From Myxococcales bacterium (GTDB lineage Bacteria; Myxococcota_A; Polyangia; Polyangiales; Polyangiaceae), in the NCBI GenBank assembly GCA_025354825.1, contig JANXMC010000844.1, positions 1 to 43,868 of the forward strand: DNA of 43,868 nt, in the 5' to 3' direction. Positions within the stretch are counted from its first letter, which is position 1, and each line of letters starts with the position of its first letter. Positions 1 through 43,868 of the stretch are shown here, one piece after another. The translations under genes were made by a program, and so were the position numbers. Under the pieces are notes generated by a model. The model saw only the letters and a program-made list of their open reading frames with translations. It did not search any database and was not told the origin of the DNA.

Positions 1-98
1 TGTGTATCTATCTATTTCTTTGAGCTGAACACCCACCCCTTTTAGGAAATACTTGAAAAGAAAAAATTGGAGGAAGAAAAGAAATAGATAGATACACA
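1..98. repeat. Perfect 21-base inverted repeat in low-GC contig-end-like sequence
   Basis: Bases 1-21 are the exact reverse complement of bases 78-98, separated by a 56-base A/T- and purine-rich spacer. Because the left arm starts at base 1, the repeat may extend outside the window. Composition is clearly poorer in G+C than the rest of the window, and this character persists to about base 150, inside the following gene. It could be the end of a mobile element, but no transposase is visible. A chimeric or fold-back assembly end is at least as likely. Confidence 0.75.
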
Positions 99-102
99 GG
101 CT

Positions 103-546
103 GTGACAAAGAAGTACCTGTCTTTGCTTGCGGAGGAGATCCTGTTTCTCGGCTTCCGCCTCGCGCCGGACCAGTTCCCGCTGGCACGCCAGGTTCAGAT
201 AACGTGCGACACCGCCAAGCTGGGCGCGGCGCGCCTCGCCGGCAAAGAGGCGCCGTCGCACCCCGACACAGAGACGACGGTCGAAGAGTTGCGCGCGCGC
301 ATCCGATCGGTGATTGCTTACCTCGACACGTTCACGGCGAAAGACTTCGAAGCCGCAGCTACGCGGTCGATCACCCAGCCCCGCTGGGAAGGCAAAACGA
401 TGACGGGCGAGGACTACTTCCTCGAGCACGTCGTCCCGAACTTCTTCTTCCACGCGACAACGACCTACGCGATCCTCCGCCACAACGGTGTCCCGGTGGG
501 CAAGAAGGACTACCTCGGCGCCCTCACCCAAAAAGCCGCGCCGTAA
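103..546 (+). CDS. DUF1993 family protein, N-terminally truncated or replaced
   Basis: 147 residues. From about residue 19 (RLAPDQFPLARQVQ) to the end the protein matches the DUF1993 pattern that I know: an APDxFPLxRQVQ block, then DTETT, and a closing block PNFFFHATTTYAILRHNGVPxGKxDxLG. DUF1993 proteins normally have about 40 further N-terminal residues. Here only 18 precede the conserved block, and they are encoded in the lower-GC sequence that carries the inverted repeat. The gene therefore looks broken at its 5' end by a rearrangement or assembly join near base 155, and the annotated ATG may be fortuitous. DUF1993 proteins are small, helical and of unknown function, sometimes likened to the DinB fold. 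The stop at 546 is well supported. Confidence 0.75.
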   Translation: MTKKYLSLLAEEILFLGFRLAPDQFPLARQVQITCDTAKLGAARLAGKEAPSHPDTETTVEELRARIRSVIAYLDTFTAKDFEAAATRSITQPRWEGKTMTGEDYFLEHVVPNFFFHATTTYAILRHNGVPVGKKDYLGALTQKAAP

Positions 547-591
547 TCTCACGGTCGTGATCGCGGCGTGATCACCGATTGAAAGGGTATC

Positions 592-623
592 GGGAGGCCT
601 CGCCGCCTCCCCTTCCCCCTTTT
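592..623. terminator. Possible intrinsic terminator between convergent genes
   Basis: A 7-base-pair stem (592-598 with 605-611, GGGAGGC/GCCTCCC) with a 6-base loop is followed on the plus strand by a pyrimidine tract ending in TTTT (620-623). It lies between the convergent DUF1993 and mono-haem lipoprotein genes. The T-run is interrupted by C, so strength is uncertain. Confidence 0.4.
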
Positions 624-685
624 CATCGTGGTGTGACGCTAGCCCGAAGACCGCTAATTGCGAATCGCACCACGAACCGGAATCG

Positions 686-1192
686 TCACTTCGGCAATCC
701 GCATTTAATCCACGTGAGAACCGTCTGCGTTTCGCTCTCGGGAACCGTCACACCCGAATCGGCCGGCGGCATCGAGCAGTTGAGAAAGCTCGCGCGCACC
801 TCGCCTTGCCAATCGGCAATCGGCTCGTAATCGTCGAGGGGCCACGGCCCGCCGTCGAGGCCGAGATGGCAGCCGTTGCAGCGATTTTGGAAGATGGGCG
901 CGACATCCGAATACGTGGGGACGCCGCTGTCGGGGCATACGGTGACGGGGACGACGGCGCAGGCAGGGGCCGCCGTATCGGGCGCGGCGTTCGCATCGAC
1001 CGGGGCGACGCCCGCGTCGGTCCCGGGGCGGACGGACGCATCTTCCGAAGCAGGCGACGGCGTCGAATCGGGGTTCGACGTTGCGAGCTTGTCGGAGCTG
1101 CACGCGGCGGTGAGGAGGCCACTCGTGACGAGAGCCACCGTCGACAGGGCGAGGGCTGCGTGGGCGGAGAGTGCGGGACGCGCGCGTTTCAT
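686..1192 (-). CDS. Mono-haem cytochrome-c-like lipoprotein
   Basis: 168 residues from the ATG at 1192, chosen because it opens with a basic N-terminus and hydrophobic stretch ending in a lipobox-like TAAC (Cys near residue 32). After a Ser/Pro/Asp/Ala-rich linker there is one CNGCH haem-c motif preceded by an APIFQNRC block, and a C-terminal NCSMPP whose Met could be the distal haem ligand, then the short helix VLTWIKCGLP. This arrangement is the small c-type domain common on myxobacterial and planctomycete surface proteins. The likely role is an outer-membrane-anchored haem protein; redox partners are not evident. A similar haem domain ends the protein at the right edge of the window. Confidence 0.8.
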   Translation of the reverse strand: MKRARPALSAHAALALSTVALVTSGLLTAACSSDKLATSNPDSTPSPASEDASVRPGTDAGVAPVDANAAPDTAAPACAVVPVTVCPDSGVPTYSDVAPIFQNRCNGCHLGLDGGPWPLDDYEPIADWQGEVRASFLNCSMPPADSGVTVPESETQTVLTWIKCGLPK

Positions 1193-1265
1193 CGAGCTGT
1201 CATGATGGCCCGACGGGGGCGATGGCGCTAGCTCGCGCCCAAAACCGCTGCTAGAGCGCGCGCCC

Positions 1266-2204
1266 ATGAAGCTCGACGGGATCCGCACGGCGCGCTTGCG
1301 CGTATATGCCGCCGCCTCGGTGTTGGCCCTCGCGACCACGATCGCGTGCGCCGGCACGAAGGGCGCGGCCAAGGCGCCCGACGCTGCGGCAAGCGCCTCG
1401 AGGGCGGCGGCTCCGGCCTCTGCCCACGTCGCGCCCGATGCGGCCGCCCCGAAAGCGATTCCGCAGGGGCCGCCGTCGTCGGCCATCGTGATCGTCAACG
1501 TCGCGGCCGCCGTCGACGAGCGCTTCTCGTGGATTCTCGGGAACGACGCGTGGGACGTCGCCCACATGATTGCGCGTCTCACGATTGGCAAAGACTGCGA
1601 CTGGCTCGCCTTCGTGCACGTCCCCGAAGACACGGAGCGCGATCTTCTCGTGGTTCACCACCACGTCGACACCGCGGAGATGGAACAGGTGCTCGATCTC
1701 GAAGGGGCGCGCGACGGCGCGGCGAGCGACAAGCTCTGGCGCCCGCGAAATGCGCCGCGCGGTTTTCTGATTTCCGAGCTCGATCCAAGCACGCTCGTTT
1801 TCGGCTTTCGAAAAGCGATTGCGACGAAAGACGAGGTCGCCCGCTTGCGCTCGATGGGCGAGCTCTCGATGGCGCCCATTCACGCGGTTCTCGTGCACAA
1901 ATCGGCGGCGCTCGCCGACGCGGGCGCCCCGCGCACGAGCACGATGCACCTCAATCTCGCCCCCGCGGAAAAAGACCAAATCGATATTAAGGTCACCACG
2001 GATATCGAAGATATCGTCGCGCCCGAAGAGGTCGCGCGCACCCTCGAAGAGACGCTCGCCGACTACGGGTGGGAGCTCGGTACGAAGCGGGGCTCGACGA
2101 TTTTCGATCGCCTCTCGCCCGACAGGAGCGAGCACACGTGGGCGTTTCGCGGCCAGGTGAGCCCGTACGACCTGCCGAAGCTCGTGCAGCATCGCCGCCG
2201 CTAA
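1266..2204 (+). CDS. Hypothetical lipoprotein or exported protein
   Basis: 312 residues. The N-terminus has Arg/Lys, then a hydrophobic run ending ALATTIACAG, a plausible lipobox (Cys near 29), followed by an Ala/Pro-rich linker to about residue 70. The rest is a mixed alpha/beta domain with no motif that I recognise. It is divergent from the mono-haem lipoprotein (73 bases apart) and ends 27 bases before the helicase gene. Several myxobacterial lipoproteins of similar size look like this; I cannot assign a function. Confidence 0.7.
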   Translation: MKLDGIRTARLRVYAAASVLALATTIACAGTKGAAKAPDAAASASRAAAPASAHVAPDAAAPKAIPQGPPSSAIVIVNVAAAVDERFSWILGNDAWDVAHMIARLTIGKDCDWLAFVHVPEDTERDLLVVHHHVDTAEMEQVLDLEGARDGAASDKLWRPRNAPRGFLISELDPSTLVFGFRKAIATKDEVARLRSMGELSMAPIHAVLVHKSAALADAGAPRTSTMHLNLAPAEKDQIDIKVTTDIEDIVAPEEVARTLEETLADYGWELGTKRGSTIFDRLSPDRSEHTWAFRGQVSPYDLPKLVQHRRR

Positions 2205-2231
2205 AGGGCGTTCTCGGGGGGATGGGCTACA

Positions 2232-3581
2232 GTGAGCCGGCCCATGTCTTTACGCGCAGTCGTCGATTCCGAAGTTCGTATTCCACGGGAAATACTCACG
2301 AGCAAAGCGCTCGCTGCGCTGTCCGAAGGGCTCTCCTACGACAATCCGGCGTTCGCGTCGGTGTCGAAGAAGTTCTCGCGGCGCATGCAAATCCCCGCGA
2401 CCCTCACGACGCTGCGCGAAGAGTCGGGCGTCGTCATCGTGCCGCGCGGCGCCCTCGGCCTGGTGCGCGATTTGGGGATCGAGCTCGATTCGCACGAGCT
2501 CACCCTCAAGCCCGCGGGCTTTCGCTTCATCGGCACCCTTCGCCCCTATCAGGAGCCGGCAGTTGCGGCCGCGGTGCGCGCCGAGCACGGCGTCATCGTC
2601 GCGCCCTGCGGCGCCGGGAAGACGACCATCGCCCTGGGCGTCATCGCCCGGGTCGATCAGCCTGCGCTCGTCCTCGTGAGCTCCCTCGATTTGGTCGAGC
2701 AGTGGACGGATCGTATTCAGGACCACCTTGGGCTCGCAGCGGCGCGCTTCGCCGGCGGCAAATTCGAAATAGGGCCCATCACGGTGGCGACCGTGCAGAG
2801 CGCGCGCGACCCCGCACGCCTCGCTACGCTGCGCGAGCGCTTCGGCCTCGTGCTGCTCGACGAATGCCACCACGCGCCCGCGGCGACCTTCTCCAACGTC
2901 ATGAGCGCATTCCCGGCGCGCTACCGCCTTGGTGTGACGGCCACGCCAACCCGGGCCGACGGCCTCGAATCGCTCCTGGGCCAGTACATTGGCCCCGTAG
3001 TGCACACCGTCGAAACGCGTGACCTGGTCGATTCGGGTCACTTGGTGCGCCCCCTTTACGTTACGAAGAATACCAACTTCACCTACGCCTACGGCGGCCC
3101 CACCGACTGGCATCCGCTCTTGGAAGCGCTCGTGGGCTCCGAAGAGCGCAACCGCCTCATCGTCGACACGATTGCCAAAGAGTGCACCGACGGCGTGGTG
3201 GGGCTCGCGCTCACGGGGCGCGTCGCCCACGCCGAGCTTCTGCGGTCGATGCTCGCGGCCAAGGGGCTTCGCGTCGCTGCGATGACGAGCGACGCGTCGA
3301 AGGCCGAGCGTTCCGACGCTCTCGATCGCGCGCGTAAGGGCGATATCGACGTCATCGTCGCAACGCAGCTAGCGGACGAAGGGCTCGACGTGCCGCGCCT
3401 CGCGCGCATGTTCTTGTGTTTCCCGAGCCGCAGCGAAACGCAGCTTCTTCAGCGCATCGGGCGCATCATGCGCCCCCACGCCGACAAGGCCGTTCCCGAA
3501 GTGATCGACTTCGTCGACGGGCGTGTCGGCGTGCTGACGAACCAAGCGCAGAAGCGCGCGGCGGCGTTCGCGTCGCTCTAA
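2232..3581 (+). CDS. SF2 DEAD/DEAH-type helicase, XPB/SSL2-like
   Basis: 449 residues from GTG at 2232; ATG at 2244 is an alternative start. An N-terminal block of about 100 residues (IPREIL..., then IVPRGAL) precedes the motor. Motifs are complete: Q-like LRPYQEPAV, Walker A APCGAGKTT, DECH box in LLDECHHAP, motif III-like TATPTRADG, an EGLDVP block (motif V) and QRIGRIMRP (motif VI). The N-terminal block followed by an SSL2-type core resembles helicases found in phages and in TOTE conflict systems (family knowledge, from memory). No primase or nuclease lies beside it. It probably acts in nucleic-acid unwinding or repair as an ATPase in the cytoplasm. Its last four bases overlap the stop of the convergent dioxygenase gene. 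Confidence 0.9.
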   Translation: MSRPMSLRAVVDSEVRIPREILTSKALAALSEGLSYDNPAFASVSKKFSRRMQIPATLTTLREESGVVIVPRGALGLVRDLGIELDSHELTLKPAGFRFIGTLRPYQEPAVAAAVRAEHGVIVAPCGAGKTTIALGVIARVDQPALVLVSSLDLVEQWTDRIQDHLGLAAARFAGGKFEIGPITVATVQSARDPARLATLRERFGLVLLDECHHAPAATFSNVMSAFPARYRLGVTATPTRADGLESLLGQYIGPVVHTVETRDLVDSGHLVRPLYVTKNTNFTYAYGGPTDWHPLLEALVGSEERNRLIVDTIAKECTDGVVGLALTGRVAHAELLRSMLAAKGLRVAAMTSDASKAERSDALDRARKGDIDVIVATQLADEGLDVPRLARMFLCFPSRSETQLLQRIGRIMRPHADKAVPEVIDFVDGRVGVLTNQAQKRAAAFASL

Positions 3582-4135
3582 AGGCGAAGCGCGCGCGCCA
3601 TAGGCATGACCTCGCGCGGAGGCGGCGGCAGAAGGAGCGAGATGCGCTCGTAGCAGTCGCCCAGCACGTCGTCGGCGTTGCCGCCGTAGATGTGAAGCGA
3701 CACCGTGACGCCGCCGCGGGGGCAGGCCCCTTCAATGCGGTGGAGATCGTTCGGCGGATCGACCACGCAGAGCGCGCCCACGCCGTTCATCGACGCGGAG
3801 AGCTGCCGAAGCGATCCGTCGCCGCGTGTCTCGTACCGAACCTCGCGCTCGCACCCTTGAACCACGGCGACGACGCCCCAGGTCGTGTGGTCGTGAATCG
3901 CCGTCGACTGCCCAGGGGCGAGCGCGAGCGACACGATCGAGAAGAGCCCCTCCGGGTCGCGGTGAAGCACGTAACGGCCGTAGGTGTCGGCATGGGGGCG
4001 CATGAAGGCAGGGTCGATGGTGCGGGGGAGGCTTTCGCGAAGTCTCGATACGGCGCGCGCGAGATCGGGAGTCCCCTCCAAGCGATCGGCGAAGCCACGC
4101 AGCAGCGCCGACATAACCGACTCGGGCATCGACAT
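3578..4135 (-). CDS. Cysteine dioxygenase-family (cupin) thiol dioxygenase
   Basis: 185 residues. The cupin metal site is visible: IHDHTTWGVV gives His81 and His83, and SLHIYGG gives His148, the three-His iron ligand set of the cysteine dioxygenase family. The length matches bacterial members (about 180-210). The family oxidises cysteine or 3-mercaptopropionate to the sulfinate with Fe(II) and O2; the residue after HDHTTW is Gly, as in most bacterial enzymes that lack the Cys-Tyr cross-link of mammalian CDO. Substrate choice cannot be read from sequence alone. The gene is convergent with, and overlaps, the helicase gene by four bases. Confidence 0.9.
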   Translation of the reverse strand: MSMPESVMSALLRGFADRLEGTPDLARAVSRLRESLPRTIDPAFMRPHADTYGRYVLHRDPEGLFSIVSLALAPGQSTAIHDHTTWGVVAVVQGCEREVRYETRGDGSLRQLSASMNGVGALCVVDPPNDLHRIEGACPRGGVTVSLHIYGGNADDVLGDCYERISLLLPPPPREVMPMARALRL

Positions 4136-4451
4136 GCGCGTTGGTCATGCGCGCGGCGTGCCGAAGGTCGAGATGCGCAGGGCGCTGCGCAGGCAGAGTG
4201 CGGAATCCGCACTGCGGGAAGCGCACACCACGCGAGATACCGCTGAAACGGCCCCTCGACCGAGGGTGCGAGCATGCACGCCGCGCCCCTCGAATGCCCA
4301 TTGGAGAGAATCGACCTCCGGAATCGAAAATCGATTCGGGAGCGAAGGGAAATTGGGAGTCGCGTCGTCTGAATCTACGAATCGGATGCAGCGCGCAGGA
4401 AGGCGCGTCGCAAAGCCCGATTCATCCGAAACCGTAAAAGGAGATTCGATC
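4136..4451. other. Intergenic region between divergent genes
   Basis: 316 bases separate the dioxygenase start (minus) from the small exported protein (plus). Promoters for both must lie here or nearby, but I see no convincing -35/-10 or -24/-12 pair and no RNA gene. The only clear signal is the Shine-Dalgarno sequence at its right end. Confidence 0.6.
4439..4443 (+). promoter_or_regulatory. Strong Shine-Dalgarno sequence
   Basis: AGGAG within AAAAGGAG, eight bases before the ATG at 4452. This is one of the few canonical ribosome sites in the window and fixes the start of the following gene, suggesting high expression. Confidence 0.8.
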
Positions 4452-4838
4452 ATGAACCGCTCGATCGTCGCTGCCCTCGCGCTTGCTCTCACCACCGCGT
4501 TTGCCGTGCCGGCGATGGCCCACGAGACGTCTTCGACCGTGTATCCGGTGCCGGCCGCGCAGTTTCAGCAGAAGGTCGAAGCGCGCCTCGCCAAGTCGCG
4601 CGCGCGCATGGAAGCCGTCGTCGCTAAGGGGAAGCTCACGCCGGAGCAGGCGGCGACGTGGCGCACGAAGGCGGATGCCCGCGCGACCCGCGTGGAGTCC
4701 GAGATGAAGAAGGCCGTCGCCGATGGCGTGGTCACGAAGGACGAAGCCAAGGCCGTGCGCGCCGTCGCAGGCCGAGGCCACCACGGTCACCGCGGCCAGG
4801 GTGGGGAGCGCGGCGCGCGGGCGCAGAAGAAGGCGTGA
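4452..4838 (+). CDS. Small exported His/Lys-rich helical protein
   Basis: 128 residues. A clean Sec signal peptide ends at AMA-HE near residue 23. The mature part is a charged, helical segment (two related stretches around KLTPEQAATWRTKAD and GVVTKDEAKAVRA) followed by a tail with GHHGHRG and many Arg/Lys. The TPEQ/TKDEA spacing is reminiscent of small periplasmic helical proteins, but I see no LTxxQ signature of the Spy/CpxP family. The His-rich tail might bind metal (inference). The strong ribosome site suggests abundant expression. It ends 9 bases from the convergent FimV-like gene. Confidence 0.85.
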   Translation: MNRSIVAALALALTTAFAVPAMAHETSSTVYPVPAAQFQQKVEARLAKSRARMEAVVAKGKLTPEQAATWRTKADARATRVESEMKKAVADGVVTKDEAKAVRAVAGRGHHGHRGQGGERGARAQKKA

Positions 4839-4847
4839 GCGCGGCGA

Positions 4848-5423
4848 TCAGCCCGTAGCGGAGCCGCGTGAGCTGGCGGGGCCGCTCGAGATGCTCGCGA
4901 GGCGTGAGACGATGGCCGGGTGGCGAGGCGCGCTCAGAAGCTGCTCGAGCAGCAACGTGCGCGCATCGCGAATCAGCCCTTGGGCGATGAAGAAGTCGGC
5001 CTCTTCGAGCGCCGTCGCGAGGTCGTGCGACATCACGGGGAGCACGCCGGACGACACCGGCGGCTCGATATCGTAATTGGATGTCGCCATCGAAACTCGG
5101 GACGCCTGACGACCAGAGCGTTCCGGCGAGGGCGAGGGTGATATTTCGCGCACCGTGTCGGCGGGCGGGCGCGGCGTCGCCGGACTCACCCCCGACGGGC
5201 GAACGGGGAGGGGCGCGCGCGCAGTGATCGCGGCGTAGGTCGCCGAAGAGGCCGCGCTCGCCGGCGGCACGCTCGACCGCGGCGGCGCGGCGAGAGGCGG
5301 CATCGGCGAGCGGTGAAATGCCCGCGGCGGCGCGGGTGACGGCATCGTGGGGGCCGCGCGCGGTGCCTGCGGGGCAGCGGCAGGAGCATCTTCCCAACCC
5401 GTGTCGATCTCGTCCGTGGCCAT
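4848..5423 (-). CDS. Small TPR/FimV-C-terminal-like protein
   Basis: 191 residues from ATG at 5423; an upstream in-frame ATG near 5696 would overlap the divergent gene and is unlikely. The first two thirds are Pro/Ala/Ser-rich and low complexity. The C-terminal 55 residues contain ALEEADFFIAQGLIRDART, a helix-turn-helix repeat like the single TPR-type unit at the C-terminus of FimV and many myxobacterial TPR proteins. It has no signal peptide, so it is probably cytoplasmic and perhaps a protein-protein adaptor. It starts 97 bases from the divergent GGDEF gene, so the two may share a regulatory region. Confidence 0.7.
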   Translation of the reverse strand: MATDEIDTGWEDAPAAAPQAPRAAPTMPSPAPPRAFHRSPMPPLAAPPRSSVPPASAASSATYAAITARAPLPVRPSGVSPATPRPPADTVREISPSPSPERSGRQASRVSMATSNYDIEPPVSSGVLPVMSHDLATALEEADFFIAQGLIRDARTLLLEQLLSAPRHPAIVSRLASISSGPASSRGSATG

Positions 5424-5452
5424 GGCAGCTATTCTCGCCAGGAGGGATGATT

Positions 5453-5521
5453 GTGCTCGCACTGATCGCAATCGAGACTCTCTCGCGACGATCCGACCTA
5501 GCCTTCGGGTTACGAGGCTGA
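5453..5521 (+). CDS. Possible 22-residue leader ORF coupled to the GGDEF gene
   Basis: GGAGG at 5441-5445 lies seven bases before a GTG at 5453 that opens a 22-residue reading frame (hydrophobic LALIAIE start, Arg-containing end). Its stop TGA (5519-5521) overlaps the ATG of the GGDEF protein as TGATG. The spacing and overlap are what is expected for translational coupling. An ATG at 5447 in the same frame is too close to the ribosome site. No homology can be claimed; it may be chance. Confidence 0.35.
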   Translation: MLALIAIETLSRRSDLAFGLRG

Positions 5522-6993
5522 TGACGTTGGACACCGTGGACGAAGAACCGCCGACGTCGCCTATCGACCGCGCGACAGCGGCTCTCACGGCAATCGCCCT
5601 TCGCGTGGAAGAGCCTTTCGCCAGCGCCGTCGTGCGCGCGCGTGGCGAATCGCCCGATGCGCTCTTCGATGTTTGGCAAACACGTGATCTCGGCACCCTT
5701 CAAAGTCGGATGCGCTATCGGTGGGATTACTCCCATCTTCGGTGCCCTATTCCGGCCTGGGCGGGCGCGAAGGAGTCGTGGCGAGCGTGGCGCGGCGCCG
5801 AGCAGCCGCTCCTCGACGAAGATCCGTTGTCGTTCGCCGAGCGATTGAGCCTGCCGATTCTCATCGCGGAGAACGCCGAGCTTCTCCTCGAGACGGACGG
5901 CGCGCGAGCGGCGTCTCTCTTCGACGAGGCCGAACCGATTTTTCGATACGACCTCTCGCGCGCCATTCAAGCGACCCATTCGTGGAGCGACACGTTTGCG
6001 CTGTTCTGTCTCGTGCGGCGGCCCCGCGCGCTCGCGCGTTTGCATCCGTTCGCGGTGGCCATCGGCGCGTCCTATGCGACGCTCGCGCAACGGGCGGGGG
6101 GCGTCGTCGTGGGGACTCGTTTTCCCCTGCACGATCTCAAGCTGCCGTCGGCGAGCGCTCACCTCGCGTCGGGCCTTTTGGCCCTAGGAATGAACCTCGA
6201 GCTCGTCGCGACCCTGGTGGCGTTCGTCGCCGGGGCACAGGAGGCAAGCGGCGGATGGGGCGATCCAAAGGGCGACCCCGACGTTCTCACGACGCTCGCG
6301 TGCGCCTCCCTCGTCTCGTCCGTCGACCCTGATTTCGACCCCACGACGGCCGCGGCGTTCTTCGCGGCCCATCAAGATTCATCCGGTTTTTTCCGCGCGC
6401 TCGGCCCCGAAGCGCCGTGGCTCACCGGCGAGATTCGCGCCCTCCTCCGCGCCCTCGCGGGGCCGTTCGCTGCGCGCTTTCAGTGGCCCCATCTGCCCGA
6501 TGCGAACCGCGATCACAAAACGCGATTACCCTTCTACGCGCACTATTCGGATATCGCGCGCCTCTTCGGCGCCCTGCCGGGCCTCGGTCGCGCACCGCTC
6601 GATCTCGCCTTCATCGACCTCGCGGGGTTCCGCGCGTTCAACAACGCCTATGGCCAAGACATGGGCGACGCCGTGCTCGCGGCGTTCGCCGAGGAGCTCG
6701 CGAGCCTTCCCGAAGCGCGCGCGATTCGCGACGGTGGCGACGAGTTTCTCGTCGTCGGCGCGCCGACCCGAACGCCTCTCGGCGACGATCTCGATCGCCT
6801 CCGCCACGCCTGGCCTGCACGCTTTCGCACACGCTTCGGCGACAGCGCGCCTCCCGTCGCGCCGCGCATTTTGATCACCAAAACTCGAGGCGCGAGCCTC
6901 GTGCAAGCGCGGGAAGAGCTCGGTCGCAGGATCGGCCAAATGAAGCACGCCACGCCCACGCCGGGCCCCGAAGGCGCACTGCAGATCGTGTAG
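5521..6993 (+). CDS. Toroid (terpene-cyclase-like) region fused to GGDEF domain
   Basis: 490 residues from ATG at 5521. There is no signal peptide or membrane segment. Residues about 220-320 contain two repeats of the prenyltransferase/squalene-cyclase toroid type: QEASGGWGDPKGD (Trp246) with TTLACASLV, then QDSSGFFRALG with a following helix. Residues about 360-480 form a compact GGDEF domain: LDLAFIDLAGFRAFNNAYGQ resembles the substrate-binding start of diguanylate cyclases, and GGDEF itself is intact at residues 405-409. No clear RxxD inhibitory site stands five residues before it, and the domain is shorter than usual between GGDEF and the C-terminal helix (VQAREELGRRI). It may make cyclic-di-GMP or only bind nucleotide. 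The toroid half may sense a lipid or protein (inference). Confidence 0.75.
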   Translation: MTLDTVDEEPPTSPIDRATAALTAIALRVEEPFASAVVRARGESPDALFDVWQTRDLGTLQSRMRYRWDYSHLRCPIPAWAGAKESWRAWRGAEQPLLDEDPLSFAERLSLPILIAENAELLLETDGARAASLFDEAEPIFRYDLSRAIQATHSWSDTFALFCLVRRPRALARLHPFAVAIGASYATLAQRAGGVVVGTRFPLHDLKLPSASAHLASGLLALGMNLELVATLVAFVAGAQEASGGWGDPKGDPDVLTTLACASLVSSVDPDFDPTTAAAFFAAHQDSSGFFRALGPEAPWLTGEIRALLRALAGPFAARFQWPHLPDANRDHKTRLPFYAHYSDIARLFGALPGLGRAPLDLAFIDLAGFRAFNNAYGQDMGDAVLAAFAEELASLPEARAIRDGGDEFLVVGAPTRTPLGDDLDRLRHAWPARFRTRFGDSAPPVAPRILITKTRGASLVQAREELGRRIGQMKHATPTPGPEGALQIV

Positions 6994-7004
6994 TCTTTCG
7001 CGCG

Positions 7005-7880
7005 ATGCGCCTAGGAAGTACGCGAGCGTTCGGGGTTCTCGGTCTTGCGGCCCTTCTCGCCGCGGCAGGCTGCGCGCGTGCGAACGCCGCGCCTGCCGAG
7101 TCGCCCCAAGTCGTCGCCGCGAACGAGCACGCCGCGGCGCTCGTCGAGCCTGCGGGGATGGCGCTCGACGCCCACGACTGGGCGCGCGCAAAAGCCGTCC
7201 TCGACGACGCGGATCGCAACGCGAAGACATGGGAAGACCGTTCGAAGATTGGCTATTACCGTGCCACGCTCTTGGCCTATACGGGTGATCTGGAGGGGAG
7301 CCTCACGGTGCTTCGCGCGCGCCTCGACGATGTGAAGGCGCACCCCGAAAGCGCCGCCGAGGCGTGGCTCCACAACCAGCTCACGTGGGTTTACTGGAGC
7401 CTCGGCGACGGCGCCCATGCCCTGGCAGAGACCGGCGAAATGAGCGCGGCCCTCGATCGCGCGAAGCTCCCCTTGGGCGCGGTGGATGCGATTCGCCTTC
7501 ACGCACTTTGGGATCGCGCCTATCTCCTCGCCGAGAGCGGCTCCGTAGTCGGAAGCCTTCCGTCGAGCGACGCCGTCGCCGCGAAGGAGACCTACGAGAC
7601 CCTCGCAACGCGCCTCGACGACCTCTCCGGGATTGCGGTGTTGCGTGCGTATTTCGCAGTTCGCGCAAAAGACAAATCGGCCGCCCACGCCGCATTGGCA
7701 ACTCCCGAGCTCGTGGGGGACGAAGACATGCAAGACGTTTACGTCCTCGCGAGCGCCTACGACTTGGTGGGCGATACCGAAAATGCGCAGGCGCAGCGCG
7801 CCCATATCGCCGAGAGCAAGAACGCCTACTTGATGCACGCCATCATCGTGCGGCGCCTCGCGAGCGAAGTGACAAAGTGA
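7005..7880 (+). CDS. TPR-like lipoprotein
   Basis: 291 residues starting 11 bases after the GGDEF gene, so probably co-transcribed. The N-terminus (GLAALLAAAGC) is a good lipobox with Cys near residue 23. The rest is helical with repeated patterns such as ALDAHDWARAKAVLDDAD and YRATLLAYTGDLEGSLTVLRARL, matching TPR spacing. It is likely an outer-membrane or periplasmic scaffold. The start at 7005 was chosen because it creates the signal peptide; the reading frame is open much further upstream but there it lies inside the GGDEF gene. Confidence 0.8.
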   Translation: MRLGSTRAFGVLGLAALLAAAGCARANAAPAESPQVVAANEHAAALVEPAGMALDAHDWARAKAVLDDADRNAKTWEDRSKIGYYRATLLAYTGDLEGSLTVLRARLDDVKAHPESAAEAWLHNQLTWVYWSLGDGAHALAETGEMSAALDRAKLPLGAVDAIRLHALWDRAYLLAESGSVVGSLPSSDAVAAKETYETLATRLDDLSGIAVLRAYFAVRAKDKSAAHAALATPELVGDEDMQDVYVLASAYDLVGDTENAQAQRAHIAESKNAYLMHAIIVRRLASEVTK

Positions 7881-7926
7881 GCCGTGGCCATGGCACAGCT
7901 CGCGCCACGCGCTATAGCGACGGTGC

Positions 7927-8433
7927 ATGTCGTCTTGCTTAACTCACCATCACAGCCTATTTCGCCTCGCTTCTCTCGCCGCACTGGCGGCCCTCGTCGC
8001 GTGCGACGCCCTCGCCTCCGTCGCCGTTTCAGCCGGCGACTTCGGCGGAGCAACGGCCGACGCGCACTGCGACCGCCGCTACGTGGGCGACGGCGGGCAG
8101 CCCGCAGCGTTTTGCCAGGAGATCACGGCAACCGTCGCCGCGAGCCAGTTCGCGGACGACTGCCGCACGAAATTCAGCGCGCAAGCAGGGCCGGGCCTAT
8201 GCCCACGACCGGAGATCATCGCCGGCTGCAAGCTCCTCAAGAAGAACGACGACAAATCCGAAGTATGGGATTGGTATTACGACGTATCGGGCATTCTGTC
8301 CGATGCGGGCACCCACGCGGGAGCCGACGGCGGAGCAACTTTCGACGATCTTCCGAAGACCGTGAACGACGTCGCCGGGCTCTGCGCCTCGCGAGCGCGG
8401 TACGAGGACGGCGCCGAGCTCGCGCGCCCGTGA
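7927..8433 (+). CDS. Exported Cys-containing hypothetical protein
   Basis: 168 residues. The N-terminal hydrophobic segment (LASLAALAALVACDA) could be a type II signal with Cys near residue 26 or a type I signal. The mature region has five further cysteines (DAHCD, AAFCQE, DDCRT, GLCPRP, AGCKL) and one near the end (LCASR), suggesting disulfides outside the cytoplasm. No family recognised. Its stop overlaps the start of the following beta-barrel-like gene (GTGA). Confidence 0.65.
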   Translation: MSSCLTHHHSLFRLASLAALAALVACDALASVAVSAGDFGGATADAHCDRRYVGDGGQPAAFCQEITATVAASQFADDCRTKFSAQAGPGLCPRPEIIAGCKLLKKNDDKSEVWDWYYDVSGILSDAGTHAGADGGATFDDLPKTVNDVAGLCASRARYEDGAELARP

Positions 8434-8945
8434 CGGCGCCTGCGACCGTGGAGATTGCCCCCGCCACCACGCCCCTTGCCGACGAGACCGCAGTCGACTC
8501 CCCCGCGAACGTCGTCTTCTTCGAAGCCTTCGGAAACGGGCTGCTCTACTCGGTGAATTACGAGCGACTCGTGGCTCCGCTCCACGTGGGGCTACGCGCA
8601 GGCGCGAGTTATTTCAGCTATCGGGTTGCGCGCGAAAGCGCGAGTGGCAACTTCACGATCGCAAGCTTCCCTCTCGTCGCGAGCTACTACGTGGGGCGCG
8701 GTCATCACCGCCTCGAGCTCGGGCTCGGCGGGACGATTCTCCACGTGGGCGTGAGCCGCGACTCGACGGGAACGAGCTTCGCCGGCGCGGGCACGGGCCT
8801 CGGCGTGGCCGTGACGGCGGTCGTGGGCTACCGCTACTTCCCCCGCGCCCGCGGGATCACGTTCGGAATCGGCTTTACGCCACTCGTTCGCGCCGAAAAG
8901 GGGTTTCTCCCTTGGGGCGGCGCGAACGTCGGATATGTCTTTTAG
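8430..8945 (+). CDS. Beta-barrel-like protein without its own signal peptide
   Basis: 171 residues from GTG at 8430, overlapping the previous stop (GTGA, 8430-8433). From residue 25 on, the sequence alternates short amphipathic strands and Gly turns (GNGLLYSVNYERL, HVGLRAGASYFSYRV, RLELGLGGTILHVG, VTAVVGYRYFP) and ends in a GYVF aromatic C-terminus, as do outer-membrane barrels. The protein lacks a signal peptide at this start, which is odd for a barrel. Either the real N-terminus comes from the upstream frame through a frameshift, or the start is wrong. The convergent gene ends 15 bases away. Confidence 0.65.
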   Translation: MTAPATVEIAPATTPLADETAVDSPANVVFFEAFGNGLLYSVNYERLVAPLHVGLRAGASYFSYRVARESASGNFTIASFPLVASYYVGRGHHRLELGLGGTILHVGVSRDSTGTSFAGAGTGLGVAVTAVVGYRYFPRARGITFGIGFTPLVRAEKGFLPWGGANVGYVF

Positions 8946-8960
8946 CCAGCCACTTCGATG

Positions 8961-9482
8961 TCAGTGGTTCAACTGGCTCATCGGAATGCAGCTTTTCCAC
9001 GCCGTCCCTGGCGGGATCCCGCCGTCGTCGTCTTTCGCGCAGGTTTGAATGCCGCAACTCGCCCTATTGGTCTGGCTGCACCCGCCCGCATCGCCAACGT
9101 CGCAATACCGAATATCGCCTTCGTAACAGGTATTGCACGTCGTCCCGAGACCGGTGAGCTGGAAGACGCAAATGCCTAGCTTTGTGCTCTTTTGCGTCTT
9201 GTCGCAGCGGGCGAGCTCCGGAGCCGAGCACCGCGGCGTGATCGTCGTCGCGCGGCAATCGTTGTCGATGAAGCACGGGATGCTCTTCGCGCGGAAGACC
9301 GTCTGCGGATCGGCCTTCGGCGTGTCGTCCGGCGTGAAGACGCAGGGCGTGCCCGAGGTCGTGCCGCCGGCGCAGGCGTAGAGCCCGAACGACGTGACCG
9401 ACAGCGTGAGAAGCGCCGATAGGCGCAGCGCCGTGGCGGGGGTCACCCGCAAAGCAGAGGAAAGCATTCGAGCAAAACGCAT
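8961..9482 (-). CDS. Cys-rich exported lipoprotein-like protein
   Basis: 173 residues. A hydrophobic N-terminal segment (LRLSALLTLSVTSFGLYACAGG) ends in a possible lipobox at Cys37. The mature part has many cysteines in short spacings (TPCVF, IPCFIDNDC, RCSAP, ARCDK, ICVF, TCNTC, YCDV, GCSQ, SCGIQTC, SCIP), consistent with a small disulfide-knotted domain of the kind frequent in myxobacterial surface proteins. Function unknown. It lies 53 bases downstream of the formylglycine-enzyme-like gene on the same strand and could be the last gene of the kinase operon. Confidence 0.75.
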   Translation of the reverse strand: MRFARMLSSALRVTPATALRLSALLTLSVTSFGLYACAGGTTSGTPCVFTPDDTPKADPQTVFRAKSIPCFIDNDCRATTITPRCSAPELARCDKTQKSTKLGICVFQLTGLGTTCNTCYEGDIRYCDVGDAGGCSQTNRASCGIQTCAKDDDGGIPPGTAWKSCIPMSQLNH

Positions 9483-9535
9483 ATCAATCCCGTCCTATCG
9501 AGGTCGTTCGAGCCGTTCGAGTCACTGTGAAATTT

Positions 9536-10894
9536 CTATTTCGATCGCGCGCAGCGGAAGCCGATGGTGCTGAAGCCGTAGGTGGGCGGCGCCTGCGAGC
9601 GCGCTGCAGCTTCGACGAGGGTCGCCGGCAGGGAGTAGTCGCCCCCGCGCGTCGCCACGTCGGAGCCCGGCGTGTGGTCTGCGCAATCCATGCACGGGTT
9701 CGTGAGGTAAGGAAAATTGTAAGAGTCGCGGACCCATTCGGAAAGATTGCCGGCGAGGTCGGCCTGCTTCCATTTCCCCTGTCCGCGGGGGAGCGTCGAA
9801 CCGACGCTCAGCGGCGCCGTCACGCCGTAAACGGCGTCGGCCGGCGTGATCGCAAGCGACGTTCGGGGGTCTGAAAAGGGGTAGACACGCTGGCCGTCGG
9901 TGGCCCCTCCACCCCCCGATGCCGCGTAGTTCCATTCGGCTTCGCTGGGCAAGCGGCCGCCATCCCAAATGCAGAATGCGTAGGCGACGTAGTAGGGCGC
10001 GCAGGCGATGGGCAGGTGGCTCGGCATCGTGCTCCACGTGGGCGCATCGCACGCGGGGCCGTTGGCGACCGCGGCAATGAGCTCGGCGCGGTCTTGCGGC
10101 ATGGGGAAGCTCGCCTCCCATCCGTCGTCGTTCGGATCGTTTGGATTCTTCCCTTTCCCCACGGTCGGCATGCTCCCCGATGGGGCGCCGCCATCGGCGC
10201 CGGTGGCGGGATAGGCGGCGACGAAGCGGCTGAATCGCTCGACTGTGACCTCGAAGTCGTCGAGCACGAAGCTCGAGACCGTGGCCTTGTACGTGTCGTC
10301 GTCGTGACTCGGCGTGATGCCGTCGAAGTCACGCACGAACGCGCCCCCTTCGACGACGTGCGCAGAGCAGCAGCTGCGCGGATCGCCCGAGGTGCCGCAG
10401 GCTTGATTGATACCCGTGCAGCTCGGCGGCGTTTCACACTGCGCGTTTCGGCAGAAGATCGTGCACGTGGTCTCATCGGTCCACGCGCCCGACGTGCACT
10501 GTTGAAGGGTATTGCCGTTGCAGCGGCGTTCGAGCGCCGTGCAGGCTGCGGCGTCCGGTGCGTCGGCTTCAGCGACCGCGTCGAGCGCGCCCGCGCCGGG
10601 CGTGGTGTCGCACGACCCATCGAAGCTGGCGTCGCTCGTGGATCCTGCGTCGGCCAGAGTCGTGGAGTCGCGGGGGACGAGCGAGTCGCCGTCGGTGACA
10701 GTGGCGTCCGCCGAAGTGGGCGACGGGTCGACGCCCGCGTCGGCCACGTGGGTGATGCTCGAGCCTTCGATGCCGACGAGGGCTTGGCAGCCGACGCTTA
10801 TCGCGATTGCGGCGGGGACGGCGACGGCGGCGGCAGCGGCGAGGGCAACCCGACGGAGCCGGGTCTCCGGGCGAGACGATGAAGGACTGCGCAT
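9536..10894 (-). CDS. Formylglycine-generating-enzyme-like lipoprotein, catalytic Cys absent
   Basis: 452 residues. Lipobox at Cys36 (AISVGC), Asp/Ala/Ser-rich linker, a Cys-rich segment (about residues 118-185), then an FGE-sulfatase/SUMF1-type domain: GGAFVRDFD start, FEVTVERFSRFV, GGRLPSEAEWNYAA, LAGNLSEWVRDSY, RGGDY (about 416-420) and the closing GFRCAR. In true FGE the segment after RGGSY carries the two active-site cysteines; here it reads SLPATLVEA with none, so it is unlikely to make formylglycine. Such domains often serve as binding or signalling modules near bacterial kinases. Its ATG overlaps the preceding stop by one base (TAATG), indicating coupling. Confidence 0.85.
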   Translation of the reverse strand: MRSPSSSRPETRLRRVALAAAAAVAVPAAIAISVGCQALVGIEGSSITHVADAGVDPSPTSADATVTDGDSLVPRDSTTLADAGSTSDASFDGSCDTTPGAGALDAVAEADAPDAAACTALERRCNGNTLQQCTSGAWTDETTCTIFCRNAQCETPPSCTGINQACGTSGDPRSCCSAHVVEGGAFVRDFDGITPSHDDDTYKATVSSFVLDDFEVTVERFSRFVAAYPATGADGGAPSGSMPTVGKGKNPNDPNDDGWEASFPMPQDRAELIAAVANGPACDAPTWSTMPSHLPIACAPYYVAYAFCIWDGGRLPSEAEWNYAASGGGGATDGQRVYPFSDPRTSLAITPADAVYGVTAPLSVGSTLPRGQGKWKQADLAGNLSEWVRDSYNFPYLTNPCMDCADHTPGSDVATRGGDYSLPATLVEAAARSQAPPTYGFSTIGFRCARSK

Positions 10895-11940
10895 TAGAGC
10901 TCTCCCGCAAGGCCGAGCCCCGCCTGCGTCGCCGAAAAGAAGGGGAACGCGTGGATCCGCGCCGACTTGGTGGGCGCCTGGGAGCCGCCCGACGTCATAA
11001 GCAAATAGGTGCCGCCCCCTGCCGCTACGACGCCCGCGAGAATGGCGATGTTCGCGACCCACGCCGACGTCTGCGCGGCGTTCCCCTGGGCCACCCCCGC
11101 GGCTGTGCACCCTTGGGCGCAGGCGTCGTTGCGACTGCCCCATTTGTCGATAGCGCGAATACCGAATACGACCCCGACGGCGAGGGACGCGGCGCCAACG
11201 CCGACGAGCGTTCCGCCCCATATTTTCCGGGTGCTCGCTCGCGCATTGTCGCTCTGCGTTTGGGCGTCGGTCGACGCGTTCGGCGCCACCGCATTGGCAA
11301 CTTCGCCTCCCGCCGTGGCCACCAAAATAGGAATCGATACCGAGTTTCGATCGCCTGCAGGGCCGATTTGCACGTCGGCCTTGAACGGCACGCGCCCCCG
11401 CGCTTGAGCGACGACCGTGTGAACGCCGGGATCGACGGGCGACGGAACGCCGAGCGCGGCGCGCCCGACCGTCGCGCCATCGAGGACGACCTCGAGCCCC
11501 GCGACGTCGGCCCCCGGTGTCAGCGCAATCGTCATGAACGAAAGCTGCGGCGAGAGAGAATCGAGGCGCGTCGCGACGAACTCGGCCCGCTCGGGGCGCT
11601 GATCGCGGCGCGCTTGCGTGAGCGCGTCGTTGTACTCCGTCCACGCCGTGGCAAGGCGCCCCTCCCCCTCGTGGCATACGGCGACGTTGAGCTGCGTTCC
11701 CGGGGCGGGGTCGAGGCGCTGGCTCTCTTCGAGCTTGGGGCACGCTTCGCTGAACTTCTTCTCGTTCAATAGGCGGCGGCCGTCTTCGAAGAGCGTGCGG
11801 GCGAGCGCTCGTGCACGGGGCGGCACATCGGCATGTGCACACGTCGCGGAAGTCGCGAGGGCGAGCGCGAACGCCGCCGCGATGGCGCTCGCACCACGAG
11901 CGGCGGGGCGGCGCTCAGCGCTGATCGACGAGAGGGTCAA
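10894..11940 (-). CDS. Exported TPR/PEGA-like protein with C-terminal membrane segments
   Basis: 348 residues from TTG at 11940, chosen because the following residues give a good signal peptide (ending CAHA-DVPP) and no ATG or GTG is available in the frame; an ATG at 12045 would overlap the kinase gene by 131 bases. Mature part: a TPR-like unit (ARTLFEDGRRLLNEKKFSEA), then a beta domain resembling PEGA (GLEVVLDGATVG, DPGVHTVVAQARG), then two hydrophobic segments near the C-terminus (about 250-275 and 300-325). This architecture recurs beside myxobacterial kinases. The start overlaps the kinase stop by 26 bases, implying a single transcript. Confidence 0.8.
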   Translation of the reverse strand: MTLSSISAERRPAARGASAIAAAFALALATSATCAHADVPPRARALARTLFEDGRRLLNEKKFSEACPKLEESQRLDPAPGTQLNVAVCHEGEGRLATAWTEYNDALTQARRDQRPERAEFVATRLDSLSPQLSFMTIALTPGADVAGLEVVLDGATVGRAALGVPSPVDPGVHTVVAQARGRVPFKADVQIGPAGDRNSVSIPILVATAGGEVANAVAPNASTDAQTQSDNARASTRKIWGGTLVGVGAASLAVGVVFGIRAIDKWGSRNDACAQGCTAAGVAQGNAAQTSAWVANIAILAGVVAAGGGTYLLMTSGGSQAPTKSARIHAFPFFSATQAGLGLAGEL

Positions 11941-13285
11941 GGGGCTCTCCAGGAGCAGAGTGGGACGTCGCAGACGGCGAAGGGGGAGACGTTGGCGAAT
12001 AGGGAATACCGCGCGCGCGCGACGGCGTAGTTGGGATAGGGGCAAGGCGCGGCGACGCGGTCGCGAGCGGCGGCGGGCTGGGCGCGGCCGACGGAATCGG
12101 CAATGAACCCGCGCTCGCGGAGGCCGAGGGGAGCGCCACGGAGAGGCTGTAGGGCGTCACGGCAGTGGAAGACGCGGACGGCTGCGAGGCAGCCTTCGTA
12201 TTCGAGATTGCGTCGCCCGACGCGCGCTTCGGGAGGCGAATGGCGAGCCCCGCGCCGAGGAGCGCCGCGAGGAGAACGATTCCCACGCCGAGCCCACGCC
12301 GCCTCGCCAACGTCCGTGCGCCGCGCGGCGCAGGCGTTAGGCGCATCGGCGAGACGGCCGTCGCCGAGCTGCCGACCATCACGCGGACGATCCGCTCGAC
12401 CGAGACCAGCCCCTCGGGCCCCGCAAACGGCAAGAGCGCGCGCGCGAGGTCGGCCACCGAGCCGAAGCGATCCGCGGGCTCTTTCTGAAGGCAGCGGCTA
12501 ATGGCCTCTTCGAGGCCGGCGGGGGCGTCGGGTCGCAAGCTGCGGAGCGGCTTCGGCGGATCGGCGGCGATCATCGCGCAGAGCGTCGGCATCGAGTCGG
12601 CCTCGAAGGCGTGCCGCGAGGTGAGAAGCTCGTGGAGGACGATGCCGAGGGACCAAATATCGGTCCGCGTGTCGACCGCGCGCGTGCTCCGAAGCTGCTC
12701 GGGCGACATGTAGAGAGGCGACCCCAAGATGACGCCCGTGGTCGTGAGGGCGAGCTCCGCGCCACCGCCCGTTTCCATCGCTTTCGAAATTCCGAAATCG
12801 AGAACCTTCACGAGCGCCGAGCCGTCGGCCCGCGCCGTGACGAAGACGTTCGTCGGTTTGAGATCGCGATGCACGAGGCCTGCAACGTGGGCCTCGGCGA
12901 GCGCTTCGCACGCCTGAAGGATGTACCCTACACCGACTGCGACGGGGACCGGCGCGTCGCTCGCAATGACCTGACCGAGGTCGCGCCCCTCCAGGTACTC
13001 CATCACCATGTACGGCGTGCCGTTGTCGAGGCGCCCGACGTCGAGCACGCGCGCGACGTGCTCGCTTCGAATGCGCACGGCGGCCCGCGCCTCGCGTAAA
13101 AACCGCTCCCCCGCCGCGACGTCGGCGCTCGTCCCCGCGCGCAAAAACTTGAGGGCGACCATCTGCCCGAGCTCGAGATGCTCGGCCTGCATCACGACGC
13201 CCATTCCGCCCGCGCCCAATAGGCCGACGATGCGGTACTTGTCCGCAACGATGTCTCCAATGGCAACGGGAGGTTCGGTGTTCAT
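11915..13285 (-). CDS. Hanks-type Ser/Thr protein kinase with one membrane helix
   Basis: 456 residues from ATG at 13285; further upstream starts add non-kinase sequence. The kinase core is complete: GAGGMGVV loop at 24-31, VALK Lys46, HRDLKPTN (catalytic Asp141), DFG at 163-165, SPLYMSPEQ activation segment end, and DIWSLGIVLHELL. After the core, a hydrophobic segment (GLGVGIVLLAALLGAG, about 325-345) is followed by a Ser/Pro/Ala-rich tail of about 110 residues that would lie outside the cytoplasm. It has no PASTA repeats. It is a transmembrane receptor-type kinase whose operon partners are exported proteins; the ligand is unknown. Confidence 0.93.
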   Translation of the reverse strand: MNTEPPVAIGDIVADKYRIVGLLGAGGMGVVMQAEHLELGQMVALKFLRAGTSADVAAGERFLREARAAVRIRSEHVARVLDVGRLDNGTPYMVMEYLEGRDLGQVIASDAPVPVAVGVGYILQACEALAEAHVAGLVHRDLKPTNVFVTARADGSALVKVLDFGISKAMETGGGAELALTTTGVILGSPLYMSPEQLRSTRAVDTRTDIWSLGIVLHELLTSRHAFEADSMPTLCAMIAADPPKPLRSLRPDAPAGLEEAISRCLQKEPADRFGSVADLARALLPFAGPEGLVSVERIVRVMVGSSATAVSPMRLTPAPRGARTLARRRGLGVGIVLLAALLGAGLAIRLPKRASGDAISNTKAASQPSASSTAVTPYSLSVALPSASASAGSLPIPSAAPSPPPLATASPRLAPIPTTPSRARGIPYSPTSPPSPSATSHSAPGEPLDPLVDQR

Positions 13286-13439
13286 GGACGTCACGCCGCT
13301 TCTTCCCAGCGGAGCGAGGCATACGCCTCCCGACTCGCGCCTGCGATCCTTTCCGAGATTCACCTCGTCGAAAAGCCTAAATCGTGACGACACCCAACGA
13401 ACGGAACGTGGCGTCGCGACGCCGTTGTCATTCGTTCGT

Positions 13440-13464
13440 GCGACACACGCCGGTTGGGTGTCGC
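13440..13464. other. Hairpin in intergenic region
   Basis: GCGACAC (13440-13446) pairs with GTGTCGC (13458-13464) across an 11-base loop, between the 324-residue gene and the kinase gene (both minus). No T-run follows on either strand, so it is not a standard terminator. It may be chance in GC-rich DNA or an operator-like site upstream of the kinase. Confidence 0.3.
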
Positions 13465-13489
13465 GCGGCGGCGGGCCGCGACGCTGCGC

Positions 13490-14464
13490 TCACACGCCGT
13501 CGTGAATTTCGAAGGCGAGCGCGCACGCGTCGAGCCCGCTCGCATACCGAGGCCGCTTCCCCTCGGAGATCCACGTAGGGTCGACACGCTTTCGCGTGCG
13601 AAAGAGAACCTTCGACGTCGCGAGCTCGATGACGCCGACGCGAATCGTGTGGGCGTGCTCGCCATCGAGCTCCGTCGCGCCGAGAGGCTCGTTGGCTTCG
13701 TCCATGGCGACCACGAGAACCTCCGCGTGGAGCGCCTGCTTCGCGCGGTCGATGGGCGCGCGATCGAGCTCGCGGCGCAGGCGGGCGATTTCGGCCGTGT
13801 CGTTCGCGGCGACGACGCGGTCGGCCCACGGCGGGAGAAGAAGGGGCAGCCCCGCGCGGGCGTCTTCGAGGCGCCGCACGTTCGACGTCGCCTGCTCTGC
13901 GGGGGTGCCACCGGTATAGGCCAATCGAACTTTGGTAAGTACGACAGCTTCCGTGCGGGCGGCGGGCGGCTCTTTCAAACAAAAGAGGAGCGCGTCTTTG
14001 AGCGACGCGCCCGACGCGGCGGCGACGCTCGTAGGCGAGCCGAACTCGGCCACCGGCCCGCGGACGTAGATCGACGGGCGCGCGAGCACGGCGGCGAAGG
14101 CGGCCCGTCCGCGGACTTCGGGCGAGCTCACGTCCCCCTCGTAGGGGCCACCGAATCGCAAAAGCGCCGCGTCGGCGCGCGCGACGAATTGCATATCGGC
14201 GGGAGTAAGCGACGCGCTCTCGGCGCGCACGGCATCGAGAAGCGCGCGGCGATCCCGTTCGAGCTCCTGCTTGTCGTGAATCTTCGTCGAGACGACCGTG
14301 TAGACCGCGGCGATCACGCCGACGATGGCGACGAGCCGTGTGATGGCGACGAGGCGCGGCGAGCCCGCTTCGCGAGCGCCCGACGCATTCTTCCCGCGAA
14401 GGCTCGCCTCGATGCGCGACGCGAGCGCGGGGTCCATTCTCCGATTCGTGAGGAGCGTCGGCAT
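13490..14464 (-). CDS. Membrane-anchored protein of unknown function
   Basis: 324 residues from ATG at 14464, five bases after the MutS-like stop; ATG at 14437 is an alternative. A short cytoplasmic N-terminus is followed by one hydrophobic helix (about 38-58, LVAITRLVAIVGVIAAVYTVV), then a charged segment (KIHDKQELERDRRALLDAV) and a long soluble region with repeated alpha and beta stretches. No motif recognised. Organisation (N-in anchor, large outer part) suggests a periplasmic domain. Its tight linkage to the MutS-type ATPase gene suggests a shared role, but the topology puts the two on opposite sides of the membrane. Confidence 0.75.
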   Translation of the reverse strand: MPTLLTNRRMDPALASRIEASLRGKNASGAREAGSPRLVAITRLVAIVGVIAAVYTVVSTKIHDKQELERDRRALLDAVRAESASLTPADMQFVARADAALLRFGGPYEGDVSSPEVRGRAAFAAVLARPSIYVRGPVAEFGSPTSVAAASGASLKDALLFCLKEPPAARTEAVVLTKVRLAYTGGTPAEQATSNVRRLEDARAGLPLLLPPWADRVVAANDTAEIARLRRELDRAPIDRAKQALHAEVLVVAMDEANEPLGATELDGEHAHTIRVGVIELATSKVLFRTRKRVDPTWISEGKRPRYASGLDACALAFEIHDGV

Positions 14465-14469
14465 CGCCG

Positions 14470-16206
14470 CTAGTCCCGCCCGCGCGCACGCGCGGCATTC
14501 GTGAGGGCGATATTTCGATCGATGAGCGCCATGAGCTGCTCGCCCGTGACGCCGAGGCGTGCGGCAGCATATCCGGCGAGGGACGTCGTCGCGACGCCCG
14601 GCGTGAACTGGTAGGTAGGCTTTTGATCCGCCGCGAGCTCGACTTGCAAAAAGCGCAAATCGTGAATCTTCCGTTCGCGCTCGAGGCGCGCGGCGAATGC
14701 CAAAAAGTGCGTCGTGATGAACGCCTGGGGCGCGAGCCTCGTAAGCATTCGGATCACAAGCTCGAAGATCTCTTCGCCTTCGGAGGGGTTGGTCCCCGAG
14801 CACAGCTCGTCGAGAATCACCATCGCGCCAGGCGGCACGCGCTCGAACAGCTCGCGTATCCGAACGAGCTCCATCCCCAAGCGCCCCTCGGCCTGGTCGG
14901 CTTTCGTCTCTTGAATGAGCGAGACGACGAGCCCCGGCGTAAGGGCGAGGGCGCCTGCCCGCGCCGGGATGAAGACGCCCGACTGGGCAAGGAGCTGCGT
15001 GAGCCCGAGGGATTGTAAAAGTCGCGTTTTTCCGCCGGAATTGGGCCCCGTGATGAGAACCGTCGACGCGATGCGATCGGTCATGACGTCGCACGGAACA
15101 GCTTTGATCCCGTGGGCGACGAGGAGCGGATTGAAAAGCCCCGACAGCGTGCGCGCCGCTTCGGGCGTGACGAGATCGGGCAGGCACGTGGCGAAGCCAG
15201 CGGCCTTCGCCATATCGCGAAAGCCCAGCGCGCCCAGGTAAAATTCGATATCGCCGAAGAGCTGCACGAACCGAACGAGCTCGCCCGCGAGCCCTTCGAA
15301 CACGGCGTCGATGAGGCGCGCCATGATCTCGCCGTCGCTGAATTTGTAGCCGCGAAAAAACAGCTCGATTTTACTCAACCACCGGCGCCACGACGACGTG
15401 ACGAACGGGTTCTTCTCGTCTTCACGAATCTCGGCGATTTCGAAACCACGAATGTGGCCGTCGGCACCGATACAGATTTTCAAGTTGAGCGTCGCGAGGC
15501 GCTCGTCGTACCTGAGGAGATCGCCAAGCGCCTTGTACGGCTCGCTCGCCTGCACACGGCGGCCAAAGCCCGAGAGGCGCGAAAGGCCACTATGCGCAAA
15601 GGCGAACTGCCCGGCCATCGCGTCGATAATCTCTTTGGCCAAAAGCAGAATATCGAGCTGACGGCGGTTCGCGTCCCACTTCCCCGCGCCCGTTGCGCCT
15701 TCGAGAAGCGAGCGAAAGCGGCAGAGGGCGACGTAGAGCTGCTCGAGGCTATTTCGAAGGGGCGGCGACGACGCGAGCTCGGCGACGATGGCGCGCCGAT
15801 GGTGCACCACGGCCGGATCGGAAGGCGGGCTCGCGAGGAGCTTCACGAGGTGTGCGGTCGATGGTGGAATCTCGTTGCCGCCGATTTGAATCTTGAAACA
15901 GAGCGACGCGAAGCTCTGTAGAAAGAGGTCGTTCACGAAGGCCGACGGCTCCCATGTCGACGGCGCGAAGGTCGCCGAGTCGAGGGCGTCACCCACGAGC
16001 CCGCCCGAGACCCCGCTCGCGAAGGCGAGGGAGATCGCGAGGCGCAGCGGCTCGACGCTCACGCGGCTCATCGCCTGCGGGTGGAGTAAATCGGGAATGG
16101 TCGCCGCCTCCACACTCGCCGGTTCGCCCGGCGTGCCGTCCTCGCGGGGGCTCGGCGTGCGCGGGAGGGGTGCGGGGCGGGGGCTCGAAAGCTCTTGCAC
16201 GTACAT
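14470..16206 (-). CDS. MutS-family ATPase lacking mismatch-recognition domains
   Basis: 578 residues; canonical MutS is about 850. The C-terminal third is the MutS domain V ABC-type ATPase: Walker A TGPNSGGKT (near residues 384-392), a Q-loop region, VILDELCSGTNPSEGEE (signature and Walker B), and FITTHFLAFA (switch His). The N-terminal 380 residues are helical and resemble the core/lever region only; I see no mismatch-binding domain with its Phe-x-Glu motif and no Smr nuclease tail. Such proteins (MutS6/7-like groups) are of unsettled function, probably DNA-binding ATPases. It heads a two-gene minus-strand unit and is divergent from the six-gene operon at 16528. Confidence 0.9.
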   Translation of the reverse strand: MYVQELSSPRPAPLPRTPSPREDGTPGEPASVEAATIPDLLHPQAMSRVSVEPLRLAISLAFASGVSGGLVGDALDSATFAPSTWEPSAFVNDLFLQSFASLCFKIQIGGNEIPPSTAHLVKLLASPPSDPAVVHHRRAIVAELASSPPLRNSLEQLYVALCRFRSLLEGATGAGKWDANRRQLDILLLAKEIIDAMAGQFAFAHSGLSRLSGFGRRVQASEPYKALGDLLRYDERLATLNLKICIGADGHIRGFEIAEIREDEKNPFVTSSWRRWLSKIELFFRGYKFSDGEIMARLIDAVFEGLAGELVRFVQLFGDIEFYLGALGFRDMAKAAGFATCLPDLVTPEAARTLSGLFNPLLVAHGIKAVPCDVMTDRIASTVLITGPNSGGKTRLLQSLGLTQLLAQSGVFIPARAGALALTPGLVVSLIQETKADQAEGRLGMELVRIRELFERVPPGAMVILDELCSGTNPSEGEEIFELVIRMLTRLAPQAFITTHFLAFAARLERERKIHDLRFLQVELAADQKPTYQFTPGVATTSLAGYAAARLGVTGEQLMALIDRNIALTNAARARGRD

Positions 16207-16527
16207 GGTCTACCGCGAGCTGACGCCCGCGTTCGCCGAAGGTTCCCAAGGTCGTGCAAAAAAGATCACGCACGTTGGCGCGGCGCGCGCGCGTCGTCGC
16301 TGCGTGAACATTTCTTTGAATCTGTGAGGCGGGGTGGGTTTGTTTTTAGCCGGGGGGCGAGTGTGAGTTTGTAGGCGTCAGAAAGGCGCTTTTGTCGCTG
16401 TTTTTGGCTTATTTATGTGTCGAAACCGCGCGGACTTTTTGATCATTCGTTCGATTCGTAGCAAGCGCGTCTGGGTGGGCGTCGTGACGACGCGACGCGC
16501 CGCCGGGGGTGGTAGCGTTCCGCGTCC
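16207..16527. other. Intergenic region upstream of the six-gene operon
   Basis: 321 bases separate the divergent MutS-like gene and the membrane operon. The segment from about 16310 to 16460 is noticeably richer in T and A than its surroundings (T-tracts near 16341-16348 and 16393-16413), as expected of a promoter region, but no confident -35/-10 pair or RNA gene can be named. Both transcripts probably start here. Confidence 0.5.
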
Positions 16528-19227
16528 GTGATCGCGCGCGCCTTTCTCGCCGCTGTACTTTTGCTCGCCGCTCCGCCGACGAAGGGGGCGGCCAATGCGG
16601 CCCCTACCAAGTCGGGAGCCCTTGCGACCAAGCCCTCCGCCGCGAAGCCCGCCGCGCCGACGAAGGCGCCGCCGCCGAAAGCGCCTGTCCTCGCGCCAAA
16701 GCCGAGCACGCCTGCAAAGCCGTCGCCCGTCGTCGCGAAGCCTGCGCCGCCGCCGGTGAAGGCCGCCCCGGCGCTTCCACACGGGGCGCCCGTCGTGTCG
16801 CCGCCGCCGAACGCGCCAGTGCCAGAGCCCGCGGCATCGTCGGAGGCTTCCGCCGAGCCGGTCGCGCCGCCTGCGCCCGCGGCGTCCGCTGCACCCGTGG
16901 CATCGAAGCCGGCCGCCCCCGCGGCACGCGCGGCGTCCACGCCCACGAGCTCGGCGGTCGCGGCCGCTGCGCCTGATAAGCCCGCGTCGTTGGCAATCGA
17001 TCTCATTGCCAAAGATCGCGACCGCGCCTGGTTCGCGACAGGGATCGAGCAGGTGATCGGCAACGAGTTCCTTCGATTCCACGCCGTCGAGGCGACGCCT
17101 AAGCTCGATTCGTCGGCGTCGTGTCCAACTCGCGAAGCGCGCTGTCTCGTCGAGGCCTATCGCAAAGCGGGCGTCGAGATCGTCGTCACCGGTGTCGTGA
17201 CCGAGCCCGGCGCCCTCGCCTACCAGGTCTACGAAACGTGGACGGGAGCCAAGGCCTTCGAAGGGGTCCTCGGCACGAGCGGCGTGACGACGTCGATGTT
17301 CGAGCGCGAGGTCGGCCAGCTCGTACGCCCCGTCGTCCAACGCGGGGGGCTTCTCGACGGGCGGCCGTCACGCGCGGCCGCGGAGATCACGGACGGGTCG
17401 TCGACCCCACGAGCGGGCGCGGTGGGCGCTCCGAAGGCGGCCGCGAAGCACTGGTATGTCCTACCGCTCGTCGTTGTCGGCACCGTCGTCCTGGTCGCGT
17501 TTCCGATTCTCCTCGCCCTGCTTCTGGTAGGCGGGCGGCAGCTGGCGCGACGCGAAACTCCGCGGTCGTGGAAGTGGTCGGGCCTCCTCGTGGCGTGCGC
17601 GTCGGGTCTCCCCATTCTGGTGAACGCCGTCGACGTCGATGCGGCCGTAGCGAAGGTCGCTCTTCGCGCGCCGTCGTTCGTCGCATTCGCGCCTCCCATC
17701 GTCGCGGGCGCGCTCTGGGCCGCGTTTGGGCTGCTTTTGGGGCTGTGGCTCTTCGCGCCCGTTCGAGGGTTCGAGCGTGTTCGTCACGATGCTCTCTGGC
17801 CGCTTCTTCGCGCGTGGCTCCTCCTCACACTTCTCCGTTCGGTCGCCCTCCTCGCCGTCTACGGTCCGCTCCTCGCGCTCTCGCTTCGCGCATCCCACGA
17901 CGCCGCCCTCTCCGAACGGACCATCGTCGCCTTCGTCGTCCCCGCCGTGGGTCTACTTCTCTGTTTCGTGATCCTTTCGTTCGTCGACAACCTCACACTT
18001 TATCTCGACGCGAAGCTCGCCGTCTGGCCGCCAACAGAACGCAACCCGTGGCATGCGACCCTTCGTAGATACGTGCAGGGGTACGTGCGGCGCGGCGTCG
18101 TCGAGGTCGACGAAGCGCTCCTCGCGCGAACGCTCTTCCTTCCCGGCACGCGCGGCGACGTCGTGAGCTACGGCGGCGGCTTCGCGCGACCGCGCATCGT
18201 CGTTGGCGAAAAGCCCCTCGAGGCCGCGCTGGGAGAGCTCCCCGACGACGAAGAGCTCGAAGAGCGAAAGGTAAATCCGGAGGAGCTCCCCTTCGGCCTC
18301 GTGGTGCCGTTCCGGCGCGCCAACGACGACCTCGCCGAGCTCGCGCGGTCCGAACGCCTTCGCACGGACGTCACCCGAAGACCGGCCCGCGGCCGTGCCC
18401 CGGTGCCGCGCCTCCTGGGCGAGAACGTGACACTCCTCGGGTGGCTCATGCCGCAGGCGAAGTCCGAAGGGAGCGGTGGCGGATTGCCCCTCATTGCGAA
18501 TACCGAAGAAGACTTCGGCGTCGTGAAACGCCTTCTGGCCGAGCACTATTCGGCATTCCAAGGCGCCCTCGACGACGACGAGGTCGACGACTCCGACCCC
18601 ACGCAAAAAGACTTCCTCTTCGGCCCGCTCCTTTTGGAGCTGGGCGTGATTGCGCGCCACGACACGCTCGTCGCGACGTTTCGGTTGTGCCTCGAGGCGA
18701 TGTGGCCAGGCAACGGCATTTTCTCCCGCCTGTTCCGTCTTCCCATCGCGCTGTACGACCGCCTTCTCGCCTCGCCCGGGCAGCGCGTCGCCGACGCCTA
18801 CGCGGCGTTGAACAGCGCGCTCCACCCGCTGATTCAGTACCTCTGTTTCATGGGCGGGGCAGACACGCGTCTTTTCACCGCGCGCGCGAACTTGCCAATG
18901 CTCGTCGCAACCTCGCGTGGAATGGTGGCCGAGCTCGAAGCCGTGTCCCCCACGGTCGCCTCCGAGAGCCCTGTCCTCGCCAACGCCCGGGCACGCGCCC
19001 GTGACGAAGCACGCGACCGCGTCGAATGGGTCGCGCGCAACTTCCACGGATCGATCTCCCCGACCCGCGTTCGTTGGCTGCGTGCTCTCGGCTCGGTGAT
19101 GATCGCGGCCGCCGTCTGCATCGCCCTGGGGCGCCAGGTCTCGGACGCCATCGCCTACCACCCGAGCTATGTCGATCGAATGAAGTCTCAGCGTACCGTG
19201 CCTAGTGAAGGAGACAGCTCGCGATGA
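16528..19227 (+). CDS. Large polytopic membrane protein heading the six-gene operon
   Basis: 899 residues from GTG at 16528. A signal/anchor segment (residues 2-16) is followed by a Pro/Ala/Lys-rich spacer to about 150, long enough to cross a periplasmic gap. Residues about 155-285 form a compact alpha/beta domain with two Cys (SCPTREARC) and VEIVVTGVVTEPG. Hydrophobic helices follow at about 310-340, 350-372, 388-413, 427-450 and 465-487, and one more at about 855-875. The roughly 360 residues between are soluble, acidic in places and without known motifs. Topology suggests an outer N-terminal domain and a large cytoplasmic loop. Its stop overlaps the next ATG (ATGA). I recognise no family. 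Confidence 0.8.
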   Translation: MIARAFLAAVLLLAAPPTKGAANAAPTKSGALATKPSAAKPAAPTKAPPPKAPVLAPKPSTPAKPSPVVAKPAPPPVKAAPALPHGAPVVSPPPNAPVPEPAASSEASAEPVAPPAPAASAAPVASKPAAPAARAASTPTSSAVAAAAPDKPASLAIDLIAKDRDRAWFATGIEQVIGNEFLRFHAVEATPKLDSSASCPTREARCLVEAYRKAGVEIVVTGVVTEPGALAYQVYETWTGAKAFEGVLGTSGVTTSMFEREVGQLVRPVVQRGGLLDGRPSRAAAEITDGSSTPRAGAVGAPKAAAKHWYVLPLVVVGTVVLVAFPILLALLLVGGRQLARRETPRSWKWSGLLVACASGLPILVNAVDVDAAVAKVALRAPSFVAFAPPIVAGALWAAFGLLLGLWLFAPVRGFERVRHDALWPLLRAWLLLTLLRSVALLAVYGPLLALSLRASHDAALSERTIVAFVVPAVGLLLCFVILSFVDNLTLYLDAKLAVWPPTERNPWHATLRRYVQGYVRRGVVEVDEALLARTLFLPGTRGDVVSYGGGFARPRIVVGEKPLEAALGELPDDEELEERKVNPEELPFGLVVPFRRANDDLAELARSERLRTDVTRRPARGRAPVPRLLGENVTLLGWLMPQAKSEGSGGGLPLIANTEEDFGVVKRLLAEHYSAFQGALDDDEVDDSDPTQKDFLFGPLLLELGVIARHDTLVATFRLCLEAMWPGNGIFSRLFRLPIALYDRLLASPGQRVADAYAALNSALHPLIQYLCFMGGADTRLFTARANLPMLVATSRGMVAELEAVSPTVASESPVLANARARARDEARDRVEWVARNFHGSISPTRVRWLRALGSVMIAAAVCIALGRQVSDAIAYHPSYVDRMKSQRTVPSEGDSSR

Positions 19228-20039
19228 GTGAAACGGAGCCGGAGCGGCAGTCGGAGTTCTTCGAAGTTCTCAACAAGAGCAGGCTCGCCGTCAGCAAGAA
19301 ATCGGCTGGCGCCGGCGTCGTTGGGCTCGTCGGATTCTTCTTGTTGCTCGGCGTTTCAGCCGTCTTTTTCGTGACCGAGAACTTTCTCATCGCGCTCTTC
19401 GGCGCGTCGCTCTCGCTCTTGATTTACGCGACGGGCGCCGAGATCGGAAAGCTTCTCCTGTCGACGATTACGATGTTCTTCTCGTCCCGCCACCTCACAC
19501 CGAAGGCCGCGCAGGTCCAAGAGACGCTCGCCGCCCTCGAAGAGGTGCTCACGCTCAGGAGAAACCGCGAAGGCGAAGTTCGCGTCGGCCCCGTCGAGCC
19601 GGGGATGAAGGTTCGCCTCCCCGACAACGCCCTCGTGCGCGACCTCGTGACGGTGCAAGAGCGAAAGAAGACATACGACTACGCCGAATACGTCGTCCAC
19701 TCCTATTACGTCGAGTGCCAAGAGCTCTACGACCACGCAGGCGCCCACCTCGACTTCGTGTCGGGCTCGATGCCGCTCTTCGGTCTCATGGGGACCGTGC
19801 TCGGCCTCATTAGTATGTTCGACAGCCTCGGTAGCGTCGCCACGGTCGAAGCGATCGCCCCGCAGCTTGCGCTTGCGCTGAAGTGCACGCTGTACGGCGC
19901 GCTTCTTTCGTCGCTGTACAAAATCGCGGCGACGCGCTTCGAGCAGCGCTTAAAGGGGCTCGATTACGACTTCGACACCTTGTGCCGCGCCCTTAAGGTC
20001 ATCTTCGAGAACCAGGCCGTGATCGAGGTGCAGAAGTGA
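19224..20039 (+). CDS. MotA/TolQ/ExbB-like proton-channel subunit
   Basis: 271 residues. Two N-terminal hydrophobic helices (about 28-50 and 54-76), a cytoplasmic segment of about 100 residues, then the conserved pair: DFVSGSMPLFGLMGTVLGLI (about 178-197) and APQLALALKCTLYGALLSSL (about 211-230), followed by a short charged tail. The GLMGTVLGLI block is the hallmark of the MotA/TolQ/ExbB family, whose pentamers surround two MotB/TolR/ExbD helices and convert ion flow into motion or force. Its partner is the next gene. Four-base overlaps at both ends (ATGA, GTGA) indicate coupled translation. It lacks the long C-terminal coiled tail of ZorA. Confidence 0.88.
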   Translation: MSETEPERQSEFFEVLNKSRLAVSKKSAGAGVVGLVGFFLLLGVSAVFFVTENFLIALFGASLSLLIYATGAEIGKLLLSTITMFFSSRHLTPKAAQVQETLAALEEVLTLRRNREGEVRVGPVEPGMKVRLPDNALVRDLVTVQERKKTYDYAEYVVHSYYVECQELYDHAGAHLDFVSGSMPLFGLMGTVLGLISMFDSLGSVATVEAIAPQLALALKCTLYGALLSSLYKIAATRFEQRLKGLDYDFDTLCRALKVIFENQAVIEVQK

Positions 20040-20662
20040 GTCGCGCCCGCGTCACGCGCCAGCGTAAGGCGTTCGACGTTTGGCAGATCGTCTACATCGA
20101 CTTGATGACCAACGTGATGATCTTCTTCGTCGTACTGTGGGCCGTTCAGAGCTCGCCGAAGAAGAGCGGCATTAGCGATACGTTTGGCACCGAGACTGTG
20201 AAGACCGTGAACTTACCGGGCGACGTTCTCTTCTCGGTGGGCAAGAGCGACATTTCCGACAACGGCCATGAAGTGTTCAAAAAACTCTTCGCGGACAGCG
20301 AAACGGTCCTGAACTTCGACACCGGCGGTCTCACGAAACGGATGCTCATCATCCACGGCCACACCGACAACGACGGCCAGAAAGACAAGAACCTCGATTT
20401 AGCGTTTCAACGAGCGCTCTCCACCTACAAAGAGATTGCGAAGTACGGCGCCAACGTCCCCGACCACGTCGTGATCTGCTCCCACGCCGACAACACACCC
20501 GCGCAAGACGTGCCGGCGATGGGCGGCAACCTGTCGCCCGCCGAGCAGGCCGCGGTCGCCGAGGCCAAGGCGAAAAACCGGCGCATCGTCATCGAGGACA
20601 AGCTCGTGAGCCGGGCCACCTCCGGCGTATCGAGCGCGACGAGCACGGTGGGAGCGCCGTGA
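20036..20662 (+). CDS. MotB-like stator subunit with OmpA peptidoglycan-binding domain
   Basis: 208 residues from GTG at 20036. A basic N-terminus and WQIVYIDLMTNVMIFFVVLW give the single MotB-type helix with Asp22 in the position of the proton-accepting Asp of MotB (compare YADFMT). Only about 25 residues separate the helix from an OmpA-like domain: VLFSVGKSDIS, then GHTDN (Asp111) and the FQRA Arg126 that in OmpA-family domains hold diaminopimelate, and the closing KNRRIVIE. So the protein should be anchored in the inner membrane and bind peptidoglycan. The linker and plug are shorter than in flagellar MotB. It pairs with the preceding MotA-like gene. Confidence 0.88.
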   Translation: MSRARVTRQRKAFDVWQIVYIDLMTNVMIFFVVLWAVQSSPKKSGISDTFGTETVKTVNLPGDVLFSVGKSDISDNGHEVFKKLFADSETVLNFDTGGLTKRMLIIHGHTDNDGQKDKNLDLAFQRALSTYKEIAKYGANVPDHVVICSHADNTPAQDVPAMGGNLSPAEQAAVAEAKAKNRRIVIEDKLVSRATSGVSSATSTVGAP

Positions 20663-22263
20663 TCGGCGCTCGTTCGCTCTCGAGCCTCGCGCTCCTCGCG
20701 TTCGCGCTCATCTCGGCGCTCGCGTTGGGGAGCTTTGCGCCCGAGCGGATGCACACGCGCGGCTTCGGCACCTATCTCGCGATTGGGATGTTCGGCATCG
20801 TCGTGGGAACGCTCATGTTCCGCTTTTTCCGTTTGGGAGAGCGGAGCCGCCACTATGTGAGATGGGCCACCGAGCGCTCGGGCTGGGACGTCACCGAAGG
20901 GCACTTCGTCGGCGGCGACACGCGGCGTTTCGTTCTCGGCGAGAGCCGTGAGAACGAAGCGTTCGACTTGCCTTCGTGGCTCCGTCTCGCCATGAGCATC
21001 ACAGTCACGTCGGTCTTGGCGCTCGCAGTCATCGATGGGCGTGCCCTCGCACGCCTAAGCCGCGCCTCGGGCGATGTGACGTCGATGGCTTCGACCTACT
21101 GCCCCGACGAGCTTCCGCCGCCTCCACCCGCGCGGGTGGTGAACGAGCCGGGGTGTGAGCTCGTGCGGCGCGCCTACGCCCTCGGCTACACGAAAACGTT
21201 GGGCGACTGTGCTCCCAAAACGGAGCACACGGCACAGAGCGCACGCCCTATTTGTACACGCAGGCAGCGCGACGAGCCGTGGCTCCACTATTCGTACCGC
21301 CTCTTCACGTCGTCGTTGGGAGGCGTCGTCGGCGCGACGAAGGCGAGCTATTTCACCAAAGCGCGCGACGACTTTCAAGCCCGTGCAAAGCATATCGGCG
21401 CTCTACGCAGCAGCGAAATCGAGATGCTCACGTCGTCGCCCCACGCGTCGCACCATCTCTATACGAACCTGCCCGACCCCAAGAACGGCGCCTTCGAAGA
21501 GACGACGTGCACAAGCCGCTACGCGCGCCTCCCCCACCGCGCCACCCCGCCAAAGGGGCCTCTGCAAGCGAGCCTGGTGTTGGAGCAGGTCGTCGCGCAG
21601 CTGCTCTTCGAGGGGACATACGACGCGTCTGCTGGGCACTGCCGCGAATACCATGTTCATTGGGGAGCGCCCGCCGATGCGTGCAAGCAAATCGCCGCGA
21701 ATCCCGCCGAGTTTCTCAAGAGAGACGGCGCGCTGAACGACGTGCGGCGCACGCTCGATCGCTTCCGCGTCGCCAATGAGCTCACGGCGCTCGGCGAGCC
21801 GAAGCCGACCCTCGAGCCGCCCGCCTTCGTGAGCTTTCAGTGCTACATCGAAGGCGATGCGTCGCCGCGCGCGCGCACGCCGTTCACCCTCGACGGCCAG
21901 GCGTTCACCGCCGACGAGCTTCATGTGAGCCCGTCGCCCGAAGGCGCCGAGCTGTACATCGACAGGTACGACGCCCTCGCGCGCCTGTTCGCGAAGACGT
22001 TTCACTATGGGTATTTGATGAGCGAAGCTGGCGCCGCCGAGCTCGCGGGCGGTGGCGCCACCAAAGAGCTCGAAGCGTCGCTCGCGGGGGCCGACTACTT
22101 GCTCACGCGGTTGTACGAGCTCGAGAGCATCGATATCTATTTGGATCCCGGTTGGCTCGCCTACCGGCCCGATCTCCTCGAGGTGTACCCCTACGAGCGG
22201 CATCTGAAGAACTTCATCGAAGTCTTTCGGCGCGACTACCGGCGCGAACGAGGTCGCCTATGA
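20659..22263 (+). CDS. Three-helix membrane protein with Cys-rich outer region
   Basis: 534 residues from GTG at 20659. Hydrophobic helices at about 6-26, 36-57 and 107-127. Then about 400 residues of soluble sequence with eight cysteines (STYCPD, PGCEL, GDCAP, PICTR, TTCTS, GHCREY, DACKQ, FQCY), consistent with disulfides in the periplasm. The C-terminal part has several aromatic/acidic segments such as IDIYLDPGWLAYRPDL. No family recognised. It begins inside the stop of the OmpA-domain gene and ends in ATGA with the next gene, so it is part of the same machine or pathway. The outer region could contact the stator's wall-binding domain (inference). Confidence 0.78.
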   Translation: MIGARSLSSLALLAFALISALALGSFAPERMHTRGFGTYLAIGMFGIVVGTLMFRFFRLGERSRHYVRWATERSGWDVTEGHFVGGDTRRFVLGESRENEAFDLPSWLRLAMSITVTSVLALAVIDGRALARLSRASGDVTSMASTYCPDELPPPPPARVVNEPGCELVRRAYALGYTKTLGDCAPKTEHTAQSARPICTRRQRDEPWLHYSYRLFTSSLGGVVGATKASYFTKARDDFQARAKHIGALRSSEIEMLTSSPHASHHLYTNLPDPKNGAFEETTCTSRYARLPHRATPPKGPLQASLVLEQVVAQLLFEGTYDASAGHCREYHVHWGAPADACKQIAANPAEFLKRDGALNDVRRTLDRFRVANELTALGEPKPTLEPPAFVSFQCYIEGDASPRARTPFTLDGQAFTADELHVSPSPEGAELYIDRYDALARLFAKTFHYGYLMSEAGAAELAGGGATKELEASLAGADYLLTRLYELESIDIYLDPGWLAYRPDLLEVYPYERHLKNFIEVFRRDYRRERGRL

Positions 22264-22862
22264 ACCGCTCGCTCGCGCGGCTCGCCATCGGCGCGGCATT
22301 CGTTGCAAGCTCTGCGGCGCTCGCGGACGATGCCGCGAGACCGTATGCGCGCGAGCCGCGCGTCGCCCATATTCGCGCGGCGCTCACGGCCATGGCGGCG
22401 GCGCCGCCGGAAACCCTTCGCAAAGCCTACGAGCACGCCCGCGGGGTGGAGCGCGGCGCCTGCTCGGCCGGCTCCGTTCGCCTGCGCGTCGAGTGCCTCC
22501 TCGTCGCGAGCAAAAAGTACTGCAGCGAGACGGCCACGGCGTCGCACGACTGCGCGCTCTACATGGACGTCATCGTGAGCAACGTGCTCGCCGACGAGTT
22601 TTTAATCCCTCGCGAAAAGCGCTACCAAATCGTTCGTACCAATGCCGACTACCGACCGGCCTTGGCCCGTGAGCTTCGGCGCATTCAGGGGACCATGGCC
22701 GTCGACTTTCGCCTCCACGGCAAGGGGACCGGCGGCGACGACGACGCCGAGACCATGGCGAGCAACATCGACCGCTACTGCCGCGGCGCGGCCGACGAGA
22801 GCAACGTGCCCTACCAAATTTGCGTATCGTCTCTCGCCTTTTTCATCAAAGGACCATCGTGA
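22260..22862 (+). CDS. Small exported Cys-rich protein of the operon
   Basis: 200 residues. A Sec signal peptide (AIGAAFVASSAALA-DD) is followed by a helical domain with six cysteines: GACSAG, VECLL, KYCSE, HDCAL, RYCRG and YQICVS, probably three disulfides. It shares the Cys-rich, periplasmic character of the preceding protein and may bind it. The overlaps with both neighbours (ATGA before, GTGA after) place it firmly in the operon. No family recognised. Confidence 0.78.
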   Translation: MNRSLARLAIGAAFVASSAALADDAARPYAREPRVAHIRAALTAMAAAPPETLRKAYEHARGVERGACSAGSVRLRVECLLVASKKYCSETATASHDCALYMDVIVSNVLADEFLIPREKRYQIVRTNADYRPALARELRRIQGTMAVDFRLHGKGTGGDDDAETMASNIDRYCRGAADESNVPYQICVSSLAFFIKGPS

Positions 22863-24046
22863 GCAGTCGCGAGCTTCTCAAGTTTCTCGAGGCCGAGACG
22901 AAGAACCTCAAACAGGCGGGGCTCGTTCGCCCCGAGCTCGTGTTGAGCGGACCACCAGGCCCCGTCGTCCACGTCGATGGGCGCGCCGTGGTGAGCTTCA
23001 CGTCGAGCGACTACCTCGGCCTCGCAACGCACGAAGCTTCGAAGAAAGCCGCGATCGCCGCGATCGAAACGTGGGGAGTCGGCGTCGCATCGACGCGCGT
23101 CGCGGCGGGGACGCTGTCGCTCCATGCCGAGCTCGAGACCGCCGTCGCCGCCCTCGTCGGCACGGAGGACGCGCTGGTGTACCCCAGCGGCCACCACGCG
23201 AGCACGGGGCTGTTCGAATCGCTAGTAGGTGATCGCGATTACGTCTTTTGCGACGACATGATGCGCCCGAGCCTCGCCGACGGGATTCGCCTCTCGCGCG
23301 CCCGCGCCTACGCGTACCGCAACGACGACATGGAGCACCTCGAAGATCGCCTAAAGCGCTCGCGCGCGGCACGCTTTCGAGTCATCGCGACGGACGGCGT
23401 TTTCCCGGCAACGGGGAAGATTGCCAATCTCGAAGCGATCTACGCATTGGCCTCGAAGTACCGCGCGATGGTCGTCGTCGACGACAGCCAAGGCGTGGGC
23501 ATTCTCGGCGGGGGCAAAGGCGCCCACGGCGGCCTCACGCTCAAAGACGGCATCGACGTCGTCACCGGCTCCTTCGGCGCGGCTCTCGGCGGCGGCGCGG
23601 GCGGCTTCGTCGCAGGGAAAAGTACAGTCATTGCGTGGCTTCGGCAGACGTCGCGCGCACACCTCGCGTCGACCGCGCTTTCGCCCGCGGCATCGGCCGT
23701 GGCGCGCAGCTGCATCGAACTCGTCCAGCGCGAGCCCGGCCTCCGCCGCGCTCTCGACGCGAACCTGGAGACGTTCAAGGCGGCGATGGCGAAGGACGCA
23801 GGGCTCCTCGTCGACATCACCCACCCGGCGATCTCGGTTCTCGTGCGCAACGCCGTGTCGGCCCAGCGCCTCACGGACTACCTCTTTCGAAACGACATCT
23901 TCGTCATCGGCTACTGCCACCCCGTCGTCCCCGAGGGGGAGGCGCGCATTTCGATCCGAATCACGGCAAGGCACACGCAGGAGCAGCTCGAACGCGCAGC
24001 GAAGGCCATCGGCGATGGCATGAAGGAGCTACAAATTCAGCTCTAA
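22859..24046 (+). CDS. Alpha-oxoamine-synthase (KBL-like) protein lacking the PLP lysine
   Basis: 395 residues from GTG at 22859, with AAAGGA upstream. It aligns along its length with 2-amino-3-ketobutyrate CoA ligase and related alpha-oxoamine synthases: FTSSDYLGLATH, a RVAAGTLSLHAELE block, TDGVFPATGKIANL, VVDDSQGVGILG, then GSFGAALGGGAGGF, WLRQTSR, and the C-terminal PVVPEGEARISIR. In the family GTLGKALGG carries the lysine that binds PLP; here the codon at 23579-23581 is GCG, Ala241. The His of DDSH is also replaced by Gln (211). It is therefore probably a non-catalytic or altered-chemistry homologue, as LCB1 is in serine palmitoyltransferase. No complete partner enzyme is encoded nearby. 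It is the last gene of the operon. Confidence 0.88.
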   Translation: MSSRELLKFLEAETKNLKQAGLVRPELVLSGPPGPVVHVDGRAVVSFTSSDYLGLATHEASKKAAIAAIETWGVGVASTRVAAGTLSLHAELETAVAALVGTEDALVYPSGHHASTGLFESLVGDRDYVFCDDMMRPSLADGIRLSRARAYAYRNDDMEHLEDRLKRSRAARFRVIATDGVFPATGKIANLEAIYALASKYRAMVVVDDSQGVGILGGGKGAHGGLTLKDGIDVVTGSFGAALGGGAGGFVAGKSTVIAWLRQTSRAHLASTALSPAASAVARSCIELVQREPGLRRALDANLETFKAAMAKDAGLLVDITHPAISVLVRNAVSAQRLTDYLFRNDIFVIGYCHPVVPEGEARISIRITARHTQEQLERAAKAIGDGMKELQIQL

Positions 24047-24063
24047 CGAAAGGCCGCGCGGGG

Positions 24064-25305
24064 TCACCACGCGAGGGCTTTTCGAATCTCGGTCGTGAGC
24101 GTCGCCGCCATCACCTGCGCCCTCTTGCGGCTCGGATGGTAGTCGCACCCGAGTCCTGCATCGGCCGCGTCTCGCACATCGATTTTCACGTAGTGAACGC
24201 GCGTATCGCCAGATGCCGTCATGCCGTCGACGACCGCCTTCAAATAGCCATTTGCGATATCGAGCCTCCCTTCGTTTGCGGGATAAGAGTTCGAGAGCAT
24301 CGGACTCGAGGCCGCGAACAAGTGCGCCTTGGGGTAGTGCGCGCGGAGCTTGTCGAAGAAGGCCCGGTACGCGCCGGTGAACTCCGTTTTCCCGGGGATC
24401 GTGTGGCCTGCGTCGAAGTCGTTCGTCGACAAATTCACAACCACGGCATCGGGGGCATACGCCGTGAACGGCCACGCGTCGGTCGCGCGCGTGGGGAGAG
24501 CTTTTTGCGCGAGCGCGGGGACGAGGTTCTCCGCGCGAAGGTCGCCGTCGTTGTTGCGATAAACGCCGCGCCCCGACCAACACTGCGTCACGACCTCGGC
24601 CCCCAGGGCCGCCGCTGCGAGTGTGCCGTAGGCGAGCGTGCCGTTTTCCGTTCCCGTCGTGAAATGGCAGGTTTCGTTCGCGCCTTCGATGCCGTAGCCG
24701 CAGGTAATCGAGTCGCCGACCATCTCGATCGTTCGCCCGCTCGCATTCGGCGGCGCGAGAAGCACGCCCGCGCCGAAGTCGAAGCCGAGGAAGAGATCCT
24801 CGCCGACGAACGCTTCGGTATCGCGCGTCACGCGCACCGTGTGCTCACCCTCCGCGAGGCCGGTCGCAACGACGTACGACTCGTGGGTCGGGTCGACCTC
24901 AAGGCGCGGCTTGAGCACGCCGTCGACGACGACCGTGAAGTGGTTATGCGCATTCGGGTCGGAGGCGAAATCGCGGAGCTTGAGTGTCACCGATGTTCCT
25001 CGAAAGCGCGCGACCACCGCCGATCCGGTCCACGCGAAACGAGCCCCCTCGGCCTCCGGCTCGAAGCGCCCGACAAGGCGCACCGACGGCGCCGCGTCCA
25101 CAGACGCTCCCCCATCCGCGATCACGGTTGCATCTTGGGTTGACGCGTCAACCGAGGGACCAGGCGGGGCGGGCCGCGCGACATCGCCTGCGACGCCGCC
25201 GTCGCTTGGCGCGTTGGTGTCGTCGCTCGACGAGCACGCCGCCACTGTGCTTGCGGCGACGAGCAGAACGACTGCCGATACCAACCGAACGAAGGAGCGC
25301 GTCAT
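24064..25305 (-). CDS. SGNH/GDSL esterase lipoprotein, carbohydrate esterase family 2-like
   Basis: 413 residues from ATG at 25305. Lipobox AASTVAAC, Asp/Ala/Gly linker, a jelly-roll-like N-terminal domain (FEPEAEGARFAWTGSAV..., about 85-190), then the SGNH domain: GDSITCGYG with Ser199, LSTNDF (block III) and CDYHPSRKRAQ with Asp388/His390. Jelly roll plus GDSL with GDSITCGYG is the CE2 arrangement, whose members remove acetyl groups from polysaccharides such as xylan or glucomannan. It is likely an outer-membrane-attached esterase acting on environmental or matrix glycans. It is convergent with the operon (17 bases) and divergent from the DUF4398 gene. Confidence 0.9.
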   Translation of the reverse strand: MTRSFVRLVSAVVLLVAASTVAACSSSDDTNAPSDGGVAGDVARPAPPGPSVDASTQDATVIADGGASVDAAPSVRLVGRFEPEAEGARFAWTGSAVVARFRGTSVTLKLRDFASDPNAHNHFTVVVDGVLKPRLEVDPTHESYVVATGLAEGEHTVRVTRDTEAFVGEDLFLGFDFGAGVLLAPPNASGRTIEMVGDSITCGYGIEGANETCHFTTGTENGTLAYGTLAAAALGAEVVTQCWSGRGVYRNNDGDLRAENLVPALAQKALPTRATDAWPFTAYAPDAVVVNLSTNDFDAGHTIPGKTEFTGAYRAFFDKLRAHYPKAHLFAASSPMLSNSYPANEGRLDIANGYLKAVVDGMTASGDTRVHYVKIDVRDAADAGLGCDYHPSRKRAQVMAATLTTEIRKALAW

Positions 25306-25430
25306 GGTGAAGAGTCTACGGCCGCGAGCGCTCGTGAGAGCGCGCGGAAGATGGTCACCCCATCCGCGGGCCGTGCTATTTTTCCGGAGCCTTATCGCGA
25401 ACGCAACACCTACACGTGAGGTTCGAATCG

Positions 25431-25781
25431 ATGCGAAGCGCTTGGATTGCAACGGGCGCAGCCCTCTTCGTCAGCGGCTGCGGCGCAAGCTTCCCCACGC
25501 CATCGGAGCGGCTCGCACAGGCCGAGTCGGCGTCGCGCGGAGCAAAAGAGCTTGGCGCCGAGAGCGAGCCGAATGCGTCGCTCCATTTGAAGATGGCGAA
25601 CGATCAGATCAAACAGGCGAAAGACCTAATGGAGCGCGGCGACAACAAGCGCGCCGACGCGCTCCTCGTTCGTGCCCAGTCCGACGGCGAGCTCGCGCTC
25701 CAAATGGCCAAAGCGGCAAAGACGCGCGCAGAGGCAGACGAGCTGATTGCAAAGGTGAAGTCGATGCGAGGTGGCAAATGA
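25431..25781 (+). CDS. DUF4398-like small lipoprotein
   Basis: 116 residues from ATG at 25431, preceded by GAGG nine bases upstream. Lipobox ALFVSGCGA (Cys near 18). The mature part is a helical hairpin with the pattern SLHLKMANDQIKQAKDLME and ADALLVRAQSDGELALQMA, typical of DUF4398 proteins, which commonly precede OmpA-domain lipoproteins. Its stop overlaps the ATG of the OmpA gene (ATGA), as is usual for this pair. Probably an outer-membrane lipoprotein that works with the next product. Confidence 0.85.
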   Translation: MRSAWIATGAALFVSGCGASFPTPSERLAQAESASRGAKELGAESEPNASLHLKMANDQIKQAKDLMERGDNKRADALLVRAQSDGELALQMAKAAKTRAEADELIAKVKSMRGGK

Positions 25782-26626
25782 GCGCGCTTGTCTCTCGTTC
25801 GGTGCCCTTCGCGCTCGTCGCGTCGACGTTTCTGGCGGCCTGCGGAGCGACGCTCCCGCCGAAGGAGTTGGTCGACGCGCGAGCAACCTACGACCGCGTC
25901 TCGAAGGGGCCGGCCGCGCAAAACAAGCCCGACGAGCTTCTCACGGCGAAGCAGCAGCTCGACAAGGCCGACGCGCTTTTCGCCGACAAGGGCGACGCGC
26001 CCGAGACCGTCGACGCCGCCTACGTCGCCTCGCGAAAAGCCGAGCTCGCCGAAGTGTCCGCGCAGCTGGTCGTCGCGCAAAAAGAGAAAGAAGCCGCCAC
26101 GAAAGAGGCCGCCACGCTCCAAGGCGAGTCGCTCGACCAAGTACGGGGCGAGCTGGCGCACACCAAGCACGCGCTGCAGAACGAGCGCGCAGCCCGGGAA
26201 GATGCCGAGAAGCGAGCGGCCGCCGCCATGGCGGATCTTCAGCGGATCGCCGCGGTTAAAAAAGACGATCGCGGAATGGTCATCACGCTGTCGGGCGCCG
26301 TGCTCTTCAAGACCGACAAATACGAGCTGCTGCCGGCGGCAATGGTGCAGCTCAATCAGGTGGCCGAGGCGCTCACGCGCAACAACCCCGACGCAAAGGT
26401 GACCGTCGAAGGTCATACCGATTCGCAGGGGAGCGAAGACCACAACAAAGAGCTGTCGCTAAAGCGCGCGCAGTCCGTGGCCGACTACCTGGTGTCGCGC
26501 GGCATCGCGAAAGACCGAGTGAGCAGCGTAGGCATCGGCTCGGGGCGCCCGATCTCTGACAACAAGACGACCGAGGGGCGCGCGCAGAACCGTCGGGTCG
26601 AGATCATCGTCGACAATCCTAAATAA
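25778..26626 (+). CDS. OmpA-family peptidoglycan-binding lipoprotein
   Basis: 282 residues. Lipobox LVASTFLAAC (Cys near 22). A helical DUF4398-like region (about 25-100) and a coiled-coil segment (about 100-165, VAQKEKEAATKEAATLQ...) precede the OmpA C-terminal domain: VLFKTDKYELLPAAM, VEGHTDSQGSEDHNKELSLKRAQSV and the closing AQNRRVEIIV. The Asp of GHTDS and Arg of KRAQ that bind diaminopimelate are present. It should tether the outer membrane to the cell wall. It is a second peptidoglycan-binding protein within 6 kb of the MotB-like one, but it is separated by an oppositely oriented gene. Confidence 0.92.
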   Translation: MSALVSRSVPFALVASTFLAACGATLPPKELVDARATYDRVSKGPAAQNKPDELLTAKQQLDKADALFADKGDAPETVDAAYVASRKAELAEVSAQLVVAQKEKEAATKEAATLQGESLDQVRGELAHTKHALQNERAAREDAEKRAAAAMADLQRIAAVKKDDRGMVITLSGAVLFKTDKYELLPAAMVQLNQVAEALTRNNPDAKVTVEGHTDSQGSEDHNKELSLKRAQSVADYLVSRGIAKDRVSSVGIGSGRPISDNKTTEGRAQNRRVEIIVDNPK

Positions 26627-26642
26627 TGGTCGGCGCGATTTG

Positions 26643-26683
26643 TCTGGCAACCACGTCTCCCCCGCGGCCGACGTGGTGTCAGA
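26643..26683. other. Hairpin just upstream of the 1744-residue gene
   Basis: ACCACGTC (26650-26657) pairs perfectly with GACGTGGT (26670-26677), flanked by TCTG/CAGA (26643-26646 with 26680-26683). It lies between the OmpA stop and the ATG at 26687. No T-run follows, so it is not a classical terminator; it could reduce read-through or mask the ribosome site of the next gene. Confidence 0.4.
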
Positions 26684-26686
26684 CCT

Positions 26687-29600
26687 ATGATGCCTCTTCG
26701 CTTACCTGCTTCTAACCCGCCCGCTCCGCCCGGCTCGGAGATGGTGGCGACGGCCGCGGCCGAGCCGAGCGACGACGAGCTCACGCGCCTCCGCGCTCTG
26801 CTCATCGACGGTCGCACGCTCGATGTCTTCGCAGCGTGCTCCGCCTACGCGCCGTTCGAGGCGTGGCGCTCGCACGATGGCGCGAGCCTCGCCGCAAGTC
26901 TTGTTGGCGATCTCGGCGCCCCGAAACGAGCCCTCGCGCTCCGTCTTGCGGCGGTGCGGCGAGGCGCGCCGTCCGCGGCGCGCGACGTCTTACGGGTCAC
27001 GCTCCGCTTCGTCTTCCGCGGCCCGGTCGACGCGCTTGGCGCGATCCGCGAGGCGCGCGCGTCGGCCACGTACGAAGGCGCGACCGACGACGACCGCGCA
27101 AATCTCTTCGAGCTCGAAGGGCTCGCGTTGGGCGCGCTGCGCGACTTCGATGCCGCGCGGCGTGCCCTCACGCTCGCCGAGCCGTTCGAGTCGAAGCCCC
27201 AGGCGCTCTCCTTCGCGCGGGCTCGCATAGCTCTCGCTCAAGATCGCTACGACGAGGCGCTCGCCGAAGCGCGACGGGCGCACGAGGCGCATCGAAAGCA
27301 TCCGGGCGCCGCGCTTCTCCTGGCGCATCTCTACGAGATACGAGGCGCGACGGACGACGCGCTGTCGCTCCTCCGCGCGACGGCGGAGACGACGCAATCG
27401 GCCGATGTCGCCGGTGCCCTCGCGACGCTCCTCGAAGACCGAAAACTTTGGGACGAACGTGCCTTTTGGGTCGAGCAGTGGGCAGCGCGCTCGCCGCTCC
27501 TCGAAGACCCCCATCGCCTAACCGGAATGCGCGCCGATGCCGCCTACGATCGCGGCGACCACAAGAGCGCACTCGCGCTCGCCCGCACCGTTCCGGCCGG
27601 TTTCCACGCGCGGGTCGCCGAGCATCTCGCGGCGGCCGAGGCCGGCGCCCCGGCAAAGCGCGTGATGCTCGACGTCCCCTTCGTTCGCCAGCACCACATG
27701 ACGTGCGCGCCGGCAACGCTTTCGGCCATTGCGACGTATTGGGGTATGCGCGCCGAGCACCTCGAAGTGGCCAATGCGATTTGCTACGACGGCACGCCGA
27801 GCCATAGCGAACGAACGTGGGCGGAGACGAATGGGTTCGCCGTTCGCGGTTTCACGGCAACGTGGGACTCGGTCCGCGCGCTGCTCGATCGCGGCGTGCC
27901 GATGACGGTGGTGACGGCGACGGCCGCGAGCGCGCACTTGCAGGCGATCGTCGGCTACGACGAGCACCGCGGCACGCTTTTTCTGCGAGATCCGTTCATC
28001 CCACGCACGATCGAAGCGCTCGCCGTGGAGTGGCTCGCGACGTGGCAGGCGACGGGCCCTCTCGCGATGGCGATGGCACCCGAGAGCGAGCGGTCGCGGC
28101 TCGACGGCGTGGTGCTCCCCGATGCGCGTCTGCACGATCTCGCCTACGCGACCAACGCGGCGCTCGCGCGCCACGACCGGGTTGCGGGAGTTGCGGCGCG
28201 CGATGCGCTCGTCGCAGAGGGCCCCGACCACAGGCTCGCGATCGCGGCGCGGCGAGCGGTCGCGGCATACGATCAAGACGTCGAGGGTGTGCTCGCCTGC
28301 GCGCAGGCCCTCGCCGCCCGTTGGCCCGATTTTTCGGCAGCCCGCATCGATGCCCAGTGGTGCCTGCGCGCCGTGCGCCCACGTCGCGACGCGCTCGCGG
28401 CGTCCGAAGCGCTCTACGCGGCCCACCGCACCGAGTCGCTGTACGCCGAGGAGCTCGCGCGCGATCTCGCGACCGACGCGCGAGAGCATCCGCGCGCCTC
28501 ACGCCTGTTGCGAAAGGCGATGGCGGCGCGGCCCGACCGCCACGGACCCGTGCGTCAGCTCGCCGACGTCCGTTGGTCGCAGCGCGCGTTCGACGACGCG
28601 CTGAGGCTGCACCGCATCGCCGCATGCCTCGGGCAGGCCGACGAAGACGCGGCATGGGGCTACTTCGAGGCGGCTCGCGCGCTGGGCCGCACGGACGAAG
28701 CCGTGGCCCACCTCCGCGGCCGCCACGAAGCGCTCGGACCGCGAAATGCGCAGCCGTCGATGACGCTCTCGAAGGCGCTCGATGCGCTCGGCCAGGCGGA
28801 CGAAGGGTTCCGCGTGCTCGATGATGCCCTCGCGGCCCACCCGGCCGACGGCGTGCTCCTTCTGTTCGTCGCCGAAGCGCGCGCATCGTTCGGCGATGTC
28901 GACGGGGGGCGGGCCCTCGTCGCGAGAGCGCGCCCCTTTGCAAAAGAGGCGGCGTGGCTTCACGCAGCGGCCCATATCGCGCTTCACGCGGGCGACGCGA
29001 AAGAGCGCGAGGGGCTTCTCGCGCGTCTCATCGCCCTCGAGCCGCTCAACGTGAAGGCCCACTACGCCTATGCAACGTCGCTTTCGTCGACCGCGGGCGT
29101 GGCGGCGGCGCGTGCCCATCTCGAGGCGGCGTGGACGAAAGCGCCGCACCATCGCGGCCTCGCGCAGGCGTGCCTGCTGGCGGTCCGAGCCGCGGGCCCA
29201 AGAGAGCTCGAGGCGACGGCGCGCAAAGCGCTCGACCGCGACGTCGCCGACGCGTCGGCCCACCTGGCGCTCGCGCGCGCGCTCGTGGCAGCGGGGCGCA
29301 TCGAGGAGGCCCGCGCCTCGATCGACAGCGCAGCACTTCTCGAGCCCCACAGCGCCGCGGTCGATCTCGCTCGATTCGCGGTGCTCCATCGCGCGGGCGA
29401 CGCGGCGGGGGCACGCGCGGCGCTCTTTCGCGCGCTCGCCCTCGAGCCCGACAGGCCCGGACTCATTGCCGAGCTCCTCGCCGCTCACGGCAACGGCGCC
29501 GAGCGCGACGCGGCTCTCGAGGGCGCATTCCGCGTGGTGGCGCGCGCGAGCGTAACGGGCGATGGGATCGCGGCCTACGTGGCGTGCGCCGAGCAGTCTC

Positions 29601-31921
29601 GCGACCCCAAGGCGCTCCTCGCGACGGTCGAACAGCTCCGCGCCGAGCGCCCGGCGATCGCGGCGACGTGGCTCTGCGCCGTGCGTCAGCGCACACGCTG
29701 CGGCGACGACGACGGCGCGAAAGCGCTCGCCGACGACGCCTGCGCGCGCTTCCCGCTCGTGGCCAATGTCTTCGCCGCCCGCGCCCACGCGTATTCCGCG
29801 GCGGGGGGTGATGTCGAAGCGCTTCTCGCGCTCGAGCGGGCCGTGGAGCTCGCGCTCCTCGATGAAGGGCACGTCCTCGCCCTCGCGAACGCGCTTCGTC
29901 ACGCAGGGCTCGAGGCGCGCGCGAGGGAGACGCTCACGCGCGCCATCGGGCGTGTCCCGTCGAGCGCTGCCCTTCGGCGTGAGCTCGCCGAGCTCGAGTG
30001 GGCGTCGGGTCACGAGGCCGATGCGCGCCTCGCGCTCGAAGGGGCGCTCGCGCTCTCGCCCGACGAGAACGCGAGCTACGTCCTTCTCGACAGGATGGAT
30101 TCGTCGCACTCGGGCGTGGCGCGTGATCGCGAGCGCGATCCGACGCTGGCGCGACTCGAGGCGCTCGCACAGGAGCGCCCGTGGAGCGCAGATCTCTTCG
30201 TCACCCTCGCGCGGACGCACGCGCGGCGAAGCGACGGCGCGGCCGCTATCGTCGCGCTCAAACGTGCCCTCGACGCCGACCCCATGATGCTCGAAGCGCA
30301 CGAGCTTCACGCGACGTTCCTGGCAATCGTCGGCCGCCTCGACGAAGCCCTCGAGGCGAGCTCGCCCGCCGCGCTGGCCTTCGACATGCCCCGCGAGCTG
30401 CGCGGGCGACGCGCATGGGTGCTCGCACGAATGGGCAATCGCGCCGAAGCGATCGCGGTCATGCGCACGCTCGTGTCCGAGCATCCGGGCTACCTCTGGG
30501 GCGCTCAAGAGCTCGCGCGGTGGCTGCTCGAAGACGGGTCGCCCATCGAAGCGCTGGGCGTGTTGAAAGAGTCGGCCGCAACCCGTCCCGACAGCGCCGC
30601 GGCCCACGTGCAGCTGGCGTTCGGGCTCCTCGAGGTGGGCGATCGCGTAGGAGCGAAGAGCGCGTTCATTCGCGCCGCATCGCTCGATAGGCGCGACGTG
30701 ACGGCCCACGACGGGCTCTTCGATCTCGCGCTCGACGACGGCGACGTGGCCGCTGCGCGCGACGCGATCGAGGCAATTCGTGCGCGGTCGGGGGAAGACA
30801 GCGCGCTCGCCACAGTCCACCAGGGGCGCCTCGCGGCAAGTATGGGCGACGGCCCCGGCGCGATTGCGGCGCTCCGCCGCGCCGCGCTCGACGCAAACGT
30901 CCCCATCGCAATCTTCGACGGCCTCCGGCGCGACTGCATCACGGCGGGGTTCGGCGTCCTCGCCGACGAGGCGTTCGCCGAGCTGCTCTTCGAGCCCAAA
31001 GCGATCGCCGAAGTCGGTGTCTACTGGGCCGCCACGCGCGTAGCCGTCGGCGAGCTGCCGCGCATCGGCACGGCGATCTCGGCGATGGGGCCTCGCTCGA
31101 GCGAAAATCCCACCCTGCCCGCCGTCGCCGCCGCGGCGTTCCAGTGGCTCGGCCACCTCCGCGCGAGCGACGCTCGCGAGCGGTACCGCGCGGCCTACGT
31201 GCTGTCGAAGAACCTCGGCCCCGTCGATGATGCTCTTTGGGGCGAAGTCGGTGCGGCGTTCGCGGCCTCCGGCGCGAGTGAGGACACGGTGCGCTGGATG
31301 CGCGACTGGCGCACGCGCCCGAACGCGTCGGCGCAGGCCCTCAGCCACCTCGCCCACGCGCTTCGCGATTCGTCACGCGCCGACCTCGCCCTCGAGGTCA
31401 CCCTGCACGGCGCCGCCATCGAGCCCGCGGGCAACGAGGTGAACCCGCTGCGAACGTGGGCCGCCTACGAGCTGGCGATGCGCGGCCGCCCCGACGAAGC
31501 GGCCCCGTGGCTCGATCGCACGGGCAATCTCACGGCGCAGCCGAACCTGCTCACACTTTTCTATCTCTCGCGCGCAGTGGTGGTCGCAAGCTCGCCCGCG
31601 CTCTCGCGATTCGTCGCCTTTCAGCGGGCAAGCACGCTGCTCGCCTTGGCGAAGAACAGCTCCTCCCAAGCGTTCCTCGACGAAGCGCACGCGCGCGCCA
31701 CCTACCGCATCGGCCTCGAGCTCGGGATCTTCCTCGCCCCCTTCTTCCGCTTTCGCGAGCGCCTCACCACCATCCTCGTGACCCTCGTGGTCGTCGCGCT
31801 CGTCGCGTTCAACGCCGCAGCCTTCGGCGCCGTGCTCGAAAAGATGGGATACCCGATCATCATGGTTTCGATATTTGCCATTCGTTGGGCCATCTCCCGA
31901 AAAACGAAGGGGGCGTCGTGA
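26687..31921 (+). CDS. Giant TPR protein with embedded C39-like cysteine peptidase domain
   Basis: 1744 residues from ATG at 26687 (26690 is an equivalent ATG). No signal peptide. Residues about 80-320 and 470-1660 are TPR-type helical repeats (patterns such as AHLALARALVAAGRIEEAR and GAAIVALKRALDADP). Between them, residues about 325-460 form a C39-like peptidase domain: DVPFVRQHHMTCAPATLSAIA gives Cys340, ASAHLQAIVGYD gives His417 and FLRDPF gives Asp435, a full Cys-His-Asp triad. A hydrophobic C-terminal region (about 1693-1735) offers one or two membrane helices. C39 domains cleave leader peptides after Gly-Gly. Here the domain is not part of an ABC exporter, so the substrate is unknown. 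The stop overlaps the next GTG. Confidence 0.88.
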   Translation: MMPLRLPASNPPAPPGSEMVATAAAEPSDDELTRLRALLIDGRTLDVFAACSAYAPFEAWRSHDGASLAASLVGDLGAPKRALALRLAAVRRGAPSAARDVLRVTLRFVFRGPVDALGAIREARASATYEGATDDDRANLFELEGLALGALRDFDAARRALTLAEPFESKPQALSFARARIALAQDRYDEALAEARRAHEAHRKHPGAALLLAHLYEIRGATDDALSLLRATAETTQSADVAGALATLLEDRKLWDERAFWVEQWAARSPLLEDPHRLTGMRADAAYDRGDHKSALALARTVPAGFHARVAEHLAAAEAGAPAKRVMLDVPFVRQHHMTCAPATLSAIATYWGMRAEHLEVANAICYDGTPSHSERTWAETNGFAVRGFTATWDSVRALLDRGVPMTVVTATAASAHLQAIVGYDEHRGTLFLRDPFIPRTIEALAVEWLATWQATGPLAMAMAPESERSRLDGVVLPDARLHDLAYATNAALARHDRVAGVAARDALVAEGPDHRLAIAARRAVAAYDQDVEGVLACAQALAARWPDFSAARIDAQWCLRAVRPRRDALAASEALYAAHRTESLYAEELARDLATDAREHPRASRLLRKAMAARPDRHGPVRQLADVRWSQRAFDDALRLHRIAACLGQADEDAAWGYFEAARALGRTDEAVAHLRGRHEALGPRNAQPSMTLSKALDALGQADEGFRVLDDALAAHPADGVLLLFVAEARASFGDVDGGRALVARARPFAKEAAWLHAAAHIALHAGDAKEREGLLARLIALEPLNVKAHYAYATSLSSTAGVAAARAHLEAAWTKAPHHRGLAQACLLAVRAAGPRELEATARKALDRDVADASAHLALARALVAAGRIEEARASIDSAALLEPHSAAVDLARFAVLHRAGDAAGARAALFRALALEPDRPGLIAELLAAHGNGAERDAALEGAFRVVARASVTGDGIAAYVACAEQSRDPKALLATVEQLRAERPAIAATWLCAVRQRTRCGDDDGAKALADDACARFPLVANVFAARAHAYSAAGGDVEALLALERAVELALLDEGHVLALANALRHAGLEARARETLTRAIGRVPSSAALRRELAELEWASGHEADARLALEGALALSPDENASYVLLDRMDSSHSGVARDRERDPTLARLEALAQERPWSADLFVTLARTHARRSDGAAAIVALKRALDADPMMLEAHELHATFLAIVGRLDEALEASSPAALAFDMPRELRGRRAWVLARMGNRAEAIAVMRTLVSEHPGYLWGAQELARWLLEDGSPIEALGVLKESAATRPDSAAAHVQLAFGLLEVGDRVGAKSAFIRAASLDRRDVTAHDGLFDLALDDGDVAAARDAIEAIRARSGEDSALATVHQGRLAASMGDGPGAIAALRRAALDANVPIAIFDGLRRDCITAGFGVLADEAFAELLFEPKAIAEVGVYWAATRVAVGELPRIGTAISAMGPRSSENPTLPAVAAAAFQWLGHLRASDARERYRAAYVLSKNLGPVDDALWGEVGAAFAASGASEDTVRWMRDWRTRPNASAQALSHLAHALRDSSRADLALEVTLHGAAIEPAGNEVNPLRTWAAYELAMRGRPDEAAPWLDRTGNLTAQPNLLTLFYLSRAVVVASSPALSRFVAFQRASTLLALAKNSSSQAFLDEAHARATYRIGLELGIFLAPFFRFRERLTTILVTLVVVALVAFNAAAFGAVLEKMGYPIIMVSIFAIRWAISRKTKGAS

Positions 31922-32514
31922 GCTTGCTCCTCACCGCCACGCGCGACGCCTTTGGCCCGGCGCCACGCGCGCTTGGGACCTGGGCGCCCCCTCCACCGCC
32001 CAAGTGGATGCCCGCCGACGACGCGCTTCACGCGACCTATCCCGCGTACCGGCGACTTTTGGAGACGGGCGACATCGTCTGGGCCCACGTGATTCAGGCC
32101 AATTCGGCGCTGTATGGAGTCGGTGCGCAGGACGCCCCCGCGACCGTCGCATTCGGTGCCGATCGCGCGGTCGATCTCGGCCCGGCGCGCCTCGGCGACG
32201 CGGCGTCGCGGGCGTTTCGCCTGAAAGGGACGAAGCCCAAGGACGTCGCCCTCGCCCGCATCGCGGAGATGCTCACCGACTCCATGGGCCGAAAGGCCGC
32301 CTACGATCTCCCGATCGGGCTCACCCGAGGCGCCGCCGTTCGTGCCGCCGACGTCATGATTCATCGGGCATTTTTGCCGCAAAGTCGGCTACTCACGCGG
32401 GAGCTGCCGGTGGTGGTCAGCCCCGCCCGCGACGCCGTGGCGCTGTTGCCGCGACGCTTTTGGGCGGACGATCTGCAACGGCAATGGCCGATGCTCAGCG
32501 TTCGCCTCGGATAG
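31918..32514 (+). CDS. Small protein coupled to the C39/TPR gene
   Basis: 198 residues from GTG at 31918, overlapping the TPR protein's stop (GTGA). No signal peptide or membrane helix. The sequence has a Pro-rich segment (WAPPPPPKW) and a compact alpha/beta remainder (DIVWAHVIQANSALYGVG, RGAAVRAADVMIHRAFLP). I recognise no family. Its translational coupling suggests that it works with the C39/TPR protein, for example as substrate, regulator or chaperone (inference). Confidence 0.75.
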   Translation: MSLLLTATRDAFGPAPRALGTWAPPPPPKWMPADDALHATYPAYRRLLETGDIVWAHVIQANSALYGVGAQDAPATVAFGADRAVDLGPARLGDAASRAFRLKGTKPKDVALARIAEMLTDSMGRKAAYDLPIGLTRGAAVRAADVMIHRAFLPQSRLLTRELPVVVSPARDAVALLPRRFWADDLQRQWPMLSVRLG

Positions 32515-32591
32515 CCCTCCCGGGAATACGCTCGGTCGCCTCGCGTTCTGCGAGAACGGCCTTTCTCCGTTCGACGACCCTTCGAGACAAA

Positions 32592-35402
32592 ATGCGCAAA
32601 ATATCCCTCGTAATCCTCGCCACCCTCGCCTCGGCGTGCGCCGCTCCGAACGCGTCGGGCCCCGCAGCTCCGTCCTCCCCCGCGTCGGCGAAGCCCGCGG
32701 TCGCAGCCGCACCCGCAGCTCCCGCTTCCGCCCCCCGCGCGACGCGGGTCGGCACCACCGAAGGGATTACCGAATATACGCTCCCGAACGGGCTCCGTAT
32801 TTTGATGTTCCCAGATCCGACTCAGTCGACCGTCACCGTCAACATGACGTATCTCGTCGGCTCGCGGCACGAGGGGTATGGCGAAACAGGGATGGCGCAC
32901 CTCCTCGAGCACATGACGTTCAAGGGGTCGGAGGCGAATCACAACATTCTCAAGCTCGTGAAAGATCGCGGCGGCCACGCCAATGGAACAACCGACTACG
33001 ATCGCACGAACTACTTCGAAACGCTGTCCGCGGAGGACGACAACCTCGAATGGGCCTTGGCTCTCGAGGCCGACCGGATGCTCCACTGCACGATCGCGCA
33101 GAGCGAGCTGTCGACCGAGTTTTCGGTCGTTCGCAACGAGTTCGAAATGGGCGAGAACGATGCGCGGTCGATTCTCCAAGAGCGAATTTTGTCGACCGCG
33201 TATCTCTGGCACAACTACGGCAAGAGCGTGATCGGCTCCCGTGCCGACATCGAGCGCGTGCCCGCCGATGTGCTTCGCGCCTTCTATACGAAATACTACC
33301 AGCCCGACAACGCGGTCCTCGTCGTCTCGGGGAAGTTCGATGAACCGAGCGCCCTCGCCTCCGTCGAACGCATTTACGGCGCGCTCCCGAAGCCCACGCG
33401 GGAGTTGCCGCAGACGTACACCGTCGAGCCGGCGCAGGACGGCGAGCGCTCGGTCACGCTCCGTCGAAACGGCGAGATTACGCTCCTCGGCTCGGCATAC
33501 CACGTGATGGGCGGAGCCTCGACGGACCACGTCGCGCTCGACGCCGCGATGGGCATCCTCGCCCGGGAGCCGTCGGGGCGTTTGTACAAGGCGCTCGTCG
33601 AGACGAAGCTCGCGTCGGGTGTGAGCTACCAAGCGCAGAGCCTTCGCGACCCAGGTCTCGCGATGTTCATGGTGGAGATCCGCGATCCGAAGAACGCGGC
33701 GAAGGTCCGCGAAATCCTGTCGCAAACCGTCGAAGGGTTTTCGAAATCGAAGATCACAGAAGCCGAGGTGGAGCGCTTTCGGAGCGATTCGATTCGGCAA
33801 TTCGACATGCTTCTGTCGAACAGCGAGCGGATGGCGGTTAGCCTCTCCGATTACGCCGCCTTAGGCGACTTTCGCACGCTCTTCGCGGAACGCGCCGCCA
33901 TCGAAAAGGTAACCGCGGCCGACGTGAATCGCGTGGTCGAGACCTACTTCAAACGCTCCAATCGCACGACGGGCGACTTCATCCCGACCAAGGCCGTCGA
34001 TCGCGCGCCTCTCACCGAAGCGCCCGACACGGCCGCGTTCGTGAAGGACGTCGGCTCGGGCAAGCTGGTCGAAGCCGGCGAAGAGTTCGCCGCAACGGTC
34101 GCGAACATCGAATCGCGCACCACGCGAACGAAGCTCGCAAACGGCCTCGACTCGGCATTTTTGCCGAAGAAGAGCCGCGGCGCGAAGGTCATGATGATCA
34201 TGAATCTTCGCTACGGGAATGCCGAGAACCTCGCCGGAAAAGCCGCCGTCGCCGATCTCGCGATGGCGCTCCTCTCGCGCGGCACGACCAAGCAATCGTA
34301 CCAGGAGCTCCAGGACGCGAAGGACAAGCTTCGCGCGCGAATCATGTTCTCGGGGCACGCGGGGGCGATACGCGTCTACGTCGAAACGCGGCGAGACCTC
34401 CTCGCGCCGAGCATCGACCTCGCGGCGGAGATGCTCACGTCGTCGACGTTCACGGCGAAAGAGCTCGAGCTCGCCCGCCAGGAGGCCCTCGCGGATCTGG
34501 AAGAGAAGCTCACCGACCCCGAAGCGCGCGCATGGACGACGATGCGCACGGCAACCTCGCCGTGGCCGGCCTCCGACCCCCGGTATTCGATGACGATCGA
34601 GGAGACGATCGCGGCCTATAAAAAGGTGACGGCCGACGAGATTAAAGCATTCGCACACGACTACTTTGGCGCGACGCACGGCGAGGTTGCGGTCGTGGGC
34701 GACTTCGATTCGGCCGCGACCAAGCAGAAGCTCGAAGGCGCGTTCGGCGGATTCGCGTCGAAAAAGCCCTATGCGCGGCTCCCGTCCAAGCCGTTCACGG
34801 GCGCTGGCGCGGTGAAAGTCGTTCCGATCAAGGACAAGGAGATGGCGCAGATCGTCCTCCAGTCCGATATCGCTCTTCGCGACGACAATCCCGATTACGC
34901 GGCGTGGCTCATCTTGGGGCAGATTCTCGGCGGCGACCCGTCGTCGCGCATCTGGATGCGCGTCCGCGAGGCCGAAGGGCTTTCCTACGGCGCGCGCGCG
35001 TGGACGAACGCCGACGCGCTCGACGAGGTCGGGCGTACGACGGCCTACGCGATCGTCGCGCCGCAGAATGCCGAAAAGGCCCTCGCCTCTATTCTTGACG
35101 AATACCGAAAAGCGGCGACGGGCGTCGTCACCGCCGCCGAGCTCGGCCGCGCGAAAGAGTCGTGGTCGAAGACGTTCGACACGTCGCTGTCGAGCGACAC
35201 GTCCGTTGCGGGCCGGCTGCTGGGCGGCCTCGAGACCAAACGTACGCTGCAGTGGAACGAAGAGCTACGGGGCAAAGTTCGCGCGCTGACCGAGGCCGAC
35301 CTCGTTCGCGTGGCCACGAAGTATCTGCACCCGGAGAAGCTCGTCATCGTCAAAGCCGGGAGCCTGCCCTCCGCGACGGCTTCGAAAGACGCGCCCAAAT
35401 AG
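32592..35402 (+). CDS. M16-family zinc metallopeptidase, two-domain lipoprotein
   Basis: 936 residues from ATG at 32592. Lipobox LATLASAC (Cys16), Ala/Pro linker, then an M16 N-domain with inverted zinc motif HLLEH (His103, Glu106, His107) and third ligand Glu183, the expected 76 residues later in NEFEMGEN. The second half repeats the fold without the motif and carries the C-domain RxxxGLSYGA segment. This is the pitrilysin/PqqL-type clam-shell arrangement that degrades peptides. It should sit in the periplasm or outer membrane. No operon partner is obvious; it starts 77 bases after the preceding gene. Confidence 0.93.
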   Translation: MRKISLVILATLASACAAPNASGPAAPSSPASAKPAVAAAPAAPASAPRATRVGTTEGITEYTLPNGLRILMFPDPTQSTVTVNMTYLVGSRHEGYGETGMAHLLEHMTFKGSEANHNILKLVKDRGGHANGTTDYDRTNYFETLSAEDDNLEWALALEADRMLHCTIAQSELSTEFSVVRNEFEMGENDARSILQERILSTAYLWHNYGKSVIGSRADIERVPADVLRAFYTKYYQPDNAVLVVSGKFDEPSALASVERIYGALPKPTRELPQTYTVEPAQDGERSVTLRRNGEITLLGSAYHVMGGASTDHVALDAAMGILAREPSGRLYKALVETKLASGVSYQAQSLRDPGLAMFMVEIRDPKNAAKVREILSQTVEGFSKSKITEAEVERFRSDSIRQFDMLLSNSERMAVSLSDYAALGDFRTLFAERAAIEKVTAADVNRVVETYFKRSNRTTGDFIPTKAVDRAPLTEAPDTAAFVKDVGSGKLVEAGEEFAATVANIESRTTRTKLANGLDSAFLPKKSRGAKVMMIMNLRYGNAENLAGKAAVADLAMALLSRGTTKQSYQELQDAKDKLRARIMFSGHAGAIRVYVETRRDLLAPSIDLAAEMLTSSTFTAKELELARQEALADLEEKLTDPEARAWTTMRTATSPWPASDPRYSMTIEETIAAYKKVTADEIKAFAHDYFGATHGEVAVVGDFDSAATKQKLEGAFGGFASKKPYARLPSKPFTGAGAVKVVPIKDKEMAQIVLQSDIALRDDNPDYAAWLILGQILGGDPSSRIWMRVREAEGLSYGARAWTNADALDEVGRTTAYAIVAPQNAEKALASILDEYRKAATGVVTAAELGRAKESWSKTFDTSLSSDTSVAGRLLGGLETKRTLQWNEELRGKVRALTEADLVRVATKYLHPEKLVIVKAGSLPSATASKDAPK

Positions 35403-35466
35403 CGGAGAGCTCACGCCGCGCACGAATGGACGCAACCTAGGTCTCGGTGAGCGCGATACGCGCTTG

Positions 35467-37233
35467 ATGAAAAGCCAATCGGGATTGCGTTCGTGGTCCG
35501 CGCCTGCTCTCCCCCTGCTCGCGGCACTTACGGGCGCCGCCTGCGCGCCTGCTGCGACGGCGTCGGGGGCCGCATCGCCGTCTGCGCCAATCGTCGTCTT
35601 CCCGTCGCAGCGCGAGCTCGCGGCTCTCCCCCCGACGCCTGTCTCGGGCGACGCCTTCGCGACCGGCGTCGTTGCGGTCGACGCGTGGGACTTCGAGAGC
35701 CTCCAGCCCGAGGGCGCCGCCTACGAGGACACGTCGCCGTGGGGAGGCCTCGTCGACGAGGTCGCGCGCTCACGGCCCGGCGCCATCACGCTCGACCCCG
35801 CGCTTCGATGCGCGGCGAACGAAATCGCGCGCGTGCAAATCAAGAAGCAGGGACTCCCCACCACCGGCTTTCGCCGCTTCGCGGTCGCACGCTGCGGCGG
35901 CGCGGTGGCCGACACGGTCGTGCAAAGTTGGACGGCGACCCTCCCGGCGAAGGCGACGGAGGCCGACCTCGTGGCGCACATGCACGACGAGATGGCGGCG
36001 GTTCTCGAGAAGGCGCTCGGTGCCGAGCCCCACCAGCTCTTCGGATTTTCGGCCTACCGCGAAGGTCGCGAGGTTCGCATGGTAGGCGTCTTGGCGCGCG
36101 ACGAGGTGCGGCTCGAGACGGCGAGCCGCAAGGTCGACAGCGCGCGAAACGTAACGATTCGCGGCACCTTGCGCGGTGAGGCGACGACGCTCACGGCCCT
36201 GGTGAACCAAGGCGCGACAGGCGTGGAGCACTGCACGCCCGACCCCACGGTCTCTCTTCCGCGCTTCTCGGCGACCTGCCACCTCGCAGCCGGCGACGAC
36301 GCGGCGTGGGTCGAGCTCGCCGTGCAAAAGAAGGGGCGCCTCCTCTCGACGTCCCTCGCGACGCTGCTCGTCTACGCGCGGGAAGAGGCGACGCAGACGT
36401 ACAAGGACCCGGCCATCGACACCGCGACGGCGGCCCACTCGGCGAGTGAGCTCACCGCGAGCCTTCTCGATCGCCTCAACACGATGCGCCGCGCTGCGAA
36501 GCTCCAGCCGGTCACGCTCGCACCGAAGCAAACCGCAGAAAACACGCGCCTTGCAGGGAATTTGGTGGTCGCGGGCTCGGGCGAGGACGGTCAGAAGGCC
36601 GACACCATCGCCCTCGGCCTCATGGCCGGGTGGGACGTCTCGGGGCTGATTCGAGACGGCCGCTTCTACCTCGGCGAGTCGGCCCCCGCGCGCGATGCGA
36701 AAGCGTGGCTCGACGACGCCTCGACGCGCCCCCTCGCGCGGATCGCGCTCTTCGACAAGGCGACGAAGCAGGTGGCCATCGGCGCCGTGGTCCCCACGGA
36801 CGTGCCTGCGGTCGCCGTGGCGTTCACCGCGTATTCGTTCTTCGATACGCCGAACCACGATCAAGAGATCGAGCAGCTGCACACGATGCTTCGCGAGGCG
36901 CGCGTCGCCCGTGGGCTAAAGCCCCACGTGCGGGTCGCGCAGACGCCGCAGCTTTCGAACGAGGTAGGCCGCGTGCGCGACAACGGCGACGCGACGCTCC
37001 CAGCCCTCAACCGCGCCATTCAAAGCATCAACGAGACGACCGGGCGAAGCGTCTCGGGCTTCACCGTGGACGCACACGACGTGGCCGCGATGAAGTTCCC
37101 CGACAGCATCCTCACGGGCGAGGCGGGCTACGTCGCCATCGACGTCACGCACCACAAAGCGCCTGGCGCCGCGTGGGGTCAGCTCGCAATCTTCGTGGTG
37201 ATGGTCCACGCGCCCGTCGTGAGCGACCACTAA
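35467..37233 (+). CDS. Large hypothetical lipoprotein
   Basis: 588 residues from ATG at 35467 (a TTG precedes it directly). Lipobox LTGAACAP (Cys near 24). The mature protein has two similar-looking halves: DPALRCAANEIARVQIK with RCGG (about 110-140) and LLDRLNTMRRAAKLQPVTL with QTAENTRLA (about 335-365). The second resembles the start of CAP/SCP domains, but the characteristic His/Glu residues are not clear, so I treat this as a weak hint. Five cysteines suggest an extracytoplasmic site. A GCGCG-ATA-CGCGC hairpin (35451-35463) ends three bases before the start codon. Confidence 0.75.
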   Translation: MKSQSGLRSWSAPALPLLAALTGAACAPAATASGAASPSAPIVVFPSQRELAALPPTPVSGDAFATGVVAVDAWDFESLQPEGAAYEDTSPWGGLVDEVARSRPGAITLDPALRCAANEIARVQIKKQGLPTTGFRRFAVARCGGAVADTVVQSWTATLPAKATEADLVAHMHDEMAAVLEKALGAEPHQLFGFSAYREGREVRMVGVLARDEVRLETASRKVDSARNVTIRGTLRGEATTLTALVNQGATGVEHCTPDPTVSLPRFSATCHLAAGDDAAWVELAVQKKGRLLSTSLATLLVYAREEATQTYKDPAIDTATAAHSASELTASLLDRLNTMRRAAKLQPVTLAPKQTAENTRLAGNLVVAGSGEDGQKADTIALGLMAGWDVSGLIRDGRFYLGESAPARDAKAWLDDASTRPLARIALFDKATKQVAIGAVVPTDVPAVAVAFTAYSFFDTPNHDQEIEQLHTMLREARVARGLKPHVRVAQTPQLSNEVGRVRDNGDATLPALNRAIQSINETTGRSVSGFTVDAHDVAAMKFPDSILTGEAGYVAIDVTHHKAPGAAWGQLAIFVVMVHAPVVSDH

Positions 37234-37339
37234 CCGCCCGGGGGCGGCCAGCGCGCGGAGACGCTGCGGGAACGGGTGTCGTACGAGTGCGGGACAAAAA
37301 AGTGATCGCGCGCGCGCGCGTGAACGGTAAATAGCCACG

Positions 37340-37699
37340 ATGGCCGTCGACACGTTCCCGTTCCCCGACGAGCCCGAGCGGCCGTTGGGGTCGCTGCCCC
37401 GGCGCGAGCGCGCGTCGTGCTGGCGCGGCGTGGCGGGAAGCCTCGACGAAGCGTGGGGTCTCTGGCAGTCGCAGCCGATCGTCTGCGAACGAGGCGGGCG
37501 CATCGCGGTCGCCGTGAAAGCGACCCCGCCCGGCGACCCAGTCCCCGCGGTGTACCGCATGCTGTGCGTACGGTGCGGAAGCGAATCGCCGTGGTTCGAG
37601 CTCGACGCCGACGGAATGCGCGTGGTTGCCGACGCGATCACGTCGCCCACGTTGCCCGTCGCCGCCGACGCGAGCGATGACGAGGGGCTGATCGACTGA
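37340..37699 (+). CDS. Small hypothetical protein
   Basis: 119 residues, no signal peptide. It has three cysteines, two in a CVRCG motif (about residues 83-86) that could bind zinc or form a disulfide, and one in IVCERGG. The ends are acidic and low complexity. No family recognised. It follows the 588-residue lipoprotein gene by 106 bases, including a (CG)7 tract at 37307-37320. Confidence 0.6.
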   Translation: MAVDTFPFPDEPERPLGSLPRRERASCWRGVAGSLDEAWGLWQSQPIVCERGGRIAVAVKATPPGDPVPAVYRMLCVRCGSESPWFELDADGMRVVADAITSPTLPVAADASDDEGLID

Positions 37700-37703
37700 T
37701 CAC

Positions 37704-37742
37704 GGGGCGCGCTAGGTGCAGTACTAGGGAATCGCGCGCCCC
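37704..37742. other. GC-rich stem-loop in intergenic region
   Basis: GGGGCGCGC (37704-37712) pairs with GCGCGCCCC (37734-37742) across a 21-base loop, right after the small hypothetical gene. It has a long stem but no T-run on either side. Confidence 0.35.
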
Positions 37743-37804
37743 CCTCGCCAACGGGGCAATTGCCCAGTCGCCAATACCTACCGATCTCGAGACCAATTCC
37801 GTCC

Positions 37805-37823
37805 ACGTCCTATGGACGTTTTC
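37805..37823 (+). terminator. Possible weak intrinsic terminator
   Basis: ACGTCC (37805-37810), loop TAT, GGACGT (37814-37819), followed by a short T-run (TTT, after the final paired T). It lies between 37699 and the next gene on the plus strand. Short stem and short T-run make it weak. Confidence 0.3.
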
Positions 37824-37927
37824 GTCTGACAGCGCGCACCTTACGAGCACGGAGAAAACCGCGCGGGCGACCTCTGCTCAGTTGGACGAATCGGCAGCGT
37901 GCTGCGATCATCGGGACCAGGACGGTC

Positions 37928-38551
37928 GTGGCTAACTCCCAAGCACGCGAAGATGTCTTAGTCCCGTATCCGGCGACGATTGGCGTGGAGCCAAATGCCA
38001 CGCATTGCCGCAGCACGCTGCTCGTGGCGTCGATGAAGACGCTCAAAGCGCATGGCTATTACGATAACTACGCAAAGACGATGGGGCCGACCGATCTCGA
38101 GACGATAGCGTCGACGGCGGCGGGAATGTGGCTTCCCATCGCGCTCGGCATTGCGCACTACCGCGCCTGCGACGGCCTGAACATTCCTCTCGACGAGCAG
38201 CTCACCATGGGCGGCGAGGTCGTCCATGCGCTGCAAAAGACGTTCATCGGCACCGTCCTAAAGGCGGCGAGCTCGGGCGCCGGCATCGGGCCGATTACGG
38301 GGCTCGAGAAGTTCGTTCAGATCTACTCGCGGTCGATCAAGGGTGGCGGCGCACGCATCGTTCGCCTCGGCCCGAAAGACGTGCGTGTCGAGTTCGTGGG
38401 GCAACCCTTCGCCGCGATTCGGTACTTTCGGGTCGCCTACCGCGGGTTCATTCACGCGGGCTGCTCGTTCTTCGCGCGACGGGTCGTGGTTGCAGAGCTA
38501 AGCGCGCTCCTCTCGCCGACGACGCTCGGTTATCGCATCGCGTGGGCCTGA
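37928..38551 (+). CDS. Possible TIGR02265/DUF2378-like protein
   Basis: 207 residues from GTG at 37928, with AGGA five bases upstream; the frame is open further left, but that part is Arg-rich and atypical. Soluble, no signal peptide. Segments GIAHYRACDGL, GIGPITGLEKFVQIYSRSIKGGG, VRLGPKDVRVEFVG and the closing YRIAWA follow the general plan of the Myxococcus paralogous family TIGR02265 (DUF2378), of unknown function. The match is from memory and could be wrong. Intergenic hairpins precede it, and 142 bases separate it from the methyltransferase. Confidence 0.6.
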   Translation: MANSQAREDVLVPYPATIGVEPNATHCRSTLLVASMKTLKAHGYYDNYAKTMGPTDLETIASTAAGMWLPIALGIAHYRACDGLNIPLDEQLTMGGEVVHALQKTFIGTVLKAASSGAGIGPITGLEKFVQIYSRSIKGGGARIVRLGPKDVRVEFVGQPFAAIRYFRVAYRGFIHAGCSFFARRVVVAELSALLSPTTLGYRIAWA

Positions 38552-38693
38552 TGCGACCTACGTTTGTGAATGCCAAATAGCGCCTTGCGAGAGGTCGCGC
38601 CGTGAGCCCATACTTTACCCGTATGCCCTGCGATCGAAGTCGGGAATGCTCGCGCCGAGCGCTCCCATCGCACGGATGAAGGAGAGCTCCACG

Positions 38694-39524
38694 GTGTCTT
38701 CCGCGCGCATGGACCTCGATTGGCCAATGTCCGAGTCTGCCAGCGATGGCGACGAATATGCCAAATATGCCGACGTGTACGACGTGCTGTTCGGCGAGAT
38801 ATCCGACGATGCGGGTTTCTACATTCGCTGCGCGGGCACGCGCATTCGGCCGGGCGGCGCGATCCTCGAGGTCGGCACGGGCACGGGCCGCGTCGCCGAG
38901 CACCTGCTTCGCGCAGGCTATAAAGTGACCGGGATCGACTCGAGCGGCGAGATGCTCGCCCACGCGGCGCGCAAGCTCGAGGGGTATGGCGAGGCGTTCG
39001 ACTGGGCGAAAGCCGATATCCGCACGATGGGCCTCGGCCGCAAATACCCGGTTGCCGTCGCCCCTTACGGCATGATGGCCCACATGCTGACCGACGACGA
39101 TCGGCGGGCGTCGTTCCGCCGTATCTACGAGCACCTCGAGCCCGGCGGCATCTTCGTGTTCGACGACATGCCCGGCTGGCTCGCAGGCCACGCCGACGGC
39201 AAGGGTCTCACAGTAAGGCACACCGGCTTCGACAAGACGGCAAAAATGCCTGTTCGCATGATGTCGAACTGCATGGAGGTCGTCGGAAAGCCGCTCAGCG
39301 TTCGCTACGATTTCGTCGACTGGCTCGAGGGGGACAAGGTCGCCAAGCGGCTCGTGATTCGCGTCGTCTTCCGCGACATTTCCCTCGCGGACGAGCTCGC
39401 GCTCCTCAAAGAGGCGGGGTTCCACGAGGTCGATCTCTTTGGAGATTTCGACGGCCGCCCTTTCGACCGTCATAACCTTTCCGCGAACACGAGACTCATT
39501 CTACGCTGTCGTCGCGCCGCGTAG
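38694..39524 (+). CDS. Class I SAM-dependent methyltransferase
   Basis: 276 residues from GTG at 38694, chosen because AAGGAG (38679-38684) is nine bases upstream; ATGs at 38646, 38676, 38709 and 38727 are alternatives. Motif I ILEVGTGTGRVAEHL and the following VTGIDSS (acidic residue that binds the ribose) are clear; YGMMAHML and GGIFVFDDMP are motifs IV and VI. Length is typical of small-molecule methyltransferases. Substrate unknown. The ABC exporter gene follows after 73 bases on the same strand, so the methylated product might be exported (inference). Confidence 0.88.
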   Translation: MSSARMDLDWPMSESASDGDEYAKYADVYDVLFGEISDDAGFYIRCAGTRIRPGGAILEVGTGTGRVAEHLLRAGYKVTGIDSSGEMLAHAARKLEGYGEAFDWAKADIRTMGLGRKYPVAVAPYGMMAHMLTDDDRRASFRRIYEHLEPGGIFVFDDMPGWLAGHADGKGLTVRHTGFDKTAKMPVRMMSNCMEVVGKPLSVRYDFVDWLEGDKVAKRLVIRVVFRDISLADELALLKEAGFHEVDLFGDFDGRPFDRHNLSANTRLILRCRRAA

Positions 39525-39597
39525 CCTTGCGGGGCGGAAAGCCCGCGCTTTGAGTCGTAGTCGCATCCCCATCACAGTCTCCTCCGAGCCGCCGCCG

Positions 39598-41796
39598 ATG
39601 AGCGTGCGGCCCTCGGCTCTCCTCTCACAACCTCGTACGACGCCGCTCGAGCCGCGCGTGCTTCGGATTCTCCGCGGACGCGCAGGGGTCCTCTTCGTCA
39701 TCGTCCCCCTCGCGCTCGTCGAGGTCGTCGTCGATGGGTGGATGACTCTCAGCTACAAGTACATCGTCGACAAGGCCATCGAGCCTGCCGACGGTCGCTG
39801 GCTCGCGATTCTCCTCGCGTCGCTCGGCATCGGCGTCGTCGTCGCGTCGATCGTTTCGGTCTACCGCGAGCACCTCATCGCGCGCACCGTCACGTCCGTC
39901 GTGAACGACGTTCGCGTGGCGGCGTTCGATCAGTGCCAGCGTCTCTCCATCGGTTTTTACGCGCGCACTCAGGTGAGCGAGATAGTAGGCCGCTTCGCCA
40001 CGGACATCGCCAGCCTCGAGGCGTGGGCCTCCTCCGCGGTCGCCACCGTGCTCATGCCCGGGCTCAGCGTCGTCGTCGGCGCGAGCCTCCTCTTCCTCGT
40101 GCTCGAATGGCACCTGGCGCTCATCGGCGTGCTCGTGTGGCCGCTCGTGCTCATCGGCCCGCGCATCATCGCGCCGCGCGCGGCAAAGGCCGTCGACCAA
40201 AAGCGAACGCGCGAAGCGCAAATGCTGGTTACCGTCGAGGAGTCGATTCAGGCCCACAAAATCATCAAGGCCTATGGCCTCGTTGGGATGACCCAATCGC
40301 TTTTTCGCGGCAAGCTCGACACGTTCGCGCGCGACGCCGTGCGGTCGGGCTTCTTGTCGTCGTTGGTCGAGCGGTCGACTGTGATCTCGATTTATACGGT
40401 TCAAGTCATCGTCATCGCCATCGGGTCGTTCATGGCGTATCGGCGCCAGGTGAGCGTCGGCTCTCTCATTTCGTTCCTCACACTTTTTTGGAACCTGGGC
40501 TGGTCCGTCGTCGTGATCGGGCGGTCGGCGCCGGCGCTCGTGGGCGCGGCCGCCTCCATCCGCCGCGTCGACGAGCTGCTCAACGAAGCGCCCGACCCTG
40601 TAGAAGCCACCGGCACGGCGCTCGCCCCGCTCGAAGAGTCCCTCGACTTCGACGACGTGACCTTTGGCTACACGACGCAGGCGCCCGTGCTGCGCGGGCT
40701 CACCCTCACGATTCGTAAGGGGCAGTCGGTTGCCTTCGTCGGACCGAGCGGATCGGGCAAGAGCACGGTGTTCAACGTTCTCGCGAGGTTCTACGACCCG
40801 CAGTACGGCACGATCAGCATCGATGGTGTGAATGTCAAAACCGCCACGGCCGCATCGTTGCGATCCCAAATGGGGATCGTTCTTCAAGACAGCTTTCTCT
40901 TCAATACGACGCTGCGCGAGAACATCCGCCTCGGAAAGCTCGGCGCAACGGACGCAGAAGTCGAGCACGCGGCCAAGCTCGCCGAAATTCACGATCTCAT
41001 TCTTGCGATGCCCGAGCAGTACGAGACTCTCGCCGGTGAGCGTGGCTCGCGCCTCTCGGGCGGCCAGCGTCAGCGCATCGCGCTCGCCCGTGCGCTCATT
41101 CGCGATCCGTCGATCCTGCTCCTCGACGAGGCGTCGTCCGCTCTCGATCCGGCGACGGAGGTTGCGATCAACGAGATGCTCACGCGCGCTTCGAAGGGGC
41201 GGACGACAATTGCGATTACGCATAGGCTCGCAACGGCAATGAATGCAGATTGCATCTTCGTCATCGACGGAGGGAAGCTCAAGGAGCAAGGGAGCCATCG
41301 CGAGCTCGTGAAGCGTGACGGCGTCTACGCCGACCTGTGGCGAAAGCAGAACGGCTTCGTCGTGAGCGACGACGGCCACAGTGCCGAGGTGACGGGCGAG
41401 CGCCTCCGGTCGATCCCCCTTCTGACGCCCCTCAGCGATGCGCAGCTCGCGTCGCTGGCGACGCGGTTCGTTTGCGAACGCGCGACGCCGGGCCACACGG
41501 TGATTCGCGAAGGGGACGTGGGCAGCCTCTTTTACATGGTCGCGCGCGGTAGCGTCAGCGTCACGCGACGAGGAGAAGGGGGCGAGCCCCACGAGGTCGC
41601 GCGCCTCGCAGACGGCGACCAGTTTGGCGAGATGGCGCTCCTCTACGATATGCCGCGAAGCGCGACGGTGACGACGACGACCGACTGCCTCTTTCTCACC
41701 CTGACGCGCCACCATTTCTTGGATTTGATAGGCACGACGCCCGACCTCCGCGAGAACGTCGAGAAGGTCGCTCAGGCTCGGATTCTGAGGGGGTGA
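39598..41796 (+). CDS. ABC exporter fused to a C-terminal cyclic-nucleotide-binding domain
   Basis: 732 residues from ATG at 39598. Residues about 25-330 are an ABC type I exporter transmembrane domain with six hydrophobic helices. The nucleotide-binding domain has Walker A GPSGSGKST (from residue 382), Q-loop, signature LSGGQRQR, Walker B ILLLDEASS and H-loop ITHRLA. Residues about 595-732 form a CRP-type cyclic-nucleotide domain: IREGDVGSLFYMVARGSV and FGEMALLYDMPRSATV, in which the Glu and Arg that contact the nucleotide phosphate and ribose are kept. The protein should form a homodimeric exporter gated or tuned by cAMP or cGMP. Substrate unknown. It ends 10 bases from the convergent transglutaminase-like gene. 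Confidence 0.92.
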   Translation: MSVRPSALLSQPRTTPLEPRVLRILRGRAGVLFVIVPLALVEVVVDGWMTLSYKYIVDKAIEPADGRWLAILLASLGIGVVVASIVSVYREHLIARTVTSVVNDVRVAAFDQCQRLSIGFYARTQVSEIVGRFATDIASLEAWASSAVATVLMPGLSVVVGASLLFLVLEWHLALIGVLVWPLVLIGPRIIAPRAAKAVDQKRTREAQMLVTVEESIQAHKIIKAYGLVGMTQSLFRGKLDTFARDAVRSGFLSSLVERSTVISIYTVQVIVIAIGSFMAYRRQVSVGSLISFLTLFWNLGWSVVVIGRSAPALVGAAASIRRVDELLNEAPDPVEATGTALAPLEESLDFDDVTFGYTTQAPVLRGLTLTIRKGQSVAFVGPSGSGKSTVFNVLARFYDPQYGTISIDGVNVKTATAASLRSQMGIVLQDSFLFNTTLRENIRLGKLGATDAEVEHAAKLAEIHDLILAMPEQYETLAGERGSRLSGGQRQRIALARALIRDPSILLLDEASSALDPATEVAINEMLTRASKGRTTIAITHRLATAMNADCIFVIDGGKLKEQGSHRELVKRDGVYADLWRKQNGFVVSDDGHSAEVTGERLRSIPLLTPLSDAQLASLATRFVCERATPGHTVIREGDVGSLFYMVARGSVSVTRRGEGGEPHEVARLADGDQFGEMALLYDMPRSATVTTTTDCLFLTLTRHHFLDLIGTTPDLRENVEKVAQARILRG

Positions 41797-41806
41797 CGGG
41801 CCTCGC

Positions 41807-42649
41807 TTACCCCGGGATGCCGTAGGGCCTTTGAGGCGCGCCTTCGCGAACTTCGTCCGTCCAGACTTTGAAGCTCTTCAAAATGTTCGGGCCGAAGGTC
41901 GTGCTGATCGCGACGTCGCTCGCGTCGCGCCCGCGCGCGATGAGAACGCGGCCAATGCGCGGGATATTGTTGCGCGCATCGAAGGTGTACCAAGCGCCGC
42001 CGATGAACGCCTCGAACCAACCGGAGAAGTCCATCGGCGAGGCGCTCGGTGGCACGCCGATGTCTCCCAAGTAACCCGTGCAATACCGGGCTGGGATGTT
42101 CATGCAGCGGCAAAGCGTAATCGCGAGATGGGCGAAGTCGCGGCACACGCCCTGCCGCTCGTTGTACGCCTCGAAGGCCGTTTTCGTCGCCCGCGCGTGT
42201 TGGTAGCCGAAGGTGATGTGGTTGTGAACGAAGTCGCAAATGGCCTGAACCCGCCCCCAACCCATGGGGCCGTTGCCGAAGAGGGACCAAGCGATCTCCG
42301 AGAGCTTGTCGGTCTCGCAGTACCGGCTGCCGAGCAGGTAGACGAGAGTGTCCTCCGGGAGATCTTGCACCGCGGCCTGGGTCGCCGTTGGGATGATGAG
42401 ATCCGTGTCGCCGGTATCGTTCACGAGCGCATCGGCGAAGAAGCGCGACTCGCCGCGGGGGGCGACAACCCGCATGCACCAGTTGCCGAAGCCGTCGCGG
42501 TAGTGCGTCACCGGCACGCGCGGGCGCGTGACCAGGTAGTCGGGAATAACGATGTCCGAGACGCGCGTGTGATGGATGCTGAGCACCAGCAGCATTGGCG
42601 TGGGCTGCTCACATTCGTAGACGAGATCGAAACCGACGCGAATTTGCAT
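41807..42649 (-). CDS. Transglutaminase-like protein (catalytic His uncertain)
   Basis: 280 residues from ATG at 42649 (MQIRVGFDLVYEC is the normal start of this family). An N-terminal beta domain precedes the transglutaminase core: RQGVCRDFAHLAITLC gives the Cys nucleophile, and FSGWFEAFIGGAWYTFDARNN follows with RIGRVLIARGRDASDVA. Many members read FHAWFEA, with the catalytic His where this protein has Ser; other subfamilies read FSAW and carry ARHN further on, but here that His is Asn. The Asp of FDAR is kept. It may be a non-catalytic member or use another His. No signal peptide; cytoplasmic. Confidence 0.85.
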   Translation of the reverse strand: MQIRVGFDLVYECEQPTPMLLVLSIHHTRVSDIVIPDYLVTRPRVPVTHYRDGFGNWCMRVVAPRGESRFFADALVNDTGDTDLIIPTATQAAVQDLPEDTLVYLLGSRYCETDKLSEIAWSLFGNGPMGWGRVQAICDFVHNHITFGYQHARATKTAFEAYNERQGVCRDFAHLAITLCRCMNIPARYCTGYLGDIGVPPSASPMDFSGWFEAFIGGAWYTFDARNNIPRIGRVLIARGRDASDVAISTTFGPNILKSFKVWTDEVREGAPQRPYGIPG

Positions 42650-42746
42650 GGAGCCCTCCCGCGCGACCGTACACGCCGGATGTTTCACCCGCGAGTCGGC
42701 CGCACGCGAAGTTTCGAATTCGTAGCGCTCGAGGTTGGCGAGCGCG

Positions 42747-43868
42747 TCAGTTGTTCTGCGCGCCCTGGGTGATCCACTCGAAGAGAATCGCTTTCTCGTC
42801 CGTGAGAAGCGTCGGCATCGCCGAGCCGCACGGGGGCGGGCTTCCAGAAATCTTCTCGTAGAGAAGGCTCGAGTTGGGCTGGCCCGGGTCGGCGAAGACG
42901 CCGGCCGAGCTTTGGTACACGTAGTACAGCGATTTTCCCGCGGCGGCCGTGCACGACAGGGTCGCGCCGCCAGGCACCGCCGTCCCCGACTTCGGATGGG
43001 AGAGGAAAAACGAGCGCGTGAGAGGCCCCGGGGCGTAACCCCCATCGTGGCACCCTCCGCATTTCGTCTGAACGAGGGGCGCGACGTCCGTCCCATACGA
43101 CGTGGCCGTGTTCTCGGGAGCGCCATCCGTGACGGGCGAGCTACGATTGCCCGCTTCGTCGACGGAACGGACGTAGACATAGTATTTCGTGCGCGTGCTA
43201 AGCCCGCTCGGAGACGACCCACCCGAGGTCGTCGTCGAGGTGCTCATCACAGCGAACGAGCTAAAGCACGACGTGGTCGTCGACCAGCAAAGCTCATAGG
43301 TGGGGCTCGGCGTGACGGCGTCCGAGCTCGCTCCCCACGAGACAGTGAGCCTGGTCGCCGTCGTCTTGTTGAGGGCGACCTGCACGCCCGTCGGCGCGGT
43401 GGGGCCCGTCGTATCGGCAAGGGTTGCACCGGCGCGCTGCGCCGTGGCCGCGGACACGTTGTTGGCGCCGTCGCGGGCGCGCACACTGAAGTACCGCGTC
43501 TGTACAGACTGGCTCGGCGAGAGGTTCAGCGTAAAGCTGACGACGCCTGCGGCGGTGGTACCTCCGTTTGCTACGAACGCGTTGCAGCCGCCGTTCGTCG
43601 CCGAGTAGCAGACGTCGTAGCGAAGAGCCGGCGTCGCGGTGACGTTGTCCGCCGCCGCAGACCAGGTGAACGTGATGGTGCGGTAGCTGCCCGTTGCGCT
43701 CGTCGTTCCGGGTGTGCTTGGCGGCTGATCCGCGAGCGTCGTTCCGCACGCTTGCGTCGAGTCGAGGCCGTAGTTGAGCGCCGCGTCGCGCGAGCGAACG
43801 GTGTAGCAGTAGAACGTCGACGGCGAGCGCGCGCCGCGGAAGTACGAATTGGTCCCCGACGCGCCCGC
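42747..43868 (-). CDS. Fibronectin-III / mono-haem surface protein, 5' end beyond the window
   Basis: 373 residues in the window; the frame is open to the right edge without a start, so the protein continues upstream. Three fibronectin type III modules are visible or partial: the first ends before about 43740, the second starts at PPSTPGTTSATGSY, the third at TAPTGVQVALNKT; each ends in a YxVRARDxANNxS-type strand. The C-terminal 120 residues form a small c-type haem domain with DVAPLVQTKCGGCH and a distal AMPTLL, then a WITQGA helix. The plan resembles the lipoprotein at 686-1192 with FN3 modules added, suggesting a cell-surface haem protein held at a distance from the membrane. Confidence 0.88.
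   Translation of the reverse strand, partial: AGASGTNSYFRGARSPSTFYCYTVRSRDAALNYGLDSTQACGTTLADQPPSTPGTTSATGSYRTITFTWSAAADNVTATPALRYDVCYSATNGGCNAFVANGGTTAAGVVSFTLNLSPSQSVQTRYFSVRARDGANNVSAATAQRAGATLADTTGPTAPTGVQVALNKTTATRLTVSWGASSDAVTPSPTYELCWSTTTSCFSSFAVMSTSTTTSGGSSPSGLSTRTKYYVYVRSVDEAGNRSSPVTDGAPENTATSYGTDVAPLVQTKCGGCHDGGYAPGPLTRSFFLSHPKSGTAVPGGATLSCTAAAGKSLYYVYQSSAGVFADPGQPNSSLLYEKISGSPPPCGSAMPTLLTDEKAILFEWITQGAQNN

Follow-up and report, generated by a model that had tools for sequence, protein, structure and literature searches.

Six consecutive genes on the plus strand occupy positions 16528–24046 of the analyzed window (the whole 43,868-nucleotide stretch of DNA from a Myxococcales bacterium): A (16528..19227, GTG start, 899 aa), B (19224..20039, ATG start, 271 aa), C (20036..20662, GTG start, 208 aa), D (20659..22263, GTG start, 534 aa), E (22260..22862, ATG start, 200 aa), and F (22859..24046, GTG start, 395 aa). 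All five A–F junctions are 4-bp overlaps of the ATGA/GTGA type. A first-pass annotation of this DNA had listed these six open reading frames with their overlaps and read them as a membrane operon built around a stator-like pair and a wall-binding subunit, with two Cys-rich envelope proteins and a lysine-less enzyme homologue; all frames and junctions were found at the positions it gave, and most, but not all, of its functional reading was sustained by the analysis described here.

The stator-like pair is made up of B and C, each of which passes the threshold of its family. B belongs to the MotA_ExbB family (Pfam PF01618, 55.7 bits with a cutoff of 22.9), has TolQ and MotA as its best matches in a PDB search, and displays the topology of two N-terminal transmembrane (TM) segments, a cytoplasmic loop of ~100 residues, and two C-terminal TM segments. 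Its residues P184, G187xxG190-T191xxG194, and T222-LYGA are invariant in all seven orthologues (see below), T191 and T222 being the positions that align with PomA T158 and T186. Equivalog scores for individual named systems stay far under their cutoffs, with 33.4 bits for TolQ (cutoff 403) and, as the highest among the flagellar models, 34.8 bits for PomA (cutoff 341). The ZorA2 profile weakly matches four of the seven orthologues (best E 5.8e-4), and B ends ~35 residues past its last TM segment, with no long ZorA-type cytoplasmic tail.

The partner subunit C combines a MotB-like single TM segment (MotB_plug, PF13677, 30.7 bits with a cutoff of 24) with an OmpA-type peptidoglycan-binding domain (24.9 bits, slightly under the cutoff of 27.2), the two being separated by a very short linker of ~20–25 residues. 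The PADLOC profile ZorB1 scores higher with the window protein (52.2 bits) than does any MotB model, and ZorB1 profiles are matched by all seven orthologues. The TM aspartate D22 (codon 20099..20101, plus strand) sits where MotB, PomB, and ZorB carry the ion-carrying Asp, while H109-T110-D111 (codons 20360..20368, plus strand), L122, and R126 correspond to H186, T187, D188, L199, and R203 of the ZorB peptidoglycan site, whose residues, including H186-T187-D188, were addressed by mutagenesis (PMC11890865). All six of these C residues are invariant (7/7), bearing out the proposed wall-binding subunit. Neither a flagellum-type plug nor a long linker was seen in C, which makes its reach to the wall uncertain. 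The pair as a whole presents what is expected of a 5:2 motor, namely a MotA_ExbB subunit and, encoded by the adjoining gene, a subunit with a conserved TM aspartate.

The remaining membrane proteins are harder to place. The largest, A, starts with a signal-peptide-like N-terminus followed by an Ala/Pro/Lys-rich linker and a periplasmic domain (16981..17394, plus strand) which, as judged from hhalign, sub-cutoff Pfam matches, and an AF2 model, resembles the N-terminal domain of TolB. The hhalign alignment of the two has a probability of 87.7% (P 3.4e-6), vs. 0.1–0.6% for controls; Pfam TolB_N gives E values of 0.05 for the window protein and 0.013 for the one at locus L006, both under the cutoff. 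Two cysteines of this domain, C199 and C206, are invariant (7/7). Six TM segments are predicted (314–332, 352–370, 391–409, 431–449, 465–483, and 850–868), with a large predicted cytoplasmic domain between the fifth and the sixth. This part holds a YGGG..RPRIVV motif, for which a possible likeness to M48 peptidases was considered and set aside; HExxH is absent and there is no Pfam match. Indeed, A has no family match above threshold in Pfam or NCBIfam, profiles of both of its parts retrieved nothing meaningful from PDB, and its AF2 model is poor (mean pLDDT 47.7), usable in the periplasmic domain only (pLDDT ~80) and without a Foldseek match at E <= 0.001. The six other genomes carry A orthologues of 21–43% identity.

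Both D and E are Cys-rich envelope proteins, as had been proposed. D has three predicted TM segments followed by a large periplasmic domain, and all eight of its cysteines lie C-terminal of the TM segments and are invariant in the seven orthologues; E, probably secreted to the periplasm, has six cysteines, likewise invariant in the alignment of seven. Together with the two of A, this makes 16 cysteines invariant in all seven genomes, a pattern that fits oxidized periplasmic domains. Neither D nor E has a match in Pfam, NCBIfam, PADLOC, or PHROGs; a D profile found no significant match in PDB, an E profile found nothing meaningful there, and the AF2 model of D is poor (mean pLDDT 45.6). In genome G417 (L015 7400–10117), E is fused onto the N-terminus of A, supporting a contact between these two proteins.

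Searching for the gene order in other genomes, as the first-pass annotation had suggested, yielded six relatives (19–73% protein identity), so that the unit is now known from seven genomes rather than one. Single-sequence searches with D and B in the window's phylum returned the window's genome only; in a species genome collection D alone gave no match and B gave the first two relatives, with profiles used afterwards. Three further genomes hold A–F in the order of the window, and three Oligoflexales-type genomes hold A–E without F, two of the latter with a changed order in which E and A adjoin (the fused locus being one of them). The 4-bp overlap is kept in 7/7 genomes between B and C and in 6/7 between D and E. 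Recurrence of the set, and of most of its order, in six other genomes is beyond chance. A, B, C, and E all give the same gene tree, from which that of D deviates at one weak node, in agreement with co-conservation. Thus, the core genes A–E have been passed on together in at least seven uncultured bacteria, which belong to two groups far apart, pointing to a real, uncharacterized machine. Three candidates were rejected: profiles of the six genes detected no homologue in the stretches around weak A matches in two genomes (G057 and G242), and a weak D match (G481) falls within a repetitive protein next to which no further homologue is encoded. No relative was found in IMG/VR with B and C profiles, and a plasmid search with B gave two partial matches only.

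Occurrence of the operon is rare and patchy (1/379, 3/195, and 3/58 genomes searched), and nearly all searched genomes of the window's own phylum are devoid of it. The named relatives carry the labels Deltaproteobacteria and Oligoflexales, which places the hosts near groups with the Agl/Glt machinery (PMC3169522) and, along with the presence of several proteins spanning from the inner membrane into the periplasm, would suit a surface motility or secretion machine of the Agl/Glt-like or GldLM-like kind in predatory or gliding bacteria. We consider such a role quite unlikely, given that scarcity within the phylum, the lack of a match of A, D, E, or F to any named gliding or secretion family, and the nature of the axle, which is of the MotB/OmpA type in C vs. 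the ExbD/TolR type (PF02472) in AglQ/AglS (PMC3169522).

Gene F is an accessory confined to a single clade and stands outside the core set: it is present in four of the seven genomes, always after A–E, and is not at the locus in the other three, so that of the six genes proposed as a unit only A–E make up the core. The protein is a class I/II aminotransferase whose best NCBIfam match is glycine C-acetyltransferase (KBL). It aligns with KBL over its full length (E 9.9e-112 to NCBIfam PRK06939) and falls under the KBL equivalog cutoffs (373.6 bits vs. 460; 336.4 vs. 493). Alignments with KBL put the PLP lysine at Ala241 of the window protein (codon gcg, 23579..23581, plus strand), within TGSFGAALGG as compared to TGTLGKALGG. 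At this position the four F proteins carry A, H, D, and K, the last of them (G557) also keeping H136 and D207; the ring-stacking His, which is Arg in the window protein, is kept in two of the four, and S185 is replaced by Pro in every one, leaving no F protein with an unaltered active site. Loss of the PLP lysine, the trait by which F had been described, is therefore true of the window but does not define the family, and since F is also absent from three loci, the term pseudoenzyme fits the former and not the latter. The same lysine is lost in LCB1 of eukaryotic serine palmitoyltransferase. A canonical KBL was not found in G000 or G384, which led us to discard the idea that F pairs with a KBL of its host. 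This absence, the residues kept in G557, and the constant position of an alpha-oxoamine-synthase derivative after A–E are what one would expect if F, or its active ancestor, made an aminoketone or lipid precursor that the membrane proteins move or attach. We find this envelope-chemistry role very improbable, as the lysine has been lost in three of four F proteins through three different replacements, the Pro at S185 is universal, and three loci keep A–E without F.

Overall, we judge it moderately probable that these genes specify a motor of the MotAB/TolQR/ZorAB (5:2) type, which sits in the inner membrane, is driven by ions, and acts on the cell envelope. Affiliation of B and C with channel and axle families, together with the invariant residues implicated in ion flow, supports the motor reading, as do the conserved peptidoglycan-site positions of C, the TolB_N-like domain of A, the 16 invariant cysteines, the co-occurrence of A–E in seven genomes, and their near-identical gene trees; it is the conserved residues of the pair that suggest the machine may be ion-driven. 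In this scheme, five copies of B would make up the channel wheel and two copies of C its axle, the ion being carried by D22. The OmpA domain of C, kept near the membrane by its linker, would bind peptidoglycan once the latter comes within reach, for which the proposal made for ZorB may serve as a model; with C thus anchored to the wall, the passage of ions would rotate B relative to it. This motion might be handed to A and, via A, to the presumably disulfide-bonded periplasmic E and D, a link suggested by operon structure, co-inheritance, and the one fusion; at the envelope, either work would be done or a mechanical state sensed. The cytoplasmic, KBL-derived F, gained in one clade and with catalysis likely lost in most of its members, could act as an adaptor or regulator.

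The main rival to this motor reading is a Zorya-like anti-phage defence, in which a wall-sensing ZorAB-like motor would signal envelope damage to an effector (A, F, or another cytoplasmic part). Profile matches of C to ZorB1 and, for a part of the orthologues, of B to ZorA2 are compatible with it, as is the patchy occurrence; nevertheless, apart from these matches none of the six proteins matches ZorC, ZorD, ZorE, or any other PADLOC model, the neighboring genes examined include no defence gene, the gene trees are deep and congruent with no shuffling seen, and large periplasmic parts are found in A, D, and E, three of the five proteins of the core, which is unusual for DNA-targeting defence. 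We therefore regard a defence role as unlikely.

Returning to an envelope motor, we tentatively propose, as a possibility somewhat short of even, that the operon represents an undescribed rotary family in which a wall-sensing, ZorB-like axle and a MotA/TolQ-like wheel move an inner-membrane protein whose periplasmic domain is TolB-like, together with two disulfide-rich partners, a decaying metabolic enzyme having been recruited as a subunit in one lineage. To our knowledge, rotary motors of the envelope that are driven by ions fall into a small number of families (flagellar, Ton, Tol, Gld/Por, Agl, and Zorya), and a new one with partners of its own would widen the range of jobs of such motors. 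The F proteins, in turn, present a single active site in four naturally occurring states (lysine kept once and differently replaced three times), a series that makes the change from enzyme to non-enzyme directly testable.

A comparison with known systems agrees with the first-pass statement that no named system has this gene set: none of A, D, and E reaches the threshold of any family, and our literature search for the set found nothing describing it. As in the AglRQS-Glt machinery of related bacteria, a MotA/TolQ/ExbB channel would power an envelope complex of several proteins, but the axle type differs and no Glt family is matched. The operon is not Ton, as C is a MotB_plug plus OmpA protein rather than an ExbD/TolR-type (PF02472) one and no operon protein matches TonB in Pfam. 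Nor is it flagellar: B shares with MotAB/PomAB the 2 + 2 TM layout, the glycine zipper, and the Thr positions of PomA TM3/TM4, and C shares the MotB-type TM segment and OmpA domain, yet all flagellar equivalogs are far under cutoff, no flagellar genes lie nearby, and C differs from the B subunit of flagellar stators (FIT, PMC12505986), which has a plug plus a long flexible linker. F is comparable to the alpha-oxoamine synthases, including non-catalytic subunits of the LCB1 type in that it may likewise do without the PLP lysine, and differs from KBL in its sub-cutoff scores and its place within a motor operon. The distinction from Tol-Pal stands, as none of A–F is a TolA, TolB beta-propeller, or Pal gene, the wall-binding domain is fused to the axle MotB-fashion, and the TolB_N-like domain is tethered to a polytopic membrane protein; yet the TolQ-family channel and the OmpA/Pal-type domain are shared, and through the TolB_N-like domain of A a Tol-like element is present too. 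Similarly, ‘not Zorya’ was right for the gene set, as ZorC, ZorD, and ZorE are missing, A, D, E, and F are foreign to Zorya, and B is without the ZorA tail, but not for subunit ancestry, C being nearest to ZorB by profile and sharing with it the TM aspartate, the short linker, the OmpA-type domain, and identical peptidoglycan-site residues. The operon unites traits that are otherwise apart: a ZorB-like short-linker axle, a TolB-like domain, and disulfide-rich partners.

The six plus-strand genes described in the first-pass annotation (A-F, 16528-24046) are present in the window sequence and, as it claimed, overlap by 4 bp at all five junctions. The channel protein B (271 aa) is of the MotA/TolQ/ExbB family (PF01618, 55.7 bits), C (208 aa) combines an OmpA-type domain with a MotB-type TM segment, and F (395 aa) aligns over its full length with KBL (glycine C-acetyltransferase, alpha-oxoamine synthase family). 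No above-cutoff match to A, D or E was obtained in Pfam, NCBIfam, PADLOC or PHROGs, and a search of PDB with their profiles matched nothing meaningful. In the window, the operon is flanked by a divergent gene for a 578-aa protein with MutS domain V upstream (14473-16206, minus) and by a CE2-type esterase downstream. Approximately 1.4 kb past the end of the operon, two adjoining DUF4398 proteins (25416-26626), the second with an above-cutoff OmpA domain, form another possible wall-binding envelope pair, followed by a 1744-aa protein with a C39-like peptidase domain and many TPR repeats (26687-31921).

Searches with B in a species collection yielded loci L006 (JADLHZ010000147, 'Deltaproteobacteria bacterium SJ496'), with all six genes in unchanged order, and L007 (JABSRF010000120, 'Oligoflexales bacterium DT_79'), ordered B-C-D-E-A. 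Within the phylum of L006, the B profile matched 3 of 195 genomes (its own, G557 and G564, both with A-F in order), and within that of L007 the D profile matched 3 of 58 (its own, G417 and G416). The window's genome is the sole accepted D-profile match among 379 in its phylum; another match, G481, was weak and was rejected. At least three genomes (the window's, in 859 contigs, L006 and L007) are draft or metagenome assemblies, making gene absence elsewhere in the genome uncertain. The order is altered in two genomes, L007 and G417 (B-C-D, with E and A fused), and the retention of the same five genes, A-E, despite this points to a functional set more strongly than a frozen order would. Over seven taxa, the maximum-likelihood trees for A, B, C and E share one topology, ((window,L006),(L029,L030),((L007,L015),L016)), where L029, L030, L015 and L016 are the loci of G557, G564, G417 and G416, respectively; the D tree departs from it at one node (support 70). 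Flanks compared by eye differ from locus to locus (in L006, neither the MutS_V protein nor the esterase adjoins the operon); the set thus moves as a unit, whether by descent or by transfer. The G564 operon continues past F with a seventh gene, which overlaps F by 4 bp (L030, 4592-6157, minus) and encodes an ABC1/UbiB-type atypical kinase domain and a ribosomal L7/L12 C-terminal-like domain; no such kinase gene was observed behind F in either the window or L006.

F is present in four of the seven genomes (window, L006, G557 and G564, in which order residues are listed). The KBL lysine position holds A, H, K and D, the ring-stacking His position R, R, H and H, the H210 position Q, H, L and L, and the S185 position Pro throughout. 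F was not found in L007's genome, which carries an ordinary KBL (lysine present) adjoining an apparent threonine dehydrogenase, as judged by sequence reading, nor in the examined locus stretches of G416 and G417. This distribution, together with the active-site changes, indicates that F is an accessory in which catalysis is being lost, or is already gone, rather than a defining component of the system. A lysine-bearing alpha-oxoamine synthase domain in L006's genome (L011, 1453-4071, minus) reads as fused to a polyketide-synthase-like protein.

B has two N-terminal and two C-terminal hydrophobic segments (the fourth under the hydropathy threshold used) with a ~100-residue loop between them. 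Its third TM segment carries P184 and a G187xxG190xxxG194 motif that resembles the PomA TM3 glycine zipper; T191 directly follows G190, and TM4 holds 221-T222-LYGA. At the positions aligned with PomA threonines T158, T185 and T186 (PMC10374538), five orthologues have T/T/T, and the window and L006 have T/C/T; since two proton-driven stators (PMC10374538) have Ala at the first two, sodium is a possible ion for B. In C, D22 is invariant in all seven orthologues, and the linker before the OmpA domain spans ~20-25 residues.

Among the envelope partners, A begins with a signal-peptide-like stretch, followed by a linker and a periplasmic domain; it has six predicted TM segments, with a large domain ahead of the last of these. 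The periplasmic domain, the only part of A and D with a usable predicted structure, is likely a distant relation of the TolB N-domain, judging from profile comparison (hhalign probability 87.7%, P 3.4e-6, vs. 0.1-0.6% for controls C, E and F; Pfam TolB_N matched below cutoff in two of seven A orthologues). D is predicted to have three TM segments; its eight Cys, like six Cys of E, are invariant across the seven orthologues. Oligoflexales-type E (L007, L015 and L016) has two more, at matching places (155/162 to 158/165), which fits one further disulfide. In G417, the fusion of E to A puts E beside the periplasmic side of A.

Beyond the gene set, co-inheritance and conserved functional residues of the operon demonstrated here, we infer a motor and its coupling: B would be the wheel and C the axle of an ion-driven pair, C would grip peptidoglycan when in reach, and motion would pass to A and, via its periplasmic domain, to E and D, with F possibly adapting or regulating from the cytoplasmic side. 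Such a machine may serve, foremost, envelope maintenance or mechanics; Zorya-like defence would rank second, and motility or secretion third. No description of the partner set was found in the libraries and open-access journal literature searched. The B-C motor pair is of an already known type. B only weakly matches the profile of the Zorya motor subunit ZorA2, all seven C orthologues match that of ZorB1, and the ZorB I peptidoglycan-site positions H186, T187, D188, L199 and R203 (PMC11890865) correspond to H109, T110, D111, L122 and R126 in C, all invariant.

Follow-up and report, generated by a model that had tools for sequence, protein, structure and literature searches.

A KBL homologue lacking the Schiff-base lysine in a rare six-gene motor operon: a probable pseudoenzyme

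Few pseudoenzymes with a PLP fold are known, and among the alpha-oxoamine synthases the main known case is eukaryotic LCB1. Active-site contacts have been described for catalytic members of this family. In CnKBL, a KBL, the Schiff base is formed by K246 and the cavity includes N52, V81, H138, H215, L274, F275 and R370, and an engineered K-to-A enzyme (K246A) retains PLP together with the substrate or product bound to it (excerpt of PMC9814548). Bacterial serine palmitoyltransferase (SPT) uses a stacking His138 together with Asp210, His213 and Ser273 (excerpt of PMC10196870). Rv3778c from Mycobacterium tuberculosis, a PLP-fold protein without a Schiff-base Lys, is thought to be noncatalytic, according to the excerpted text of PMC12910592.

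A homologue of KBL is encoded in the window, the whole stretch of 43,868 nucleotides analysed here (contig JANXMC010000844.1 of a Myxococcales bacterium). Its gene (GTG start, TAA stop) codes for 395 amino acids and is the sixth and last of six same-direction genes that span positions 16528-24046 on the + strand:

16528..19227, + strand: 899-aa membrane protein, first gene of the operon, with six hydrophobic segments by simple hydropathy and no Pfam or PDB relative
19224..20039, + strand: MotA/TolQ/ExbB proton-channel homologue, 271 aa (PF01618, 5.3e-15)
20036..20662, + strand: MotB plug plus OmpA-like protein, 208 aa (PF13677, 2.3e-7), with a YIDLMT membrane motif and a match to the ZorB profile
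20659..22263, + strand: 534-aa protein with three hydrophobic N-terminal segments, without a family match
22260..22862, + strand: 200-aa protein, probably exported (N-terminus judged by eye), without a family match
22859..24046, + strand: KBL-like alpha-oxoamine-synthase homologue without the Schiff-base Lys (probable pseudoenzyme), carrying R136, Q211, S238, A241, A270 and S365
23579..23581, + strand: codon 241, GCG (Ala), in the Schiff-base Lys column (sequence and alignment)

All five junctions of the operon are 4-base overlaps, and the frame of the KBL homologue is coupled to the upstream gene. Its third-position GC (0.83) is like that of the other five genes (0.80-0.85). The second and third genes combine a MotA_ExbB domain (PF01618) with a single-span B subunit (PF13677) that bears a membrane Asp (YIDLM), the features of an ion-driven motor, for which a 5:2 stoichiometry would be assumed by analogy with the MotA/MotB family. 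This Asp is kept in five of six aligned MotB-like rows, the sixth being cut before that stretch. When compared with the Zorya systems, the MotB-like protein matches the ZorB1 profile (1.4e-14), the MotA-like protein has no PADLOC match, and none of the other four operon proteins has any PADLOC match, ZorC, ZorD and ZorE included. Profile searches gave no solved relatives of the 899-, 534- and 200-aa proteins, and Pfam scans of two of these three returned nothing except one 0.023 match in one member. Downstream, the window carries a convergent gene for a GDSL/CE2-type esterase (24064-25452, - strand) and a 1744-aa ORF (26687-31921, + strand) that by eye appears rich in TPR-like repeats.

The KBL homologue belongs to the alpha-oxoamine-synthase fold family, with matches to 54 solved chains at E<=0.001 and to PF00155 (1.2e-35). 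Among solved structures it is most similar to KBLs (3tqx, 313.5 bits; 1fc4, 288.1 bits), with matches that cover almost the entire protein, although it falls below the curated KBL cut-offs of NCBIfam (373.6 vs 460 for NF005394, and 336.4 vs 493 for TIGR01822). AtLCB1 is not its closest relative (134 bits vs 313 bits for KBL), and the parallel with LCB1 drawn by the first-pass annotation is therefore one of function only, not of sequence closeness. Threonine dehydrogenase (TIGR00692) has no match in the same genome above the cut-off, a cut-off that just two of 14 control genomes pass.

To locate the literature contacts in the window protein, we aligned the sequences and counted from the Lys position, which gives S50, T79, R136, D208, Q211, A241, L269, A270, S271 and S365 in the contact columns. 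The Lys motif reads VTGSFGAALGG and the DDSH region VVVDDSQGVG, with Gln211 encoded by CAA, so that the KBL-like fold with Lys replaced by Ala, and the change of DDSH to DDSQ, are as the first-pass annotation described them. In the alignment, the Schiff-base column holds Lys in all five relatives from similar operons, in 35/35 KBL rows and in 9/9 rows of other alpha-oxoamine synthases. The annotation had listed A241 and Q211 correctly and had overlooked four further changes in active-site columns invariant elsewhere (H136R, T238S, F270A and R365S). Lys, the stacking His, Phe and Arg, all of them invariant in the 35 KBL and nine other family rows, are all absent from this protein, which has A241, R136 and S365 where every KBL row has K, H and R. 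Asp208 and Ser271, the latter aligned to the phosphate-contacting Ser273 of bacterial SPT, are still present, as is Leu269. AlphaFold models were too poor (pLDDT 39 and 36) for the site or a dimer to be checked in them. That the Ala codon is a sequencing or assembly error is hardly credible, even in an assembly fragmented into 859 contigs, because at least two bases must change to turn AAA or AAG into GCG and because four other active-site columns are altered independently.

The MotA-like protein was used as a marker in the search for further operons. It is present in four of 289 genomes of the class (the window, and loci L041-L045 and L073), so the operon is rare. Besides the window's own genome, the carriers are three genomes that belong to a single second family within the class, making up 3/30 genomes of that family and 3/35 of its order, and together they hold five further copies (two in G248, two in G250 and one in G256). 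A draw of the phylum gave 1/377, the window's own genome, the second-family carriers having been either missed or absent from the draw. Plasmids yielded two partial matches (35%) and viral contigs none; the 534-aa protein matched one of 108 genomes of its family, namely its own. The gene order of the window is repeated in L041-L044, and the KBL homologue is in place in both G248 and G250. L041 has all six genes, the first of which is aligned in part only, and the first gene of L044 can be aligned only in short pieces. In G256, one contig stops after MotB and another carries the terminal part of the 534-aa gene together with the 200-aa gene and the gene for the KBL homologue, and the two contigs presumably join into one operon copy. 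G248 (L042, L043) and G250 (L041, L044) each contain two diverged copies, type A (GTFGKA) and type B (GTFSKA). Two peculiarities were seen in these loci: the MotB-like protein of L044 (8629-9276) has a long C-terminal tail of repeated KPGET/KPGDA units, and the KBL homologue of L041 (2606-3751, - strand) lacks one residue in the run of glycines right after the Lys motif (GTFGKALGAGGG).

The five KBL homologues of these operons keep Lys, the stacking His, Thr, Phe and Arg in every case. They also have Leu in place of the DDSH His (5/5), Gln or His at N50, and Pro at S183. The first-pass annotation had taken Ala241 and Gln211 as one event and had asked whether both are conserved in operon orthologues, Lys in these being the outcome that it named against itself. 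The two sites have separate histories. Since the His of DDSH is missing from all five relatives as well, its change predates the split of the known operons and is ancestral in the operon family, the loss of His being shared and the residue being Leu rather than Gln. The loss of Lys, stacking His, Phe and Arg is private to the window lineage. The presence of Lys in 5/5 relatives disposes of a conserved family without Lys; the observation of a Lys-less protein itself stands.

No second Lys-less operon copy was found in the data, and the genus is represented by this genome only, without close orthologues. A scan of genome contigs gave one Mucilaginibacter sequence (36%) with its Lys intact. A family-level search gave matches at E<=1e-60 in 60 of 98 genomes, and among the matches with loci, whose motifs were read, Lys is present in all 29 outside the window. 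A DNA pattern for the Lys-to-Ala motif, restricted to Ala and the allowed flanking letters, matched 13 loci in 13 of 317 class genomes, a reversed control matching other genomes at a comparable rate; of these 13, the locus in the window is the only one that codes for a member of the window protein's family.

A loss confined to one lineage could mark the beginning of general decay, in which the operon no longer needs the enzyme and catalysis is lost first, with the rest to follow. This explanation is unlikely but carries some weight, as the Lys-less protein is known from one genome only, no close relative was found, and it differs at 59 of the 167 positions that are invariant among the five operon relatives. 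Against it, the frame of 395 codons is intact and coupled to the upstream gene, its third-position GC is like that of its neighbours, its branch is not longer than those of Lys-bearing relatives, and its changes cluster at the active site. A tree of 28 rows (the window protein, the five operon relatives, 13 of the 35 KBLs and nine other members) places the window protein as sister to the operon relatives (100/97), a placement to be taken with caution because the tree tool flagged its branch as long. From the printed lengths, this branch measures 1.04; the paths leading from the same node to the Lys-bearing operon relatives add up to about 0.85 to 1.28, and the window protein is overall no faster evolving than these. 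The clustering was tested on 79 columns that do not vary among the five operon relatives and that show the same residue in at least 95% of the KBL rows. The window protein differs in 14 of them: five of the seven documented PLP or substrate contacts (H136, T238, K241, F270 and R365 changed, D208 and S271 kept) and nine of the other 72 (Fisher p = 0.0015). The enrichment varies with the contact set, from p = 0.016 for four residues and 0.0015 for seven to 0.066 for a wider set of fourteen. The aligned columns and branch lengths thus support, with this qualification, the statement of the first-pass annotation that the changes would not be random decay.

A partner would be expected if the protein were an LCB1-like non-catalytic subunit, pairing with an alpha-oxoamine synthase that has the Lys and is encoded at another locus, and completing or regulating its site. 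This is improbable, although LCB1 offers a precedent (excerpt of PMC3794620) and Ser271 and Leu269 are kept. As the first-pass annotation said, no LCB2-like, Lys-bearing partner is encoded in the operon. The assembly has two other family matches, both with Lys and both elsewhere (a profile search again gave three in total), but they are distant (28% and 35% identity); one, on C627, has BioF-like features by reading, and the other, on C479, adjoins ketosynthase-like ORFs. Phe270 has been lost, and the operon relatives need no partner, because each carries its own Lys.

Alternatively, the altered pocket (Arg136, Gln211, Ser365) could serve another chemistry, as a Lys-free PLP enzyme or as a cofactor-free acyl-CoA enzyme. 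Asp208 and Ser271 are kept, the pocket is altered in all operon members (N50 to Q/H/S, S183 to P, and the DDSH His to L/Q), and KBL K246A binds PLP-substrate adducts (excerpt of PMC9814548), and yet the loss of the PLP-stacking His and the substrate-cavity Arg removes the contacts known to serve PLP-dependent amino-acid chemistry, which makes such a reshaped enzyme quite improbable. Binding is a separate matter: the window protein could still bind PLP, because the laboratory-made Lys-to-Ala KBL holds PLP adducts. Alpha-oxoamine-synthase catalysis is very unlikely, judging from residues, because the Schiff-base Lys, the stacking His and the substrate Arg that the known chemistry needs are all gone.

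The reading that we favour, and hold to be moderately probable, is that the protein is a pseudoenzyme derived from a KBL-like PLP enzyme, that its gene belongs to a rare six-gene operon encoding an ion-driven envelope machine of the MotAB/TolQR-like kind, and that it has been retained for a task other than catalysis at this motor. This role is inferred because selection has kept the frame and the body of the protein, and because the operon relatives keep the gene in place; the protein is probably a structural or regulatory part rather than an enzyme. A KBL-type body, probably a dimer, would persist because, for example, it serves as a soluble scaffold in the cytoplasm, acts as a clutch on the MotA-like ring, or senses a ligand resembling PLP or CoA. 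The same protein may, in relatives that carry Lys, join such a task with catalysis, which the window lineage would have dropped. More tentatively, and with rather less than even probability, the KBL-type protein may be a permanent, non-catalytic component of an ion-driven envelope motor not yet described, revealed by a lineage that dispensed with catalysis and kept the protein. A literature search found no published description of a Lys-less KBL-type protein in a motor operon, or of an operon of such composition. The selective loss in a bacterium, with Lys-bearing counterparts in the same operon, offers a natural experiment that separates catalytic from structural roles. The operon, in turn, suggests a motor of unassigned purpose that includes a part resembling a metabolic enzyme, and may itself be the larger unknown.

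When set beside the described systems, the window protein resembles KBL (glycine C-acetyltransferase) over its full length (313 bits for 3tqx, 374 bits for NF005394), but it stays below the curated cut-off (460), its Schiff-base Lys, stacking His, O3' His, cavity Phe and substrate Arg are all replaced, and its gene sits in a motor operon. It shares with LCB1/SPTLC1 of eukaryotic serine palmitoyltransferase the condition of a Lys-less alpha-oxoamine-synthase member, whereas LCB1 pairs with a Lys-bearing LCB2 and the window operon holds no such partner. Rv3778c, a cysteine-desulfurase relative, belongs to a different branch of PLP enzymes. As in Zorya (ZorA/ZorB), MotAB and TolQR, the operon places a MotA/TolQ-like channel gene beside a gene for a MotB-plug/OmpA-like protein; unlike them, it adds three family-less membrane or envelope proteins and a KBL homologue.
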